Of a DNA stretch of 64,000 nucleotides, positions 1 to 64,000 are shown piece by piece. The first letter of the stretch is position 1, and every line of letters starts with the position of its first letter. Below the pieces are notes generated by a model. That model was given only the letters and a program-made list of their open reading frames with translations. It did not search any database and was not told the origin of the DNA. The DNA is from Methanolacinia paynteri (GTDB lineage Archaea > Halobacteriota > Methanomicrobia > Methanomicrobiales > Methanomicrobiaceae): the NCBI RefSeq assembly GCF_000784355.1, contig NZ_KN360925.1, positions 38,496-102,495 on the forward strand, in the 5' to 3' direction. The position numbers were made by a program, and so were the translations under genes.

Positions 1-50
1 CTCCTGAGCATTCCTTCCTCGTCGTCGACTACAAGAACCCTGATTGTCAT
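1..50 (-). CDS. Response regulator receiver protein, N-terminal fragment
   Basis: Only the first 16 codons lie in the window; the gene runs off the left edge. The ATG is at 50-48 on the minus strand and the peptide begins MTIRVLVVDDEEGMLR. This is the first beta strand of a CheY-type receiver domain followed by the acidic DDE cluster that binds Mg2+ next to the phosphoacceptor aspartate. The output domain cannot be seen. It lies downstream of the UspA gene on the same strand, about 108 bp away. Confidence 0.75.
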   Translation of the reverse strand, partial: MTIRVLVVDDEEGMLR

Positions 51-158
51 ATCGAAAACCTTTGATGTGAATTATTTACCTATGTAAAATGGTCTCACCG
101 ACAGCATAATATTTACAGATCGGGCATGGACCGGGAATGCCGCCGCCGGTCCTGCTGT

Positions 159-605
159 CTATTTGACTATTAGTGCTGAGACCGGGCTGTGAACGGAGAC
201 ATACGCAGAGACGCTTCCGAGCAGAATCCTGCTCCCCAATCCTTTTCCCGTAGAGCCCATGACGATCAGGTCGGCGCCGGTCTCTGCTGCGAGATCGATT
301 ATCTCGTGCCTGGGATCTCCGCCCTTTACGTGGAGGGTATAGATCATATCTCTCTCCCTGCATACCCGGTCGATCATATTCACGGTCTCATCCCTGTTCT
401 TTTCAAGGAACTTCCTGCTGATGTCGTGCGGGGATTCGACTCCGTCGTATGACGATTCGGATTCGATTGCACTGAATTTTTTTATATTCATTATATGAAC
501 TACATGCAACTCGGAGTCCTCGGCCATACAGTCTTCGATTGCCGCAATAAGGGCCTTTTCGGACTGGAGCGAACCATCGCACGCAACAAGTATTTTCCTA
601 AGCAT
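159..605 (-). CDS. Universal stress protein, UspA family
   Basis: A single-domain UspA protein of 148 residues with the usual alpha/beta fold start (MLRKILVACDGS). Near the C-terminus it has the ATP-binding signature G-x2-G-x9-G-S (GSTGKGLGSRILLGS), so it belongs to the nucleotide-binding subgroup. The open frame extends to 752, but the ATG at 605 is preceded by a good GGAG ribosome site and fits the family N-terminus, so the longer start is rejected. Cytoplasmic; its physiological role is unknown. It diverges from the small acidic protein gene at 817. Confidence 0.93.
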   Translation of the reverse strand: MLRKILVACDGSLQSEKALIAAIEDCMAEDSELHVVHIMNIKKFSAIESESSYDGVESPHDISRKFLEKNRDETVNMIDRVCRERDMIYTLHVKGGDPRHEIIDLAAETGADLIVMGSTGKGLGSRILLGSVSAYVSVHSPVSALIVK

Positions 606-816
606 AATCACTCCTGATCTCTTTTTCTTCTTGTTCTTTACTCTTTTTAAAATAACGGAGATGAACTTCAGAAACGGAAATAAAAAGAATAAAAAATTCA
701 GGCAGGATAAGGATCGGAAAGGAAAACCCGTCCAAAGATTGCTGGTTCGCAAAAGATTATATTATCTGAAAATCCCTGTAAGAATATCGACAGATTTCAC
801 CAGGGAGTTTTTGTAT

Positions 817-1005
817 ATGTGGGTACTCGTACGCAAACCTGACGGAACTGAAAAGGAGTTGGATCTACCCGAAGACAGCTATATCGAGATCGGGGATATT
901 CTTGAGGACGGATCGGTCGTCCTGGAGATCAGGTATACCGATGAAGATGATGATCTGGCGGAAATGGGTTATTTTTCCGATGAAAGAGACGAAGATTTCC
1001 TCTGA
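817..1005 (+). CDS. Small acidic protein of unknown function
   Basis: A 62-residue protein whose C-terminal third is strongly acidic (TDEDDDLAEM, then DERDEDFL). I do not recognise the family. The frame is open from 631, but the upstream stretch is lysine-rich and unlike protein. The ATG at 817 has GGGAG at 803-807 with normal spacing, so I place the start there. No membrane segment or cysteine motif. It sits alone between a divergent UspA gene and the ABC transporter pair. Confidence 0.7.
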   Translation: MWVLVRKPDGTEKELDLPEDSYIEIGDILEDGSVVLEIRYTDEDDDLAEMGYFSDERDEDFL

Positions 1006-1113
1006 TAAGATGTGAAAGTATACTCTTTTGCAGGAGGAGGTCTCCGGCTTTCATAAACGGCAGCTGTAGAGCAGTATAAATCAGGCCGTGACAAACATTA
1101 TCGGCAGGAGTAA

Positions 1114-2061
1114 ATGCCGATGGAAGATTCAGTTATCATTGACGTGGAAGGACTATCACACAGCTACGGCGATCTCAGGGCGGTGGACAATATAAGCTTC
1201 AGTGTGAAGTCGGGCGAGATCTTTTCTTTCCTCGGTCCTAACGGGGCGGGAAAGAGTACTGCAATAAACGTCCTCATAACTCTTCTTCCCCTGCAGAAAG
1301 GAAAGATCACAATTGCAGGCCACGACCTCGGCAGCGAACCCAAGGCGGTAAGGAACTCGATCGGCATCGTATTCCAGGAGATCACCCTCGACCGGGATAT
1401 GACCGTAAACGAGACTCTTGAATTCCACGGGAATCTATATTCGATGGAAAAGAAGGAGATCGATTCGAGAATCGAAGAGCTCCTCACCCTCGTCGAACTC
1501 CATGACAAAAAGGATGTTCTGACAAAGAATCTCTCCGGCGGAATGAAAAGGCGCCTTGAGATCGCGAGAGGGCTCATGACACGTCCCGGTGTTTTGTTCC
1601 TGGACGAACCGACGATCGGCCTCGATCCCCAGACCCGGAGAAAGACATGGGAATATCTCAGGGCGGTCAACGAGGAAGGAACCACGATCTTTCTTACTAC
1701 TCATTATATGGACGAAGCGGACCTGCTCTCGGACAGGATATCGATAATCGATCACGGCAGGATCATCGCGTCTGGAACCCCGGAAGAGCTGAAAAACAGT
1801 CTCGGCGAGGACATAATCTGCCTCGAAACTCCGGAACGCAAACGGGCGGAGGAAGCGATCCGGGTCAATGGCGATATTAAGTCGATATCCGAGAGTGAAG
1901 ACGGGCTCGTGATAATGACCGAGAAGGACGGTGCACATATTCTGCCGGAACTGATCGCCGGGCTCAACACTGACGGGATCAAAATAACAGCGGTGAACCT
2001 GAAGAAACCGTCGATGGACGACGTATTCATGCACTATACGGGGAGTGCACTGAGGGAGTGA
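1114..2061 (+). CDS. ABC transporter ATP-binding protein, DrrA-like
   Basis: ATPase subunit of an ABC-2 type exporter, 315 residues. Visible motifs are Walker A GPNGAGKST (41-49), signature LSGGM (140-144), Walker B LFLDEP (161-166) and the switch histidine in TTHYMDEAD (H197). The roughly 90-residue tail after the ATPase core is typical of daunorubicin-resistance/DrrA-type subunits. GGAG sits just before the ATG at 1114. The permease gene begins 10 bp downstream, so the two form an operon. Substrate unknown: drugs, lipids or polysaccharides are all possible in this family. Confidence 0.93.
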   Translation: MPMEDSVIIDVEGLSHSYGDLRAVDNISFSVKSGEIFSFLGPNGAGKSTAINVLITLLPLQKGKITIAGHDLGSEPKAVRNSIGIVFQEITLDRDMTVNETLEFHGNLYSMEKKEIDSRIEELLTLVELHDKKDVLTKNLSGGMKRRLEIARGLMTRPGVLFLDEPTIGLDPQTRRKTWEYLRAVNEEGTTIFLTTHYMDEADLLSDRISIIDHGRIIASGTPEELKNSLGEDIICLETPERKRAEEAIRVNGDIKSISESEDGLVIMTEKDGAHILPELIAGLNTDGIKITAVNLKKPSMDDVFMHYTGSALRE

Positions 2062-2071
2062 GGTGAAAGGG

Positions 2072-2911
2072 ATGAAATTCGGATTTCTGAATATCTACAA
2101 AAGGGACATGACAAGGTTCTTCAGGTTCAAGCACCAGCTCTTCTCGTCCCTTCTCCAGCCTGCGTTATGGCTCGGGTTCTTCGGGATGGCGATGGCGGGC
2201 AACTTCGACCGGATTCTCGGGGGTACCGGGGAAGCCGTCGCAGGCGTTATGAGCGTCGATTACCTGACGTTCATGTGTGCGGGAGTTATTGCCGCGACGA
2301 TCCTGTTTACGAATATATTCGGCGGGTTCATTCTTTTATTCGATAAGAACTGGGGAATTTTCAGGGAGATCCTGGCGAGCCCGATGTCGAGGAAGGATAT
2401 AATCATAGGGATCGCGATGTCCGGGATTACGAAGTCATGGATACAGGCGATTATAGTCATAGTATTCGGCCTGATCCTCGGGGTGGCCTTCTTCACGGGC
2501 AAAGGACCGTTCGGGATAATATTCTCGCTTGCGGGAATACTGCTTTTCATAGCATTGTTCTCGATTGCATTCATATCTCTGTCGGCGATTATTGCATTGA
2601 AGATGGACTCCCCCGAAGGTTTCCAGGGGATCTCGACTCTTCTTACGATGCCGCTCTTCTTCGTCTCGAACGCTCTGTACCCGGCGACCGGACTTCCCGT
2701 GGTGCTCCAGCAGATAGCGGAGGTCAACCCGCTGACCCACCTTACGGCCGGAATCAGGTACTTTGCCATCGGCGGCGATTTCACTGCAATCGGGATGCAT
2801 TTCGTCTATACTACGACGGACATGCTGATCTCACTGGGATACCTGACGCTTTTTGCAGGAGTTATATTCGCAATAGCCTGGAGAGTTGTCGATAAGGTAG
2901 TAATCACGTAG
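2072..2911 (+). CDS. ABC-2 type transporter permease
   Basis: Membrane subunit of the exporter, 279 residues, with six predicted membrane spans and the cytosolic amphipathic N-terminus (NIYKRDMTRFFRFK) usual in ABC-2/DrrB permeases. The frame also offers GTG at 2063, but AGGTG at 2061-2065 is well placed as the ribosome site for the ATG at 2072. It is translationally close to the ATPase gene and the two probably form a 2+2 complex in the cytoplasmic membrane. Confidence 0.9.
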   Translation: MKFGFLNIYKRDMTRFFRFKHQLFSSLLQPALWLGFFGMAMAGNFDRILGGTGEAVAGVMSVDYLTFMCAGVIAATILFTNIFGGFILLFDKNWGIFREILASPMSRKDIIIGIAMSGITKSWIQAIIVIVFGLILGVAFFTGKGPFGIIFSLAGILLFIALFSIAFISLSAIIALKMDSPEGFQGISTLLTMPLFFVSNALYPATGLPVVLQQIAEVNPLTHLTAGIRYFAIGGDFTAIGMHFVYTTTDMLISLGYLTLFAGVIFAIAWRVVDKVVIT

Positions 2912-2995
2912 GTTCAGGCAGCCTCACACAGGCAGTCCCGGAACCGGGGGGATATGAAAAAGAAGTAAAAAGATCCAATTATAATAGTGACAGCC

Positions 2996-3568
2996 ATGAA
3001 GAAAGTGATAATACTCAATGCAAGCCCGCGTGCGAACGGAAATACGGATATTCTCTGCCGGACATGTGCCGAAGCAATAGAGAAGAACGGGTGCGAGGCG
3101 GAGATAATCTCTTTTCGGGGAAAGTCATTTAAGTCGTGTATCGCCTGCAATACGTGCAAGGAGAAGAAGGGCGAGTGCGCCATAAAGGACGACGGCCTCA
3201 ACGAGATAATCGATAAGATAAAGGATGCGAAAGGCCTGATCGTGGCGTCGCCGGTCTACTTCGGAACCGCAAGAGGAGATATGATGTCGGCTATACAGAG
3301 GATCTCGATGGTCTCATACGGCGGCGACAGGTTCCTCTCGGGGATGGTCGGAGGGCCTATAGCAGTGGCGAGACGGGGAGGCCATACTGCAACGATACAG
3401 GAGCTCCTCATGTTCTACTTCATCAACGATATGATAGTCGCAGGCTCGGACTACTGGAATATGGCGTTCGGGAAGGCTCCGGGTGAAGTTGAAGAGGATT
3501 CGGAAGGTCTTGCGGTCATCAGCAAGTTCGGTGCGAACGTGGCAAATATCATCAACAAGATTAACTGA
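2996..3568 (+). CDS. Iron-sulfur flavoprotein (NADPH-dependent FMN reductase fold)
   Basis: Flavodoxin-like protein of 190 residues. The N-terminal loop SPRANGNTD (10-18) matches an FMN phosphate-binding loop. Four cysteines C48, C51, C54 and C61 form CX2CX2CX6C, the compact [4Fe-4S] motif known from archaeal iron-sulfur flavoproteins (Isf). Such proteins pass electrons between ferredoxin and oxygen or peroxide detoxifying partners in methanogens, so an electron-carrier or stress role is likely but not shown. There is no Shine-Dalgarno site; the AT-rich stretch just upstream suggests a short or absent leader. Confidence 0.88.
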   Translation: MKKVIILNASPRANGNTDILCRTCAEAIEKNGCEAEIISFRGKSFKSCIACNTCKEKKGECAIKDDGLNEIIDKIKDAKGLIVASPVYFGTARGDMMSAIQRISMVSYGGDRFLSGMVGGPIAVARRGGHTATIQELLMFYFINDMIVAGSDYWNMAFGKAPGEVEEDSEGLAVISKFGANVANIINKIN

Positions 3569-3605
3569 AAACAGCCGAATGCCAATATAAACCCACGGGC
3601 AGTTT

Positions 3606-4448
3606 ATGGAAGAGATACTTATAAGAAAGGCACTCCCTAAGGAAATCCCCATTTTCATCGAATGGGCAGGAAAAGAAGGCTGGAATCCAGGAATTCACGA
3701 CAGTGAATGCCACTACGCTGTCGACCCGGACGGGTGGTTCGTTGCAGTATCGGAAGATGCGATTATCGGGACCATCGCCCTGACAAATTATAACGACTAT
3801 TTTTCGTTCGGCGGATTTTTTATCGTAAAGGAGGAATTCCGGCATAAAGGGGCAGGTTGGGAGCTCTGGAGCACTGCATCATCCCACGTGGGCGACAGGA
3901 ACCTCGGGATCGACGGGGTCTACGAGATGCAGGACAACTACTCCAGGCAATCGGGATTCAGGTTCGCATACAGGAACATCCGGTGGGAAGGAACCGCCTG
4001 CGGAAGCCTGCAGGAGGACCTGATCGACATTAATAGCATTCCATTCAAAGAAACGGCAAATTACGATTCGCTCCACTTCCCTGCACGAAGAGAGAGTTTC
4101 CTTAAAAAATGGCTGAATATGCCGGACTCGACCGCACTTGCATATGCGGGCCCGGACGGTGGGATCGCAGGATATGGAGTTATCAGGAAATGCCTTGAAG
4201 GGCACAAGATTGGGCCCCTGTTTGCAGATTCGCCGGAGATAGCAGACAGGATTCTCGAAGGCCTGACGTTTTCCATCAGAGGAGAGACCTTCTATTTTGA
4301 TACGCCGGAGATAAACCAGGAAGCCGTTAAAATGGCGAAAAGAAGAGATATGAGCGAGGTATTCGGAACTGCAAGAATGTATACCGGAAATCTCCCGGAC
4401 CTCCCGGTCGAAAGAATATTCGGCGTAACAACATTTGAACTTGGCTGA
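3606..4448 (+). CDS. GNAT N-acetyltransferase with C-terminal acetyltransferase-like domain
   Basis: A 280-residue two-domain protein. The N-terminal half is a GNAT fold; the segment GGFFIVKEEFRHKGAGWELW (69-88) carries the acetyl-CoA pyrophosphate loop (R-x-K-G-A-G). The C-terminal half (KIGPLFADSPEIADRIL) resembles the second GNAT-like domain found behind YitH-type acetyltransferases. Acceptor substrate unknown. It starts 37 bp after the flavoprotein gene on the same strand and may be co-transcribed. Confidence 0.82.
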   Translation: MEEILIRKALPKEIPIFIEWAGKEGWNPGIHDSECHYAVDPDGWFVAVSEDAIIGTIALTNYNDYFSFGGFFIVKEEFRHKGAGWELWSTASSHVGDRNLGIDGVYEMQDNYSRQSGFRFAYRNIRWEGTACGSLQEDLIDINSIPFKETANYDSLHFPARRESFLKKWLNMPDSTALAYAGPDGGIAGYGVIRKCLEGHKIGPLFADSPEIADRILEGLTFSIRGETFYFDTPEINQEAVKMAKRRDMSEVFGTARMYTGNLPDLPVERIFGVTTFELG

Positions 4449-4569
4449 GCTATAAACCGTATATAAGTTTATATAGGGAAGTATACGGAATTCTCAAAAA
4501 AAGGAGGATGCCCTGAGAGGGATCCATCTCTCAAGCGGTGTGCGTTTCTCCTGAATTTTGCTTTTTTAT

Positions 4570-4752
4570 TCAGTCGGCTTCGTCTCTTTCCGAAACCAGC
4601 GTGATCATGTCCCCGGACCTTATGCACGATCTGTAATTGAGCGAAGATGTACTGTAACCGCTCCCGTCCCAGCACTCATCATGCTCGTACAGATCGCTGT
4701 AATTCATCGGTTTCAGGTAGCCGGAAATCTCGTTAAACCCTAAATGAAACAT
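4570..4752 (-). CDS. Hypothetical small protein
   Basis: A 60-residue open frame (begins MFHLGFNEISGYLKPMNY) with no recognised domain. Support is indirect: on the minus strand a TATA-like ATATTTATAC (4781-4790) lies about 30 bases before the ATG, giving a very short leader, and GGAG lies directly before the ATG. Composition is protein-like, with acidic residues and two cysteines. An internal ATG (MNYSDLYEHDE) is an alternative start. It may be a spurious frame in a 690-bp gap. Confidence 0.4.
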   Translation of the reverse strand: MFHLGFNEISGYLKPMNYSDLYEHDECWDGSGYSTSSLNYRSCIRSGDMITLVSERDEAD

Positions 4753-5138
4753 TTCTCCAAATCAAAGATTTATTGGAACCGTATAAATATCTGTTGGTCA
4801 AAACAACGTCGGGAAAATCCGTTTCAACGGGAAACAAAAGATTACACGGGACATTTTTCAAATTCCGTCCCGTAGACAGGATATTTGGAAAAATGCGATA
4901 TATTTAAATAAAAATTTTGGAGTTGTAAAACACAAAGAATGAGATTGAGTTAATGTGCTGAAATAAACCTTCTAACCGGTTTATTTCAAATTCGGGTTAC
5001 TTTGCGAATAACTGTGGCGCGCACGGATCATCACTGTTGCACAGGAATCAGGGCGGGATTTAACCGAATTTTTATATAGTAAAAACCGCCCGCCCGCAAG
5101 ATCATGCGGACAACAGATACGATATAAAAAACCTGTAT
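4753..5138. other. Intergenic region with promoter-like AT tracts and an inverted repeat
   Basis: AT-rich DNA between the small minus-strand frame and the REC-PAS regulator. It holds the minus-strand TATA at 4781-4790, long A/T tracts around 4900-4925, a perfect inverted repeat at 4959-4988 listed separately, and another AT-rich box near 5070-5080 (tttttatatagt). No protein frame or known RNA family was recognised. Confidence 0.5.
4959..4988. repeat. Perfect 11-bp inverted repeat
   Basis: TGAAATAAACC (4959-4969) and GGTTTATTTCA (4978-4988) are exact reverse complements separated by eight bases. It could be an operator for a dimeric regulator or a hairpin in a transcript. It is not followed directly by a T-run on either strand, so a simple terminator is less likely. 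Confidence 0.7.
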
Positions 5139-6596
5139 TCAGTGGGCTCCTTCTCCCCCGCCCTCTCCCTCTTCGGCAATGCTTTTCACGGCAGGTACCA
5201 GATCAAATCCTCCTGCGGACTCGACCATCTTCTTCACCTTCTCGTACTCAAGCCATTTCATGTCGATACTGTATATGAGTTCGGAGAGTTCGGCAAGAGC
5301 GGCACCAATCTGCATTGACTCGAACGGAGGGCTTACCTTAGCTGCATGCTTCCTGATATTGTTCAGGGGCTCCTTCAGTCCAGCGCAGAGGTCGCCTATC
5401 TCCTCTACGTTCCTTGTATAGGCACGGAGACTGACCGACAACTTCCCGTTCCTCTCCTCGAACTCGACGACTTCCGAGATATCGGACATAATTATTGCAG
5501 CATATATAGGGCGATCGTTTTCGAATATAGGGATTGTCTCGATCCTGTATGTGCTTACTTCGCCGTCAGTCTTCCATAATCTCTCGCGTATATAGCTGGT
5601 TCCGGCTTCAAAGGCATCCCTGAAATCATATTCGTCACCGAATACGGAATGGGGAAGAATAGTATATGCAGGTTCATCTTCGACACCGCTAAGAGAGATC
5701 CCTGCCTTCCCGCAGGTCTCCTGGAAAGCCCGGTTGAAGAGGATAATCCGGATATTCCCGTCGACCATGAAGATCGGGTTCTCCACAGCATCTAGTATGA
5801 TCCTGTAATGGTTCGCCGTGTCATCCGCGGTCTTTGTTGCAGGTCCTTCGTCAGGGATCAGGACAAAGAAATATTCGGCATTATTCTGCCGGCCCGCCCT
5901 CACGTACCCTATATTCATCGAGACCTGTTTTGTTTCGCCCTTCTTCGTCACAAGAGAAAGGCCATCGACCCACGAGAGCAGTGTCCTCTTCTCAAAAACA
6001 TCATTCTTAAGCGAATCCATTGCAGGCTGAACTTTTTCGCGATCCAATGAGAAGATCCTGAAGAAATCACTGCCTACAGCCTCCCATTTCGTCTGACCTG
6101 TGAAGTTCTCAGCCGCCGGATTGATCCTTGTAATAATCCCGGATTCGTCGACCGCAACAACAGGATCCGATAGCACGTTTAAGGTGGAGTCAACAGCCTC
6201 CTTTGGACCCAGGTCCACCTTCTTCATGATCCTGTGCTTGTGAAGCGTTATCTCGATATTGGAATAAAGCTCCCTGTCGTTGAAGGGCTTTATCAGGTAA
6301 CCGAACGCGTTGGTCTTAAGCGCCCTTTCCAGCGTCGCCTCATCGGAATGTGCAGTCAGGTATATTACCGGAATGTCATAATTCGAATAGATCCTGTCGG
6401 CGGCCTCTATCCCGTCCATATCTCCTTTCAGGATAATATCCATGAGAACGAGATCAGGCCTGAGATCCCGGGCCATCTCTATAGCTTCAAGCCCGCTGGC
6501 CGCCTCGCCGACAACATTGTAGCCGAGATTCTTCAGGGTCTCCGATATTTCAAGAGCCACAAGTGCTGAATCTTCGACAATAAGGATCTTTTTCAT
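5139..6596 (-). CDS. Response regulator with two PAS domains
   Basis: A 485-residue soluble protein. Residues 1-120 form a receiver domain with E8/D9, phosphoacceptor D53, T81 and K103 all in place. PAS-like domains follow at roughly 133-240 (DPVVAVDESGIITRINPAAE) and 265-385 (ENPIFMVDGNIRIILFNRAF). The last 90 residues are helical and resemble a degenerate histidine-kinase dimerisation region, with no ATPase domain. The open frame begins with GTG at 6608, but the ATG at 6596 gives the family start MKKILIVEDS. It lies 56 bp downstream of a histidine kinase gene on the same strand and is probably its partner. Confidence 0.88.
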   Translation of the reverse strand: MKKILIVEDSALVALEISETLKNLGYNVVGEAASGLEAIEMARDLRPDLVLMDIILKGDMDGIEAADRIYSNYDIPVIYLTAHSDEATLERALKTNAFGYLIKPFNDRELYSNIEITLHKHRIMKKVDLGPKEAVDSTLNVLSDPVVAVDESGIITRINPAAENFTGQTKWEAVGSDFFRIFSLDREKVQPAMDSLKNDVFEKRTLLSWVDGLSLVTKKGETKQVSMNIGYVRAGRQNNAEYFFVLIPDEGPATKTADDTANHYRIILDAVENPIFMVDGNIRIILFNRAFQETCGKAGISLSGVEDEPAYTILPHSVFGDEYDFRDAFEAGTSYIRERLWKTDGEVSTYRIETIPIFENDRPIYAAIIMSDISEVVEFEERNGKLSVSLRAYTRNVEEIGDLCAGLKEPLNNIRKHAAKVSPPFESMQIGAALAELSELIYSIDMKWLEYEKVKKMVESAGGFDLVPAVKSIAEEGEGGGEGAH

Positions 6597-6652
6597 AATT
6601 TTCAACACTAATTTTCGAATTCTGTTTCATTACAGATGTACGAATGCAATTA

Positions 6653-7999
6653 TTATTCTTTTATCGGGAAAGTTATGATAATTTTGGTTCCGTTGCCGGG
6701 TATAAACTCAAGACTGCCGTCGAGCTGGCGGACAAAGGCGCGGACAATCCTTAAACCGAGAGTCTTCGTTTTATCGACCCTTAGCCCAGGGGGAAACCCG
6801 ATACCGTCATCAGAGTATGTATACCTGTAACTATTCCCGGGAATTTTCTCAACTGCTATCCTGATCTTACCCTTCCTGCCGTCCGGGAATGCATACTTCA
6901 TCGAATTGGAGATCAGTTCGTTGGTGATCAGGGCCACGGGGATAATGCCGTCGATATCGAATTCTATATCTTCGCTGCACTCGATTTCAAACGATATGTT
7001 CTGTCCGGGGGACATGTACTCGATCAGGAGATCCCTTGCAAGCTTTTCCAGGTACGCTTTTATTCCGATCGATGAAAGACTGTCAGCGCGGTATATGTTT
7101 TCATGGACCATCGCCATCGTGTAGACCCGGTTCTGGCACTCCTTAAGCGACCACTGGACATCCTCGTCGGTCGTCCTGTTCCTCTGGAGTTTCAGGATGC
7201 TTACTACCTCCTGGAGATTGTTCTTTACCCTGTGGTGGATCTCTTTCAGCAGGGTCTCCTTCTCTTCAAGCGATCTCTTGATCTCCTCCTCGGCCTTTAC
7301 GTTTTCAGTGATATCGACCAGCACCATCATGCATGATTCCGGAATGCCGGTTTCATCATAGAGAAAACTAGAGAAGACATTGCAGATATGGGTATCTCCC
7401 GAAGCGTCCGTCACCTTTATGACAAACGGCTCCTGGTTGTCCCCGTCGGGTCCGGGATTCATCAGCCGCTCCCCGATCTCGATCAGGCTCTCCTCCGCTA
7501 TTATCGGGAGCTGCTGGATCTTCTTTCCCTCCACAAAGATACTACCGTAGCCGAAAACAGAGAAGAACCTGGAATTAACGTCGACTATCGAACCGTCGGG
7601 CTTCAGGACGATGATTGGTGCAGGAGACGTTTCGAAGAGGAGCCTGTAGCTGTTTTCGCTCCTGTGAAGGGCAGTCGAGAGAAGGGTGACTATAAGGGCC
7701 ACCCCGAAGACGACGGTGACATTTTCAAGAACACGAAGTTCCGCGAATTTATCCGGCGAATACAGCCATATTACGACGGAAAACAGTGCGAGGATCAGAA
7801 GGGAGGCCAAAAGTCCCTGTCTCCTGAAGAAGAAGGTCGCGATTACGACCGGGATCATGAAGAGGCTTAATGCAGGATAGGGCGGATCAAACGTGAGAGT
7901 GAACAGGTTCACCCCGGCGGCAAGTGCGGTGAACAACGCAACTATCGCGATCCAGTGGGTGTACTGGAGATAATCATCGGAGCCCACATCTTTCACCAC
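6653..7999 (-). CDS. Membrane histidine kinase (4 TM, PAS, HisKA_2, HATPase)
   Basis: A 448-residue sensor kinase. The N-terminus (15-113) has about four membrane spans with little outside the membrane. A PAS domain follows (118-230), then the phosphoacceptor block KEIHHRVKNNLQEV with H255/H256 of the HisKA_2 type, and a C-terminal HATPase with NELISNSMKYAF and the SDDGIGFPPG loop. The start is a GTG at 7999 preceded by AGAGGGG. The regulator gene follows on the same strand, so this is a two-component pair. The signal is unknown; PAS may bind a small ligand. Confidence 0.9.
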   Translation of the reverse strand: MVKDVGSDDYLQYTHWIAIVALFTALAAGVNLFTLTFDPPYPALSLFMIPVVIATFFFRRQGLLASLLILALFSVVIWLYSPDKFAELRVLENVTVVFGVALIVTLLSTALHRSENSYRLLFETSPAPIIVLKPDGSIVDVNSRFFSVFGYGSIFVEGKKIQQLPIIAEESLIEIGERLMNPGPDGDNQEPFVIKVTDASGDTHICNVFSSFLYDETGIPESCMMVLVDITENVKAEEEIKRSLEEKETLLKEIHHRVKNNLQEVVSILKLQRNRTTDEDVQWSLKECQNRVYTMAMVHENIYRADSLSSIGIKAYLEKLARDLLIEYMSPGQNISFEIECSEDIEFDIDGIIPVALITNELISNSMKYAFPDGRKGKIRIAVEKIPGNSYRYTYSDDGIGFPPGLRVDKTKTLGLRIVRAFVRQLDGSLEFIPGNGTKIIITFPIKE

Positions 8000-8057
8000 A
8001 ATCCCCTCTGATTTCAGTTTGGCCGGAATAACAGATAATAGTGCCTGACCGCCAGCA

Positions 8058-8894
8058 CTACAGGAGCGGGACCCCGAGTTCCTTCAGGATGTCCTCTTTT
8101 TTCCTGACTACAACGGAAGATTCCTCGAGCATCAGGTTGACGAGCTCGTGGCATCCCACGCACCGGAAGTCGGTTCTCAGCGAGATCACGGTCTTTCCCT
8201 TTGCATATCCGTAGCCCATCTCCCATGATGTTCCGGAATCTGCATCCGCCCCGTCTACGACCGAGACGATATAGTCGCAGTCCTCAAGAGCCGCTAGGTG
8301 CATCCCGAATATCCTTGCGTGCTCCTCCTTATGGCGTGTGACAGAAGTGTCGCCCACCTCCTGCGGGAGATAGACATCAAGAAGGTGTTCTTCAAGAAAG
8401 TCGTGGATTTTCAGGTTGAAGTCGGTCTCGGCCTCGGTGAACAGCGGTCCTGCGAGATATATCTTGTAGCGACAGAAATCCGTAACGTCGACTGCTTTTA
8501 TATCCGGGAATCTCGAAAGAAATGCACCCCTGCCGGGAGTCTTCTCTTCGGTAGCGTAGGTCATGTTGACCCCGCACGAAGGAGAGGAATCGACCCCTAT
8601 TATGCAGAGAGGCTCTCCCTTTTCTTCGATAACCTTCCTTGCACCGGCCTCAAGTTCGTCGAGGAGTTCGTAGAATTCATCGTTTGCGAGACTTTCAGCA
8701 AAATTAGTCGGTTCCCGGTCCTTTCCGAGAAAGATCGTCTCCGGACACGGCATCCGTACGATCTCTATACCAAACCTTTCACAGCGTTCTATGCACCTGT
8801 TGAAACAAAAGATATCGTCGTCCCGTGTAATTCCTTTCGCCCTGAGTGCAGGGTCGGTTATGCACGGGCACATAAGTACATACATTGATAGCAT
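8058..8894 (-). CDS. TudS/DUF523-like desulfidase fused to nucleoside 2-deoxyribosyltransferase-like domain
   Basis: A 278-residue two-domain protein. Residues 1-140 resemble the DUF523/TudS group: conserved cysteines C9, C11, C30, C34, C38 and the motif SSPSCG (103-108), suited to holding a [4Fe-4S] cluster. Residues 144-245 look like a nucleoside 2-deoxyribosyltransferase or deoxynucleotide hydrolase: YLAGPLF (146-152) and D-S-G-T-S-W-E-M-G with the candidate catalytic glutamate E225. The combination suggests salvage or cleaning of thiolated pyrimidine nucleosides (inference). ATG at 8894 or 8885 possible. It is divergent from tsr3, with 18 bp between the two starts. Confidence 0.75.
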   Translation of the reverse strand: MLSMYVLMCPCITDPALRAKGITRDDDIFCFNRCIERCERFGIEIVRMPCPETIFLGKDREPTNFAESLANDEFYELLDELEAGARKVIEEKGEPLCIIGVDSSPSCGVNMTYATEEKTPGRGAFLSRFPDIKAVDVTDFCRYKIYLAGPLFTEAETDFNLKIHDFLEEHLLDVYLPQEVGDTSVTRHKEEHARIFGMHLAALEDCDYIVSVVDGADADSGTSWEMGYGYAKGKTVISLRTDFRCVGCHELVNLMLEESSVVVRKKEDILKELGVPLL

Positions 8895-8912
8895 TTAGGG
8901 GACCAAAACATT

Positions 8913-9407
8913 ATGATGATGCCGCTTTTTGCATGGAGGGACAACTCCTGCGACCCCAGGATCTGCTCGGTAAAAAAACTTGAAAGAGCAGGAATGATCC
9001 GGGTGGCGGCGAAGATCGACAAGATCCCGAAGAGCACCCTTCTCCTGGATCCGAGGTCACCCCAGGCACTCTCGCCTGCCGACAGGATCGCACCGTCCCT
9101 GACCGTTCTGGACTGCACGTGGGAGACTCTTGAAAAGGTTGATGTCGGGGAGATTACACGAAAAAGGGCGCTTCCTTTCCTTGTCGCCGCGAATCCGGGC
9201 CATTTCGGGAGACCGTTCATGCTGAACTCGGTCGAAGCTTTAGCCGCTGCACTTTATATTATGGGCGAAAAACAGCAGGCACATGACATCCTGGCCAAAT
9301 TCGGGTGGGGACTCAGGTTCCTGGAAGTGAATGCCGAGCCTCTCGAAGATTACAGCAGGGCAGCAAATTCAGCTGAAATCGTCGAAATCCAGTCGCATTA
9401 TTACTGA
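8913..9407 (+). CDS. tsr3: 16S rRNA aminocarboxypropyltransferase Tsr3 (DUF367)
   Basis: A 164-residue protein matching Tsr3 throughout: N-terminal cysteine block (RDNSCDPRICSVKKLERAG), LDPRSPQALSPAD, VLDCTWE, LPFLVAANPGHFGRP and the C-terminal SVEALAAALYIMG. Tsr3 moves the aminocarboxypropyl group of SAM onto a modified uridine of small-subunit rRNA during ribosome maturation. Three ATG codons stand in a row at 8913-8921; no ribosome site precedes them, so the mRNA is probably leaderless. Divergent from the TudS-like gene. Confidence 0.93.
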   Translation: MMMPLFAWRDNSCDPRICSVKKLERAGMIRVAAKIDKIPKSTLLLDPRSPQALSPADRIAPSLTVLDCTWETLEKVDVGEITRKRALPFLVAANPGHFGRPFMLNSVEALAAALYIMGEKQQAHDILAKFGWGLRFLEVNAEPLEDYSRAANSAEIVEIQSHYY

Positions 9408-9639
9408 ACGGATTATCCGAACCATAAGAGTACGTACATTATATTGATCTAATGGCGGACAATGACCTACCCCTCGTCAGGTTTTATAAGAGGACGATCA
9501 AACAGGATAATTGTCCCCGGAACAGCCGTTAATTCCCCCATTAGTGTTCCTGTGCCCGGGGGTGGAAGAAAAGTACCTAAACGAATTGCCATCATAAGCA
9601 CTTTGACAACAATAACAATATGATATCTTTCTCAGGAAA

Positions 9640-9657
9640 TCCCGGGAATTCCCGGGA
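9640..9657. repeat. Perfect 18-bp palindrome
   Basis: TCCCGGGAATTCCCGGGA is its own reverse complement. It lies downstream of both tsr3 and the phospholipase-D-like gene, so between two convergent 3' ends. It may be a terminator-type hairpin or a protein-binding site. The rest of the gap 9408-9684 has only a 26-codon frame starting at 9452, with no other support. Confidence 0.7.
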
Positions 9658-9684
9658 ACCAATCTTCAACCAGACAATCACCAT

Positions 9685-11421
9685 TCAGGACTCTTTTTTT
9701 CTAACAAAATACAGCACTGCAAAGAGGATGATTACCCCGGCCGCGATATAGTTCCTGAGCTCATCCGTTTGGGACGAGCCGGAGACGTCACCAATATGCC
9801 CTGTAGACGGGTCAACCGGAGCGGATGAATCCCAGTCCGCGTCGAAAACCTCTGTAAAGTAGCCGGCCGCACCTGCATGATCGATTATCAGGCCGGCCTC
9901 CCGGTTGTATGACGGGGAGTTTTCGTTCCAGTTTATTGAGCTTACGAGGACCAGCCTTCCGTCGACTATCACGCCTTTATTGTGAACCTTATCGAGGTAA
10001 CCGGATTCAAGGCTGATAAGCCTCGCTTCGAGAGGAAGCGATTCGGAGGAAGCAACTGCGTTTATGTATTGAGCCATCTCGTCGTTATCGTCGTCATCTT
10101 CGATATTGTAATAGTACGAATCGAGGATAATACGTACATCCGCACCTCGCCGGGCGGCATCGATCGCATCCTCAAGCCACGGGTTTTCGCCCGAAGACCA
10201 GTTTTTGATATAGGCCTGCTCGATGCAGACTGACTCCTCAGCCGAAGAGATCAGGTCGCCTACGAGATAGCTTGTATCAGGAGATATCACCGGAGTAACA
10301 GTCGCACCTTCAAATGATTCAGGCAGGAACTTTCCCGTTCCAGCTTCGGCGACTGAATATGATCCCACTCCGTTTGTCCCCGTCATCTCCGTGATCCAGC
10401 CCCCGTTGGAATCCCGGTCGAATACATCTTCGAAATATGAGGCAAGAGCAGGACTTTCTGCTACCACACCCCACCCGCGGTTTCCCCCCGTACCGGATGA
10501 GGGATACCCGGTCTCGCCGAAGTTTTCACTCGCTACAAGGACAAGTGAATCGTCGGATATAACGTATTTCGCATGATCGTACCTGTAAGGGGCATGAAAC
10601 ACCCCGTTCTCAGTCGCCATCGATAGAACAGGGATTCCTGCGGAACCGAGAATCGAACAGACATTCTTCTCTTCATCCGACACTCCGCCGACAGGCGAGC
10701 CTTCCACAAGTACATCGACATCTACGCCCCTCCCGGATGCTTCGGCGAGAAGACCTGCGATCGAGGTACCGGTGAACTCGTACACGTTTATATCAAGGGA
10801 CGACTTCGAGTTCTCTATGAAATCCTTCAGCTTCGCGTAGGAACAGTCGGGGGCGGCGAATACGGTTACGGAAACATCATAGAACGTCTCAGGTTCGAAC
10901 CGGGACTGCCCGATATAATACGGCCTCTCGTCCCATACCCCGTCCGAATATACATGAACCCTGCCCTCTCCGGAGACAACATCTCCGGGCCATGCGACCT
11001 CCTGTATTACCGCAACCCCTCTTTTGAGGATAAGTTCGTCGCCGCTGTTCGCCATCTTCAGTGTTCCGGTCCTTACCATGTCGGGGACCTGCGGGTCGGA
11101 GTTATATATCTCGAAGTCCGGTTTCTCCCCTTGAACGGATTCATAATCCACAGCCTTCTGCGCCACAATCACGCTGCCGCGGGATACCGTGTTGTCAGGA
11201 AACCTGGCGCTCCCCTCATTGTCGGTGACATAATAACCGGTGAGATCCCCTGATCCGCTGATAACGAAGTATTCGTCTCCCTCGCCTGAGAGCCATGTGT
11301 CGGGACAAAACTCGGAGACTACGAATCCGGCGGAAACGGATACGGTGCAGAAAAATACAAACAGGATAATTGCAAAAACAGCCCCCCTTATACCCATAAA
11401 TGAGATCTTTTCGCCTTTCAT
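9685..11421 (-). CDS. Secreted phospholipase-D-like protein with lamin-tail domain and C-terminal membrane anchor
   Basis: A 578-residue exported protein. Residues 9-31 form a signal peptide ending SVSAG. Residues 33-150 resemble a lamin-tail domain (VVSEFCPDTWLSGEGDEYF). Two PLD half-domains follow with intact HxKx4D motifs: H283/K285/D290 and H480/K482/D487. A single membrane span at about 558-573 followed by RKKES anchors the protein on the outer face. The PLD fold suits phosphodiester cleavage of lipid or nucleic acid; extracellular nuclease is plausible because lamin-tail domains often accompany them (family knowledge). Confidence 0.88.
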   Translation of the reverse strand: MKGEKISFMGIRGAVFAIILFVFFCTVSVSAGFVVSEFCPDTWLSGEGDEYFVISGSGDLTGYYVTDNEGSARFPDNTVSRGSVIVAQKAVDYESVQGEKPDFEIYNSDPQVPDMVRTGTLKMANSGDELILKRGVAVIQEVAWPGDVVSGEGRVHVYSDGVWDERPYYIGQSRFEPETFYDVSVTVFAAPDCSYAKLKDFIENSKSSLDINVYEFTGTSIAGLLAEASGRGVDVDVLVEGSPVGGVSDEEKNVCSILGSAGIPVLSMATENGVFHAPYRYDHAKYVISDDSLVLVASENFGETGYPSSGTGGNRGWGVVAESPALASYFEDVFDRDSNGGWITEMTGTNGVGSYSVAEAGTGKFLPESFEGATVTPVISPDTSYLVGDLISSAEESVCIEQAYIKNWSSGENPWLEDAIDAARRGADVRIILDSYYYNIEDDDDNDEMAQYINAVASSESLPLEARLISLESGYLDKVHNKGVIVDGRLVLVSSINWNENSPSYNREAGLIIDHAGAAGYFTEVFDADWDSSAPVDPSTGHIGDVSGSSQTDELRNYIAAGVIILFAVLYFVRKKES

Positions 11422-12025
11422 TATTTACAGGTAACGAAAAAATTTTGGTGAAAAATCAAGGTCTGGACCTTTTAGATCCCCTACCCAAATTCCAATAAAC
11501 TTTTTAGCTCTTTGCTGTCTCATGTTTTTCTCCGGCAACCCCGGCACCGGCGGCCAGGCCGCCGGACGGCCCCTCCCAGGGGGCCTTGCCCTAAGATAAT
11601 CTCCCTACGGCACGCCCAGGGGACCGGCAAGGGTCCCCAGAGCTGTTAATTTATTTTTGCTTGGAGATCCGGTCGAAACCTTTTAGAAACCTTTGTTTCA
11701 TGAACGTTTGACAGATATCCACATTCCGCATACATCTACTCCGAGCATTATTATAGAGTTTTTTCCAGAGAAAACCGTTCAGAACGTGTCAGGAGTTTAC
11801 TGCATCTTTATGCTCAGGGGATACTCGCCTATCCCCTGAGCAGTCTATCGCATGAAGAGGCCCCGAGGTCGGGGCCGATCCACGGGCCTGCTTAGCGGCC
11901 CGTGGCGAGGGGTTGCCGACGATGTTACTGAGGGATATCTATTCATAGTCACTTGATTTACCCATGCCGGCATAAAAAAATGTATCAAATAAATTCAGAA
12001 TATCCCATCTCTGCAAAACGATAAG
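11422..12025. other. Divergent intergenic region rich in perfect hairpins
   Basis: Six hundred bases between divergent genes, with no convincing protein frame. Two GC-rich blocks (about 11531-11640 and 11811-11925) carry at least six perfect inverted repeats: 11547-11565 (9-bp arms, one base between), 11568-11585 (6 bp), 11619-11638 (7 bp), 11811-11842 (13 bp), 11859-11876 (7-8 bp) and 11880-11905 (9 bp). Between them the DNA is AT-rich. The pattern suits structured RNA or clustered protein-binding repeats; no known family recognised. Confidence 0.6.
11811..11842. repeat. Perfect 13-bp stem with 6-base loop
   Basis: TGCTCAGGGGATA (11811-11823) pairs exactly with TATCCCCTGAGCA (11830-11842) around CTCGCC. 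It is the longest of the hairpins in this gap and is followed within 40 bases by two further perfect stems (11859-11876 and 11880-11905). The series looks like one folded unit. Confidence 0.75.
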
Positions 12026-12658
12026 ATGCAGCACAATGAAACCTTTATCCGGATGGTCAGGATACCGGAAAGCGATCATTTTGTCGTGAAACTCGGCGGA
12101 AGCCTGATGGAGCACGCCCCGCGACTCATCGATATCCTCGTACAATCAAAGAGGAACATAACGATAGTTCCCGGCGGCGGCTGTTTCGCGGATTCAGTCA
12201 GAGAGATGGAACTCGATGATGAATCCTCTCACTGGATGGCTATACTCGCGATGGAGCAGTACGGCTGCTACCTCCATTCCCTCGGCCTGGCCGTGCAGGA
12301 TGAACTCGTCCGCAGGACCGGGGTCTGCGTCCTGCTCCCGTATTCCTGCCTGAGAGAGGAGGACCCGCTTCCGCACTCGTGGAATGTTACATCCGATACG
12401 ATTGCGGCATGGGCCGCGGGAAGACTGGGATGCCCGCTGATACTGCTCAAATCCACCGAAGGTCTGTCCGCCGGCGGGAGAACGCTGGATATCGTCTCTT
12501 CCCCCGGAAGCTACCCTGAATGCGACCCGTGCCTTGTACCGTATGTCCTGGAGAACAGGATTCATACGACGGTTATAAACGCAAACGACGGGATTACCGC
12601 AGAACGATTCTTCAACGGCGAAGAGGTCGGGGGAACGGTCGTCATCAGAAGTGTTTAA
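12026..12658 (+). CDS. mfnE: Aminomethylfuranmethanol phosphate kinase MfnE (amino acid kinase family)
   Basis: A 210-residue short member of the amino acid kinase superfamily: KLGGSL (22-27), VPGGG, and VTSDTIAAW before the nucleotide-binding half. Short archaeal proteins of this type phosphorylate [5-(aminomethyl)furan-3-yl]methyl phosphate in methanofuran synthesis, making a diphosphate needed for coupling to tyramine. The following Zn-ribbon and aEF-1beta genes lie close on the same strand. There is no strong ribosome site; the ATG at 12053 is an alternative start. Confidence 0.82.
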   Translation: MQHNETFIRMVRIPESDHFVVKLGGSLMEHAPRLIDILVQSKRNITIVPGGGCFADSVREMELDDESSHWMAILAMEQYGCYLHSLGLAVQDELVRRTGVCVLLPYSCLREEDPLPHSWNVTSDTIAAWAAGRLGCPLILLKSTEGLSAGGRTLDIVSSPGSYPECDPCLVPYVLENRIHTTVINANDGITAERFFNGEEVGGTVVIRSV

Positions 12659-12703
12659 GACTCCCCGGGTTGAAATAATAAGATAATTTTCAGGTGATAT
12701 TTT

Positions 12704-12862
12704 ATGCCAACAGAAAAATGCACATCATGCAAGGCCCCTCTTTCAGAGCCGGGCTGGACAAAATTCGAGTGCCCAAAGTGCCGCGAGGTTATCTACCGCT
12801 GCCACAAATGCAGGCACCAGAGCGTACCATACGAATGCAAATGCGGATTCCAGGGGCCATAA
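12704..12862 (+). CDS. Small zinc-ribbon protein (HVO_2753-like)
   Basis: A 52-residue protein with four CxxC/CxC knuckles (CTSCKA, CPKC, CHKC, CKCG), enough for two zinc sites, and almost nothing else. It belongs to the small archaeal zinc-finger group annotated as RNA-binding Zn-ribbon proteins next to aEF-1beta. AGGTGAT at 12692-12698 precedes the ATG. The stop is three bases before the aEF-1beta start, so the two are co-translated. Confidence 0.88.
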   Translation: MPTEKCTSCKAPLSEPGWTKFECPKCREVIYRCHKCRHQSVPYECKCGFQGP

Positions 12863-12865
12863 GCA

Positions 12866-13126
12866 ATGGGTGATGTAGCGGTAATCCTCAAAGTGATGCC
12901 CGAATCTCCCGATGTCGATCTTGAGGGACTCAAGAAGGCAATAAAGGTGAAGTATCCGGGAACACAGGATATCGTCGAAGATCCTATCGGATTCGGTCTT
13001 GTAGCAATCAAAGTCGCAATCGTCATTCCCGATGGAACTGCAGGAGCTGCCGACGAAGCTGAGGCAGCACTCGCTTCAATCGAGGGTGTTCAGAGCGCCG
13101 AGATTGTCTCACTTACACTTAACTAA
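12866..13126 (+). CDS. ef1b: Translation elongation factor aEF-1beta
   Basis: An 86-residue protein, the normal archaeal length (begins MGDVAVILKVMPESPDVDL; later GFGLVAIKV and the C-terminal GVQSAEIVSLTLN). It is the nucleotide exchange factor that reloads aEF-1alpha with GTP. It is the last gene of the mfnE cluster and is followed by a T-run at 13132-13138. Confidence 0.95.
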   Translation: MGDVAVILKVMPESPDVDLEGLKKAIKVKYPGTQDIVEDPIGFGLVAIKVAIVIPDGTAGAADEAEAALASIEGVQSAEIVSLTLN

Positions 13127-13131
13127 AATAC

Positions 13132-13138
13132 TTTTTTT
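13132..13138 (+). terminator. Poly-T terminator after aEF-1beta
   Basis: Seven consecutive T on the coding strand, six bases after the aEF-1beta stop. Archaeal RNA polymerase terminates at such T-tracts without a required hairpin. Confidence 0.5.
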
Positions 13139-13230
13139 GATTTATTGCCGGGACATAACCGGCCGGTAAACCTGATTTAATTACCATCGGCGAATATACG
13201 GCCTTAATTTAACCTAACATGCTGCCAGTT

Positions 13231-13300
13231 GCAATATCTATATCTGTTTTAAGAACAAGCCCTTGTTCAGGGTTAAAAACCTTGGTGCAATAATGGAGGT
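13231..13300 (+). promoter_or_regulatory. Promoter, palindromic operator candidate and ribosome site of the 613-residue gene
   Basis: A TATA-like stretch (caatatctatatct, 13231-13244) lies about 26 bases before GAACAAG-CC-CTTGTTC (13253-13268), a perfect 7-bp inverted repeat at the expected transcription start. GGAGGT at 13295-13300 stands eight bases before the ATG at 13309. The order TATA, palindrome over the start, strong ribosome site suggests a repressible gene (inference). Confidence 0.5.
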
Positions 13301-13308
13301 AATCTAAA

Positions 13309-15150
13309 ATGACAGATCTGGAGAGAGAAAGAGTCCTCAATTCAGTAAGCCAGGCGGTTTCATTCAAGCCGGCCTATATGACGAACGACAAACTCGAAGC
13401 GGCTGTAAAAGGGCACGGTTCGCTTGTAATTTCCGCCTATGCTATATCTAATTCGATAGCGGAGGATATATTCTGCCCGTACGGTGCTCCGGATATGGAG
13501 CTTCTCGATAGGATGACTCTCGTCGACGCTTCTGTTGCTACCCTTCCGCTGGATATGGTGATGGAGAAGGCGATAAACAGTGCAAAGCTCGCCGGAGCAA
13601 CACCGGAAAATGCCGCACTGCTTGCTGCTGCGTTCGCCTACTTTACAGGATCTTGTGCGAGATCGGGCGTCCCGCTCGGGAACAGGAAGCTCGGTGCCAT
13701 TGCGAGGATTCACGCAGGAGTGCCGAGAACAAGTGCGATCTCGCTGATTACAGGCAAATTCACGCATAAGATTCCAGCATTCCCCGCATACATGGCAATC
13801 TACGAGGAGCTCGTGGATAAGAAACTGACACGGGTGGACGGATCAGTGCTTCCGCCCTTCGTATCCGGCGGTGCGATGTACGGCCACAGCGCCCTCGGCG
13901 AGGACTACAACTTCCCCGAACTTGCCTACAATGCGGCGAAGGTCGGAACCGAGGCGATGATTAAGAGCATGCACGGGGCGGGGATCTATGCATACCCGCT
14001 ATGGCCCGCTTTTATCGGTTCGGCAATCACTCTCGAAATGATCCATTCGGACGCCGCCCTCGGAGAAGAATACGGAACGTTCACCGGGACCGATTCCGCG
14101 TACATGGCAGGTAAAGGTGCGATGGATGCAGCCGGTATCCCAGCCAAGATCCATGTCAGGGGAACGAACGAAGAGTACGACACCGCACGCGTGATAGGCG
14201 ACTTCGGCCTTATCCTAAAGGATATCGGCGGCCCTTCGGTCGTGGGCTCGATGGCGCTCGACGAGGTGTTTGCCGGGTTCCAGGAAGCCGCGACTATGGG
14301 TGCGGGCTTCTCCGGAGGGCCGGTGAACGCACCGCTGGGCCATGTCCTCGGCGACTGTATGCCCGCGATACGGATGCTGATAAAATACAAGGGTGACGTC
14401 TACAAGACAGCCGACGACATCAGGGAGTACAAGATGAACTCGTTCATCGATCCCGAATATGCACTCTGCTCGCTGAACACAATCGCGAGAAAAGCCGAGG
14501 ATGTCACAAGGGGAAGCGTATCGACTGCATGCCTGCTTGCAAGCGAGGACGTTAAGCAGAGGGCGGTCTACAGGCGGGCCGTAAAATCCTACGAGATGCT
14601 GAAAGCCGGAAAGACGGTCGAAGAGGTTGCACGGCAGCTCGACGACGAAAGGAAGGCATATGTCGAAGAGAGAGGATCGCAGGTTCTCTCGGGATTCACT
14701 GGCAAGGACATAAAGGTTCGCTTCACATCCATAACGCCCCAGGGAAGGAGAACCGACAACTTCACGAAGAAGTTCTGGGCGTTCGACGCGAACATCTGCT
14801 TCGAGGCGACGGTCAACGGTAAGGACTACAAGATCGACAACTTCGCCGCAAAGGTGATCCCCGAATACGTCGTCGACGGCAAGGGAAGAGACGATCCCGA
14901 TATGGGAACGGTTATCTTCGCGGGCTCCGTCCTTTCGCAGGAGCTCCAGTATGTCGGCCACACGATATTGAACATCACCATCCCCGCCGCAACGGGAGCA
15001 CTGCTCGGCGGAGACCCGAAGAATGTTGCAAAGGACTCCCAGAAAGGTGCATATCTCACGAGCGCTATCCCCGGCGGAAAAGAGAAGGCGATGGAGGTCG
15101 TTGCGGTTGCAAAACAGATCTACGACAGGATAAACGAACCGTTCCCGTAA
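13309..15150 (+). CDS. Conserved-looking large soluble protein of unknown function, next to larC
   Basis: A 613-residue protein with no signal peptide and no clear membrane spans; alanine/glycine-rich with enzyme-like blocks such as CARSGVPLGNRKLGAIARIH, PPFVSGGAMYGHSALGEDY, MGAGFSGGPVNAPLGHVLGD and a C-terminal half with AAKVIPEYVVDGKGRDDPD. I do not recognise the family; it is not LarA. It has a strong GGAGGT ribosome site. larC starts 16 bp downstream, so both are likely co-transcribed, which hints at a nickel-linked function but does not prove one. Confidence 0.85.
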   Translation: MTDLERERVLNSVSQAVSFKPAYMTNDKLEAAVKGHGSLVISAYAISNSIAEDIFCPYGAPDMELLDRMTLVDASVATLPLDMVMEKAINSAKLAGATPENAALLAAAFAYFTGSCARSGVPLGNRKLGAIARIHAGVPRTSAISLITGKFTHKIPAFPAYMAIYEELVDKKLTRVDGSVLPPFVSGGAMYGHSALGEDYNFPELAYNAAKVGTEAMIKSMHGAGIYAYPLWPAFIGSAITLEMIHSDAALGEEYGTFTGTDSAYMAGKGAMDAAGIPAKIHVRGTNEEYDTARVIGDFGLILKDIGGPSVVGSMALDEVFAGFQEAATMGAGFSGGPVNAPLGHVLGDCMPAIRMLIKYKGDVYKTADDIREYKMNSFIDPEYALCSLNTIARKAEDVTRGSVSTACLLASEDVKQRAVYRRAVKSYEMLKAGKTVEEVARQLDDERKAYVEERGSQVLSGFTGKDIKVRFTSITPQGRRTDNFTKKFWAFDANICFEATVNGKDYKIDNFAAKVIPEYVVDGKGRDDPDMGTVIFAGSVLSQELQYVGHTILNITIPAATGALLGGDPKNVAKDSQKGAYLTSAIPGGKEKAMEVVAVAKQIYDRINEPFP

Positions 15151-15166
15151 GAGACAGAGACATAAT

Positions 15167-16402
15167 ATGAAATGCCTTGTAATTGACGCCCGGCTGGCAG
15201 GCATAGCAGGAGATATGCTCATCTCTGCGCTTGTGGGTCTCACGGGAGATGAGGAGCCGCTCCGCAGGACCGCCGAAGCCATATCAGGTCTTGAGAGCTG
15301 CAGGAGTTTCACTTTTTCTGTAGAGGAATCAGATGACAGCTTCTTTCCCGCAAAAAAACTCAGCATTGAGATCGAAGAGGGAGGAGTCGACGGAAAGGAC
15401 GGGCTGCTCGAAGCGGCGTCTCTTGTAATGGACGCGATCGGGATCAGCCCGACGGCACGAAAGAAGGCTGAAGCTGTATTCGACGACCTTCTCTATGCAG
15501 AGAAGAGGCTGCACCGCACCGGCTTCAACGGGCATGAGATCGCCTCTGCCGATACTCTGTTCGACGTAATCGGGAGCATCGCCCTGCTTGATTCTGCCGG
15601 TTTCTTCGACGGGATCATTCATGCAATCACTCCTGTCGTGGGTGCGGGGAGTATCAGTGTCAGGGGAGGACAGGTCCCCGGCCCGGCCCCCGCCGTCCTG
15701 GAGATCTTCGCCCGGAAGAAGATCCCTTTTTCCGGAAGGGATGTGGATATGGAGTTCACGACACCCACGGGTGCGGCGATCCTTGCAAACGTTGCAAATA
15801 CGGTATCTCCGATATATCCCCCGATAACACCGGAAGCCACCGGGTACGGGACAGGGACAAGAAGGAACAACGGCAACCCGTCCAATGTCCTGAGGGTAGT
15901 CGCGGGAGAGACATCTGCGGAAGTCAACGATTCTATAGTAATGCTTGAGACCAATCTTGACGACATCCCCGGCGAGATTATCGGCTATACGATCGAGAGG
16001 CTCTTTGCCGAGGGTGCATCAGACGTATTCGTCACCGGAGCAATCGGGAAGAAGAACAGGCCCGTAAACATCATATCGGTTATTACAAACCGTCATAACC
16101 ATCTCAGGCTCACTGAGACGCTCATGAAGGAGACCGGGACACTTGGCGTCAGGATTTACGATGTACCGAGGCTAGTTGCAGACAGGACGAGGGAATCGAT
16201 AAACATCGAAGTTGGCAACAAACAATATCCTGTCAGCCTGAAGAGATCGACGGTCGGCGGAAGGCTCATCAGCCTAAAACCGGAGTATGACGACCTGAAG
16301 AAAATTGCGCTGAATACGGGCCTCTCACTAAGAGAGGTTATGGATATAGCGGGAAAAGAGATCTCCGATTACGGGAGCAGGTCTGAAACAGAAAAAAGCT
16401 GA
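15167..16402 (+). CDS. larC: Nickel pincer cofactor biosynthesis protein LarC
   Basis: A 411-residue full-length LarC (begins MKCLVIDARLAGIAGDMLIS; later GHEIASADTLFDVIGSIALL, DVDMEFTTPTGAAILAN and MLETNLDDIPGEIIGYTIER). LarC is the CTP-dependent cyclometallase that inserts nickel into the pincer nucleotide cofactor first known from lactate racemase. In this genome it is one uninterrupted frame, unlike the bacterial version made by frameshifting. larB and larE are not in the window. It follows the unknown 613-residue gene by 16 bp. Confidence 0.92.
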   Translation: MKCLVIDARLAGIAGDMLISALVGLTGDEEPLRRTAEAISGLESCRSFTFSVEESDDSFFPAKKLSIEIEEGGVDGKDGLLEAASLVMDAIGISPTARKKAEAVFDDLLYAEKRLHRTGFNGHEIASADTLFDVIGSIALLDSAGFFDGIIHAITPVVGAGSISVRGGQVPGPAPAVLEIFARKKIPFSGRDVDMEFTTPTGAAILANVANTVSPIYPPITPEATGYGTGTRRNNGNPSNVLRVVAGETSAEVNDSIVMLETNLDDIPGEIIGYTIERLFAEGASDVFVTGAIGKKNRPVNIISVITNRHNHLRLTETLMKETGTLGVRIYDVPRLVADRTRESINIEVGNKQYPVSLKRSTVGGRLISLKPEYDDLKKIALNTGLSLREVMDIAGKEISDYGSRSETEKS

Positions 16403-16436
16403 TCTTTACGGGCGGGCGGAAGCTGATTAAATTATC

Positions 16437-17393
16437 CTAAAACCCTTCATCTTCCAGATAATCGAAGACTTCGTCCGTGACTCTCCTGATCTTTTCGACG
16501 GATGCCTGGAAATCGTCCACCTCTTCAGGGCTTATCCTGATCGGTATCGGAAATACGCCCTTCCTGTTAAGCATTGCAGGGACCCCTATGCAGACGTCGC
16601 CTATGTCGTGCACTTCACAGCGGATGTACGCGGTTACAGAGAGAATCCTGTTCTCGTTTCCGAGTACTGTTCTTGCAAGGGTTGCGATTGCCTCACCGGG
16701 ACCGTAGATGGTCGCTCCGCTTCTCTCGATTATGTAATGACCGGCAGCCTTCACCCAGTCGATCATCTCCTCGCCGGTGAACGTCCTGAACTCCGGCAGG
16801 TTCTTGAGCTGGATGCCTCCGATAGTCGTTGCCGACCAGAGAGGGACCATGGTATCCCCGTGCTCGCCGATGATACGGGTATGCACTTCGCTTACGTGAA
16901 CCTTGAAATGCTGTGCGATAAATGATTTGAGACGCATCGAATCAAGATGTGTTCCAAGCCCGAATACTCTCGATGGCGGGAAGCCCGAATATTTCAGGGC
17001 TACGGCAGTCATGATGTCGACCGGATTTGTAACTATGAAGAATACGGTATCCGGGGCATATCTGGCCACCATCTTTGCGTAATTTGCAATGATTTTTGCG
17101 TTGCCCTTCGCGAGGTCGATCCTGTCCTGACCCGTGTGCCTGGGCGCTCCGGATGTTACGATCACCATATCGGAGTCCTGCATGAGCGACGGATCAACGC
17201 CTGATACGACTTTGATACGTCTCCCGACAGCAGCAAATGCATCGGCGAAGTCCCATTTCAGGCCCTCAAGCGACTCTTCGTTTCCTTCCCTGCCAAAAAG
17301 GACGAGCTCCGTTATGGAAGGAATTCTCGAGATCGCGTAGGCGGCGGACTGGCCCACTTTGCCTGACGCACCGATAACGGTTACTTTAAGCAT
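16437..17393 (-). CDS. mdh: Malate dehydrogenase (LDH/MDH superfamily)
   Basis: A 318-residue NAD(P)-dependent dehydrogenase: Rossmann loop VIGASGKVGQSAA (6-18), substrate loop TSGAPRHTGQDR with R85 and R91 (arginine rather than glutamine selects a dicarboxylate), THLDSMR (D151/R154) and the catalytic histidine in IIGEHGDT (H178). The GASGKVG and LFGREGNE region resembles the methanogen MJ0490-type enzymes, which use NADP or NAD. The frame stays open to 17555 because it runs into the 7S RNA gene; the ATG at 17393 gives the true start MLKVTVIG. Confidence 0.93.
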   Translation of the reverse strand: MLKVTVIGASGKVGQSAAYAISRIPSITELVLFGREGNEESLEGLKWDFADAFAAVGRRIKVVSGVDPSLMQDSDMVIVTSGAPRHTGQDRIDLAKGNAKIIANYAKMVARYAPDTVFFIVTNPVDIMTAVALKYSGFPPSRVFGLGTHLDSMRLKSFIAQHFKVHVSEVHTRIIGEHGDTMVPLWSATTIGGIQLKNLPEFRTFTGEEMIDWVKAAGHYIIERSGATIYGPGEAIATLARTVLGNENRILSVTAYIRCEVHDIGDVCIGVPAMLNRKGVFPIPIRISPEEVDDFQASVEKIRRVTDEVFDYLEDEGF

Positions 17394-17411
17394 GATTAAC
17401 ACCGGAAAAAC

Positions 17412-17713
17412 GGGAACGCGAGCCGGGTTGGAATTACGTGTCCTGCCGGCACCTGGAACTCCTCCTCCACCCTGCAACCCTGTGGGCACCAGACGTCCAT
17501 GGTAAGTCTGCTCCCTTCCGGGCCTGAACCGGTCCCCACGGCAAAAAGTCTCCATTCCCTCCGGAATATCGATCCTCCTCCGCTAGTCTCACAGGACAAG
17601 GCTTCTCAGTTGGAATTATCAGGCTATGACAAGATCGCCAAAGCCGTCCCGGTCATTCGCCCCCCGCATAATGGCGGTTTCGGGTTACAGGTGACGCCTA
17701 ACCACCCGGGCTA
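17412..17713 (-). ncRNA. ffs: Archaeal signal recognition particle RNA (7S RNA)
   Basis: Read on the minus strand, the roughly 300-nt region contains the universally conserved helix-8 hairpin GGCCCGGAAGGGAGCAG with its GGAA tetraloop. The 5' end (AGCCCGGGTGGTTAGGC) pairs with the 3' end (CCAACCCGGCT) to form helix 1, and the 5' domain is well placed. A run of five T on the minus strand at 17410-17406 follows as terminator. AT-rich promoter sequence lies at 17719-17750. Ends are accurate to about 10 bases. It is the scaffold for SRP19/SRP54 in co-translational membrane targeting. Long frames through it are artefacts. Confidence 0.93.
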
Positions 17714-17733
17714 GTTCCCAATATATTTTAATC

Positions 17734-18771
17734 TTAAGGAATAAAAGCATCACCGCCAAAAGCGGCCTTCCACCGGGAGACGATCCGCTTCGTCTTTTCC
17801 CGGTTATCCTTGCCGAATACATCGATTGCGGCAAGCCTTCGTCCTTCGGGGATGAAATCGCCGGCATTCATATAATCTCCCCATAAAATGACTGTTTTCC
17901 TCTCCACGCCCTCTGACTCGGCGATCTCCACCGTTTCCGCTGAGATTCGTCGATCACCCGGACGGCATGACCCGGCGAACGCGATTTCGCCGGTCCCGGT
18001 AAGGCAACGGTTCGCATGAATATTTACAGCCGACCAGAATGCCGCAGGGTACCAGGCGTCATTGAATACGACCGAAGGCACACCGGCAAGAAGTGCTGCA
18101 ATTCCGAGAGTTCCGGCACCGCAGCAGGCGTCGATGAATACATCCGGCCCGTTCTCATCGATCATCTTTTCAACAGTTCTTATCTTCAGACCTGTTCCTC
18201 TCGGGAATTCTATATGAAGGAGAGACTGCTGTTTATAGACCGCAAAAGCTCCCCCTGAACTCCTGAATATATCGGCACGAACATCGCACCCGGCAAGAAG
18301 TTCGTTTTCGGACGAAGACGAAAGGTCGTCCCCGGATATTCCCGGAACGACCTCCATGTCTTTGATAACTCCTTTTATCTCCGGGACTTCAGCGACAAGC
18401 CTTTCAGCTGTTTTTTTGTCGGCATGGCAGGTCAGGAGAACAAGAGATCTTCGGGGTAAAAAAGGAGGCGACGACAGATCGATTCCCGGCGATATCAGAG
18501 GGATCCCGATTCCTCCCAAAGGGGTATCGGCCTTTATTACGCCCTCCTCCGCCATTATCGCATGGCAATGCGAGAAGACGTCGTCTATGAATCTCTTACC
18601 GCATGACGGGCAGGATTCGGAAGGAGGGAGACCCGCAGGGGGAAGTCTTTTGTCAAGCGGGACGGCGATGCAGTCGCTGCATGGTAAAAAAAGATCTTCC
18701 GCCTCCCGGATGAGCGTTTCGGCATCCTTTACGCAGTCGCCGCCGCAGACAGGACAACTGATGATCGACAT
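17734..18771 (-). CDS. SAM-dependent methyltransferase with N-terminal zinc ribbons
   Basis: A 345-residue protein. The N-terminus carries cysteine knuckles CPVCGG, CSDC and CPSCGKRF, suggesting one or two zinc ribbons. The C-terminal half has a class I SAM-binding loop (FIDACCGAGTLGIAALLAG) and an FND motif typical of the second strand. The architecture suggests an RNA or protein methyltransferase; target unknown. The open frame reaches 18819, but the ATG at 18771 lies two bases after the hxlB stop and yields the zinc-ribbon start MSIISCPVCGG. Confidence 0.8.
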   Translation of the reverse strand: MSIISCPVCGGDCVKDAETLIREAEDLFLPCSDCIAVPLDKRLPPAGLPPSESCPSCGKRFIDDVFSHCHAIMAEEGVIKADTPLGGIGIPLISPGIDLSSPPFLPRRSLVLLTCHADKKTAERLVAEVPEIKGVIKDMEVVPGISGDDLSSSSENELLAGCDVRADIFRSSGGAFAVYKQQSLLHIEFPRGTGLKIRTVEKMIDENGPDVFIDACCGAGTLGIAALLAGVPSVVFNDAWYPAAFWSAVNIHANRCLTGTGEIAFAGSCRPGDRRISAETVEIAESEGVERKTVILWGDYMNAGDFIPEGRRLAAIDVFGKDNREKTKRIVSRWKAAFGGDAFIP

Positions 18772-18773
18772 GA

Positions 18774-19388
18774 CTACTGGATATTCGAGAGCCTTTTCAT
18801 TACTTCTTCGATGCCGCACTTTCTTATATCCATTATATCGGCGATTAAAGCGTCTGAAAATATCATCGCTGCGGTCTCGAAGAAAGTGCCGATTGCAGCC
18901 AGCGGATGAGAGAGTGATTTGTAGCCCCCGGTAAGCTGCCTCACTTCAAATGTGTTGGGCCATTCATGATCCTCAGGAGGCTCGGCAGGGATTTCAACGG
19001 TATAATCGGCAAGTTTTCCAATTCTTGAACCACTGTGCGATGTAATCACGCAGAGAGTTCCGCCGAGAGCCTTCGTGGATTCGGCTATGTCGACCATCGA
19101 GTTCGTCTCGCCCGTGCCCGAAAATACCACCACCGCATCCCCGGGCTCCATGGCCGGAGTGACAGTCTCTCCCACTACGTAACTCTCAAGGCCGATATGC
19201 ATAAGCCGCATGGCAAACGCCCTGGCAATGAGGCCGGATCTTCCCGCACCCGCAACATAGATCCTGCGGGCCGTGAGTATTGCGGATGTAAAAGAACTGA
19301 TCTCATCGTCAGATATCTCCTCGATGCGGCGGCTTATCTCATCGGTCATGGTTCTCATATTCATTTTTACATCGCCGCAGCCGCTCAT
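18774..19388 (-). CDS. hxlB: 6-phospho-3-hexuloisomerase (SIS domain)
   Basis: A 204-residue SIS-domain isomerase: YVAGAGRSGLIARAFAMRL, VFSGTGETNSMV and the C-terminal GTFFETAAMIFSDALIADIM match PHI/HxlB. In archaea it converts hexulose-6-phosphate to fructose-6-phosphate in the reverse ribulose-monophosphate pathway that supplies pentoses. hxlA is not in the window. A TATA box at 19411-19421 lies 26-28 bases before the ATG at 19388, so the transcript is probably leaderless. The zinc-ribbon methyltransferase gene follows two bases after the stop. Confidence 0.92.
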   Translation of the reverse strand: MSGCGDVKMNMRTMTDEISRRIEEISDDEISSFTSAILTARRIYVAGAGRSGLIARAFAMRLMHIGLESYVVGETVTPAMEPGDAVVVFSGTGETNSMVDIAESTKALGGTLCVITSHSGSRIGKLADYTVEIPAEPPEDHEWPNTFEVRQLTGGYKSLSHPLAAIGTFFETAAMIFSDALIADIMDIRKCGIEEVMKRLSNIQ

Positions 19389-19410
19389 GATGATAGTTAA
19401 GACAGGGTAC

Positions 19411-19421
19411 TATATAATATA
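19411..19421 (-). promoter_or_regulatory. TATA box of hxlB
   Basis: TATATTATATA on the minus strand, centred 28 bases upstream of the hxlB ATG. This spacing puts the transcription start at or next to the start codon, consistent with leaderless translation. Confidence 0.6.
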
Positions 19422-19572
19422 ATTCAGTTTGTTTACGCTGTAAAAACGGATCCAGCCATTCATTTCAGGTTATTGATCTTTAGAAGAAAAGGTATTTTCA
19501 CTTTCACTCTCCGCACGGGCTCCCGTTATATAGGCAACAGGGGTATCTTCAGACATAAAAAGGAGAGAAGCC

Positions 19573-19992
19573 ATGATGCAGAAATCAGGATATATGCAGG
19601 TCTCAAACGCACCTGCATATGATCCTTCGGGAAGAAAGTGCAGGATAATCGAGATATCGATCGACAGCGGCAGATATGCAGTAGAAGCCAGCGAGCTCTC
19701 AAAGCTCCTCCTCTACGGCAGGAGATGCCAGGTCAGGCACATATCCCAGCATTTCGGAAAACATCTTGGTGAGACAGCAGGATCCGTATCCCTCTCCTTC
19801 TCAAAGAAAGGTCTTATCCTTGAGATCTTTCCCGGACACAGGTACATGATCGCGAAAGGCGGGGTGGAGAACATGCTCGGAGGATACATTCGTTACACGA
19901 AGATATCCGCTATGCATGCCCCGGAGAGCGGAATTCATTCCTGCAACAGCCCGACGATCCAGTCGACCATCACACCCTGGGTTGCGGTCTGA
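19573..19992 (+). CDS. Hypothetical protein
   Basis: A 139-residue protein of unknown family. GGAGAG directly upstream gives a clear ribosome site for the ATG at 19573. The middle part (ISIDSGRYAVEASELSKLLL) and SVSLSFSKKGLILEIFPGHRYMI look like beta-rich folds; there are no membrane spans and only two cysteines. It lies alone between the divergent hxlB and a methyltransferase gene. Confidence 0.75.
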   Translation: MMQKSGYMQVSNAPAYDPSGRKCRIIEISIDSGRYAVEASELSKLLLYGRRCQVRHISQHFGKHLGETAGSVSLSFSKKGLILEIFPGHRYMIAKGGVENMLGGYIRYTKISAMHAPESGIHSCNSPTIQSTITPWVAV

Positions 19993-20055
19993 ACAATCTC
20001 TTGATTTTTCTCTTTCCCGGATACAAGATATAAGATCAGGCCCCACCTTTTTTAC

Positions 20056-20694
20056 GTGACAGGATCTTTCAGCGGGTGGGAGAAACATTACAGAAAGCAC
20101 CGGCAGCCCTGGGCGGGAACGGTCCCCGATCGACCCGTTATTCCGGAAGGATCTGTAGTGCTGGAAGCCGGATGCGGAAACGGAAAATTTCTGAAAGAGC
20201 TTCTTAAAGACAACATCAAAATTTGTGCGTTCGATTTTTCAGAAAAAGCAGTTGATACATGCAAAAAAGATATCTCATGCTGCAATACAGGGAGGAGGGC
20301 GGACCTTCTGACTGCCGACTGCACAGACCTTCCCTTCAGGGACTCTGCCTTCGATACTGCCTTTTACAGGCACGTGACCGGACATCTTGATGAAACGGGC
20401 AGGAAGAAATCAGCAGGCGAATGCACACGGGTACTGAAGGACGGAGGACTCCTTTATTTCACCGGGTTCTCGGTCGAAGACATGAGGGCCGGAAACGGAG
20501 TTGAAACCGAACAGAACTCGTTCCTCAGGGGCAACGGTATACTGACACACTATTTTACGGAAGAGGAGGTCAGACGGCTCTTTCCGGGGCTTGACGAAAT
20601 ATCAGTAAAAACAATACGATGGAATATGAGGGTCAGGGGAACGGATCATGCAAGAGCCGAAATAAACGCAGTTTTCAGGAAGAGTCGCCGCTGA
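20056..20694 (+). CDS. Class I SAM-dependent methyltransferase
   Basis: A 212-residue small-molecule-type methyltransferase: VLEAGCGNGKFLKEL (35-49) is the SAM loop, CAFDFSEKAVD the acidic second strand, and TADCTDLPFRDSAFD the motif before the catalytic region; VLKDGGLLYF follows. Substrate unknown. Start is GTG at 20056, placed so that WEKHYRKHRQPW opens the protein as in relatives. Its last 20 bases overlap the 3' end of the convergent IMPACT-family gene. Confidence 0.87.
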   Translation: MTGSFSGWEKHYRKHRQPWAGTVPDRPVIPEGSVVLEAGCGNGKFLKELLKDNIKICAFDFSEKAVDTCKKDISCCNTGRRADLLTADCTDLPFRDSAFDTAFYRHVTGHLDETGRKKSAGECTRVLKDGGLLYFTGFSVEDMRAGNGVETEQNSFLRGNGILTHYFTEEEVRRLFPGLDEISVKTIRWNMRVRGTDHARAEINAVFRKSRR

Positions 20695-21070
20695 CGCTTC
20701 CGGACTCCAGATAATGCTCCACGGCAGCATTGCCGGCATCACGAAAGGCACGCGACACACCTGCCGGCCCGAGTTTTATCCCCCCGAATACTCTCGATAC
20801 AGCCAGGCAATGGCTGTCGAGATTCTTTTGAACGAGAATATCAAGAAGGACTCTCCCGGGACGGCCAACCTCCCCGTCGTTTCCGAAAGCGGTGCTCACG
20901 GAATTTCCTGACGAATAACGGGCGGCATAACAGTGATGAGCGGCTTTTTTATACAATTCCCTTTGAATTCTGTTAATCGCCGCTACGTCTTCCTCCGATT
21001 CAATCAGGTAAAGATGAGCGAAGAACCTTGACTTTCTGACCTCGTATTTTATCGCAGAAAGCTCCTTCAT
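20675..21070 (-). CDS. IMPACT/YigZ N-terminal-like protein
   Basis: A 131-residue protein matching the first domain of the YigZ/IMPACT family: VRKSRFFAHLYLIESEEDV, HHCYAARY, GRVLLDILVQKNL and VSRVFGGIKLGPAGVSRAF. The bacterial C-terminal domain is absent, as is common in archaea. The usual DGEPxGTAGRP loop is altered here to NDGEVGRPGR. Function uncertain; yeast relatives affect translation control. It overlaps the convergent methyltransferase by 20 bases. Confidence 0.85.
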   Translation of the reverse strand: MKELSAIKYEVRKSRFFAHLYLIESEEDVAAINRIQRELYKKAAHHCYAARYSSGNSVSTAFGNDGEVGRPGRVLLDILVQKNLDSHCLAVSRVFGGIKLGPAGVSRAFRDAGNAAVEHYLESGSVSGDSS

Positions 21071-21197
21071 AACTTAGATTACGCCTGCGGCGGAAAAATA
21101 ATTTCCCGGCATCACCCCGGAAACAGGCAGAAACAATTACATAGTAATTTCAGTTAAATAAAGGTATAAATGCATTATATGCCGGAGAGATAAAAGG

Positions 21198-21872
21198 ATG
21201 AAGATTAAGCCAGGGAAGATAATCACCCTCATACTTCAGATATTAATAGTCCTGATAATCGTCGCCAGTTTTTACACAGGAGATTATTTCTTTGCAATCG
21301 GGGGAGTTTTTGCATTCTTCCTGACAATAGTGCCTTATATAGTCGAAAAGGAATTCTGCCTGGTAATACCCTGGTGGCTTACATTCCTGATTGTCCTCTC
21401 GCTCTACATCCACCTCGCGGGTGAATATTACTCATGGTATATGCTCTTCTACCCGTACTATGACAAATTTGCCCACACGATATCCGGAATTACGGTAGGC
21501 CTCCTCGGATTCACGGCAGTTCTGCTCATCGACAGGTATACGGAGAACAACTTCAACAGGCCCCTTATCATCTTTATGATATTCATGCTAACCATGGCCT
21601 TCGGCGCGATCTGGGAAATAATCGAATTTACGATGGATACTTTCTTCCTGTACGGCAACCCGATGCAGCACGGCAATACGGACACGATGCTTGATATGAT
21701 CTTCGTCATGTTCGGCGCGATTATCGTAGCGGCCCTCGGAAATTTCTACCTGAGAAAGATGAGTAAGCTTGATTTAAGTCAGCTTCTTGCAGGAAATCCG
21801 GATCTGGACAGGTATGCGCACCCGGCAGAGGAAAAAGCCAAAAATGACGCTGAAGAGCACCGAGATCAGTAG
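21198..21872 (+). CDS. Polytopic membrane protein, YjdF/DUF2238-like
   Basis: A 224-residue membrane protein with about six spans followed by a hydrophilic, acidic tail (AHPAEEKAKNDAEEHRDQ). The conserved-looking pieces YYDKFAHTISGITVGLLG and GAIWEIIEFTMD, with D and H/E inside or at the edge of membrane helices, match the YjdF/DUF2238 group. No function is established. The tail and the tight tRNA downstream show no further context. Confidence 0.75.
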   Translation: MKIKPGKIITLILQILIVLIIVASFYTGDYFFAIGGVFAFFLTIVPYIVEKEFCLVIPWWLTFLIVLSLYIHLAGEYYSWYMLFYPYYDKFAHTISGITVGLLGFTAVLLIDRYTENNFNRPLIIFMIFMLTMAFGAIWEIIEFTMDTFFLYGNPMQHGNTDTMLDMIFVMFGAIIVAALGNFYLRKMSKLDLSQLLAGNPDLDRYAHPAEEKAKNDAEEHRDQ

Positions 21873-22051
21873 CCGAAAGTTGACAACAACACAAAATTAT
21901 ATATCACTATCAGGGATACGTATTAGTGCAGGGTTGTCTTTATCAAACCGTTTTTGCAGACTGCATAAGTGCCCCCCATTGCAGCTGAAACAATGATAAG
22001 GGCAATCCTACGTTACATTATAGAGAAAATTTAGCTCCTTTCCACTTTAAG

Positions 22052-22123
22052 GGGCCTGTAGCTTAGTGGTGGAGCGCCCGGCTCATAACCGGGCGGTCAT
22101 GCGTTCGAATCGCATCAGGCCCA
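22052..22123 (+). tRNA. tRNA with CAU anticodon (elongator Met, or Ile2)
   Basis: A 72-nt cloverleaf: acceptor GGGCCTG/CAGGCCC, D arm GCTT...GAGC, anticodon stem CCCGG/CCGGG with loop CTCATAA (anticodon CAT), T stem ATGCG/CGCAT with TTCGAAT loop, discriminator A, no encoded CCA. The anticodon stem lacks the three G:C pairs in the order seen in initiators, so it is elongator tRNA-Met or the AUA-reading tRNA-Ile whose C34 becomes agmatidine. Sequence alone does not decide. Confidence 0.93.
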
Positions 22124-22333
22124 TTGTCAAGTTCTCACTGTTCTGGTCAATATTCCCGTATTACATCCTTTGCACTACTTCTGCCCCCAGGGTAAAAAGT
22201 GCATGCAAATCTCCCGGAAAAGCATAAAGAACTGATGGCAAGGCAAAAGATTCCTGTTTCGGATTTAAAACAAATTATTGAAATATAAAATTGAGAGTCT
22301 GTGAGGGATAAAAAGCAGGGGTTTTTCAGACCC

Positions 22334-22456
22334 TTACTTTCTGGCCTGCTTTGGTGCCTTGTTATTAAGATTCATTTGATTCGACTTGTTGTCGGCTGCC
22401 GCTTTGTTTGAGGGATTGTTGGGATTTTTTACATCCGCACGTTGATTCTTTGTCAT
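22334..22456 (-). CDS. 40-residue asparagine-rich protein with an internal repeat
   Basis: The frame from ATG 22456 to TAA 22334 encodes 40 residues starting MTKNQRADVKNPNNPSNKAA. The second half (NKSNQMNLNNKAPKQARK) repeats the first loosely: an N-rich unit NxxADxxNPNN...KAA followed by NKSNQMNLNN...KQA. Similar tiny N-P-N-N repeat proteins occur in bacteria without known function (recollection, not checked). Positively charged and probably unstructured. A TATA-like GTATTTACA lies about 28 bases upstream, suggesting a leaderless message. Confidence 0.55.
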   Translation of the reverse strand: MTKNQRADVKNPNNPSNKAAADNKSNQMNLNNKAPKQARK

Positions 22457-22911
22457 AGATCAAAGCTTCTGTTTTTAGGTGTAAATACTTTCTTGTTAAC
22501 CAATTATAATTAATACAGGAGACACAGGTACACATGTAAAGAGACAGGACATCACCCCGGGCCCGGTTTACATAACAGGACCAGGATTTCAAAGATAAAT
22601 AAAAATTTACAAACCCCTGGAATTCGTTGCACTGATCGGTCAGGCATCAACAATATATCGCTTTTCAGGAGAACAATTTTGGAAAACCAGGCAAAACGGC
22701 GATTTTTCATTTCAGGCAATTTTAATCCGGTGCGCTCTTTTTACATAAAAATAACTGCATGGAGAAGGCCCCGGGTATGGCCCCATCCATATGATTACAA
22801 GCCCCTAACAACTAAATCCGGTGTCTGAAGCATTAAGGGCTCTTCAGCAGTGCACCGAAAGTTAATTATAACGATTAATCATTATAATTAATCAAAACCC
22901 GGATGGTGGTA
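22457..22911. other. Intergenic region upstream of the acetate-transporter gene
   Basis: About 450 bases without a supported gene. It contains a GC hairpin-like stretch (ggccccgggtatggcccc, near 22768-22785), an AT-rich promoter area (22862-22895) and the inverted repeat GATTAAT-7-ATTAATC (22873-22879 and 22887-22893) listed separately. Nothing matching a known RNA was seen. Confidence 0.5.
22873..22893 (+). promoter_or_regulatory. Inverted repeat in the promoter of the acetate-transporter gene
   Basis: GATTAAT (22873-22879) and ATTAATC (22887-22893) are exact reverse complements with a CATTATA spacer. The repeat sits 10-20 bases before the start codons and may overlap the TATA element, as a repressor site would. 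Confidence 0.4.
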
Positions 22912-23496
22912 ATGATAGACGAAAAAGACAGGAACAACATCTTTATAATGGACGGTACGGCCAACCCCGGCCCCCTGGGGCTTTTGGGGTTCGGAATGAC
23001 CACTGTGCTCCTGAATCTGCACAACGCGGGTTACTTCGCTCTCGGAAGCATGATCCTCGCAATGGGAATATTCTACGGCGGGCTCGCCCAGATCATCGCA
23101 GGAATAATGGAGTGGAAGAAGAAGAACACATTCGGCACAACGGCCTTCACATCTTACGGCCTGTTCTGGATGAGCTTTGCCGCACTCCTTATAATTCCGG
23201 CTCTCGGCCTCGCTTCTGCCCCCGAAGGAGCTGCAATGGGATGGTACCTCTTCATGTGGGGTCTTTTCACGGCCGTAATGTTCATAGCGACACTCAGGAT
23301 CAACAGGACGCTCCAGTTCGTTTTCGGATCGCTTGCGTTGCTGTTTTTCCTTCTATCGGCAGCAGAGTTCACCGGGAGTGCTCTTATAGGCACTATCGCC
23401 GGATATGAAGGAATCATCTGCGGGCTGTCCGCGGTCTACGGCGGGCTTGCACAGGTCATCAACGAGGTCTACGGGAAGGCTGTCTGCCCTCTCTGA
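22912..23496 (+). CDS. Acetate transporter family protein (GPR1/FUN34/SatP)
   Basis: A six-span membrane protein of 194 residues (197 if started at 22903). The family signature [14 protein letters not shown] lies before the first helix, and [21 protein letters not shown] after the second; [13 protein letters not shown] repeats the motif near the C-terminus. Members carry acetate or succinate as hexameric channels. GGTGGT just before the ATG at 22912 argues for that start. For a methanogen, uptake of acetate as carbon source is the likely role (inference). Confidence 0.9.
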
Positions 23497-23512
23497 CCTC
23501 TTCTTTAATTTT

Positions 23513-24061
23513 TCAAACTTTCTCAAGCCTTTCAAGAATATTTAAGGCCTTTCTGGCAGATTCCCGCACACGATAATCCTCGTCAGAGAGCATGGGAACG
23601 ATAAATTCTATTGCTTCAGTGCATCCCATCAGGGAGAAAGATTCAGCGGCCGATGCTCTGACATCCCATTTTTTATCATTTAAAAGGCGAAGCATGGGCA
23701 GGGTGGCACTGTCGTCCCTGAGCATTCCAAGAGCCTTCACGGCCCCGAGACGAACCCACTTGTCATCACTTTCGAGGTATGGTATAAGAACAGGTACCGA
23801 CTCGGCACTGCCGAGTTTTCCAAGGGAAAGCATCGCCACATACAGGTATTCAGGCTCCCCGTCGGGATTCATCGATCCGATAAGATGCGGAACCGCACGT
23901 CCGTCTCCGGTATTCCCGAGAGATTCGGCCGCCTTAACCCTGTAGGTGATATGCCGGTGATCCAGCTGGGCGATAAGTATCTCAAAATTCTCCTTCTGCC
24001 TCCTCTCTCTTTCCTTCTCAAGACGTTCCATCGGAGTGCGGCTTTCGGAGTTTATGGTCAT
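23513..24061 (-). CDS. HEAT-repeat protein
   Basis: A 182-residue protein: a charged N-terminal helix (EKERERRQKE) followed by about four HEAT/PBS-lyase-like repeats, each with the pattern VRxxAAExLG...AVPxLIxxL (for example YRVKAAESLGNTGDGRAVPH and WDVRASAAESFSLMG). Such repeats form a protein-binding solenoid. It lies 40 bp downstream of the rhomboid gene on the same strand and is probably co-transcribed, so it may be an adaptor for that protease (inference). Confidence 0.88.
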   Translation of the reverse strand: MTINSESRTPMERLEKERERRQKENFEILIAQLDHRHITYRVKAAESLGNTGDGRAVPHLIGSMNPDGEPEYLYVAMLSLGKLGSAESVPVLIPYLESDDKWVRLGAVKALGMLRDDSATLPMLRLLNDKKWDVRASAAESFSLMGCTEAIEFIVPMLSDEDYRVRESARKALNILERLEKV

Positions 24062-24101
24062 ACGAAATCAGAATCGGTTTTGCGGTATATAGTTCTTGCC
24101 A

Positions 24102-24917
24102 TCACAGGAAAAACCATGCAACAGAGGCCAGAACGAGCACTGCAGATATAACAACAACATAGGATGACCTTTGCAATGGCTTCTCCGAATCAAGGAAAAG
24201 AGCGACAAGACCGGGTATAACAAAACCGAGGGCGAAACCTGCAAAATGGGCAAAAGGGTTGCTCTCCGTGCCCACGTCTGTCAGGATCAAAAAGAACAGG
24301 GACATCATTCCGACAGAAACGGAAAAAAGGACTACCGCTATCTTCATCCTGAGCTCCTGCAGGCCGCCGGGGCCCGACAAATCGTTGGCAGCGAAAAGCT
24401 CGATCATCAGTATGAAGAACAGCAGGAAAAGCAGGAGACCGGTAAAGGCCCAAACAATTCCTGAAAAACCGACACCGAACATAACATATGCCGGGAGGCT
24501 GCCGAGCCTGTAGAAAAATAGTGCAACTCCGGATATGGCGAAAGGGAACACAAAAAAGATCAGGGCAAGGTTAATCGCAAGAAAATTTTCCGGCATGAAG
24601 GAACCCGGCACAGGGATGATGTGATAATAGAGGAACCAGACAAGAAAACCGAATACGAGAAAAGACACGATATTTACATAGAGATGATCGGGAACGGTTG
24701 GATTGTGGGTATAATTTGCAAAGAACATCGACAGGGCGGTCGGGTCAGAATATTGCAGAACGAAATTCCGCAAAATGAAATCACCGGTAAAATTCCCCCC
24801 GAAAACCGCAGACTGAAAGAGATAAAGAGCCACAGGAACGAGAACAAGCAGGAGCAGAAAGAGAGTTTTTCTCAGTCCGAAAGTCTTTAGCTCTCTTAAA
24901 ATATGGTGCAGATCCAT
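24102..24917 (-). CDS. Rhomboid family intramembrane serine protease
   Basis: A 271-residue polytopic protein. The rhomboid active site is visible: H78 and N82 in DHLYVNIVSF (second-helix H-x3-N), the nucleophile S152 in GVGFSGIVWAF (GxSG) and the base H224 in PFAHFAGFALGFV (AHxxGxxxG). Rhomboids cut substrate membrane helices within the bilayer. The frame reaches 24998, but the ATG at 24917 has GGAGGGA upstream, and a minus-strand TATA-like element near 24983-24992 lies inside the longer version, so I reject that one. Confidence 0.85.
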   Translation of the reverse strand: MDLHHILRELKTFGLRKTLFLLLLVLVPVALYLFQSAVFGGNFTGDFILRNFVLQYSDPTALSMFFANYTHNPTVPDHLYVNIVSFLVFGFLVWFLYYHIIPVPGSFMPENFLAINLALIFFVFPFAISGVALFFYRLGSLPAYVMFGVGFSGIVWAFTGLLLFLLFFILMIELFAANDLSGPGGLQELRMKIAVVLFSVSVGMMSLFFLILTDVGTESNPFAHFAGFALGFVIPGLVALFLDSEKPLQRSSYVVVISAVLVLASVAWFFL

Positions 24918-25082
24918 CCTGTTTCGTCCCTCCGCAACAGGGACAGATTTCCCCCCGCGGCAAATAGATACAGTGCATTCATTTCTATTTATATTCAACC
25001 CGTATATCCCCGAACCCCAAACTTATCCTCTACAAAAACATAGATATTATACTGAAACCTAAGTGAGGCTTGTTTTAGGGCA

Positions 25083-26030
25083 ATGAAAGATAATGACCTG
25101 TGCAAAACGCCTGTCATCCAGGCAAGGGTAAAGGCGGGTATGACCGCCGGGGAACTTGTTGAGCAGTTTGGTAAATCGCGGGCTTATAACGCCGGATCTC
25201 TCTGGCATGCGGTAAATATCTATGAAAAGATGCTCTCCGACCCGGAGGTCGTGAAATTCTTCGGTCTTGCAGGTGCCATGGTGCCGGGAGGAATGGGAGG
25301 CATAGTCGAGGACCTGATACTTCAGGGGCACATCGATGTTCTCGTTTCGACGGGGGCAAACCTGACGCACGACGTTATAGAGGCGATCGGGTGCAGGCAC
25401 TACCACGGGACTGAGATCTGCAACGACGTGGAGCTTCGCGACGAGGAGATCAACAGGATATATGATATATTCCTCCCGAACGACGCGTTCATCAAATTCG
25501 AGGAGTTCCTGCAGGGAGTATTCTCGGGCCTTGAAACAGACAAAAAATACGGCATAGCCGATCTCACCAGGACAATAGGCAGAAACCTTGACTCGGGAAT
25601 TCTTGCTGCGGCCGCAAAGAAAGAGGTCCCGGTGTACTGTCCCGCAATACAGGATTCGATGATAGGACTGCAGTACTGGCTCTTTTCACAGATGAATAAG
25701 GTCACGATAGACGCTTTCGCCGATATGCCGTCGCTCATGGATATATGCTTCGGCGCAAAAAAGAGCGGGGCGATGCTGGTTGGCGGGGGAGTCCCGAAAA
25801 ATTATATCTTCCAGTCGATGCTTATGACTCCTAACGGTTTCGACTATGCAGTACAGCTTACCGGTGACAGGCCGGACCTCGGCGGCCTTTCAGGTGCAAC
25901 CCTCGACGAGGCGAAATCCTGGGGAAAACTCACCGGTGAGGCTACAGCACAGACGGTTTACGGCGATGCGACGATCAACCTGCCGCTGATCGTTGCGGCG
26001 ACACTTGAAAGACTGGAGATGCGAAGATGA
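25083..26030 (+). CDS. dys: Deoxyhypusine synthase
   Basis: A 315-residue enzyme with the family features: NIYEKMLSD, GLAGAMVPGGMGG, DVLVSTGANLTHD, YHGTE and the catalytic lysine in GGGVPKNYIFQSML. It transfers the butylamine group of spermidine to a lysine of aIF5A, the first step to hypusine. The stop overlaps the start of pyrF by four bases (ATGA), so the two are translationally coupled. Confidence 0.95.
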   Translation: MKDNDLCKTPVIQARVKAGMTAGELVEQFGKSRAYNAGSLWHAVNIYEKMLSDPEVVKFFGLAGAMVPGGMGGIVEDLILQGHIDVLVSTGANLTHDVIEAIGCRHYHGTEICNDVELRDEEINRIYDIFLPNDAFIKFEEFLQGVFSGLETDKKYGIADLTRTIGRNLDSGILAAAAKKEVPVYCPAIQDSMIGLQYWLFSQMNKVTIDAFADMPSLMDICFGAKKSGAMLVGGGVPKNYIFQSMLMTPNGFDYAVQLTGDRPDLGGLSGATLDEAKSWGKLTGEATAQTVYGDATINLPLIVAATLERLEMRR

Positions 26031-26662
26031 CGGAGCTTATACTTGCACTTGACGTGCTGACAAGAGAGGAGGCGGTATATATTGCAGATAAGACGGCACC
26101 TTATCTTGATGCCATCAAGATCGGCTACCCCCTTGTACTCGGTGCGGGAATGAAAATTGTTCATGAGATTGCAGGACTCGGCCTGCCGCTTATCGCGGAC
26201 TTCAAGGTCGCCGATATCCCGAACACGAATAAACTCATCACAGAGCATGCATTCCAGGCAGGGTTCTCGGCCATTATTGCACAGGGATTTACCGGAAGCG
26301 ATTCCGTAGAGGCCTGCGTGGAGACGGCGCACGACTATGGCGGCAGCTGCTACGTGGTGTCGGAGATGAGCCACCCCGGTGCTCTTGAATTCCTCTCGGG
26401 AGAGAATGCAGCCAGGATCGCAAGGATGGGGGTGGAGTGCGGTGCAGACGGGATCATAGCCCCTGCAACACGGCCCGAGAGGGTAAAGGCTCTCAGGGAG
26501 ATAATCGGCAGCAAAAAGATCCTCTCACCCGGCGTTGGAGCACAGGGAGGAGATGCAAAAGAGATTGCGCCGCTTATCGACGGAATGATCGTCGGCCGCT
26601 CGATATACAATGCCGAAGACCCGGCAAAGGCCGCAGAAGAGTATTCCTTCGTACGCCGATGA
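26027..26662 (+). CDS. pyrF: Orotidine 5'-phosphate decarboxylase
   Basis: A 211-residue TIM-barrel enzyme: ILALDVLTREEA at the first strand, the catalytic DFKVADIPNT (D-x-K-x2-D) and the phosphate-binding LSPGVGAQGG followed by GMIVGRSIY. It makes UMP, the last step of de novo pyrimidine synthesis. It overlaps dys by four bases. Length and motifs fit the archaeal type. Confidence 0.95.
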   Translation: MTELILALDVLTREEAVYIADKTAPYLDAIKIGYPLVLGAGMKIVHEIAGLGLPLIADFKVADIPNTNKLITEHAFQAGFSAIIAQGFTGSDSVEACVETAHDYGGSCYVVSEMSHPGALEFLSGENAARIARMGVECGADGIIAPATRPERVKALREIIGSKKILSPGVGAQGGDAKEIAPLIDGMIVGRSIYNAEDPAKAAEEYSFVRR

Positions 26663-26741
26663 TGAGATGACCCGTTCCGATGCGAATAGCAGATGACGAG
26701 CCCTATGAGTCGCCTGAGGCGAAAACGGGAACAATTTTATT

Positions 26742-27005
26742 TTAACCGAAATTTATGCCCCCGGCCCGCTCCATGTTTTCCCTGTAGATTGTAATCAGGC
26801 GGGCTGCCGCATCGTCAAGCAGGTCTGCAGGAACACTGCCGGTCTTTTCAAGCTCTTCTTTCACTCTTTCCAGCAGGAGTTCATCGCTTGAGACTCCGCC
26901 CCTGTAGATCGAATAAAATAAGCTGTCCAGGCCTTCGATCGCGATCTTCTTCCCGTCAATCTCCAGCACAACGGAATTTTTCCCTGAAAAAACGTCTCCT
27001 TCCAT
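26742..27005 (-). CDS. Hypothetical small protein
   Basis: An 87-residue soluble protein of unknown family. A beta-like N-terminus (NSVVLEIDGKKIAIEG) is followed by helices (LLLERVKEELEK, DAAARLITIYRENMERAGG). AGGAAT precedes the ATG at 27005. It stands alone, convergent with pyrF and divergent from the NrdD-like gene. Codon use is like its neighbours. Confidence 0.65.
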   Translation of the reverse strand: MEGDVFSGKNSVVLEIDGKKIAIEGLDSLFYSIYRGGVSSDELLLERVKEELEKTGSVPADLLDDAAARLITIYRENMERAGGINFG

Positions 27006-27217
27006 ATTCCTGACAAAAGTTCCTTGCCCCGCAGGATATTTATTCGTTTGCAGGACAGTCCCGAAATTTTGTGAATGGCATGCAGGGGGCCGGCGCGAAT
27101 GTATACACAGGAATCATTGACATTAATAAACATTTCCGATAATCCGGACTCTATACCAGGCTTAATTTTCGAACCGCATCCAAAAAAGTTATTAACTATC
27201 CATCAAATTCTTAATAC

Positions 27218-27580
27218 ATGATATGGACTGAAGAACAGCTTGAACTTGCAAAGAAATACAAGACCCTTGAAGATATCCCCGAAGAAGAACGCAGGTACAA
27301 ATGCCACACATGCCATATGGTTGTCGAGGAGAGTCCATGCCCCAACTGCGGGGAGACGCACCTCGAGATCATGTGCCCTCTCGATCACTGTGGCTGTTCG
27401 CACGATATTATTGAAAAGATCGAGTACTGCCCTCTCTGCGGCCAGCCGATCTGCCCTGAGTGCGGTTCCCACGACGTCTCGCAGGTCTCCCGCGTAACCG
27501 GCTATCTCGCCGACGTTGCAGGGTGGAACCAGGGCAAACAGCAGGAACTCAAGGACAGATCACGCTATACGGTTGCATGA
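27218..27580 (+). CDS. Stand-alone zinc-ribbon/glycyl-radical domain of anaerobic ribonucleotide reductase type
   Basis: A 120-residue protein with cysteine pairs C29/C32, C41/C44, C71/C74 and C79/C82. Its last 50 residues match the C-terminus of class III ribonucleotide reductase NrdD: a four-cysteine zinc site (CPLCGQPICPECG), then SRVTGYLADVAGWNQGK with the radical-site pattern RVTGY (glycine 95), then QQELKDRSRY. The large catalytic part of NrdD is missing. It could be a separately encoded radical subunit or a regulator. The next gene, cbiZ, overlaps the stop by four bases. Confidence 0.75.
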   Translation: MIWTEEQLELAKKYKTLEDIPEEERRYKCHTCHMVVEESPCPNCGETHLEIMCPLDHCGCSHDIIEKIEYCPLCGQPICPECGSHDVSQVSRVTGYLADVAGWNQGKQQELKDRSRYTVA

Positions 27581-28482
27581 GATTCTTTTATACAAAAAAT
27601 ACTCTTTTTATCCGTGGTAATTTCAGGGCGGCAAGCACCGGAGTTGCAGGCGGCATTTCCGATATCAATACGATAACAAACAGCAGCGTTCCCAAAGACT
27701 TCGAATGCGAAGATCCGGCAGGATATATACACGATATTATAACAGGGAAAGGCTACGAAAATGACGGATTTTTCGGGCTCCTGACTGCTGTAAATATGAA
27801 GGATCTCTGCATATTTTCATGCGGATATATTACGGCGTTCATCACCGCCGGAGTAACCAACCCCAATCCCCAGGGCCCGGGGACGATAAATATCATAATA
27901 CACTCCGCAAAGAGCATGCCCGACAGTGCTATGCTCGAGATGGTAAAGACGGTCACCGAGGCAAAAACAGCCGCTCTTTTCGACATGGGCTACAAATTCA
28001 CCGGGACAACGACCGATGCCGTAATCGTCGCATACGACAGGGACGCAGCCGAATCGGCGGGGATGTACTGCGGCACATTTACAGAACCCGGAATGAAAGC
28101 GTATGAGTGCGTCAGGATGGGTGTGAAGGAGGCAATTCTCAGGAATGAATCGAAGGTCGTCAGGAAGAAGCCGTCTTTTTTCATATACAGCACGATCGGC
28201 GGTGCCCACTGGATGGAATGGTCTCCGGACTCATGCGAATACTACCCGTGTCATTTTAAGGGGCAGGCCTGCGATTTCTGCTACTGCCCGTTTTACCCGT
28301 GCCACGATGAACAATTGGGTGACTGGATCGATTCTGCCTCGGGAAAAAAGGTATGGGCATGCACCAGATGCCTGCTGATCCATCATCCGAAGGTTGCAAA
28401 ATACCTGAAGAAAAACCCGGAGGCAGGCCTGGAAGATTTAAAAGATACTGCAAAAGATTACGGGCTGAAAATCAGGGAATAA
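27577..28482 (+). CDS. cbiZ: Adenosylcobinamide amidohydrolase CbiZ with C-terminal cysteine-rich domain
   Basis: A 301-residue protein. Residues 1-200 match archaeal CbiZ (LFIRGNFRAASTGVAGGI, AGVTNPNPQGPGTINIII, KFTGTTTDAVIVAYDRD), which hydrolyses adenosylcobinamide so that salvaged corrinoids re-enter cobamide synthesis. Residues about 235-285 form a separate cysteine-rich module (YYPCHFKGQACDFCYCPFYP, then VWACTRCLLIHHP), probably metal-binding. The frame is open from 27460, but ATG at 27577 overlaps the stop of the NrdD-like gene (ATGA) and gives the family start. Confidence 0.87.
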   Translation: MRFFYTKNTLFIRGNFRAASTGVAGGISDINTITNSSVPKDFECEDPAGYIHDIITGKGYENDGFFGLLTAVNMKDLCIFSCGYITAFITAGVTNPNPQGPGTINIIIHSAKSMPDSAMLEMVKTVTEAKTAALFDMGYKFTGTTTDAVIVAYDRDAAESAGMYCGTFTEPGMKAYECVRMGVKEAILRNESKVVRKKPSFFIYSTIGGAHWMEWSPDSCEYYPCHFKGQACDFCYCPFYPCHDEQLGDWIDSASGKKVWACTRCLLIHHPKVAKYLKKNPEAGLEDLKDTAKDYGLKIRE

Positions 28483-28526
28483 GAAGATCCCGGATTCATC
28501 CCGAATAACTGTTGATTTTTATCCGA

Positions 28527-28718
28527 CTACTCTTCGATTCCAAGTGCCTCGAGAAGTTCGGGCAGTGGAATACCGTGTCCTTCTGCTGCTTGGCGGATCG
28601 TTTCGCCGCTGGCAAGTGCGCATCCGACGCACCCCATTCCAAAACGCATCAGAATTTCTGCAGCTTTCGGATTTTCCTGCAAAAGTTCGGTTAAAGGACT
28701 ATCTGCTGTTAGTGCCAT
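28527..28718 (-). CDS. DUF1858 domain protein
   Basis: A 63-residue protein matching DUF1858 over its whole length: LTELLQENPKAAEILMRFGM, CVGCALASGETIRQAAEGHG and LPELLEALG. The C-x2-C pair may bind metal or a cluster; the domain occurs alone or attached to hybrid-cluster and ScdA-like proteins. Its function is not established. Convergent with cbiZ. Confidence 0.85.
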   Translation of the reverse strand: MALTADSPLTELLQENPKAAEILMRFGMGCVGCALASGETIRQAAEGHGIPLPELLEALGIEE

Positions 28719-28857
28719 TACCTATTTTATGCCGCTCATTGTTTTTAATAAATACTAATATTGCACAACCGGCATATGCACGTCTCACACTTTCGCAGTG
28801 CAGAGCCGGAGATTAAATATCACCAAAGTACCGATTATTAACTGGAGATGTTTTATT

Positions 28858-30114
28858 ATGGACATAGATCCGCAGATTACAGAAAGAATCTCCCTTATAT
28901 TCAAGGAAAAAGGCGTTCTCCTTGAGAACGACAAGATCGAATCGAAGCTGAAACTCCTGACCGCCGACTTCGGCATAGCACCTGAAGAGGCCGAAAAGAT
29001 GGTGACGAGCGAACTCCTGCGTGAATACGGACTTAACGGCCCCTCGCAGCAGTCACCTTCCGCCCAGCAGCAGGCTGTACCGATCGCTGGTGTTTCGCCC
29101 GGCGACTGGGTGACCGTCGAAGGAAAGATAGTCTCACTCTCCTCTCCACAGTCCGAGGTAATCGCACAGAGCGGAATCCTCTCCGATGAATCAGGAGCTA
29201 TCAGGTTTATCGTCTGGGCCAAATCCAATGCACCGCTGCTTGAAGAGCGCAAGTGGTACAGGTTCGAATCGGCAACTGTGGACGAGTACAGGGGTGCACC
29301 CAGCATGAAGATCCACTCCGGAACGACGATTACACCCATCGAGATGGAGAAGACATTCATGCCTTCGCCTGTTCCGATCTCAGCGCTGAAACCCGGTGTA
29401 TCGACTATAAGAGCAAAGGTGATGCAGGACTGGGAGCCGCGTCACGAGAGGATGTTCCAGTCGGGACTGCTCGGCGACGAATCGGGCACTGTAAGATTCG
29501 TAACCTGGAAAGACGATACCAATGTCCGCCTCGAAGCAGGAAAGGTCTACAATATCTATTATGCCGGTGTCGACGAATTCCAGGGAAGGCTCTCCATGAA
29601 CCTGACGGGGGCTATGATCCTGGAAGACGAAGGAGCCGATATCGAGGTTGCTTCCGGCGATACGAAGATCTCGGGTGCTTTCGTGCATATGGGGGGGGGT
29701 ACGGGCCTTATCAAGCGCTGCAAGGTTGAAGGGTGCAACAGGGCCTTATCCAGGCAGAATTACTGCCCGGTGCACGAGATCCAGAACGACTTCCGCTATG
29801 ATCTCAGGATAACCGGTGTCGTCGACAACGGACAGAAGGCAACCAATGTCCTTGTCCAGAGGCAGGAAGCCGAGAAACTCACCGGGATCTCCCTTGAAGC
29901 GGCTATCGAGACGGCCGAGAACAACCCGCTCGGATTCGACGATGTAATAATGAAGATGCAGGAAGCTCTTTTAGGCAGGTATGTCGAGTGCAAAGGGAGC
30001 GATATAGACGGAACTCTGCTTGTTAAGAGCTGCTCCCTTGTGAAGTACGACTCAACCCGCCATGCGGATCTGATCAACAGGGCTTCGGTACTGCCTGAAG
30101 GAGGTGAGCAGTAA
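28858..30114 (+). CDS. rpa: Replication protein A, large OB-fold subunit with zinc finger
   Basis: A 418-residue single-stranded DNA-binding protein. After a helical N-terminus come OB-fold domains at about 80-165 and 175-255 (both with SGxLxDExGxxRFxxW) and a third containing the zinc finger CKVEGC-x9-CPVH (C288, C293, C303, H306). This is the euryarchaeal RPA layout. GGAGATG at 28843-28849 supports the ATG at 28858; the frame begins at 28798. A nine-G run lies at 29691-29699. The stop overlaps the next start (TAATG). Confidence 0.93.
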   Translation: MDIDPQITERISLIFKEKGVLLENDKIESKLKLLTADFGIAPEEAEKMVTSELLREYGLNGPSQQSPSAQQQAVPIAGVSPGDWVTVEGKIVSLSSPQSEVIAQSGILSDESGAIRFIVWAKSNAPLLEERKWYRFESATVDEYRGAPSMKIHSGTTITPIEMEKTFMPSPVPISALKPGVSTIRAKVMQDWEPRHERMFQSGLLGDESGTVRFVTWKDDTNVRLEAGKVYNIYYAGVDEFQGRLSMNLTGAMILEDEGADIEVASGDTKISGAFVHMGGGTGLIKRCKVEGCNRALSRQNYCPVHEIQNDFRYDLRITGVVDNGQKATNVLVQRQEAEKLTGISLEAAIETAENNPLGFDDVIMKMQEALLGRYVECKGSDIDGTLLVKSCSLVKYDSTRHADLINRASVLPEGGEQ

Positions 30115-30698
30115 TGAGCAAAGGAGGATTTTCAAGACCTGCAGGAAGTTTTGTCCGCGAACCTGCGATCAGGGTATTCTCAACCGAACTGAGGGAATCA
30201 AGACTACAGTTCAGGGACGGAGAGGATGAAAAAAGCCCGAGCTTCATTCTTCTCCCAACGGGAGAGAGATGCAACAGGATATTCATCTGCGGGGAAGTAA
30301 CCCAGAAGGAGAAGCGGGGCGACCAGAACACGTTTTATACCGCAAGACTCCGCGACCCGGCAGGGCTTTTCTTCCTGAACGCCGGCAGCTACCAGCAGGA
30401 AGCCATGCAGCAGATGGCGAAGATCAACCAGGGCGACTTCGCTGCAGTCGTAGGAAAACCGGGAATCAGGGAGACTCCGGACGGATCGATCTTTGTCACA
30501 GTCAGGGTAGAAACAATTACCCGGATCGATAAGGACACCTATCTCACGTGGATCGACGATGCGGCCGAACAGACGCTTGACCGGCTGGAGAGGTTCGGCA
30601 GCACGGACGACTCCATGAAGGCTTCGGAGTTCTATAATACGTCAACCGAACACTATAGGCGAATAGTTTACGAATCGCTTGTTGCAGCCGATATCTAA
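30114..30698 (+). CDS. RPA-associated OB-fold protein (COG3390 type)
   Basis: A 194-residue partner of RPA, starting within the stop of rpa. Motifs: FSRPAGSFVREPAIRVFSTEL at the N-terminus, then an OB fold (RIFICGEVTQKEKRG, FFLNAGSYQQEAM) and a C-terminal helix region. In haloarchaea genes of this type are co-transcribed with rpa and their products form complexes with it, so a role in ssDNA binding and repair is expected. Confidence 0.9.
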   Translation: MSKGGFSRPAGSFVREPAIRVFSTELRESRLQFRDGEDEKSPSFILLPTGERCNRIFICGEVTQKEKRGDQNTFYTARLRDPAGLFFLNAGSYQQEAMQQMAKINQGDFAAVVGKPGIRETPDGSIFVTVRVETITRIDKDTYLTWIDDAAEQTLDRLERFGSTDDSMKASEFYNTSTEHYRRIVYESLVAADI

Positions 30699-30860
30699 GC
30701 CGGCACACACGCCCAGGAATTCCCGGCAAATCAAATCAATTTTTATAATGCCCTGCATCTTATATTTAACCAGTATACTGTTGTTTGCGGCACGGAATCA
30801 GTACAGAACTTGATCCCTCCCCAATAACGGCAATAATTACAGGGAGTACTGAACGGATAT

Positions 30861-31310
30861 ATGGCTTCAAACCGGGAGATGGAAAAGAAGATCAAGGCCC
30901 TTGCAGACTACCTCAGGGTGAACCCGGACAAGATCACGCCATCAAAGGGGACATTATATTCATTCAGGGCGTTCTACTACGGCCCTAACAGGGCATACCT
31001 GGTGCTTACGGAGATCGAAGCCAATGTTGCCGCCAGGAGGGCGATAATGAACAGGCTCTGGGTAATAGCACTTGAATCCGTCTTCAACTATTTCGATATA
31101 GGGTGCTACCCCGCAGACGCCCTCGAAAAGCTCTCGCATGACGATATCAGGAAGATTAACGCCGGTCTCGAAACCCTGTTCGAGAAGACATGCGGCATCG
31201 AGATCCTCGCCGAGAAGATGTTATCACTCGGGAACAGGGCAAACATACTCGCAGATTACGACCAGAAAGAAAGTACTCATGGCGATTATTTAATTTACAG
31301 GCTTTTCTAA
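30861..31310 (+). CDS. Hypothetical protein
   Basis: A 149-residue soluble protein of unknown family; helix-rich, with repeated lysine and leucine heptads (MEKKIKALADYLRVNPDK and YPADALEKLSHDDIRKIN). No motif recognised. It starts 162 bp after the RPA partner gene on the same strand, with an AT-rich promoter-like area between, so it is probably transcribed on its own. Confidence 0.75.
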   Translation: MASNREMEKKIKALADYLRVNPDKITPSKGTLYSFRAFYYGPNRAYLVLTEIEANVAARRAIMNRLWVIALESVFNYFDIGCYPADALEKLSHDDIRKINAGLETLFEKTCGIEILAEKMLSLGNRANILADYDQKESTHGDYLIYRLF

Positions 31311-31474
31311 TCAAAATATGACTTTAATTAAATGATTAGAACTCCCCGGGTTATTTGAAATGCGTTAACAACAGGCAAAAAAAAGATCATTCAGCATTTA
31401 TAAATATATAGAAAAAATAGATCCAATAGTATCTAGTCAAAATTAATTTTCATCAATTTTCCCTGAGGTGGCTT

Positions 31475-33487
31475 ATGGAGCTAAAAGATATCATTAAAGT
31501 ATTGAAACTTGCAATCGAAGGCGACCATTCGGTCCGGATCGATTCGGATGCCTGCAAAGATCCCGAATTAAAAGAGCTTTCCGATACGATCAACACGGCC
31601 ATAGAATTTCTTGTGGACTGTAAAAATACGACCGACAGCGTCCAGATGATGATCGCGCAAAATCCCATCCCAATTGTCATCGTAGACAGCAGTTTCAATA
31701 TCGTGGATGTGAACAAATCGTATGCAGACCTTCTCGGAGTTACACTTCCTGAGGCTCTTTCAGGCGATAAAAATCTGTATAAAGCGAAAACATTGAGGGG
31801 GGAAGGAGCAGGCGAACTGTTCTCCATGAGGAAGAAGACAGAATGCGAACTTGAGATGACCCTGAGATCGGGTACTGTCAAATACGTCGTGCAGAAGGGG
31901 GTTCCGCTCGTCGATGAGAGCAATAACGTAAACATCGGAATGTTCGTGTTCCTCGACATCACAAGGGAACGCGAAGAAGAGAGAGAGATCGCAAAGGACC
32001 TGAAAAAGATCGAAGCTCTCCAGGAGCGTTCCGAGACGATCGTCCAGCAGAACCCGATGCCTATCCTTCTCTGCGACAAAGAGATGAATATCAGAGTTGT
32101 AAACCCGGCATATTCCGATCTCTCAGGCATACCAATAAGCAGACTCATAAAAATGTCGCTCAGGGATTTTAAGGTCCTGGAGCAGAAGGGCGAAGGGATA
32201 AAGAATGTCTTCGAGACAAGAAGGAGATGTTTCGGGGAGGTCAGAGTAGAATTCCCCACAGGAGTAAAGACCCTGGAGCAGTACGGAATTCCGATATTCA
32301 ACGCAGACGGAGATATTTCAAACCTCCTGATAGTATATAACGATATAACCGCGATCAGGGAGAAGGAAGCCGAAGTTCTCAGGCTGATGGAAGAACAGAA
32401 AGAAAAGGCTGAATCCCTCGAACTGAGCACAAACGATATAGAAAAGGGCCTGAAGGCGATGAGCGACGGTGATTTCACCGTTACCGTGAAACACAGGGAG
32501 AACGACCTGCTCAAACAGCTCAAAGACAATTACAACAAAGCGATAAACGAGAGCAGAACCATCTTCGGAGATGCGATTAAGGCGATGATAGAGGTCGAGT
32601 CGTATATGAGCGACGCGAACCACAGTACCGGAGAGGTCGCAAAGGCGTCCGAACAGGTTGCAATAAATGGACAGAAAGCCGCCGAGCTCACACGCAACCT
32701 GTTGCGCGCAATGGAGGAGATCAACAAGGAGATCTCGGACATGTCAGCATCCAACGAAGAGATTGCAAGCACATCGCAGGAGGTTTTGGACCAGTCGGGC
32801 AGGGTCTCCGAGATGGGCAGGGAAGCAGAGGAGCTCGGGCGCAACGCGACATCCAAGATGGAAGTCGTAATGGGCATCACGAATAAAAGCGTCGACGAGA
32901 TCGAAGGCCTCAACAACCAGCTAAAGGAGATCAATAATGTCGTCAGGCTTATCACAGAGATCACGAACCAGATCAATATGCTCGCACTCAATGCCGCAAT
33001 AGAGGCTGCAAGAGCAGGCGAACACGGGAGAGGCTTTGCGGTCGTCGCCGGAGAGGTCAAAAATCTTGCAAGCGATGCAAGAGAGGCGACTGCCCAGATC
33101 GACAGCGTTATAGAGAAGATCCAGAAGGCAAGCCTCGGAACGGTCGAATCGATAAAATCGGCCAATACCGAGGTCACGTCAGGTGCAGAGAGCGTAAACG
33201 CAACAATCCGGGCTTTAAACAATATCGTAGAAGGCGCCGAGCGTGTTACAATGGATATGGGCGAGATTGCACGGGCAATCGAGGACCAGGCCAATATCGC
33301 CAACAAGATCGTCGGCCAGACCGACAAGAGCACGGTGCTTGCCGGGGATGTCCAGAACGAGATCGACGAGCTTGCAGCACTCTCCGAGGAGACAAGCGCC
33401 TCCGTGCAGGAGATTGCCAGCGCTGTGGACGAGGTTACAGGTCTTGCAAAACAAATAAAGGAAACAATAAGTCAGTTAAAGGTCTGA
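31475..33487 (+). CDS. Soluble methyl-accepting chemotaxis transducer with two PAS domains
   Basis: A 670-residue transducer without membrane spans. Two PAS domains (about 60-170, with QNPIPIVIVDSSFNIVDVN, and 190-305, with QNPMPILLCDKEMNIRVVN) are followed by a HAMP-like helix pair and the MCP signalling domain whose tip is intact (ALNAAIEAARAGEHGRGFAV). PAS may sense redox state or a small ligand inside the cell. The cheW gene follows after 24 bp. The kinase CheA is not in the window. Confidence 0.93.
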   Translation: MELKDIIKVLKLAIEGDHSVRIDSDACKDPELKELSDTINTAIEFLVDCKNTTDSVQMMIAQNPIPIVIVDSSFNIVDVNKSYADLLGVTLPEALSGDKNLYKAKTLRGEGAGELFSMRKKTECELEMTLRSGTVKYVVQKGVPLVDESNNVNIGMFVFLDITREREEEREIAKDLKKIEALQERSETIVQQNPMPILLCDKEMNIRVVNPAYSDLSGIPISRLIKMSLRDFKVLEQKGEGIKNVFETRRRCFGEVRVEFPTGVKTLEQYGIPIFNADGDISNLLIVYNDITAIREKEAEVLRLMEEQKEKAESLELSTNDIEKGLKAMSDGDFTVTVKHRENDLLKQLKDNYNKAINESRTIFGDAIKAMIEVESYMSDANHSTGEVAKASEQVAINGQKAAELTRNLLRAMEEINKEISDMSASNEEIASTSQEVLDQSGRVSEMGREAEELGRNATSKMEVVMGITNKSVDEIEGLNNQLKEINNVVRLITEITNQINMLALNAAIEAARAGEHGRGFAVVAGEVKNLASDAREATAQIDSVIEKIQKASLGTVESIKSANTEVTSGAESVNATIRALNNIVEGAERVTMDMGEIARAIEDQANIANKIVGQTDKSTVLAGDVQNEIDELAALSEETSASVQEIASAVDEVTGLAKQIKETISQLKV

Positions 33488-33511
33488 TAATATTCCACAG
33501 GAGAGAGATCA

Positions 33512-34003
33512 ATGACAGTCATTGATATCGTTGAGTTCGAGATCAACAACGAGCGTTATGCACTCGATATCGGCCTTACAAGAGAGATCGTTGAGATGAT
33601 ACCGATAACCCCGGTACCTAGGGCGCCACCGTACATCGCAGGGATAATCAATCTCCGCGGTGAGATTACAAACATCATCAATCTCAACAATATCCTGGGC
33701 CTGCCTGAAAAAAGTGCTGAGGATATAGAGGAGCATAAGATAATCGTTCTTGTTCCTGAAGCCGCCGAAGGATCGATCGTCGGAATCATCGTCGATGCGG
33801 TTCATTCGGTCCTCCAGATCCCTGAGAAGAATATTGAAAAGGTCAGCGGCGGCCTCTCGAGCGAGGCCTATGTAAAGGGAATAATCAAAATCGAGGACAA
33901 GGACACCGAGAACATGGATACGGAGAAGGGAAGACAGAAAAGGCTGATAATCTGGCTGGATATCAGCCAGCTCCTCCAGGATCTTCTGGCTTCAGCCAGG
34001 TAG
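33512..34003 (+). CDS. cheW: Chemotaxis coupling protein CheW
   Basis: A 163-residue CheW: IVEFEINNERYALDIG, the signature VPRAPPYIAGIINLRGE and IVDAVHSVLQIPE. It links receptors to CheA. A GGAGAG ribosome site stands before the ATG. It is co-transcribed with the soluble transducer and probably dedicated to it. The last 12 bases overlap the convergent antiporter gene. Confidence 0.94.
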   Translation: MTVIDIVEFEINNERYALDIGLTREIVEMIPITPVPRAPPYIAGIINLRGEITNIINLNNILGLPEKSAEDIEEHKIIVLVPEAAEGSIVGIIVDAVHSVLQIPEKNIEKVSGGLSSEAYVKGIIKIEDKDTENMDTEKGRQKRLIIWLDISQLLQDLLASAR

Positions 34004-35116
34004 ACGGCCTTTAACGCTCTTTTTTCTCACATATCTTTTTATTTTATCTGAATATTTACCCGTCAGGCCCCCTATGGTCGATGTAATAAGAACCATAACA
34101 GCTATTGTTCCCAGAACCAGGGGTGATCCGTATGTCGCAATGGCAAGAGAAAATTCTCCCCTTGCCGTAGTCTCCGACCAGATCTCTATTCCGGAGAGGT
34201 AGTTTCCGTGCGTCGCCTTTCCAATGACAAGCGATGAAATCAGCTTTGTCGTGACCGCCGCAAGCGAAAGGAGGATCACGGAGACCACCGGAAATCCGGA
34301 TGACAGGTCAACGGAGATTCCGAAGAAGACGAAGAATATTACAAGGAATATATCCCTGAAAGGTCTTGCATGCTTTTCGAGTATCTCGGGCTTTGTAACC
34401 GACATCGCTGAGCCGAGGGCTATTGCAACCAGGGTTGAAGGGATATCGAGGGCAATGGCTACTCCGCCTGCAGCCAGCACAATGGAGAATGTGAACAGCA
34501 GCCCGAGATCCTCGTACCTCTCAAGAAATGCCCTGACAGTCTTCCTGAATAAGTAGCAAAGGGCAAAAAATCCGGCTATCAGCACCGCAGCGGTTGCTAT
34601 TACGGCTGCCGGGGATTTGCTTCCCGAAGACAATGCCACAATGATCAGAAGAAGCATAATATCCTCAAAGACCATTATCCAGAGGATCGTCTCCGATTCC
34701 GGAGCCGCAAGCTTCCTGTTCTCAATGAGTGAGGCGACGGCCATAGCCGAACTGCTTATGTAAAAGGCGCAGGCGATGACGACCGCATCCATTACATCAA
34801 ATCCCACGACGATTGCTACCGCATACCCAGTGAGGATGTTTATCGCGAGATCGACCGTTCCCGAAAGAAGAAATGAACGGCCCTGGCCGTATATCTCCCC
34901 GGGCTTCAGCTCAAGGCCCATCGTAAATAGGAGGAACAGCAGCCCGGCCTCGGCCAGGAAGTCGGAGACATCGCTCTCCCCGACTATTCCGAGACCTCCC
35001 GCCCCGAGCAGCAGACCTGCGAACATGTACGCGGGGATGGGAGGGAATCTCACCTTCTTCGATACCCATGCAAGGATAAGGCAGACGAGGAGGGCTAATG
35101 CAATTCCTTCAAACAT
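33992..35116 (-). CDS. CPA2-family K+(Na+)/H+ antiporter, membrane subunit
   Basis: A 374-residue protein with about 11-12 spans, matching the Kef/NapA-like CPA2 family (FPPIPAYMFAGLLLGAGGLG, LFLLFTMGLELKPGEI, and GNYLSGIEIWSETTARGEFS near the end). The preceding gene on the same strand encodes a TrkA-C type regulatory protein and overlaps this start by one base (TAATG), the arrangement of the KhtT-KhtU potassium/proton antiporter. Role: cation efflux and pH balance (inference). Confidence 0.9.
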   Translation of the reverse strand: MFEGIALALLVCLILAWVSKKVRFPPIPAYMFAGLLLGAGGLGIVGESDVSDFLAEAGLLFLLFTMGLELKPGEIYGQGRSFLLSGTVDLAINILTGYAVAIVVGFDVMDAVVIACAFYISSSAMAVASLIENRKLAAPESETILWIMVFEDIMLLLIIVALSSGSKSPAAVIATAAVLIAGFFALCYLFRKTVRAFLERYEDLGLLFTFSIVLAAGGVAIALDIPSTLVAIALGSAMSVTKPEILEKHARPFRDIFLVIFFVFFGISVDLSSGFPVVSVILLSLAAVTTKLISSLVIGKATHGNYLSGIEIWSETTARGEFSLAIATYGSPLVLGTIAVMVLITSTIGGLTGKYSDKIKRYVRKKSVKGRLPG

Positions 35117-35595
35117 TAACGAACGAATTCCTCCTCAAAACGCTTCATCTGTTCGGCATTTCCGATCACAAGAACCGAATCGTTCGTTTCAAAACGGAAC
35201 GAGGGTGACGGGTTGAAGATGCTCTGGCCCTTCCGGCTCACGGCAACTACCGTTACCCCGGTGCTGCTGCGGATATTCAGGTCCCCTATAGTCTTTCCCG
35301 ATGTCCTGTCGCCAAGCTTAAACGTGTGCATCTTTACTTTCAAATCGGCAAACGAGGAGAACACCATGCAGATCTCCTCCTCATCGGTCTCGAGAATTGC
35401 ACCAGTGAGCACGTTGCCGATCCTTCTTGCTTCTGGAGGTGTAAGATCGGCCGAACAATAGTCTCCGTTGCCGGACCTCACGTAAAGCTGGACACCTTCA
35501 CCCTCCATGTAGATAATCGATACCCGGTCACCCTTTTCAGTATCAAGTTCGTATTTGGTTCCGATGCCGGGCATATCGCGGGATGTAAATGACAT
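35116..35595 (-). CDS. TrkA-C domain regulatory subunit of the antiporter (KhtT-like)
   Basis: A 159-residue soluble protein. The N-terminal half resembles KhtT (PGIGTKYELDTEKGDRVSII, MEGEGVQLYV); the C-terminal half is an RCK-C/TrkA-C ligand domain (GDLNIRSSTGVTVVAVSRKG, ETNDSVLVIG). It would gate the adjacent antiporter, perhaps through a nucleotide. The open frame extends to 35817, but that part overlaps the next gene's promoter and start; ATG at 35595 gives the family N-terminus. No ribosome site, probably leaderless. Confidence 0.88.
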   Translation of the reverse strand: MSFTSRDMPGIGTKYELDTEKGDRVSIIYMEGEGVQLYVRSGNGDYCSADLTPPEARRIGNVLTGAILETDEEEICMVFSSFADLKVKMHTFKLGDRTSGKTIGDLNIRSSTGVTVVAVSRKGQSIFNPSPSFRFETNDSVLVIGNAEQMKRFEEEFVR

Positions 35596-35728
35596 TGAAA
35601 GTTTTTTGGGTCCTGATCGAATATCTACATTCCGAATGCAGGGGGCCCTTTTCAGGTGCAACTGAAATTGAAAAATTTTAACAGCTTTTGAAAGGAAGGT
35701 TATCCTGTGAACGGGATGCGGAGTAGAG

Positions 35729-36379
35729 ATGACGGACAAACCACTTAAAGCCCCTGATATTGCAGAGATAGCCGGAGTTTCTGCCGGCGAGATGAAGAGG
35801 ATAGCCGAAGAGTACAAAGTGGTTATCCCGTCAAGGGTTTTTGGGCGGGTAAAACTCTATGAACAGAAAGCCGCGGGAATAGTCGAAAAGATCTCCTCGA
35901 TGGAGGCCGCAGGGAAGACGACGGCGGATATAATCAGGGAGCTCGGAGGCAAAGCCGCTGCAAAAAGTACAAAGGAAAAGACAGGAGAGAAGATCAGGAA
36001 AAAACAGAGCGCTCCTGCCGGAAACAATACCCCTTCGGGCAAAACACCAGCCTCAAGACCGTCCCGGGGAAAAGAGGATGAAACAGCCTTCATAGAACTG
36101 AAACTTAACAGGCTGACAAACAGGGTGGAGCAGCTTGAAAAACAGCTCCTTGCGGAACGGGCCGAACGTAACGAGGAGAGGAAGGAATATCTCAGGATTA
36201 TTGCAGAAATAACCGAAAACACTGATGCCACAGGGGAATGGGTAGACTATTTTGACAAAAAAATCGACGACCTTTCTGCAGGACAGGACGAATTCAACAA
36301 AAAGACACTTGAATGGATCGACTATACCGAAGAAGAAATCGATCTCCTCAAAAAACCGTTCTGGAAAAGGCGCAGATAA
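35729..36379 (+). CDS. MerR-like helix-turn-helix protein with coiled coil
   Basis: A 216-residue protein. Residues 1-75 resemble a MerR-type DNA-binding unit (KAPDIAEIAGVSAGEMKRIA, then RVKLYEQKAAGIVEKI). A low-complexity basic linker (75-125: KSTKEKTGEKIRKKQSAPAG) leads to a coiled coil (130-170: LEKQLLAERAERNEERKEY) and an aromatic/acidic C-terminus (WVDYFDKKIDD, LEWIDYTEEEID). Possibly a chromosome- or membrane-linked DNA binder; target unknown. Divergent from the antiporter pair. Confidence 0.75.
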   Translation: MTDKPLKAPDIAEIAGVSAGEMKRIAEEYKVVIPSRVFGRVKLYEQKAAGIVEKISSMEAAGKTTADIIRELGGKAAAKSTKEKTGEKIRKKQSAPAGNNTPSGKTPASRPSRGKEDETAFIELKLNRLTNRVEQLEKQLLAERAERNEERKEYLRIIAEITENTDATGEWVDYFDKKIDDLSAGQDEFNKKTLEWIDYTEEEIDLLKKPFWKRRR

Positions 36380-36481
36380 TAAAACTAACCGATCAGGCAT
36401 TGGCTTCCGGTAAATTCGAAGTCATAAAAGAATATATATCAAAAAAGGACCTACATAGGAGCTGTACAGGAGGAATTGAGA

Positions 36482-36874
36482 ATGAAAATGGCATATTCGT
36501 TCGCAGCAGTGCTTCTTCTGGCGGCATGCCTTCTCTTTGCAGGATGCACCGGAACATGTACAACAATGCTGTATGATGATGACAACGGAAAGACCGTTGA
36601 TGTTTCAAAGGACTGCGAGATCATGATCGAACTTACGGAAAACCCGACAACCGGGTACACATGGGAGCTCACAGCACCGGGGCTGACATATGTCTCTGAC
36701 GAGTATGTGCCCGATGCAAACAGCGAGGGTCTCGTCGGTGCCGGTGGAGTCCATGTATTCACATACAAGGCAGAGAACACCGGCATATTCAACATAGAAG
36801 GCATATACAAGCGTTCATGGGAAGAGACATCGACCGATGACACGACCTGGTCGGCAACGGTTGTAGTAAAATAA
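36482..36874 (+). CDS. Chagasin-like (I42) cysteine-protease inhibitor, lipoprotein
   Basis: A 130-residue exported protein. A lipobox-like LLFAGC ends the signal peptide, so the mature protein is probably lipid-anchored outside. The three chagasin loops are recognisable: NPTTGYTW, GAGGVHVFTYKA and KRSWEE (family RPWE-type). Chagasins block papain-like proteases. AGGAGG at 36468-36473 fits the ATG at 36482, not the TTG at 36476. A poly-T tract follows. Confidence 0.88.
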   Translation: MKMAYSFAAVLLLAACLLFAGCTGTCTTMLYDDDNGKTVDVSKDCEIMIELTENPTTGYTWELTAPGLTYVSDEYVPDANSEGLVGAGGVHVFTYKAENTGIFNIEGIYKRSWEETSTDDTTWSATVVVK

Positions 36875-36881
36875 ACCCAAC

Positions 36882-36889
36882 TTTTTTTT
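36882..36889 (+). terminator. Poly-T terminator after the chagasin gene
   Basis: Eight consecutive T seven bases past the stop codon, typical of intrinsic termination in archaea. Confidence 0.5.
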
Positions 36890-36944
36890 ATCCCGGAACA
36901 CACGGTTCAGGATTAAATCTTTTCAGAGCCTATAGTAGAGGATA

Positions 36945-38375
36945 TTGAAGCACGGCATATTTCACGCTGAAAGAACATCGGGTTCCCGGGACAAATTCAG
37001 CCACGGCACCACAATCATTCTCCTTTCGGCCTGCATTCTCCTGCCGATGATATCGGAGTCGATGCTTGTTGCCGCACTTCCGGGAATAGAACTTGAGTTC
37101 TCGACCCAGGGAATAATAGGGGCATGGATCCTTCCGGTAGTTCTTCTCCTTGGAGCGAGTTTATGCCCGTTCCTCGGGACACTCGGCGACAACCTCGGAA
37201 GAAAGAAGGTTCTCTCCATAGGCCTTGCCTTCTATGTCGCCGGAGTTTTGCTCTCCGGGTTCTCGTGGGATATCTGGTCGCTTCTCCTCTTCAGGGCGAT
37301 GCAGGGCATAGGCATAGCCGCATCCCCAATCGCATTTGCAATAGTATCCGAGCATTTCCCTCCCGAAAGAGTCTCTACAGGGATCGGAATTCTCGCCGGA
37401 TGCTACGGGGCGGGGACACTCCTAGGTATTTTCTTCGGGTCGATCGTGACCGGTATCCTCGGGTGGAGATGGACCTACTATATCCTGATCCCGGTTGTCA
37501 TCCTGCATCTTGTACTGGTAAATCTCAAAATCCCCTCGTCGCCCGGAACCCCCGGGAGAAAATCGGACTGGGCAGGCGCTTTCCTCCTGCTGGTCGCGAT
37601 TTTCTTCCTTATGACGGCCGTAACTCTCTGCTACGGAGGAGAGTTTGAGTCCTTGCCGGTCGCTGTTTCGGTGGCACTTTCAGTGATAGTGGGCGTATTG
37701 TTCGTATACTGCGAAAAGAGATCTGCATTCCCTTCGATAGACCTCAGAATGCTTAAAAAAAGGAAGGTTGCCATAATCGCGGCGATGGCGCTGCTTTTGA
37801 ACATGACTACCTTCCTCTACGTTCAGGTATTCCCGTTCATAATCCAGTCCCCAGCAGGCCTTATGCTCGGCGAACTTTTCGTCGGCTGTATAATGGTTCC
37901 CGGCTCCATCGCAGACATGATCATGAGTACATCAGCGGGCGTCTGGGTGCGAAGGAAAGGCCATAAACCGGTATTTTACTTGGGCGGGGTACTGATAATA
38001 ATCGCACCGCTCGTATATTTCCTGCTGCCTCTGTCCGTAATAACGCTCGCGGCGGTCTACACCATATTCTGTGCGGGCATGGGAATGATCTCAACGGCCT
38101 ATCTCATTCTGATGATCGGCACCGTTCCGCCGGACAGGACCGCGGGTGCAACCGGGCTCCTGAATTCATACACGAACATCGGCGGCATGATCGGGCCGAT
38201 AATAACCGGCATCTTCCTCGCGACATTCTCGGTAAAAACAGTAGTAGACGGCGTATCATGGCAGACCCCGACACCAGAGGCTTTTTTTTACACATTTGCA
38301 ACAGGCATGGCTGCAGCACTTGTGATAATGATGCTGATAATCGCGATAAACAACGGGCGGAAGGTTCAATTATGA
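36945..38375 (+). CDS. MFS multidrug exporter, DHA2-like
   Basis: A 476-residue transporter with about 14 spans. Motif A between helices 2 and 3 is present (GTLGDNLGRKKVLSIG) and the antiporter motif C is suggested by AGCYGAGTLLGIFFGS. It probably extrudes hydrophobic compounds in exchange for protons. The start is a TTG at 36945 preceded by AGAGGAT; later ATG codons lie inside the first helix. It is the gene directly before the tubulin-like locus, separated by 55 bp. Confidence 0.85.
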   Translation: MKHGIFHAERTSGSRDKFSHGTTIILLSACILLPMISESMLVAALPGIELEFSTQGIIGAWILPVVLLLGASLCPFLGTLGDNLGRKKVLSIGLAFYVAGVLLSGFSWDIWSLLLFRAMQGIGIAASPIAFAIVSEHFPPERVSTGIGILAGCYGAGTLLGIFFGSIVTGILGWRWTYYILIPVVILHLVLVNLKIPSSPGTPGRKSDWAGAFLLLVAIFFLMTAVTLCYGGEFESLPVAVSVALSVIVGVLFVYCEKRSAFPSIDLRMLKKRKVAIIAAMALLLNMTTFLYVQVFPFIIQSPAGLMLGELFVGCIMVPGSIADMIMSTSAGVWVRRKGHKPVFYLGGVLIIIAPLVYFLLPLSVITLAAVYTIFCAGMGMISTAYLILMIGTVPPDRTAGATGLLNSYTNIGGMIGPIITGIFLATFSVKTVVDGVSWQTPTPEAFFYTFATGMAAALVIMMLIIAINNGRKVQL

Positions 38376-38430
38376 AATTTTCCCGTATCTGCTGAAAATT
38401 ATTTATTTGTTTAAAATTAATCATCTCTCT

Positions 38431-39222
38431 ATGCTACAAAGGAAGAGTGCATTGTTATGCATGACCCTGGCGGCCCTGGGGTTGTTATTCCTGGCGGTAT
38501 GCACACCCTGTGCAGCCATGAATATCGAGGTAACCGACGGAACCCTCCCCGACTCACAGGATGAAGCCGCTACAATAACATATACCATAGTTATTACAGG
38601 ACTACCGGTACAAGCGGAATATCTTGAGATCAGCACCGATCTTATTCCAGTTTCAGACTCTACGCTCTGGACCGTGCCCGATACGACCTATGTCGAGATC
38701 GAAGGCGGAGAAGATTCACTGAACGACCAGAAGATCACGCTCAAAATCCTCGAGTATCCCGACCAGGGCATAACGGTCACATGCTCCGGCAGGGTGCCTT
38801 CGCTGACCTCGGTCGAGACTGTCGACGGCGTTGTCATTACAAAGAGGGTGGAGCAGAGCACCGGCTACATCTATTATCACGTGCGTGCGCTGGATGAAAA
38901 CAACGATCTTCTCGGGACGGCTGCAACCGAGACCTTTTCGATAACCATACCCGGAGAGGACGTGTTCAAGGAAAGGCTGAATGCCGTCTCCGACACCGAC
39001 ATGAGGGCAATCATCGACGATCTCTACTCAAAGGGCCTGACTGACGAGGCAGGAGACCTGCTCGATTACTGGGAAGCGCCGAAGGAGTCGACGGTCTCTC
39101 TTACGATGACCGCCATCGCCGCGATAGTCCTCATGATCATAGGGCTAGTCGTGGGTGTCATCTTCGGCCAGATCAGGGCAAGAAACATGCAGGACTTCGA
39201 GGATGACTACAGGGGGAGATGA
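38431..39222 (+). CDS. Secreted protein with C-terminal membrane anchor, first gene of the tubulin-like locus
   Basis: A 263-residue protein: signal peptide (about 1-30, ending CTPCAAM), an extracellular beta-rich domain (YTIVITGLPVQAEYLEISTD, KITLKILEYPDQGITVTCSG), a short helical hinge (DMRAIIDDLYSKGLTDEAGD) and one membrane span (VSLTMTAIAAIVLMIIGLVV) with a short acidic cytosolic tail. Family unknown. An upstream TTG (38407) is possible, but the ATG at 38431 gives a normal signal peptide. The stop overlaps the next start (ATGA), so it is coupled to the tubulin-like gene. Confidence 0.8.
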   Translation: MLQRKSALLCMTLAALGLLFLAVCTPCAAMNIEVTDGTLPDSQDEAATITYTIVITGLPVQAEYLEISTDLIPVSDSTLWTVPDTTYVEIEGGEDSLNDQKITLKILEYPDQGITVTCSGRVPSLTSVETVDGVVITKRVEQSTGYIYYHVRALDENNDLLGTAATETFSITIPGEDVFKERLNAVSDTDMRAIIDDLYSKGLTDEAGDLLDYWEAPKESTVSLTMTAIAAIVLMIIGLVVGVIFGQIRARNMQDFEDDYRGR

Positions 39223-42200
39223 GATTGCCAAATGACGGCATAATCGAGGGAAGACCCTTCCAGATGCCCGACGAACTCACAGTCGTCGCGGTAGGCGGAT
39301 GCGGAAAAAAGCTGATCTCGCAGATCTACGAGCACGACTGGTTCCTGAAGCACTACCTTTCCGACGCCAAGAGACTTACCCTCTACACACTCGACACCGA
39401 TACCAACCAGAGGAAAGAAGACCTCCGGAGGGTCGCGGGTGTCGAGAAGAAACTCTCCGAGATCCAAAAGACCGAAAACCTCACAGGCGGAAGCGTCAAG
39501 GCATTCCACTATCACATCCCCGATCTCGCGAATGTCGACCGCGTCTCGTCCCTGACTTCAAAGGATATAATCGAGCAGGTAAAGAACCGGAGGGAGCCGC
39601 CGCTCGTGGACGTCTGGTGGATGAACGATCCGGATTACGGCTTCGACTACCAGGAGTTGAAGAAGGTAGACCCGAACATCGTCGATGACTTCGGCGGGGG
39701 AGTGCACAGGCGCCGTGCGATCTCCAAGGCCGTATTCTACAAAGCCATAACGCAGGGCGGCGAGCAGTTCCCGTCATTCCAGGGACACGGGCCGGTGGCG
39801 ATCATCGTCGGACTCGGCGGAGGAACCGGCTCGGGGATGTTCATCGATCTCGCCCGCTACATCAAGGAGAAACGCGGACAAGAGGCAAAGATTTGGCTCT
39901 TCTGCGTCCTTCCTGCGGCAGGAGAAGGGGAGAAGGAACAGCTCAACGCTGCAATCGCACTCTCAGAGATAGAATACCTGAACATGAAGGACGACAAGCT
40001 CTTCAACTACATCGTCCTCTCTTCCTTAAGCCCGACCGGCTACGTAGACGGCGGAGACCGGAAGAGGGAGGTAGTCGAGTTCGATTCGTCCTTCCCGTAC
40101 ATGTTCATCAACGCATTTTACCTCCCGACGGCCGATATTTCGGCGATAGTCGATGCAAAGAGAGACTATTCGGGATTCATATTCGCGGACTCGCATGTGA
40201 TCGAGTATCCTGTCGAGAACCTACGGACCCTGAAAAAAGGATTCGAGGATGTGATCGCGTCCTACTCGGAGATCTCGAACGAAAGAACACGCCTCTTAAA
40301 AGAGATCTCGACCTTCTTCGCCACGAACGAGAACCTCTACCCGGCCGAGTTCTCAAAGACGGACACAGAGATTACGCATTCCGACGTAACCAAATTCAAG
40401 AAGGAGATCGAGAAGATCAGGAATGTCTGGGAGAACGAGATCACGTCTCTTCTCAACTTCCAGACGCAGAATATCATCGAATCCGCAATAAGCAACAACA
40501 TGCCGGTAGAGCTGAAGGAGCTCGACAGGATTAACGAATTCGACAAGCTCGCCGAATATGTCACAAGGCTCAAAAAGTCCCTTGAAAACGAGAGTAAACC
40601 GCACGAGAACGCGAAGGACCAGGAACTCTACGAACTTGTCAAAAAGAATCTCAACCTCCTCGGGCAGATGGCCGAACTCCAGAATAAGACGCTCGCGGTC
40701 AGGGACAACTCGGCCCGTCTCGCCCTTGTAAACCTGATCAGGGGCGAAGAGAACTTCGGAAAGATTTCAGGGGATATCTCCTCCGAGACCGGAAAGCTCA
40801 GGGCGGAAGTGAGCGAGGCAGATACCAAAGTTTCGAAGAAGAGATCCGAGCTCGACGAGATCGTAAAGCTCAGGGACAGGGATGTCGGCCTTGTCAAATC
40901 AGAGATCAACGCCCTCGCAAAACCTGTCGACGATTATATCGCGCTGGGCCACGGGGGAGACGAAAGCGGCAGGTCGCTTGAGGATCTTGAAAGAGAGTAT
41001 ATCGATAAATTCGCATGGCTGATGTCGCTCCTCATCGAGAGGATCAATGAAACCTCTGGCAAGAAGAAGCTGAAGCCGATCAGGCGCGATGCCTGGATGG
41101 GCTCTCTCCCGCTCGGCGAGATGCAGACCGATATCGACAGGCTGGAAAAGATTACCGGAACCGATCTTGCATACCTGAACGACCTCGCCGAATCCGTCTC
41201 GCTCTACTACTTCAACGATTATATGATGAGAGTAGCCAAAAAGCAGGGATTCGGGGACACGCTCCTCGGGAAGAAGCTCAACTTCGAGATGTTCAGGAGC
41301 GAAAAGGCCACAAAGGAGGAACGCATCAACAAGATCGCGAGGATGCATCCCGGAAGGATCTTCATCCGCGAACCCTTCGAGATATATGTCCAGGACAGGT
41401 TCATCACGGGAGAGTTCGACTCGAAGATGGTCTCCCTCCGCGAGGCCGTAATCGAGCCGCTCGTCTCCCAGTTCAATCTCGAATCCGAGGAGAAAAAGGC
41501 GCTTATATCCTCGTTTTCAGGCGGAGACAGCGGACGGATACTCTCTGGCCTCAGGGAACGGCTTACAGGGATCATCAACAGCCGCGAAGGATACGAATCG
41601 AGAATCGACAGTATCAACGGCGAGATCGACGACCTTATCCAGTCCAAAAAAGAGATGCAGCAGGAGATCGAGTTCTTCACCAGGCTCGACGAGCTCATCT
41701 CTTCTTCGTTTGAGGCAAGGAAGAAGCTCAAAGCCGCACTCGACAGCTACGACTCCGGCCTCAGGGATATCGAGGAGAGAAGACGCGGCGGCTCGAAGAC
41801 CATCGAAGGCATGTACAGGACATGGTTCGGGGAGATCAATCCCGCCATACTGTCCCTGCTAAACGACGACTCGGACCTCTCTTCGCTCGACTACGACAAC
41901 GACGGGAAGAAGGAGATCGAGAAGCTCTACAATATCGTCAGGTGGAAGTACAAGGATCTCATAGATGCGCACAAGCTCGGCGTGAACAACCTCTCCGTCG
42001 GCCACGGACCCGGAGGAACGGAGAGATGGAGCTTCGAGAAATCAGCACTCGTCGCATCGTCGCCCTCCAGGTGGCTGTCGCAGATGACCGACAACAATGC
42101 GGGAGACTTCAGGCGGTATCTTGTAAAGGCCCTCGACCTCAAGGGTGTGGACTCAGCCAAGGTCAACTCGCACAACTACACGAAGCCCTGGGAGGTCTCG

Positions 42201-42482
42201 CTCACGTTCTTTGCCGCGGCAAGCTTCCTCGACAATATCTCGCCCCTTACGACCGGCGGCGGGTATTGGGAGAAATACGAGAGATCTAAGAACAACATCC
42301 TGCATCACGCCCTCTACCTCCAGCAGGGGAAGTATGTGACACGCAAACGCACCCTCCTGCTCGCCGATGCGGCAGAGATCGCAGGCCTTGAAGACGGCAA
42401 CAAGAAGTCTAGGGACGAGGCAAAGGAGAGGGTTCTTGATCTTTACGAGGTGAAGGATATCAAAGAGGCTGCCGGGGAATGA
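39219..42482 (+). CDS. Tubulin/FtsZ-like GTPase, long form (Tubulin_2 type)
   Basis: A 1087-residue protein. The N-terminal 400 residues form a tubulin/FtsZ-like nucleotide domain: TVVAVGGCGKKL (21-32), DTDTNQ (60-65) and the signature VGLGGGTGSGMF (197-208). The rest is long and mostly helical with strong coiled coils around 380-620 and 770-870, then a globular C-terminus. It is far longer than FtsZ or CetZ. No membrane span. It overlaps both neighbours by four bases, so it is co-translated with two membrane proteins and probably assembles at the cytosolic face of the membrane (inference). Confidence 0.85.
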   Translation: MRLPNDGIIEGRPFQMPDELTVVAVGGCGKKLISQIYEHDWFLKHYLSDAKRLTLYTLDTDTNQRKEDLRRVAGVEKKLSEIQKTENLTGGSVKAFHYHIPDLANVDRVSSLTSKDIIEQVKNRREPPLVDVWWMNDPDYGFDYQELKKVDPNIVDDFGGGVHRRRAISKAVFYKAITQGGEQFPSFQGHGPVAIIVGLGGGTGSGMFIDLARYIKEKRGQEAKIWLFCVLPAAGEGEKEQLNAAIALSEIEYLNMKDDKLFNYIVLSSLSPTGYVDGGDRKREVVEFDSSFPYMFINAFYLPTADISAIVDAKRDYSGFIFADSHVIEYPVENLRTLKKGFEDVIASYSEISNERTRLLKEISTFFATNENLYPAEFSKTDTEITHSDVTKFKKEIEKIRNVWENEITSLLNFQTQNIIESAISNNMPVELKELDRINEFDKLAEYVTRLKKSLENESKPHENAKDQELYELVKKNLNLLGQMAELQNKTLAVRDNSARLALVNLIRGEENFGKISGDISSETGKLRAEVSEADTKVSKKRSELDEIVKLRDRDVGLVKSEINALAKPVDDYIALGHGGDESGRSLEDLEREYIDKFAWLMSLLIERINETSGKKKLKPIRRDAWMGSLPLGEMQTDIDRLEKITGTDLAYLNDLAESVSLYYFNDYMMRVAKKQGFGDTLLGKKLNFEMFRSEKATKEERINKIARMHPGRIFIREPFEIYVQDRFITGEFDSKMVSLREAVIEPLVSQFNLESEEKKALISSFSGGDSGRILSGLRERLTGIINSREGYESRIDSINGEIDDLIQSKKEMQQEIEFFTRLDELISSSFEARKKLKAALDSYDSGLRDIEERRRGGSKTIEGMYRTWFGEINPAILSLLNDDSDLSSLDYDNDGKKEIEKLYNIVRWKYKDLIDAHKLGVNNLSVGHGPGGTERWSFEKSALVASSPSRWLSQMTDNNAGDFRRYLVKALDLKGVDSAKVNSHNYTKPWEVSLTFFAAASFLDNISPLTTGGGYWEKYERSKNNILHHALYLQQGKYVTRKRTLLLADAAEIAGLEDGNKKSRDEAKERVLDLYEVKDIKEAAGE

Positions 42483-44044
42483 TAATCAACAACAAAAGGC
42501 GAAAGATCTATCTTCTCGCCGGCCTTCCCCTTGCGATAATAGTTGCATACATATTTGTCAGTATCGCGCCATACTTCAAGAACCACCCGACCCCCGCGTC
42601 ACTGACGGTATTCATGGAGTTTCTCTGCGGCCTGTTCTTTGCAATCGCGATAGGGATGATCTTCAACGAGGACTCAAGGATCAACGGGATCATATACTGC
42701 GGAATATTTGCTGCAATCCCCGTATTCTATGTCAATGTCAGCCCCTGGGCGAATGTAACGCTTCTCCTGCTCGCTTTCGGGTCAGGAGCGGGAGTGGGCG
42801 CAGTTGCCGTGATCAGGTCGGTTCTCTCGAACAGGTATGACAGCCTTGCGAAGATCGCAAAACTCCTGTTCACGATATTCTTCGCGATAATCATCGGGTT
42901 CCTGGCGTACGAACTCTATGCCTCATCCTTCTCCGCCGATGCATCGGTATCTGAGTACCTGATTCTGCAGAACGTATTCGTATTCGGAACGGGCATCGTC
43001 ATATCGCTGGTCTTATACTGGCTCGCCATCAGGATCACGATAGGGGTCCGTGCCTCGGAGATATTCATATTCGGGCCGAGGTCCTCTGGAAAGACCTACT
43101 TCGTGCTCGGCCTCTGGGGCTACATCTCCGAACACTTCGACAAAGGTCACTCGAACGAGGGTGTCGTCCTCACGGGCGATCCCAATGACGACGGTGAGGA
43201 CCTAAGGATATCGAACCTCTATGCAAACGTGCTCGACGGCCAGATATTGTCGAGGACATACAGGTACCAGATGGTGATGTACCAGCTCACCGGAAAGAAG
43301 TTCGGCATAATTCCTGTAAAATGGACGGTCGTCGACTATGCGGGAGAATATTACGACGAGCTGAACGAGGTGAACTACACCAGGGCCATAAACCAGATCG
43401 CACCTGCACTCGGGATGCACCCCAACGATATCAGGAGGCGTGCCGGGACGATAGACTTCGTGAAGTACATAAAATTGAACTTCAGGGACATGCTCGTCGA
43501 CCCGGAGTTCACGAAGAGCGTCATACTGATCACGATGTACGGGAACTTCCTGAGAGCAGGCAAGGTGATCTTCCTCATCGACGGCGAAAAGATAACCGGA
43601 AGCAGGAAGGGCCAGGCCCAGCTTGCAAGGGAGTTCGGCGGTTACATGAAGACACTTATCGATCTTGAAAACCGGCGGAATATGAGATTCTTCAACCCCA
43701 ACAAGAAGTACGCCCTCGCTGTTACCAAGACCGACCTCCTCTTCTGGAAAAACAAGGAGATAAGGAACCAGATACTCTCGATGGGTGCGGAGAAGCTCTC
43801 GGGCATAGACGACCACTCGAGGAACGCCAGCGAGATCGAGAAGAAGATATTCTCGATACTCTCCGCAAATACGGTATTCAGAAATCTCGTCAATATGATG
43901 AACGATATCTCGATGTACTTCGTCGCGGTCTCGGTGGACGCGACAGCCGAGCCTTTCCCGACCGAAGAGGGCTTCGAGGACGAGATCGCCCCGAAGGGCC
44001 TTGCGCCGTGGAGGTTTACCGAGATAATAAAATTCGGCCTTTAG
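42479..44044 (+). CDS. Polytopic membrane protein with cytosolic P-loop GTPase-like domain
   Basis: A 521-residue protein. Residues 10-185 contain about six to seven membrane spans. The remainder is a P-loop NTPase: Walker A GPRSSGKT (199-206), a Walker B/G3-like VVDYAGE (284-290) and a G4-like TKTD (416-419), with an intermediate strand KVIFLIDGEK (362-371). TKTD indicates guanine specificity, close to TRAFAC-type GTPases. A membrane-embedded GTPase directly coupled (ATGA) to a tubulin-like protein is unusual. Confidence 0.82.
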   Translation: MIINNKRRKIYLLAGLPLAIIVAYIFVSIAPYFKNHPTPASLTVFMEFLCGLFFAIAIGMIFNEDSRINGIIYCGIFAAIPVFYVNVSPWANVTLLLLAFGSGAGVGAVAVIRSVLSNRYDSLAKIAKLLFTIFFAIIIGFLAYELYASSFSADASVSEYLILQNVFVFGTGIVISLVLYWLAIRITIGVRASEIFIFGPRSSGKTYFVLGLWGYISEHFDKGHSNEGVVLTGDPNDDGEDLRISNLYANVLDGQILSRTYRYQMVMYQLTGKKFGIIPVKWTVVDYAGEYYDELNEVNYTRAINQIAPALGMHPNDIRRRAGTIDFVKYIKLNFRDMLVDPEFTKSVILITMYGNFLRAGKVIFLIDGEKITGSRKGQAQLAREFGGYMKTLIDLENRRNMRFFNPNKKYALAVTKTDLLFWKNKEIRNQILSMGAEKLSGIDDHSRNASEIEKKIFSILSANTVFRNLVNMMNDISMYFVAVSVDATAEPFPTEEGFEDEIAPKGLAPWRFTEIIKFGL

Positions 44045-44068
44045 ACCGGACTAAAAGGACGAAGAATA

Positions 44069-45568
44069 ATGGAAGAAAATTACGGACTATTTACAACAGA
44101 CGGCCAGAGGCTCGCAGGAAACCTCCAGGACGAGTCGATTACGGGACTCGCGGAGAGGCTGGACGAGAGCACGGCGTCGCTTTTTATAAAAACATCAGGA
44201 ACATTTGTCTGGCTCGGAACCGCTGTCAACGTCCAGAAGAAGGGAAGACGACCGGACACCTTCATTTATATCGAAAAAACATCCTGGTACGGGTCGCTTC
44301 CGCCGAGGATCGACCTCTCTTACATACACGAATTCTTCGAAAGGGTTGCCGAAAGGCTCTCTTCGATCGACTACGGGATACGCGATCTCGCCTCCGATAC
44401 CGCATTCATAGGAGAGCGCCGGGGCAGATTCGTCTCCGGCCTCTCCGGGACCGGCGTGGTCGAGTACGCACTCGGGAAGACTCTTCTCTGCAAAGAGGTC
44501 GTGTGCGTATCCGACGACCTCTCGAAATCGGTCGACTTTGTTGTAGCGATAGCGGAGAAGCTCTTCCCGTTCCTCTACGCAGGATTCACAATCGTCGTCT
44601 CGAAGAGAAGTTTCAGGGGAGCGGACATTCTTGTCACCGAAAAGACGGCGGCAAAGGCGGATATCCGGCTGGATACCGAGACGATAGAGGATACGAAGTG
44701 GACGGACATCTACCGTACCGCGGGTGTCCTCCCGCAGAAGCCGGGAATGGCGCACTGGGCGGCCGAAAGAAGGAGCAGAAGACAGATCGCAGAAAGGCTC
44801 CTCTCGGACCTGAAGAAGAATGCCAGGGCAGCAGGAAGGAGTTCGTACCTGGAATCTTTTATCGATTCCGAGGAAATCGAGAAGTTCCCCTGCGACAAAG
44901 ACGGAGTCACAGGAGCCTTATCGGTGCAGGGGGAGCCTTCCACCGGAAAGAGGAACGGGCGGACCCCGTCCGAGGACGACTACGGTAAATGGGAGGTCTC
45001 GGAATACGACCGCATGAAACTGATGGACGATTACGAGCAGCTGATGGAGACGAGGAAGAAGAAGAGAATAAAGATAATCGCTGCAGTGTTCGTAATCTTC
45101 ATTCTTGCCGCAGCAGCGATCTTCGTAATCGTAAAACCCGCGGGACTCACAGGGTTCCTGCCCGGCTTCCCGGTCCAGACTTCCGCAACCCCAACGTCAA
45201 CTCCATATATCACGCCGTCGGAGACGATCGCCCAGCCGGAGGGAAATATCACCATCGAAAGGCTGAACGCGAGCCCCGGCAATATCCCCGAAGGGCTTAG
45301 GGGTGTAAGCGGTACCTACAATATAACGACCGACTCCCCACAGACAGTATTGATCGAACTTACCGGGATTTATGACCCGCTCTTATCCTACTACCTCATG
45401 GAGTTCAATACTTCCGGCTATTCATGGGATTACGTGACCGGGACATCGGAATACTCGGAGGCCGGTGCGATGGTCGTCATACCCGAATCTGGGATCTACA
45501 GGATATTTACTGCAAAAACCGGACCGGAAGAGAATATTACGGATACGAATACGACCGGCGGGGCATGA
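44069..45568 (+). CDS. One-TM protein with large cytosolic domain, unknown family
   Basis: A 499-residue protein. Residues 1-330 are soluble and probably cytosolic (VVEYALGKTLLCKEVVCVSD and FPFLYAGFTIVVSKRSF look like alternating strands and helices). A basic stretch (RKKKRIK) precedes a single membrane span at about 334-355. An outer part follows: a Thr/Pro/Ser linker (TSATPTSTPYITPSE) and a beta-rich domain of about 100 residues. I do not recognise the cytosolic domain; its place next to a GTPase recalls GTPase-associated proteins of bacterial conflict systems (inference only). Confidence 0.78.
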   Translation: MEENYGLFTTDGQRLAGNLQDESITGLAERLDESTASLFIKTSGTFVWLGTAVNVQKKGRRPDTFIYIEKTSWYGSLPPRIDLSYIHEFFERVAERLSSIDYGIRDLASDTAFIGERRGRFVSGLSGTGVVEYALGKTLLCKEVVCVSDDLSKSVDFVVAIAEKLFPFLYAGFTIVVSKRSFRGADILVTEKTAAKADIRLDTETIEDTKWTDIYRTAGVLPQKPGMAHWAAERRSRRQIAERLLSDLKKNARAAGRSSYLESFIDSEEIEKFPCDKDGVTGALSVQGEPSTGKRNGRTPSEDDYGKWEVSEYDRMKLMDDYEQLMETRKKKRIKIIAAVFVIFILAAAAIFVIVKPAGLTGFLPGFPVQTSATPTSTPYITPSETIAQPEGNITIERLNASPGNIPEGLRGVSGTYNITTDSPQTVLIELTGIYDPLLSYYLMEFNTSGYSWDYVTGTSEYSEAGAMVVIPESGIYRIFTAKTGPEENITDTNTTGGA

Positions 45569-45614
45569 TTATCCGCCCTCCGTGTGACTGGTGATTACTC
45601 CGGGAAGTTTGTTC

Positions 45615-47171
45615 ATGAGTGCCGGGCGGAATAGAACCCTGTTCATATTTTCTGCTGCAATAGTGCTTGCAGCAGTACTCATGGTCTCCTGCGTCTCGGC
45701 CGAAGATACGACGAAAGGATCGCTTGATGTCAGTTCGAATCCTTCGGGGGCGGATGTCTACCTCAACGACGAATTCATAGGGAATACACCACTTACGGTG
45801 AATGCTCTTTATCCCGGCATATATTACGTCAGGCTCGAGATGACAGGCTATGAACCATGGGAAAAGATATTCGATATAAAAGAGGGAGAGACCACCTACA
45901 TATCCTATAACCTTGACGCATCAGTCGGTGAGGCATACTCCATAAATACCGAACCTGATGGTGCTGAGATCTATTTTGACGATGAATTCAAGGGTTATTC
46001 CGACAAGGTCCTAAACAATCTTCCCACGGGACAGCATGAAATCACCCTCGTCCTCGACGGGTACCAGGACTACAGGAGAATTGTCTATATCCAGGAGGGA
46101 ATGTCGCAGTCGCTTACTCACGTATTCGAACCGATGCCCACCACAGGTACGGTGGTAGTAGAGTCTGTACCGTCAAATGCCGATGTCTATATGAACGGCG
46201 AATACATGGGAAGGTCAATGCTTACCCTCGAGGAGGTCGAACCCGGCACATACAGCATTACCGTGAAAAAGACCGGCTATGAGGACTGGGACGGTGTGGT
46301 TGTGGTCGAAGCCGGAAAGATCTCGGATGTCTCTGCCGAACTCACGGCGGCCAAAGCGCCGGTTACCATCAATACGGTTCCCGAAGGCGCCTCGGTTGTA
46401 TATGACGGAGAAGACTTGGGCACCACGCCGCTCGAATTTCAGGCCGGGCAGGGGAAGCACGAGCTTGTGATCACGAAATTCGGTTATGCCGACCTGACTA
46501 CATCGATCAATGTCAGTTACGAGGGAGGAGACTACGTCTTCGAACTTGTGCCGATGATCGCCGAGGCGATAGCGGAGGCCGAAGCGGTGATAGCGGAGAA
46601 CAGCGAGTACGGCCCGGCCGGAGCACAAACCGCCATAGAGAAGGCGAAGGAAGCCTACAACGACGGCGATGATGAAGGAGCTCTTTCATGGGCGCAGATC
46701 GCATTCCGGCTTGCCGGCGATGTGGACGACGACGGGATCGACAACCAGAACGACATGGCCCCGGGGGTGAACAATATTATAATCTACATCTCCCCGGTTT
46801 TCATCCTGATTGCTCTGATTGCCCTGATCGGCTACGATTTCAGGCGTCACATCATAAACCCTGTCCTTGAGATTGAGGTTCCCCCCTCGATCGATCCGGA
46901 CGACGAAGACGCAAAGGCGAAGATCTCGATCGATACGGGCGGGCCCGCAAAAGGGCATGTGTGCACAGTCATGATAGACGGGGAGAGGGTGGAATACATC
47001 TCTGAGACCGGAACGTTCGACATAAGCCTTGCCGGGAGGATGCCCGGCCTGCACAAAATAGAGGCAAAGCTCGAAGTTGCAAGGGAGAGATACGGAACTA
47101 AGGTCGTTACGGCATCGAAGGTCTTTGAAGTGGGCAGCGATATCATCATCGCCGAAGAGATGATGGAGTGA
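45615..47171 (+). CDS. PEGA-repeat membrane protein with cytosolic tail
   Basis: A 518-residue protein. A signal peptide/first helix (ending SCVSAED) is followed by four PEGA repeats of about 70 residues (for example SNPSGADVYLNDEFIGNTPL, VPSNADVYMNGEYMGRSML and VPEGASVVYDGEDLGTTPL). Then come a helical segment, a calcium-loop-like DVDDDGIDNQND, one membrane span (YISPVFILIALIALIGY) and a cytosolic beta-rich domain of about 115 residues. PEGA repeats bind surface polymers or proteins. GTG at 45591 is an alternative start. Confidence 0.85.
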   Translation: MSAGRNRTLFIFSAAIVLAAVLMVSCVSAEDTTKGSLDVSSNPSGADVYLNDEFIGNTPLTVNALYPGIYYVRLEMTGYEPWEKIFDIKEGETTYISYNLDASVGEAYSINTEPDGAEIYFDDEFKGYSDKVLNNLPTGQHEITLVLDGYQDYRRIVYIQEGMSQSLTHVFEPMPTTGTVVVESVPSNADVYMNGEYMGRSMLTLEEVEPGTYSITVKKTGYEDWDGVVVVEAGKISDVSAELTAAKAPVTINTVPEGASVVYDGEDLGTTPLEFQAGQGKHELVITKFGYADLTTSINVSYEGGDYVFELVPMIAEAIAEAEAVIAENSEYGPAGAQTAIEKAKEAYNDGDDEGALSWAQIAFRLAGDVDDDGIDNQNDMAPGVNNIIIYISPVFILIALIALIGYDFRRHIINPVLEIEVPPSIDPDDEDAKAKISIDTGGPAKGHVCTVMIDGERVEYISETGTFDISLAGRMPGLHKIEAKLEVARERYGTKVVTASKVFEVGSDIIIAEEMME

Positions 47172-47237
47172 TCCGAAGGACGACCTGAAAGATTAATTTT
47201 AGATCAGGCGGTTACTTCTACTATGAACGGGGGAAAG

Positions 47238-48197
47238 ATGAAGACTGAAGATAAGATTCTCCTTGGAGCTGCAGCGGTCATTTTTGCTTTTCTTATAATA
47301 TGCCTGCTTGCGGCAGTCGTTATCGCATTTACTGCCACCGGCAGTGACAGCCCGGAAGAGATCCATTTCTCCGACATATACGGGAAAAACAACCTGCAGT
47401 GGCCTTTCTGGCCGCTGGAAAAGAACATTTACGGTGATCTTTCCGAAGCGCAGGCCGAATATGCCACCGATTACATGTTCGACAATATCAGAAACACCAC
47501 GGGGACTGCCGGCAGGATGAACTTCGGCGCCTGCAAAGCAATCTTCATCGACTGCGGAGATTACGTCCACGAGATCGTATTTTACTACGGGAATACGACC
47601 GAATACGATCTCACTCCCGAACTTATGGCTGAAAATTCGACAGTTCTGCCGGGAAGAGATAATCTCACCGCAGGCTACAGGATGTACAGGATTTACCCTG
47701 AATTTCCGGCCTATTACAATGCCGAGACACCTTATGTCGACTTTACGGACGCATGGACTGACAGTTCGGTCTCGTGCATCGCGGGAGATATCGCCCGTGT
47801 AAGAACCGAAGGAAGATTCTACCGGAATTATGACGGAAAGGTTGCAGCCGTTATCGACATGACAGATCTCGGTGAGAAATCCGGGTGGGTCGTGTCAGGC
47901 AAGGAAATGATGGAGTCGAAGCAGGACAGCGACTATTCGGGAACCGTCTCGTTTGAAGGAGAATATGTCATACCTTCGGTCCCGGTGATGCCCGTGATAT
48001 ACATCGATTCCCGCGTGACATGCGGGCCATACGGCGATGTCTCGATGTTCTCATTCAGCAACGTCACCCTGCCGTTCTCCTTAGGGATAGTCGGGCTTTT
48101 CATATATGTAGTCCTGCTGCTTTTAAGCGGCGGATGCGTGATTAAATACCTTACAGGAGATAAAAAGAAAGAGGATGAAGAAGAAGGAAAATCGTGA
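47238..48197 (+). CDS. Two-TM protein with extracellular domain, last gene of the tubulin-like locus
   Basis: A 319-residue protein. One span near the N-terminus (ILLGAAAVIFAFLIICLLAA) and one near the C-terminus (SLGIVGLFIYVVLLLLSGG) flank an outer domain of about 225 residues with several N-x-S/T sites and four cysteines (including FGACKAIFIDCGD). The end is a charged cytosolic tail (DKKKEDEEEGKS). Unknown family. GGGGGA stands just before the ATG at 47238; ATG at 47223 is an alternative. It lies 66 bp after the PEGA gene. Confidence 0.75.
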   Translation: MKTEDKILLGAAAVIFAFLIICLLAAVVIAFTATGSDSPEEIHFSDIYGKNNLQWPFWPLEKNIYGDLSEAQAEYATDYMFDNIRNTTGTAGRMNFGACKAIFIDCGDYVHEIVFYYGNTTEYDLTPELMAENSTVLPGRDNLTAGYRMYRIYPEFPAYYNAETPYVDFTDAWTDSSVSCIAGDIARVRTEGRFYRNYDGKVAAVIDMTDLGEKSGWVVSGKEMMESKQDSDYSGTVSFEGEYVIPSVPVMPVIYIDSRVTCGPYGDVSMFSFSNVTLPFSLGIVGLFIYVVLLLLSGGCVIKYLTGDKKKEDEEEGKS

Positions 48198-49078
48198 GTA
48201 TCAGGATTTTGTCTTCATTTCCCTTGCAATTTTTCTCTTCACCTTATCCCAGGCGGGAGTTGTCAGGAAACTCTCTTCCATATACGATATCATCTTCTCA
48301 AACATCTTCACCGGAACTGCAAGATGCTCTCGACTCCATGAAGGCCGACGGAACATATGACACCATACTCGCAAGATACGGTCTGACCGAACCAGGATAT
48401 GCGGTCGAATACGGCCCTGAAACCGCCCTTTTTGCACTGATGTCCTACTGCGACGGAAGAATGGCCTCTGTACAGAGGGGGCTTGAAGCTGCAGCCGTCA
48501 CATCTGAGGCGGCATCGGGGGATTGGCAGGAGATAAGACCGGTCCTTGCCGGGATCGAAGACAATGAACCGGATGCAAGAATGTGGTATTCCTATACCAA
48601 CGGGACCTATTATACTGTCGTCGACGGCCTTGCAAGTGCGAACCTGATGAACCGTTCGTACTTCCCGATCATCCTTTCGGGACAGGAATCTGTCGGAACG
48701 GTAGTTGTAAGCTATTCAACCGGCAAAAGTACGGCAATTGTGGCTGTGCCAGTGAAGGACGGAGACGATGTCACGGGCGTGCTTGGCGCCTCAGTTTATC
48801 TCGAGGGAATTACCGAAGCCCTGAAGGACGAACTCCCGGGCACTGTGTTCAATGCAGTCGACAAAGAAGGAAAATTCGCGCTGAATTCGGATACCGGGCT
48901 GATTTCACAGGAAGTAATGATTAACGACGGAAACACTTCATTCGGCCGTGCAGTGGAATATATGCTCTTTACCGGCGAGGGATCGGTCGAATACGAGTCC
49001 CAAGGCAAAAACTGGAATGCTGTATTCAGGAAATCACCTCTTACCGGGTGGATCTATTCAGTTGCGGAAAGCGCCTGA
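48194..49078 (+). pseudogene. Solute-binding/Cache protein fragment with missing N-terminus
   Basis: A 294-codon frame starting with GTG inside the stop of the previous gene. Its first 40 residues are unlike protein of this genome. From about residue 40 it reads SPELQDALDSMKADGTYDTI, the usual last helix of a family-3 solute-binding protein, and then a Cache/PDC-like sensor domain (about 75-290: WYSYTNGTYYTVVDGLASAN, VAVPVKDGDDVTGVLGASVY). The 230-residue binding domain and signal peptide expected in front are absent. I read it as the 3' part of a binding-protein/Cache fusion cut off by rearrangement. A start at the internal ATG (48338) cannot be excluded. Confidence 0.6.
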
Positions 49079-49130
49079 CCGTGTCACAGGCGGGATTTTC
49101 AATCCTTTTTTAAAAAAGAATAAAGCCGAC

Positions 49131-49889
49131 TTATCCGAAAAGTCCGCCGAGGAGGCCCTTGTCGTTAAGCTCCGCCTGTGAAAGCTCCTGCAGCCTGTTC
49201 TGCTCCTCTTCCAGTACCTGTATCTGCGCCTGGATCATGGTTCTTAGTTCGTCGTCGCAGTTGCAATCGTTCATAAGGGTGTTCAGGTTTTCAATCCTCT
49301 CCCGGTTAGCCTCGATTTGATCCCGGATCTCCCCGGCCGCATCGCTGTCGCCGCCGAAGAAGAATCTTGAAACTGCATTTCTGTCCTGTATCCTCTCTTC
49401 CGCACTGTACTGGAGAGTGAGAGAGTTGTTGAACTCCTGTGCGATAGCGGAGATCTGCTCACCTGTTACGCCGGAGAGGTTTCCTGCCGCAATAAGCGCC
49501 TGAACGGCAGTACGGACTGTGTTCCGGTTCTTCAGCATGTTGTTAGTCTCAGAACCGGAAAAGTTTGCAGATTCATTCTCTATCAGCCTTATCTGTGCCT
49601 TGATCTCTTCCTGGTTCCGGAGAGCGGTCAGGTTTTCGGAAACTCCAATCCCCTGGCCTGTCGATTGATTCATATTCTCCTGCGCAGTTGCCAAACCCCC
49701 CTGGCTACCTGTCGACGTGGCAGTTCCTGGTGAATTACCATTTCCGGCTGCCGCTGTTTTATTGTAGGCGGCCGAAGCCTGGACTCCGGTGTTTCCCCCG
49801 CTGCCCGTATCGTCGTTATTCTTTGCAGCAGAGACAGGAAACGCAAATAATAACGCAATAATTAATAAAATGGCCAGTACCTTTTTCAT
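49131..49889 (-). CDS. Secreted helical protein, unknown function
   Basis: A 252-residue exported protein: signal peptide (MKKVLAILLIIALLFAF, cut after VSAA), a low-complexity Asn/Gly/Ser/Thr stretch (about 25-75), then predicted helices and coiled coil (IRDQIEANRERIENLNTLMN, IQVLEEEQNRLQELSQAEL). Two cysteines lie in NDCNCDDE. No family recognised. GGAG eight bases upstream selects the ATG at 49889. The promoter contains a perfect palindrome at 49906-49920. Confidence 0.8.
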   Translation of the reverse strand: MKKVLAILLIIALLFAFPVSAAKNNDDTGSGGNTGVQASAAYNKTAAAGNGNSPGTATSTGSQGGLATAQENMNQSTGQGIGVSENLTALRNQEEIKAQIRLIENESANFSGSETNNMLKNRNTVRTAVQALIAAGNLSGVTGEQISAIAQEFNNSLTLQYSAEERIQDRNAVSRFFFGGDSDAAGEIRDQIEANRERIENLNTLMNDCNCDDELRTMIQAQIQVLEEEQNRLQELSQAELNDKGLLGGLFG

Positions 49890-49905
49890 ATTTACCACTC
49901 CGTTT

Positions 49906-49920
49906 ATGTTAACTTAACAT
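49906..49920 (-). promoter_or_regulatory. Palindrome in the promoter of the secreted helical protein
   Basis: ATGTTAA-C-TTAACAT is a perfect 7-bp inverted repeat with one central base, 17 bases upstream of the ATG at 49889. It is probably an operator or lies at the transcription start. Confidence 0.45.
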
Positions 49921-49966
49921 GTTAATTGACAGTGCGGCTATATAGATATTTCAGTTTTTTTTGAAA

Positions 49967-50794
49967 TTATGTTGTATCCTGAATTAATTCACTGCCTGCT
50001 CGTTCGTTATCTCCCTTCTGGACCTTCATATCAAGAATCCTTATATCCGGGTGCCTGTATCTCCCGCGTCCTTCGGTCCGCTTTCCCCACTGGATTGCCT
50101 CAACCGGGCAGAAATGGAGGCATGCAAAGCACAACTCGCAGTTATGATTCCATTTCGGCCATCCTCCTGTAAGTTTTATGTTTCCAGTCGGGCAGACGTC
50201 GCTGCATACATGGCATGAGATGCAGTTGTCTTTGACGATAAATTCGCTGTCGTAGCTCCGGACTCCTTTAATGAATTTTCCGTAGGTCAGGATCTTCAGG
50301 AGAGAAGATACTGGTGCGAATGCAGGGTAATCTTTCCTTCCCTCCCCGATCTTTCCGGCGATCTCATCCAGTTTGACATCCGCCTCCCTGAGGATTTTGT
50401 CTCTCTTCTCTCCCTGCGGCGGTTTGGAGAGCGGAGGGAAGTTTCCGGGCATCCTTACGGCAAATCCGGAATCAAGCCCCCTTCCGCAGTTGTCCCTGAG
50501 GGTTTTATCAAGGACATGAAGAGCGGACGCCCCCATTCCGGCCATCGTAACGACGGCGAAACAGTACTCCGCACTGCTTAAATCGATCCTTCCGGCAAAG
50601 TCCCTGATCATCAGCGGGACTCCGGCATCGTATACCGGGCATACTATCCCGACACGTTCGACACCGGGTTCTATCTTTCCTTCCGCCTCTTTAATCGATG
50701 CTATCGGTATATGCTCACATTCGCCAAGCGATTCACCGATCCGCCTCGCCGCTGCAAGGGAGTTTCCCGTTCCGGTAAAATAGTAGATCTTCGT
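49967..50794 (-). CDS. Flavodoxin-ferredoxin fusion (EFR1-like) with no normal start codon
   Basis: The minus-strand frame encodes about 275 residues: an N-terminal flavodoxin loop (KIYYFTGTGNSLAAARRIGE), the flavodoxin body, and two [4Fe-4S] motifs near the C-terminus (CISCHVCSDVCPTG and CELCFACLHFCP). This is the EFR1 family of electron carriers. The first usual start is an ATG at 50611, inside the flavodoxin domain (MIRDFAGRID). The sequence matching the family begins with ACG-AAG-ATC at 50794, directly behind a GAGGAGG tract; an in-frame TAA lies ten codons further up. Either ACG stands for a lost ATG, or a non-AUG start is used. Confidence 0.65.
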   Translation of the reverse strand, partial: TKIYYFTGTGNSLAAARRIGESLGECEHIPIASIKEAEGKIEPGVERVGIVCPVYDAGVPLMIRDFAGRIDLSSAEYCFAVVTMAGMGASALHVLDKTLRDNCGRGLDSGFAVRMPGNFPPLSKPPQGEKRDKILREADVKLDEIAGKIGEGRKDYPAFAPVSSLLKILTYGKFIKGVRSYDSEFIVKDNCISCHVCSDVCPTGNIKLTGGWPKWNHNCELCFACLHFCPVEAIQWGKRTEGRGRYRHPDIRILDMKVQKGDNERAGSELIQDTT

Positions 50795-50947
50795 CCTCCT
50801 CTTCTCTTTCCCTTTTTGAATTTATGGAATATCCCCTTATAATATTGCTCCTGTTCCACCGGAATTATCAACAGCAGAGCGAAAACCCGAGGGCCGTCCT
50901 GGGCATGTTCGATCCCTAAGCAAGGCCCTGCGTTCCGGCCGACGAAC

Positions 50948-51667
50948 TCACGTTTGCCATTCCGACACGGTCTCATCAGGCACCGCAGGATTGAATGCGA
51001 TGTACAGCCCGACGGTTCTTACCGGATATACGGCTGACAATGCAGCTGGATCATAACCGGCGTTAAATGCGATCTCCTCTGCATTTGCACTGCTGCCAAA
51101 CCAAAGAACCGCTTCGCCGTCCATAAGTTTCCTGATGCATTCGGTATCATCTTCACAGAGGATGAGGTTTTCAAATCCGTTTTCCGTCAGGAACTGCTGG
51201 CGCGAATCGTCCCTGACGACAACAATGCTTCCCGCCTTTTTTGCAGCCTCGAGGCTGTCGATTTCGATCCCAGAGCCGGCTTTTGCATACAGCACGGTCT
51301 CGTAGGAGGCGATGGGCCCGGCCCATTTGAAAAGCGGTTCCCTTTCAGTGGTCCTGCCGGTTGAATAGAGCGCCGTTGCGGGTTCATTGAGCACGATATT
51401 ATAGCCGTCCCCCCAGGGCATAAGTTCGATATCGGCCTTCATGTTCAGCTTTTCAAGGATTCCGTTCACAACATCCGTTGACTGCCCGGTGATATTCCCT
51501 TCCTCGTCGATATAATTGTATGGCGGGAAATCTTCAGTGATTATCCTGAGCCCGGAATCTTCTGCAGGGGCCGCAGGCCCGGGAGGGGACTCTCCCAGGC
51601 AACCGCATGAAATTGCAGATAGAAGAAATATAACGAAAACCCCATAACATAATATTTTTTCAATCAT
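50948..51667 (-). CDS. Family-3 solute-binding lipoprotein, C-terminally truncated
   Basis: A 239-residue lipoprotein (lipobox ending SAISC). It has the family-3 substrate-binding fold: LRIITEDFPPYNYIDEEGNI, DVVNGILEKLNMKADIELMP, ALYSTGRTTERE and a second lobe with AKKAGSIVVVRDDSRQQFL. It stops at DETVSEWQT, exactly where the final helix (usually ...ALDxMKADGTYDxIxxKYG) should follow, so it lacks about 20-25 residues. It would bind amino acids or similar small molecules; no permease genes are nearby. ATG at 51667 fits better than upstream GTG codons. Confidence 0.75.
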   Translation of the reverse strand: MIEKILCYGVFVIFLLSAISCGCLGESPPGPAAPAEDSGLRIITEDFPPYNYIDEEGNITGQSTDVVNGILEKLNMKADIELMPWGDGYNIVLNEPATALYSTGRTTEREPLFKWAGPIASYETVLYAKAGSGIEIDSLEAAKKAGSIVVVRDDSRQQFLTENGFENLILCEDDTECIRKLMDGEAVLWFGSSANAEEIAFNAGYDPAALSAVYPVRTVGLYIAFNPAVPDETVSEWQT

Positions 51668-51825
51668 AAACACCACCACGATGTCAAATTTGTTTGTACA
51701 CGGATAATCCCTCCCTGAAGATTTAACATCTTCGCAGTGGGATCGGTTTTAATGAAGACAGGGTGCAGGAACCAAAGATTTGGAGAAAACAATTATGGCC
51801 TGTTAAGAATATATTAGAAATCCGT

Positions 51826-52518
51826 ATGAAAATATTTCAGACGTTAAAAGATATTTTTGCCCCGAAGACTGAAGAAAAGGAGAAAACTTCCGCAGCCGGA
51901 GAAACACCGGGAAAAGCGGCGGAAAAAGCCCGGGCCGAAAAACTCCCTTCACAGAAGGTATCGAAATCCGCAAAAGCCGCGAATTATGCTGAACTGATTA
52001 ACGGGCTCATATCCGATGCAGGCTACAGGAACTACACCCCGGTGGGAATTGAAGAGGCCGTCTGCCCATCGTGCGGAAAGGACCTCGACAGCTTTCCGGT
52101 AAGAAGGATACAGTGCCCGTCCTGTAGTGCGGATATCTTCGTCAGGACAAGGGCATCCGACAAGAAGAAGGTTCTTCTCACCGGAGATCAGCTCGAAGAG
52201 TTCGAGAAGCAGAGGCCTCTTGACTCGGGGATGTACGATACGAAGATGAAAAACCTTGCAGAAAGGATGGAGAAGTATTCGGATCACGACGGCTGGGTTT
52301 TTATCTCGGTGCTGGATGAAAAGGACACCCCGGAATATGCAGAATACCACGGCAGGGTGATTAAACCCGGAAGCGGGGAAGAGAAAAAGGCGCTCGGACT
52401 TCTTATCAGGCCGGACTCAAGGGCCAGAACGAAGACATGGTTCAACGACCCGGAGCAGGACACAAGTCCTGATGAATACGAAGCCCAGAGGAAGGAATGG
52501 TTCGGAAAATATCAATAA
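51826..52518 (+). CDS. Zinc-ribbon protein of unknown function
   Basis: A 230-residue soluble protein: an amphipathic start (MKIFQTLKDIFAP), a lysine/alanine/glutamate-rich linker (about 15-60), a zinc ribbon (CPSCGKDLDSF, then CPSCSADIFVR) at about 81-110 and a C-terminal region rich in charged and aromatic residues ending WFGKYQ. Family not recognised. A GTG at 51763 would add 21 residues. tRNA-Val lies just downstream on the opposite strand. Confidence 0.75.
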   Translation: MKIFQTLKDIFAPKTEEKEKTSAAGETPGKAAEKARAEKLPSQKVSKSAKAANYAELINGLISDAGYRNYTPVGIEEAVCPSCGKDLDSFPVRRIQCPSCSADIFVRTRASDKKKVLLTGDQLEEFEKQRPLDSGMYDTKMKNLAERMEKYSDHDGWVFISVLDEKDTPEYAEYHGRVIKPGSGEEKKALGLLIRPDSRARTKTWFNDPEQDTSPDEYEAQRKEWFGKYQ

Positions 52519-52543
52519 ATATTTCTTTCTTTTTCAAAATAGA

Positions 52544-52617
52544 TGGACTCGTCGAGATTCGAACTCGAGACCTCCGCCGTGTGAAGGCGACGTCATAACC
52601 AGCTAGACCACGAGTCC
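52544..52617 (-). tRNA. tRNA-Val (CAC)
   Basis: A 74-nt cloverleaf on the minus strand: acceptor GGACTCG/CGAGTCC with discriminator A, anticodon stem TCGCC/GGCGG around loop TTCACAC (anticodon CAC), T stem TCGAG/CTCGA with TTCGAAT loop. No intron and no encoded CCA. The D stem is short but acceptable. Confidence 0.95.
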
Positions 52618-52693
52618 ACTTGTGATTATTCTTTTTCTGGTTCCGGGATATTAAGAGTTTTGAAGTTTGCGGGATTTTCGAATTGAAAAAGAT

Positions 52694-53731
52694 TTATTCG
52701 GGGATGGCCTCGTCGTCCCCGGTAATCTCGCTCAGGTAGACGCCGGAGCCGAGCCACCACTCGTCATCGACGGGAAGCACATAGCCGATCTTTATCTCGG
52801 GTTTGTCCCCATTGTCCGGATTCGGCCAGGAGAAGACAACGTACCCGCCGCCTTCCTGTGCAGCCCCGACAAGCATCCGGATGTCCTTCTCCCCGAATGC
52901 ACCCTCGTGATCTATGAGGTCCTGCCCGATCCTGTCTGTCAGGTAGGGATGTGCAAGAAGAGTTCCGTTGTAGTCGTAGGCATAGAGATAATGCCCGGAT
53001 TCATCGACAAATGCACCGTTTTTATCTGAGATTGCCTCGAAGGCCGCTTCATTGCCGTTTTCAAGTGCATATGCAACACCTGATTCGACAAGGGAGATCA
53101 TCTCCCTGGTTGTCGCCGGGGTGGTACACGTATCCAAGTCGACCAGATCCGAGAGATAAAGTCCCGAACCTATCCACCATTCGTCATCGACCGGCATGAC
53201 ACAGCCGATCTTGGGGGCATAGTCTCCTTTTGCCGATTCGTTGATTACTCCGTCATCGGGCTTAGGGTAGAGATATGCAACGAATCCGCCACCGTTTTCA
53301 GCCGTGTACGCGGACGCCTTGTAGAACGGGAATCCACGTGCATCGGTCCAGTTCGACCTGTCGGTCCCGACAAGATCCGGCTGATATGGGTGGGCAAGGA
53401 GAGTTCCGTTGAAACCGTAGGCATAGATGTACACATCGCCGGATGAGAACTCCCCGTCCGGATCTCCGAACTCCCTCAATGCACCGGTCATCCCTGCGGA
53501 CTTTGCATAACCAGCCGCACCTGATACAAAAGACATCAGTTCACCGACTGTAATATTGCCGGAGAGCCGGACCGGTTCACCGGGCATAACTCCTTTATCT
53601 CTGGTTGTTTCAGGCGGTGCAGTATTACCATGGGCAGTGCCGTTCGCTTCCCCGCCCAAAGTGCACCCGGCGGAAAAAGCCGCAACCAGCAGCACTATCA
53701 GAAATCCAAAAAAAATCGCCCGTTTTTCCAT
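52694..53731 (-). CDS. Lipoprotein with two tandem single-Cache domains
   Basis: A 345-residue exported protein with lipobox AFSAGC. Two similar single-Cache domains follow, each with the same blocks: VYIYAYGFNGTLLAHPYQPD ... PVDDEWWIGSGLYLSDL, and YLYAYDYNGTLLAHPYLTDR ... PVDDEWWLGSGVYLSEI, clearly an internal duplication. Such domains bind small carboxylates or amino acids. Here there is no membrane-spanning signalling part, so it is probably a free binding lipoprotein. A short acidic tail ends the protein. Confidence 0.88.
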   Translation of the reverse strand: MEKRAIFFGFLIVLLVAAFSAGCTLGGEANGTAHGNTAPPETTRDKGVMPGEPVRLSGNITVGELMSFVSGAAGYAKSAGMTGALREFGDPDGEFSSGDVYIYAYGFNGTLLAHPYQPDLVGTDRSNWTDARGFPFYKASAYTAENGGGFVAYLYPKPDDGVINESAKGDYAPKIGCVMPVDDEWWIGSGLYLSDLVDLDTCTTPATTREMISLVESGVAYALENGNEAAFEAISDKNGAFVDESGHYLYAYDYNGTLLAHPYLTDRIGQDLIDHEGAFGEKDIRMLVGAAQEGGGYVVFSWPNPDNGDKPEIKIGYVLPVDDEWWLGSGVYLSEITGDDEAIPE

Positions 53732-53822
53732 AATAGATCATCAAGGTCAAAACGAAAAAAAGATGCCGGTTTTTTCGTAACGTTCAGTGATTTAATACCA
53801 GCCGGGGGCAAATAATACGGTG

Positions 53823-55211
53823 ATGGAAGAGATGAAAGACAAGAGGCAGCTTTGGATAATCCTCTTCATAACATCGCTCGGCTCCTTTCTGACACCGTTC
53901 ATGGGCTCTTCCATAAATGTGGCGATTCCCGAGATCGGGATGGAATTCTTCAGCGACGCAATACTCCTCTCCTGGGTCGCCACATCCTACCTGCTCGCAG
54001 CCTCCATCCTCATCGTCCCGATGGGGCGTCTCGCCGATATGAAGGGAAAGACCCGGATCTTTCTCACCGGCATCGCGATCTACACCGCCGGATCGCTCCT
54101 TTCGACGATGACATCCTCGATTGACATGCTCATCGTGTTCAGGGTAATACAGGGATGCGGCGGGGCTATGATCTTCGGGACATCGATTGCCATTATCTCC
54201 GGCATATTTCCCCCGGCGGAGAGAGGAGGTGCTCTGGGGATCAACGTAGCCTTCACGTATACCGGGCTTTCGGTCGGACCTGTTATAGGCGGAGCCCTTA
54301 CCGAAGCATTCGGCTGGAGGAGCATATTCTACCTGAATGCGGCGGTCGGCATACTGATCATACTGCTGGGAATGAAATACCTCAGGATCAAAGAGACGAA
54401 AGACGATCAGACTGCATTCGATCTTCCGGGATCGGTTCTCTACGGGGCGATGATCCTCTTCATAATGCTCGGTTTCCAGGAGCTCCCCGATACTACAGGT
54501 TACATCCTCTTCGCCCTCGGTGCGGTATTCGCGGCGGCTTTCTTCTTCCGGGAGAAGAGTACGCCGCATCCCGTCATAAGGATCAGTCTGTTTACCGAAA
54601 ACAGGGTGTTTGCACTTGCAAACTTTGCAGCCTTCATCAACTACAGTTCGACATTTGCCATCAGCTACCTTTTAAGCTACTATCTCCAGCTGATAAGAGG
54701 TTTCGGCCCGGAAGAGGCGGGTCTCTTCCTGATCGCCCAGCCGGTGATGCAGGCGATATTTTCTCCCGCGACAGGAAAACTCTCCGACAGGATAAACCCG
54801 TCAGTACTTGCAACAGGCGGCATGGCACTGATTACGGCCGGGCTGATGCTCTTCACCGTCCTTTCCCCGGAGACGAGTATCCTGGTTATAGTCGTGGATC
54901 TCGCTTTACTTGGATTCGGTTTTGCCCTGTTTGCATCGCCCAACACCCATGCGGTGATGAACAGTGTTCCCCTGAAACTCTACGGTGTCGCTTCAGGAGT
55001 GCTCGGGACTACAAGGATGTGCGGAATGATGACATCTATGGGCATCTCGATGCTCGCATTCTCGCTCACTATAGGAAACACCCCTATATCGGTTGTAGAT
55101 TCAGAATCGCTCCTTTTATCGATAAATTCGGCATTCACGATATTCGTCATACTGTGTGCTGTCGGAACGTTCGCCTCATATATGGTGATCAGGAATAAAG
55201 GGAAAGAATGA
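53823..55211 (+). CDS. MFS multidrug exporter, DHA2 family
   Basis: A 462-residue transporter with about 14 spans. Motif A (MGRLADMKGKTRIFLTG) and motif C (NVAFTYTGLSVGPVIGGAL) are clear. It is a second exporter of the same class as the one at 36945. A GTG at 53820 directly before the ATG is possible. Divergent from the Cache lipoprotein. Confidence 0.9.
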   Translation: MEEMKDKRQLWIILFITSLGSFLTPFMGSSINVAIPEIGMEFFSDAILLSWVATSYLLAASILIVPMGRLADMKGKTRIFLTGIAIYTAGSLLSTMTSSIDMLIVFRVIQGCGGAMIFGTSIAIISGIFPPAERGGALGINVAFTYTGLSVGPVIGGALTEAFGWRSIFYLNAAVGILIILLGMKYLRIKETKDDQTAFDLPGSVLYGAMILFIMLGFQELPDTTGYILFALGAVFAAAFFFREKSTPHPVIRISLFTENRVFALANFAAFINYSSTFAISYLLSYYLQLIRGFGPEEAGLFLIAQPVMQAIFSPATGKLSDRINPSVLATGGMALITAGLMLFTVLSPETSILVIVVDLALLGFGFALFASPNTHAVMNSVPLKLYGVASGVLGTTRMCGMMTSMGISMLAFSLTIGNTPISVVDSESLLLSINSAFTIFVILCAVGTFASYMVIRNKGKE

Positions 55212-55263
55212 ACCTCTTTTCACCAAAAGCAAATTATCCGCATAAGTCATAAACTAATTTCGG

Positions 55264-57000
55264 ATGTTCCAGTACCACCCGTACCTGATTCCGGTCATTT
55301 TGGCTACGGCGTTATCGGGTTTTATCGCATTATACTCATTCCGGAGGAGGCGTACGAGGGGAGCCACAGCTTTTTCCCTTCTTATGCTCCTTGTCTTCAT
55401 ATGGGAATTCTTCTATATGTTCGAGATATCCTCAACCAACTTCGAATACATGAAGTTATTCCTGAGGCTGCAATACTTCGCAATTCCCTTCATTCCGGTG
55501 GTGCTGCTTTACTTTATACTTGAATACGGGGGATACTACAGGTTCCTGAACTTTAAATACATCGGGCTGCTGCTGATCGTACCGCTTGCTTCCCTGATAC
55601 TCCTGCTGACAGACGATTATCACAGCCTGTTTTTTAATATCGAGTACATGGTCGCTGCAGACTATATTATCGTCAGGGGTTTTGAGGCAGGACCGGTTTA
55701 TAGCCTGTTATGGATCTACTGCGGGATACTGTACTTCCTGTCCGCTGTAATCAGTTTTCATATCTACCTCTCTTCGCAGGGTATCCAGAAGATCCAGTCG
55801 GCTGTCCTTGTAGGTGCACTATACGCATCGCTTTTTGTTGAAATCCTCTACCAGGTGGGGGTTTCGCTCTACCCGTACCTTGACCTGACCGCAATAATTT
55901 TCCCAATAAGCGGGCTCTGCATAATGATCGGGCTCTTCAAATACAGCTTCTTCGATATCGTTCCTCTCCCGAAACAGACGATTTTTTCGAGCCTTTCGGA
56001 GGGGATAATCGTTCTCGATTCGAAGAAACGCATCATCGACATAAATTCGATTGCACAGGATATGCTGGGTGGGGCAGTGGAGGTAGACGGGAGTCTCCTG
56101 TTCGAAAAGGATACCTTCCTGAATAAATACGAGGACCAGATGAACTCCCCGGTATGTATAGCGTTCCTGGCGAAGGTCGAAAGGGATGGCGGTGAAAAGT
56201 TCTATGCTGTCTCGGTTACGCCGATATCGCTCAACGAGGAGGACCCGGTATACAGGATCCTGGTATTGAGGGATATCACTCACGAGAAGAAGTACGAGAG
56301 GGAGCTTGAAAAGTCGAGAAGTTCGCTCAAGATTGCCAACGAGAAGATCAGCCTGCTGAATTCGGTTACGAGGCACGACATACTGAATAATATCACGGTT
56401 CTCAGCGCCTATGCGGACCTGATCGGGGATCAGATCCCGGAGAAGGGAAAGAGCAGGGAATATCTTGAGAAGATGACCAAGGCAATCGAACAGATTACAC
56501 AGCAGATCAGGTTCACCGCCGATTACCAGAACATGGGAGTCGACGATCCGATCTGGCAGAACATGAGACGGGTCGTCAGGGATGCATGGCAATCTCTCGG
56601 CTCGGTCACATCCAGGGTCAAATTCGAGGTGAATCTCCCTGAAAACCTCGAGATATATGCCGATTACCTCCTCTCGAAGGTCTTTTACAACCTCTTCGAG
56701 AACTCGATCCGCCACGGGGAAAGAGTGACGAAGATCTCGGTCTCCTTCGATACGAAACCGGACGGATCAGGTGTCGTCATCGTCGAGGACAACGGCGTGG
56801 GAATACCCGACGACGTCAAAGACCGGATATTTTCAAAAGGCTTCGGGAAGAACACGGGTCTCGGCCTCTTCCTCGCCTCCGAGATCCTCTCGATTACAAA
56901 GATCGAAATTTCCGAGACGGGAACGGAAGGAAAGGGTGCAAGGTTCGAGATGGTCGTTCACCCGAACGGGTGGAGGGTTCGGGAGAAGAAGGGGGAGTGA
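55264..57000 (+). CDS. Histidine kinase with 7TM sensor and PAS domains
   Basis: A 578-residue kinase. The N-terminus has seven predicted spans in the HisKA_7TM arrangement (about 1-225), then a PAS domain (about 235-350: EGIIVLDSKKRIIDINSIAQ), a phosphoacceptor helix NSVTRHDILNNITVL and a HATPase (ENSIRHGERV, VEDNGVGIPDD, KNTGLGLFLASEI). The kinase core closely resembles that at 61983. It has no adjacent response regulator. Confidence 0.9.
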   Translation: MFQYHPYLIPVILATALSGFIALYSFRRRRTRGATAFSLLMLLVFIWEFFYMFEISSTNFEYMKLFLRLQYFAIPFIPVVLLYFILEYGGYYRFLNFKYIGLLLIVPLASLILLLTDDYHSLFFNIEYMVAADYIIVRGFEAGPVYSLLWIYCGILYFLSAVISFHIYLSSQGIQKIQSAVLVGALYASLFVEILYQVGVSLYPYLDLTAIIFPISGLCIMIGLFKYSFFDIVPLPKQTIFSSLSEGIIVLDSKKRIIDINSIAQDMLGGAVEVDGSLLFEKDTFLNKYEDQMNSPVCIAFLAKVERDGGEKFYAVSVTPISLNEEDPVYRILVLRDITHEKKYERELEKSRSSLKIANEKISLLNSVTRHDILNNITVLSAYADLIGDQIPEKGKSREYLEKMTKAIEQITQQIRFTADYQNMGVDDPIWQNMRRVVRDAWQSLGSVTSRVKFEVNLPENLEIYADYLLSKVFYNLFENSIRHGERVTKISVSFDTKPDGSGVVIVEDNGVGIPDDVKDRIFSKGFGKNTGLGLFLASEILSITKIEISETGTEGKGARFEMVVHPNGWRVREKKGE

Positions 57001-57023
57001 ATCAATAGGGCTAAGTAACCCCT

Positions 57024-57977
57024 TTACTCACTAAAATCCCGGTACCACCCTGGAAACTCGTCCCTAAAACCATCGTGATCGGACCAGACCCTTTCGGTCC
57101 TCTCCTGCATCCTTTCGATCTCACCCGGCGATCCGGTCTGCTCCTCATACCAGTGACTCCACACCATATCCTGGATCATCATCATAGCGGTGTAGAGCGA
57201 GTATTTCTTCCAGAATTCTTTAGGGACATCTCCGCCGTTGTATCCGTCGATCTGGCCGGCAGAGAACGGAACGCTGATCTTGCTTGAGAAATATGCGACT
57301 TTTACGAAGTCATGGACAGGGTCTCCCCAGTCATACCTGTTGAAATCAATGATCCCGGCCAGATTCCCGCCGTCCGCGATGAGATTTGCGGGATGGAAAT
57401 CGTCATGGAGGAACGTCTCCCTTTGGCATCTCATGTATTGTTCGTTTTCCGATATGAAGCGGGAAAGCTGTTCAATATCGATTACTCCGGTCTCGATCCC
57501 CGATTCACTAAACCTTGCCCATTTTCGTGCATATTTCCGGGAATATCTCTCGTGCCATTCGGCTGGGAGACGGGGTGCATCCATCCGGTGAAGGCTGAGA
57601 AGCTCCCTTCCGGCCTGAAGACCGAGCTTGTACTGCTCCTCCCCGCTGAAATGCGGCATCGCTTTTTCGAGATCCGAGCCCTGCACGTATTCGAGGACCA
57701 TATAACAGGATTTCCCGTCACAGGAAACCCCAAAGAGGTATGCCTCAGGGACAAGAGAAGAATACCCGTGAAGCCGCCGGATCAGATCGAACTCCTCTCT
57801 CTTCCTCGCAAGAACCCCTTCGCTGTTTACCTCGCAGATCCTGGCGATATAGCTCCTTTCGCCCGTACCGGAGAGGAGATACTTCTTCTCGAACGAAAAC
57901 CCCTTCTCGATCCTCTCCGCCCGGCTATAATCGACAACCGCACGGATCTCGTCTTCGATCATCCCGAGATCTTTCAT
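57024..57977 (-). CDS. Aminoglycoside-phosphotransferase-like kinase
   Basis: A 317-residue kinase of the APH/choline kinase fold. Catalytic loop HDDFHPANLI (H-x-D-x4-N) and metal-binding IIDFNRYDWGDP are both present; YIARICE (lysine position altered) and MVLEYVQGSDLEK mark the N-lobe. Substrate unknown: small alcohols, sugars or antibiotics. The true ATG (57977) overlaps the stop of the antiporter gene (ATGA), so the longer frame up to 58004 is rejected. Co-translated with that transporter. Confidence 0.85.
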   Translation of the reverse strand: MKDLGMIEDEIRAVVDYSRAERIEKGFSFEKKYLLSGTGERSYIARICEVNSEGVLARKREEFDLIRRLHGYSSLVPEAYLFGVSCDGKSCYMVLEYVQGSDLEKAMPHFSGEEQYKLGLQAGRELLSLHRMDAPRLPAEWHERYSRKYARKWARFSESGIETGVIDIEQLSRFISENEQYMRCQRETFLHDDFHPANLIADGGNLAGIIDFNRYDWGDPVHDFVKVAYFSSKISVPFSAGQIDGYNGGDVPKEFWKKYSLYTAMMMIQDMVWSHWYEEQTGSPGEIERMQERTERVWSDHDGFRDEFPGWYRDFSE

Positions 57978-59182
57978 TGCATGCCCTGCTCCCCGGCAAT
58001 GCACGCCTTAACCTCTTTTTTGAAGAGCCAGTTCCTGAAGGCAATCGGAGTGATCACCGTCGTCAGGATACTCATCACCACAATTGAGGCATAGATATCC
58101 TGGCCGATAAGGGAGAGGTTCAGCCCCATAAGTGCGACGATCATCGCCACCTCCCCCCTCGGCGACATCCCGAAACCTATAGCAAGCGAATCGCGGTTTG
58201 AATACCCGAGAAGCTTTGCAGGAAGACCGCACCCGATGACTTTCGAGATTATCGCGATCACCGTAATCACTGCAATAAAGATCAGGACGGGGCCGGTCAG
58301 TGCACTGAGATCCACGAGAATTCCGAGGGATACGAAAAATATCGATGCGAATATGATATAGAGGTAATCCGCACCCTCTGAAATATCGTGGCTGTGCTTC
58401 AGGTTTATTCCGTTGAACGAGACCCCGGCAATAAACGCCCCGATGATCGCCGAGATCCCGATGAACTCCGCGAGAGCGGCAAACAGGAACGCGATCATCA
58501 CCGCGAATATGAACACGAACTCGGGATACTTCCTCGAGATCGGGCTCTCGTCCATCCTGACAATCATCTTCGATATGAAGAACACCCCGATAAGAGCAAT
58601 CAGGACAAGGAAACCGATCTGCTTGGCGATAATAAACGCAAGCCCCCCGAACGAGAATGTCCCGGATGCGACATCCGCCGTTATCGAAAGGGCAAGAAGA
58701 CTCAGGATATCGTCGATAACCGCAGTTCCGATGATCGCCTTTGAAAACTCCGCGTCAAGAAGGCACATCTCCTTCAAAACATTTGCAGTAATCGCAATCG
58801 AAGTCGCCGTCAATGCCGTTCCGATGAACAGGGAGCTTTCGGGACTGAAGCCGAATGCAAGAGAAGCGAAATATCCGCCGATCCACGGGACGATAATTCC
58901 TATAAGACCGATTATACCATATTTTACGTTAGTCAAATCTTCTATTTTAAACTCGAATCCTATGACAAACATCAGGATAACGGCCCCGAGAGCCGCAATC
59001 GCCTGCACGAATTCCGTATATGTGATCAGCCCGAGAACCGACGGCCCGACCACGAGGCCGAGGAGAATCTCTCCCACCACGGCAGACTGGTTGATCTTCG
59101 ATGCAAGAAGATATCCTGCAAGTGCGAAGAAAAGCAGGAGGGTCATCTGGAGCTCAATACCAGGGACTACACCTGTACTCAT
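57974..59182 (-). CDS. CPA2-family Na+(K+)/H+ antiporter
   Basis: A 402-residue protein with about 12 spans: LASKINQSAVVGEILLGLVV, the paired-aspartate-like region AVIDDILSLLALSI and FGMSPRGEVAMIVALMG near the end, all typical of Kef/NapA-type CPA2 antiporters. No regulatory RCK gene is adjacent, unlike the pair at 33992. The APH-like kinase gene overlaps its stop. Confidence 0.92.
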   Translation of the reverse strand: MSTGVVPGIELQMTLLLFFALAGYLLASKINQSAVVGEILLGLVVGPSVLGLITYTEFVQAIAALGAVILMFVIGFEFKIEDLTNVKYGIIGLIGIIVPWIGGYFASLAFGFSPESSLFIGTALTATSIAITANVLKEMCLLDAEFSKAIIGTAVIDDILSLLALSITADVASGTFSFGGLAFIIAKQIGFLVLIALIGVFFISKMIVRMDESPISRKYPEFVFIFAVMIAFLFAALAEFIGISAIIGAFIAGVSFNGINLKHSHDISEGADYLYIIFASIFFVSLGILVDLSALTGPVLIFIAVITVIAIISKVIGCGLPAKLLGYSNRDSLAIGFGMSPRGEVAMIVALMGLNLSLIGQDIYASIVVMSILTTVITPIAFRNWLFKKEVKACIAGEQGMQ

Positions 59183-59250
59183 TTGGAAATATCGGACTGC
59201 CGGACTTATCAGTATATTGGGAAAGACTGATATAAGGAATCAAAAACGAG

Positions 59251-59321
59251 TGCACCGACCGGGAATTGAACCCGGGCTATTGGCTTGGAAGGCCAAAGTC
59301 ATACCACTAGACCATCGGTGC
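59251..59321 (-). tRNA. tRNA-Gly (UCC)
   Basis: A 71-nt cloverleaf on the minus strand: acceptor GCACCGA/TCGGTGC with discriminator A, anticodon stem TTGGC/GCCAA around CTTCCAA (anticodon TCC), T stem CCGGG/CCCGG with loop TTCAATT. No intron and no encoded CCA. Confidence 0.95.
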
Positions 59322-59413
59322 AATACGGAGACCTGTGCCGGACGGCATCATAGTCGCGCCTTTATATTTCTCTGCTGATTGGTATTAAAAATAGTGTTTT
59401 GATTCCCGGAATT

Positions 59414-60007
59414 TCAGCTCTCTTTCTTCCCCGGCCACGAGAACATCTCCGAGTACTGTGCCGTCCTCCCGGCACGGACAGGCTTCGTGTAGTGTATCTC
59501 CGAACCCCCGCAGAGCATGCAGAGCGGTTCGGCATTCTCGTAGTCGAGATCTCCATCCTCGGTTACGAAATCCTCGTTCACTTCAAGACCCGTCACCTGG
59601 CCGATGACAAGTGAGTACTTATCGCGTACTATCTCCTCCTTCAGTTTGCATTCGATCCAGGCGACGCACCCGCCAATTCCGGGAGCGGAGACGGTTGAAG
59701 ACGGCTTTTTGGACAATCCTGCCTCGGCGAACTCGTCCACATCCGGCGGATACAGCCTTGAGCAGATCATAACCTCGTCTATCATCGACGCCGGAGGGAC
59801 ATTGATCACGTATTCGCCAGTCTCCCTGATATTGTCGAGAGTATCCCTTTTAAGAGCCGAGGCGATCACTATCTCGTCGAGAGGCCGTAGTATAGGAGTC
59901 ACGTTCCCCCACGGGGCCACATTCGCAACACCGCTGCCCGATACCGTGGATATCAGCACCACCGGCATCGCAAGCACATTCTCCCTCTCGAAGGGTTTGA
60001 GCATCAT
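59414..60007 (-). CDS. Flavin reductase family protein
   Basis: A 197-residue FMN-binding protein of the flavin reductase/FlaRed fold (PVVLISTVSGSGVANVAPWG, IRETGEYVINVPPASMIDEV, VAWIECKLKEEIVRDKYSLV). The C-terminus carries CMLCGG and a basic aromatic tail. Methanogen relatives bind FMN and may transfer electrons; a specific role is not established. ATG codons at 60007 and 60004; the first is used here. An upstream TTG is rejected. Confidence 0.88.
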   Translation of the reverse strand: MMLKPFERENVLAMPVVLISTVSGSGVANVAPWGNVTPILRPLDEIVIASALKRDTLDNIRETGEYVINVPPASMIDEVMICSRLYPPDVDEFAEAGLSKKPSSTVSAPGIGGCVAWIECKLKEEIVRDKYSLVIGQVTGLEVNEDFVTEDGDLDYENAEPLCMLCGGSEIHYTKPVRAGRTAQYSEMFSWPGKKES

Positions 60008-60090
60008 AAATAACAATCGTGTTAACAACCCATAAAATTTTCACACGACTATACTGAGTCGTGACAAAAAAGCGAAGAAAATAACGGGAT

Positions 60091-60978
60091 TTAGTATCCC
60101 TTCAGCTCACGTTCGATCTTCTCGAGAGCTGCAAGACGCTTCTCAAGCGGGGGGTGTGTCGAGAGAAGCTCTGTCAGGCTCTTTCCGGAGATTGCCGGGA
60201 TGATGAAGAATGCATTCGATCCCTCGATCTCCTGCTTCTTCTTCGCGGGGATGGCGTCCATACGTCCGCTGATCTTCATCAGTGCCGACCTGAGCGCCGC
60301 CGGATTGCCCGTAATCATCGCACTTCCCCGGTCCGCCGCGAACTCGCGGTAGCGGGAGAGAAGAAGCATCAGGAGGGTTGCAACAATCCAGACGATAATA
60401 GACACGATCCAGATTACAATCCATGCACCGTTGTTGTTCCTTCCGTCGAAGAGGTTCATGATGAGTGCATTCTGCATGATGATCGATGCAAGACTCGCGA
60501 GGAATCCTGCGACCGTCATCGTAAGTATATCGCGGTTCTTTACGTGAGAGAGTTCGTGAGCGATAACAGCCTCAAGCTCCTCCCTGTTGAGCGTCCTCAT
60601 GATCGAATCTGTGACTGCAACAACCGCATTCTTCGGGTTTCTTCCCGTTGCAAATGCGTTCGGGACGGGCGACGGCATCACTGCAATTTTAGGCTTCGGC
60701 AGGTCCGCCTCCTGGCAGAGTTTTTCGATCATCCTGTGAAGTTCCGGCTCCTCATCCTCGGACACTATCCTCGCATGGGTCGTCATAAGGACGAGTTTGG
60801 CCGAGAAGAAATACTGGACAAATGCCATTAAAAAGACAAAGGCAATTATCATGTAGAGGTATCCCGGGAACAGGAAGTAGAGTATATTTATAAAGACGAC
60901 ATAGAGCGCGAGAATAAATATCCAGGTCATAAAGACCCTTCCCGAAAGGCCCCAGTCGCGTTTCCATTTTCCTATCAT
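60091..60978 (-). CDS. htpX: Membrane zinc metalloprotease HtpX
   Basis: A 295-residue M48 protease: two N-terminal spans, the catalytic HELSHVKNRD (HExxH), two further spans (TMTVAGFLASLASIIMQNAL and a second), and the zinc-binding glutamate region RYREFAADRGSAMITGNP. HtpX degrades misfolded membrane proteins with its active site on the cytosolic face. The C-terminus is the usual THPPLEKRLAALEKIE. Confidence 0.94.
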   Translation of the reverse strand: MIGKWKRDWGLSGRVFMTWIFILALYVVFINILYFLFPGYLYMIIAFVFLMAFVQYFFSAKLVLMTTHARIVSEDEEPELHRMIEKLCQEADLPKPKIAVMPSPVPNAFATGRNPKNAVVAVTDSIMRTLNREELEAVIAHELSHVKNRDILTMTVAGFLASLASIIMQNALIMNLFDGRNNNGAWIVIWIVSIIVWIVATLLMLLLSRYREFAADRGSAMITGNPAALRSALMKISGRMDAIPAKKKQEIEGSNAFFIIPAISGKSLTELLSTHPPLEKRLAALEKIERELKGY

Positions 60979-61189
60979 ATATATCCTCTTATATTAGCCA
61001 GAGCCTGAATAAATATATCGCTGTCACGGCAAAAACCCGATTGGAAAAAAATCATAAACAAGCCCAAATAAGGTATCCGGATTATTATACAGGATTCCGG
61101 GAGAAAACATCCCCTGACCGGGCGTGACGGCGAAAAGGGATAGAGTAGTATATTTTGCTCGCACATTTTATTGGCAGGTGAACCCGGAT

Positions 61190-61954
61190 ATGAAGCTTGA
61201 CGAAGTTACGATAAGCAGGGCAATTCTATCTGAACAGCACAAGATAATGACGGAATACCTCGACATCGACTGTGCAGTCGTAGGCGGCGGGCCCTCAGGA
61301 ATCACCTGTGCCGCAATTCTGGCCCAGAACGGTGTAAAAGTCGCTCTCATCGAGAAAAAACTCTCGATCGGCGGCGGGATGTGGGGAGGCGGAATGATGT
61401 TTCCACGGATCGTCGTACAGGAGGAGGCAAGGAGGCTTCTCGATCATTTCGGCATAAAATACACCGAATACGAGAAGGGCTACTACGTTGCCTCATCAGT
61501 AGAAGCGGTATCGAAGTCTCTTGCAGCTGCATGCGACGCAGGCGCCGAGGTCTTCAACCTTACGACGGTCGAGGACGTCGTCGTCAAGGAGGACGGGGGA
61601 GTCAGCGGCCTTGTGATCAACTGGACGGCCGTCGAGATGGCCGGCCTTCATATCGACCCGCTTACGATGAGAACGAAAGTAACCGTCGACGCGACAGGCC
61701 ACGACTCGATGATCGCACACATGGTCCGGAAGAAAGGCGGAGCACTTGAGATCAAAGGCGAAGGCTTCATGTGGGCGGAAAGAGCGGAGACAAACATACT
61801 CAGTCATACAAAAGAAGTCTTCCCCGGCCTGATAGTCGCCGGAATGGCGGCAAACGCAGTTGGGGGCGAGAACAGGATGGGGCCCATATTCGGCGGAATG
61901 CTCCTCTCCGGTGAGAAGGCTGCAAATATGATTATTGAAAGACTCAAAAAATAA
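61190..61954 (+). CDS. thi4: Thiamine thiazole synthase Thi4, archaeal sulfide-using type
   Basis: A 254-residue FAD/NAD-binding enzyme: [19 protein letters not shown] (dinucleotide loop), [13 protein letters not shown] and [20 protein letters not shown]. At the position where yeast Thi4 has its sulfur-donating cysteine this protein has a histidine ([11 protein letters not shown]), as in archaeal enzymes that use free sulfide catalytically. It makes the thiazole part of thiamine from NAD and glycine. AGGTGA precedes the ATG at 61190; the upstream extension (from 61124) is rejected. Confidence 0.92.
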
Positions 61955-61969
61955 AAGATTGAATTAAAC

Positions 61970-61976
61970 TTTTTTT
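61970..61976. terminator. Poly-T tract between convergent genes
   Basis: Seven T on the plus strand 16 bases after the thi4 stop and before the convergent kinase stop; suited to terminate thi4. Confidence 0.45.
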
Positions 61977-61982
61977 GATTGC

Positions 61983-63710
61983 TTAATCCCGTGTTTCATC
62001 CCCGAATGAAAATTTTCCGTCCGGTATGAATATCTCGAACCTTGCGCCGATACCCTCGGTTCCGGTCTCCTTAATCGCGAACCCGGCCATCTCTATGATC
62101 TTCTCCACGAGGAAGAGGCCGTAGCCCGTATTAGTGCCGTAGTTCTTCTCGAATATCAGCTCCTTCTTATCCACCGGAATCCCGACGCCGTCGTCATCTA
62201 TTATCAGCTTCATGCCTCCTTCAGACTTCATACAGTCGACAACTATTCTGGTAGCCTTTTCGCCGTACCTGTACGAGTTGTCGAAGAGATTGTACAGCAC
62301 CTTCTCAAAGAGAGGATCGGCATGTATCTTCAGGTTCCTGCACCTGACCTCGACCGGGAGTTCGTTGTAGTAGCCCTCGGGGGCGACATTCTCGACCATC
62401 TCGTCGACCGAGATCCATGAAGGTTTGCTGTCGCCGAGTGCAGGGTAATATTTGGTGAACTCGACAAGATCACGGATCTTGTCTGAGGCACTGTCCAGCT
62501 CTTCGATTATCTCGTCGATCTCCGGGTCCGTATTTGTCATCTTCAGCAGGTCGAGATTCAGGTTCAGCACGGTAACCTGGTTCAGGACATCATGCCGGGT
62601 TATGGACGAGAGAGTAGAGAGTTTTTCGCGGGCTATCTCGAGGGCGCCGAGGTACTCCACCTCGTCGGTTATATCTATGGCAGTCGCGATAAGCCGGACC
62701 GGCTTTTCATCCTCGTGCCCCACGACGTCGGCCTTTACCCTCACCCAGCCCCCCTCGCCGTTTGCCCTGGTAATCCTTAAGGCAATATCCTTTTTAAATC
62801 CGTTTTCAAGCACATTGCGGAAATAGTTCACCAGCTTCAGCCTGTCATCGGGATGAATATAGTCGAGGACTACCGAGGTCTTGTAATGGGTTTCGGGCAT
62901 CTCATCACCGGTGCCGATGATTCTCCAGAAACCCTTGCTGATATACGCAACATCGGTCCGGGTGTTCCAGTCGATCAACCCCTCCTGGGCGATCTCCATT
63001 GCCAGATTCAGCCTTCTTTCGCTTTTTTCAGTCTCGAGCTGGTATCTCCTGAACTGAGACACCATGTACAGGAGGAATATCAGCAGGAAGATGCCGATAA
63101 TCACCGTAACAATCAGTATATAGTATATCGTATTTTCGGAATCCTTGAGACGCCCCAGAATTACATCCTTCGATATATCGACACCGGCGACACCCACCAC
63201 TTTTCCGTCCGAGTCATAGATCGGGGCATAACCGGACATATACTCCCCCCACTGGTCCGAATAAAACTCCTTCTTCACCGAAGGCCCGGTGTAGCCTTCA
63301 AATGCCTCAGCCGGGGCTTCTTCATAGACATAGCCTATAAGGGGAAATGTAAAATCGTTTCTCCCGTATTCGCTGTTGACAATGAATTCCAGGTATTCGC
63401 CGTCAGTCGTCTTTCTCAGGACATACACATATCTTATTGATGCAGAATCTTTCTGCAGGGCCCAGAGCCTGTCTCTCATCTCTATAAAATCAGGATTCGA
63501 TTCATCTCCGGGCTTCAGGTTTTCAAGCACATCGCCGTCAATCTGGGTTGATATAATTACTGCATAGTCTTTAAGCTCGTCCCAGGTTCTCTCTATCACC
63601 AGGTCTTCATTATGGCTGGCAAGAGTCAGGACGCCTACCGCCTGGACGACAAGCAGGATAAAAATTGATATTGCAATCAATACTACAATGCCGGTACTTT
63701 TTTGATCCAT
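61983..63710 (-). CDS. Sensor histidine kinase with extracellular Cache-like domain and PAS
   Basis: A 575-residue kinase: first span (8-30), an extracellular Cache/PDC-like domain (about 35-190, with YVYVLRKTTDGEYLEFIVNS and GEYMSGYAPIYDSDGKVVGV), second span (196-216), PAS (about 235-350), phosphoacceptor SSITRHDVLNQVTVL and a HATPase (FDNSYRYGEKA, IDDDGVGIPVD, TNTGYGLFLVEKI). The kinase core is closely related to that at 55264. No response regulator is adjacent. Probable trigger: an external small molecule. Confidence 0.9.
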   Translation of the reverse strand: MDQKSTGIVVLIAISIFILLVVQAVGVLTLASHNEDLVIERTWDELKDYAVIISTQIDGDVLENLKPGDESNPDFIEMRDRLWALQKDSASIRYVYVLRKTTDGEYLEFIVNSEYGRNDFTFPLIGYVYEEAPAEAFEGYTGPSVKKEFYSDQWGEYMSGYAPIYDSDGKVVGVAGVDISKDVILGRLKDSENTIYYILIVTVIIGIFLLIFLLYMVSQFRRYQLETEKSERRLNLAMEIAQEGLIDWNTRTDVAYISKGFWRIIGTGDEMPETHYKTSVVLDYIHPDDRLKLVNYFRNVLENGFKKDIALRITRANGEGGWVRVKADVVGHEDEKPVRLIATAIDITDEVEYLGALEIAREKLSTLSSITRHDVLNQVTVLNLNLDLLKMTNTDPEIDEIIEELDSASDKIRDLVEFTKYYPALGDSKPSWISVDEMVENVAPEGYYNELPVEVRCRNLKIHADPLFEKVLYNLFDNSYRYGEKATRIVVDCMKSEGGMKLIIDDDGVGIPVDKKELIFEKNYGTNTGYGLFLVEKIIEMAGFAIKETGTEGIGARFEIFIPDGKFSFGDETRD

Positions 63711-63823
63711 TTTCGATCTAATCTTTGGTCTTATTTCTTTTACTCAGAATAAATAATTAATTAAAATTCTTCGTCGCACGCCGGAAGCATAAAAGTAATT
63801 TTTCACCGGGATAATATCATATC

Positions 63824-64000
63824 ATGGAAGTCGAGGGAGATGAAAATCCGCTTTCCGGAGCGGCATACGGAATATTTGAGATAATACTCAACCGCGAACT
63901 TACAAAAAAAGGCAAATATCTGTTTGAGCGTGTTGAAGCGGGAGAAAATTTCAGAGATGATTTTGATCTAATCTTCTCGGATTTTGAAGACGAATATCCC
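63824..64000 (+). CDS. Hypothetical protein, N-terminal fragment
   Basis: The first 59 codons of a gene cut by the window edge, beginning MEVEGDENPLSGAAYGIFEI and continuing with a helix (EIILNRELTKKGKYLFERVE) and an acidic stretch (FRDDFDLIFSDFEDEYP). Family not recognised. An AT-rich stretch (ataatatcatatc) stands before the ATG. Divergent from the sensor kinase. Confidence 0.65.
   Translation, partial: MEVEGDENPLSGAAYGIFEIILNRELTKKGKYLFERVEAGENFRDDFDLIFSDFEDEYP

Follow-up and report, generated by a model that had tools for sequence, protein, structure and literature searches.

Among the most diverged homologues of tubulin are the FtsZl1 proteins, on which we found no experimental work in the open literature searched. 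Makarova and Koonin (2010) linked the archaeal FtsZl1 proteins to membrane-associated GTPases and, from genomes other than the one considered here, derived the proposal that they act in membrane remodelling (PMC2875224); a vWA gene is frequent, though not universal, in FtsZl1 operons (PMC2875224). In the GAP1-N2 tubulin systems of Kaur et al. (2020), a tubulin with a coiled coil likewise stands beside a TRAFAC-type GTPase (PMC7159879). The original prediction for the present locus overstated its novelty, since archaeal FtsZl1 proteins with membrane-associated GTPases had already been described in 2010 (PMC2875224).

Layout of the locus

The locus occupies 38431-48197 of the window, by which we mean the whole 64,000-nucleotide stretch of Methanolacinia paynteri DNA that was analysed. 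Its features are the following.

38395..38430, + strand: candidate archaeal promoter before A, GAAAATTATTTAT...TTTAAA, picked out by eye and putative
38431..39222, + strand: gene A, 263 aa
39219..42482, + strand: gene B, 1087 aa
39816..39836, + strand: T4 loop GGGTGSG of B, residues 200-206, nearly or fully invariant among relatives
42479..44044, + strand: gene C, 521 aa
43073..43096, + strand: P-loop GPRSSGKT of C, residues 199-206, largely invariant in relatives
43334..43348, + strand: switch II motif DYAGE of C, residues 286-290, largely invariant in relatives
43724..43735, + strand: TKTD motif of C, residues 416-419, largely invariant in relatives
44069..45568, + strand: gene D, 499 aa
45591..47171, + strand: gene E, 526 aa
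47223..48197, + strand: gene F, 324 aa

These coordinates confirm the original prediction: the six genes all point the same way, and neighbours among the first three share 4 bp (at A/B and at B/C); gaps of 24 bp (C-D), 22 bp (D-E) and 51 bp (E-F) separate the others. The four sequence motifs that it had named in B and C are present as it gave them, and hydropathy, from which the TM topologies of A, C, D, E and F were taken, supports the membrane topologies that it assigned to these five products, with one predicted membrane span each in A, D and E.

Protein A has a signal peptide, an outer domain of ~175 residues and a C-terminal TM segment (39112-39168), and it ends in a short conserved cytosolic tail, IRARNMQDFEDDYRGR. 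Protein E has a signal peptide and a TM segment (46776-46832) that is followed by a conserved cytosolic beta domain; the four PEGA repeats predicted for it were recovered as four matched stretches at 45717-46550 (PEGA profile E 3e-62), and a conserved DxDxDGxxNxxD calcium-type loop lies at 46719-46754. Protein F is a two-TM protein with an outer domain.

The tubulin-like protein, the membrane GTPase and protein D

An AF2 model, Foldseek and region-wise conservation divide B into an N-terminal tubulin-type GTPase fold (16-340), a long coiled coil and a conserved C-terminal alpha/beta domain (861-1060). The Tubulin_2 profile (PF13809) matches B with an E-value of 7.6e-12 (45.6 bits against a cut-off of 27) and was found in 25 of 25 B relatives, and the B model matched CetZ2/FtsZ with a Foldseek probability of 1.0. 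B thus resembles CetZ and FtsZ in carrying a tubulin GTPase fold in its N-terminal third; it differs from them in its coiled-coil region of ~500 residues, in its co-encoded membrane GTPase and in that T6-H7 and the FtsZ C-terminal domain were not found in it by sequence-profile comparison, the hhalign alignment with FtsZ/CetZ being limited to the T4-H5 region. We regard GTP-dependent polymerisation of B as putative. The size of B, its GGGTGSG loop, its coiled coil and its C-terminal domain are those of the FtsZl1/Tubulin_2 family (~1050 aa), which is likewise marked by a T6-H7 and an FtsZ C-terminal domain that sequence does not reveal, and judged by its sequence B is a member of that family as defined by Makarova and Koonin (2010). 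Four other Tubulin-domain proteins are encoded in the same genome.

Protein C has six TM segments (N-in/C-in by hydropathy) and is split into an N-terminal membrane part (1-193) and a cytosolic GTPase domain (194-521) with a full set of GTPase motifs. As in the partners of FtsZl1 proteins, it is an operon P-loop GTPase with a TKxD-type motif, of the kind that is membrane-associated in archaea. The DO-GTPase profile scored 17.4 bits against C, below the cut-off of 27, and weak DO-GTPase2 matches were seen in 13 of 13 C proteins, which makes the relationship of C to the DO-GTPases of Kaur et al. (2020) a distant one, below the threshold of the profile. RecA matches of the C profile were rejected, as only P-loops recurred in them, and PADLOC matches of B and C (CARF-HEPN 3.5e-5, mad8 4e-3) were taken as coiled-coil and P-loop noise.

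For protein D, no sequence relationship to a known family was found in PDB, Pfam or NCBIfam, and our reading of it comes from its AF2 model. The cytosolic part is modelled as a longin-like domain (1-99; 44069-44365) of topology bb-a-bbb-a, an alpha/beta domain (103-235; 44375-44773) and helices; a single TM segment at about 331-355 (N-in) and an outer beta domain (395-485) follow. The best Foldseek matches of the model were TagF (5.9e-4), DENND1A (3.0e-3) and DENND1B (8.0e-3), and DENND10 (1.4e-2), the FLCN complex (4.3e-2) and Roadblock were also matched; these fold matches are weak, with TM-scores of about 0.2-0.3 and one alone below 1e-3. They make D a candidate regulator of C, and this longin-plus-alpha/beta reading, which is new in this analysis, would liken D to the longin/DENN exchange factors and Roadblock (MglB) regulators (PMC3521125), which it would resemble in the order of secondary-structure elements of its model and in being encoded next to a GTPase. 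It differs in that no sequence similarity was detected and in that C is a polytopic TRAFAC-like GTPase and not a Rab. A stronger reading, which we think unlikely though worth stating, makes D a genuine longin-DENN-type regulator of prokaryotes: anchored in the membrane, it would partner a membrane GTPase by which a tubulin-superfamily protein is in turn controlled, and non-Asgard methanogens would then possess a three-part module of regulator, GTPase and tubulin whose logic is comparable to that of eukaryotic membrane trafficking. If D were a longin/DENN-type regulator, a way of controlling GTPases that is usually associated with membrane traffic in eukaryotes would gain a non-Asgard example. 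Assignment of D as a GAP1 was rejected (hhalign probability <1%, at 0.1-0.2%, and no Pfam GAP1 match), as was its assignment as a vWA protein (one chance-level match, E 0.022, among 23 D proteins).

Conservation and distribution of the cassette

The original prediction of one functional unit at the membrane, centred on a Tubulin_2 protein and a GTPase, is supported by a gene order that is conserved in many genomes, but its extent has to be narrowed from six genes to A-B-C-D(-E). F is a lineage-specific, uncoupled neighbour outside the core cassette, present in 5 sampled loci and lying 1-2 kb away from E in other genera; a six-gene operon A-F was rejected because F is scattered. The cassette takes the form A-B-C-D-E in Methanomicrobiaceae, A-B-C-D in Methanosarcinales and A-B-C in Methanofollis, where D is missing. 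A stands directly upstream of B in all of these classes, and E is restricted to the Methanomicrobiaceae-type cassette, the Methanosarcinales-type clade having none. Homologues of each of A, B, C and D are encoded together in both Methanomicrobiales and Methanosarcinales, the homology of D to the Methanosarcinales D proteins covering its residues 1-280.

Among 232 genomes of the class, B was found in 33, C in 35 and both in 32, so that, for B and C, the single scattering of homologues that would have counted against the original prediction is not seen. The 4-bp B/C overlap is present at 33 of 48 sampled junctions, some genomes having been sampled twice. Identity to relatives is 67-99% for B and 65-99% for C; the genes and their order are kept in most genomes of the family, which excludes a chance arrangement, and the order is retained even at 26-30% identity. 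Pairwise identities of B and of C correlate (r=0.95). Three genomes of one related family have C-D without B, so C and D pair independently of B.

The chromosomal setting of the cassette is conserved and, in Methanomicrobiaceae, stable. Flanking genes are mostly housekeeping genes, with 1 of 10 tested defence-like (an Mrr-like nuclease gene at one locus). Phages and viral contigs gave no matches to the cassette, and its plasmid relatives are remote ones in halophilic archaea. On a Haloplanus plasmid an FtsZl1 gene lies near vWA, Hsp70 and GrpE genes, and a locus on a Methanohalobium plasmid adjoins an S-layer-domain gene.

Comparison with described systems and possible functions

As in the FtsZl1 systems (PMC2875224), the central protein has about 1050-1090 aa, with an N-terminal tubulin GTPase part, GGGTGSG, a coiled coil and a C-terminal domain; it is accompanied by an operon P-loop GTPase, membrane-associated in archaea, and by mostly membrane proteins, and an ordinary FtsZ is encoded elsewhere in the genome. 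The cassette differs in having A, the longin-like D and the PEGA protein E and in lacking vWA, OmpA and protein kinase genes (a vWA domain gave no match in A-F); the C-terminal part is mixed alpha/beta in the B model, whereas the 2010 paper gives it as mostly alpha-helical (PMC2875224). That paper may already list some of A, D and E among its unnamed operon families.

Our preferred reading, to which we give about even credence, is that the cassette represents the FtsZl1 (Tubulin_2) membrane system in archaeal form and serves the envelope as a tubulin-like cytoskeletal module that is anchored in the membrane and switched by a GTPase. B would act on the cytosolic surface of the cell membrane, controlled by the membrane-embedded GTPase C. 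A and E might sense or hold the S-layer side; the cytosolic longin-type module of D would bind C and alter its nucleotide state; and C in its GTP-bound state would recruit or orient B, which could use its tubulin head and its coiled coil to assemble into a scaffold bound to the membrane, with the effect of shaping, partitioning or anchoring the envelope. This role is probably separate from cell division, since the genome encodes other FtsZ/CetZ proteins. The reading is favoured by the co-occurrence and overlap of B and C, the correlation of their identities, the conservation of A and D, the Tubulin_2, CetZ2/FtsZ and DO-GTPase2 matches, the D model and the C-D pairs without B; against it stand the T6-H7 and FtsZ C-terminal domain that profiles did not find in B, the weakness of the fold matches of D and the loss of D from Methanofollis. 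The partners form a compact set that is well conserved and inherited together, and they occur in archaea that can be cultured, Methanosarcina among them, so that the membrane-remodelling prediction of 2010 becomes testable.

A somewhat unlikely alternative is a machine for transport, secretion or adhesion at the envelope, in which B, driven by GTP, gathers A, D and E into clusters or sets their position and the PEGA repeats hold the S-layer. The outer domains exposed by A, D and E, the four PEGA domains and calcium-type loop of E, and the S-layer-domain gene beside the Methanohalobium locus all suit such a machine, and a reviewer of the 2010 paper suggested transport or signalling (PMC2875224); however, the cassette has no channel, protease, pilin or secretion ATPase, and E is missing in the Methanosarcinales-type clade.

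We consider it improbable that the cassette serves conflict (defence) in the manner of the GTPase-centric systems of Kaur et al. (2020), in which case C would be the thresholding GTPase, D would take the position of GAP1, B would be the self-assembling effector and A and E the sensors. The cassette shares with the GAP1-N2 systems (PMC7159879) a DO-GTPase-like protein, a tubulin with a coiled coil next to a TRAFAC-type GTPase, a TM protein encoded downstream of that GTPase, and PEGA and TM segments, and the neighbours of FtsZl1 on the Haloplanus plasmid point the same way. In contrast to those systems, the GTPase lacks zinc ribbons, an FNIII-repeat protein or variable effectors were not found among A-F, GAP1-N2 was not found in this genome, and D, as noted, is not a GAP1. 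The mostly housekeeping flanks, in which a single one of the ten genes tested is defence-like, the stability of the cassette in Methanomicrobiaceae, its conserved chromosomal setting and the lack of a match in phages and viral contigs likewise disfavour the defence machine that the original prediction had entertained. Two archaeal genomes do have genuine GAP1-N2 loci, of the Hsp70 theme; in one of them (G116) an A-B-C type cassette is also present, elsewhere in the genome.

Finally, that these are adjacent genes with no joint function is very improbable: F is scattered and some lineages have lost D and E, but B and C occur together in 32 genomes, with 4-bp overlaps and an order kept at 26-30% identity.

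Organization and conservation of the cassette

Genes A to F lie in the window as follows.

38431-39222, + strand: gene A, signal peptide, outer domain and C-terminal TM; 4-bp overlap with B
39219-42482, + strand: gene B, FtsZl1/Tubulin_2 protein (1087 aa); 4-bp overlaps with A and C
42479-44044, + strand: gene C, six-TM membrane GTPase (521 aa); 4-bp overlap with B
44069-45568, + strand: gene D, candidate regulator of C
45591-47171, + strand: gene E, PEGA protein
47223-48197, + strand: gene F, neighbour of the cassette

The cassette A-B-C-D(-E) is real and strongly conserved, and A-B-C-D very likely function jointly; its cellular role we can only infer. The six genes are co-directional as originally predicted, with 4-bp A/B and B/C overlaps, and the membrane topology proposed for their products is backed by hydropathy and flanking charges. 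Pfam matches B to Tubulin_2 (7.6e-12) and Tubulin (1.1e-8), C weakly to DO-GTPase2 (3.7e-3) and four stretches of E to PEGA; A, D and F have no meaningful Pfam match.

Relatives with cassette genes include Methanogenium, Methanomicrobium and other Methanomicrobiaceae, and synteny across 17 relatives shows that the order A-B-C-D-E is fixed in this family; identity in most of its members in that set is 67-99% for B and 65-99% for C, with lower conservation of D and E. Searches of named genomes with per-protein profiles find A-B-C-D without E in Methanosarcinales (Methanosarcina, Methanolobus, Methanosalsum, ANME-2) and A-B-C in Methanofollis, and the tree of B has two clades, Methanomicrobiaceae-type versus Methanosarcinales plus Methanofollis. 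Class-wide, a long B match is present in 33 of 232 genomes, C in 35 and both in 32; in the sole B-only genome, B is truncated where its 3.8-kb contig ends, and the three C-only genomes retain C-D without B. Of 48 B/C junctions sampled (some genomes are counted twice), 33 show an overlap of exactly 4 bp, and the identities of B and C are correlated (r=0.95), as is equally expected for any two co-inherited genes. The prediction of a six-gene unit does not extend to F, which occurs in just 5 loci and lies 1-2 kb off in other genera.

In Methanogenium cariaci (L057 8463-17159) the cassette genes are split into several frames by decay or sequencing errors. Genome G115 carries A-B-C-D-E and a Methanofollis-type B-C at separate sites (L118 4975-17361, L119 5772-10360), and an additional B copy with an in-frame TAA. 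The cassette of L054, on a contig labelled Bacteroidota, is near-identical to that of Methanoculleus (L055), probably because the assembly was misbinned.

A defence role had been among those envisaged. No cassette match was found in 50,697 phage records plus viral contigs, and one of the 10 flanking genes scanned with PADLOC was defence-like. Several genera have a chagasin-type inhibitor gene and an MFS gene upstream of the cassette, which points to its inheritance in place; its patchy distribution among families and its multiple copies in G115 leave room for some horizontal transfer.

Properties of the encoded proteins

B is almost certainly a member of FtsZl1. Tubulin_2 matches 25 of 25 B relatives, and conservation peaks in two regions, 16-340 (mean 0.69) and 861-1060 (0.65), separated by a less conserved coil (0.43-0.52). 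In its AF2 model (mean pLDDT 72.6, pTM 0.44), the N-terminal third follows the tubulin order; long helices come next, and residues 926-1042 mix strands with helices. Foldseek matches this model to CetZ2, FtsZ and tubulins at probability near 1.0, with TM-scores by target length of just ~0.25-0.43 and E-values all at least 1e-3. Profile alignment with FtsZ/CetZ of relatives is confined to the T4-H5 region, the limit published for FtsZl1 in 2010 (PMC2875224). One candidate reading is that the C-terminal domain may be a displaced tubulin activation domain.

In C, six TMs precede the GTPase domain, and the P-loop, DYAGE and TKTD of this domain persist down to ~26% identity. DO-GTPase2 matches are weak in 13 of 13 members tested (best 1.2e-4), the window protein scores under the curated cut-off, and comparison with genuine DO-GTPases from archaeal GAP1-N2 loci is also weak (prob 14-32%). 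On a Methanohalobium plasmid, the gene for FtsZl1 is followed by that for a remote C homologue (hhalign prob 96.7%).

D has no relative by sequence whose function is known. Its AF2 model (mean pLDDT 73.8) shows bb-a-bbb-a at residues 3-99 and an alpha/beta part to ~235, followed by helices, one TM and, on the outer side, a beta domain. Its top five Foldseek/PDB matches are TagF (5.9e-4), DENND1A (3.0e-3), DENND1B (8.0e-3), DENND10 (1.4e-2) and a FLCN complex (4.3e-2), with archaeal Roadblock and longin chains ranking below. Binding and regulating GTPases is a known role of longin and Roadblock domains, and DENN modules combine longin, alpha/beta and helical parts (PMC3521125). Each score is weak, the theme is consistent and the D gene adjoins a GTPase gene; a plausible new lead from the model is that D would regulate C. 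Residues 1-280 are common to Methanosarcinales D (prob 98.9%, 3.6e-17) and the outer part is variable. In one genome with C-D and without B (L114 11324-15999), a Vps4-like AAA ATPase (Vps4_C match), a DisA-type nucleotide cyclase domain protein and, by eye (no Pfam match), an ESCRT-III look-alike lie ~2.5-7 kb from the pair.

The outer domain of A and its 17-residue cytosolic tail are conserved, and the tail may be a docking peptide. In E, the four PEGA domains are followed by a calcium-binding-type loop, D-x-D-x-D-G-x-x-N-x-x-D, whose named residues do not vary in the alignment. A TM comes next, and the inner domain beyond it is conserved and, as judged by eye from sequence, beta-rich.

Comparison with known systems

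The locus fits the FtsZl1 family, defined with this architecture by Makarova and Koonin, whose alignment includes Methanospirillum and Methanosarcina sequences and who noted the linked archaeal GTPases as membrane-associated; they proposed membrane remodelling, and a reviewer suggested transport or signalling instead (PMC2875224). Among titles and abstracts from a full-text literature search for FtsZl1, we found no experimental study of the family. In contrast, three membership tests each place the locus outside the DO-GTPase/GAP1-N2 systems with tubulins that Kaur et al. described as conflict systems (PMC7159879). A Methanofollis-type genome has a full such locus (GAP1-N2, zinc-ribbon DO-GTPase, DnaJ-FNIII, Hsp70; L130 160-11006) separate from its own A-B-C type cassette. 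A Haloplanus plasmid locus (L126 623-19450) combines features of the 2010 FtsZl1 and 2020 GAP1-N2 systems, encoding FtsZl1 with vWA, Hsp70, GrpE and a pair of membrane proteins, one of which is a remote GTPase relative.

Just downstream of F, comparison with the closest genome (L031) shows an inversion of ~2.6 kb (48319-50955) that splits a solute-binding/Cache sensor gene into a front half (50948-51679, - strand) and a rear half (48194-49078, + strand). Elsewhere in the window's genome, contig C31 (L124 5608-8244) encodes an 878-aa CetZ-type tubulin (CetZ_C E 2e-45) whose low-complexity C-terminal tail is very long, alongside three ordinary-size FtsZ/CetZ proteins in the same genome.
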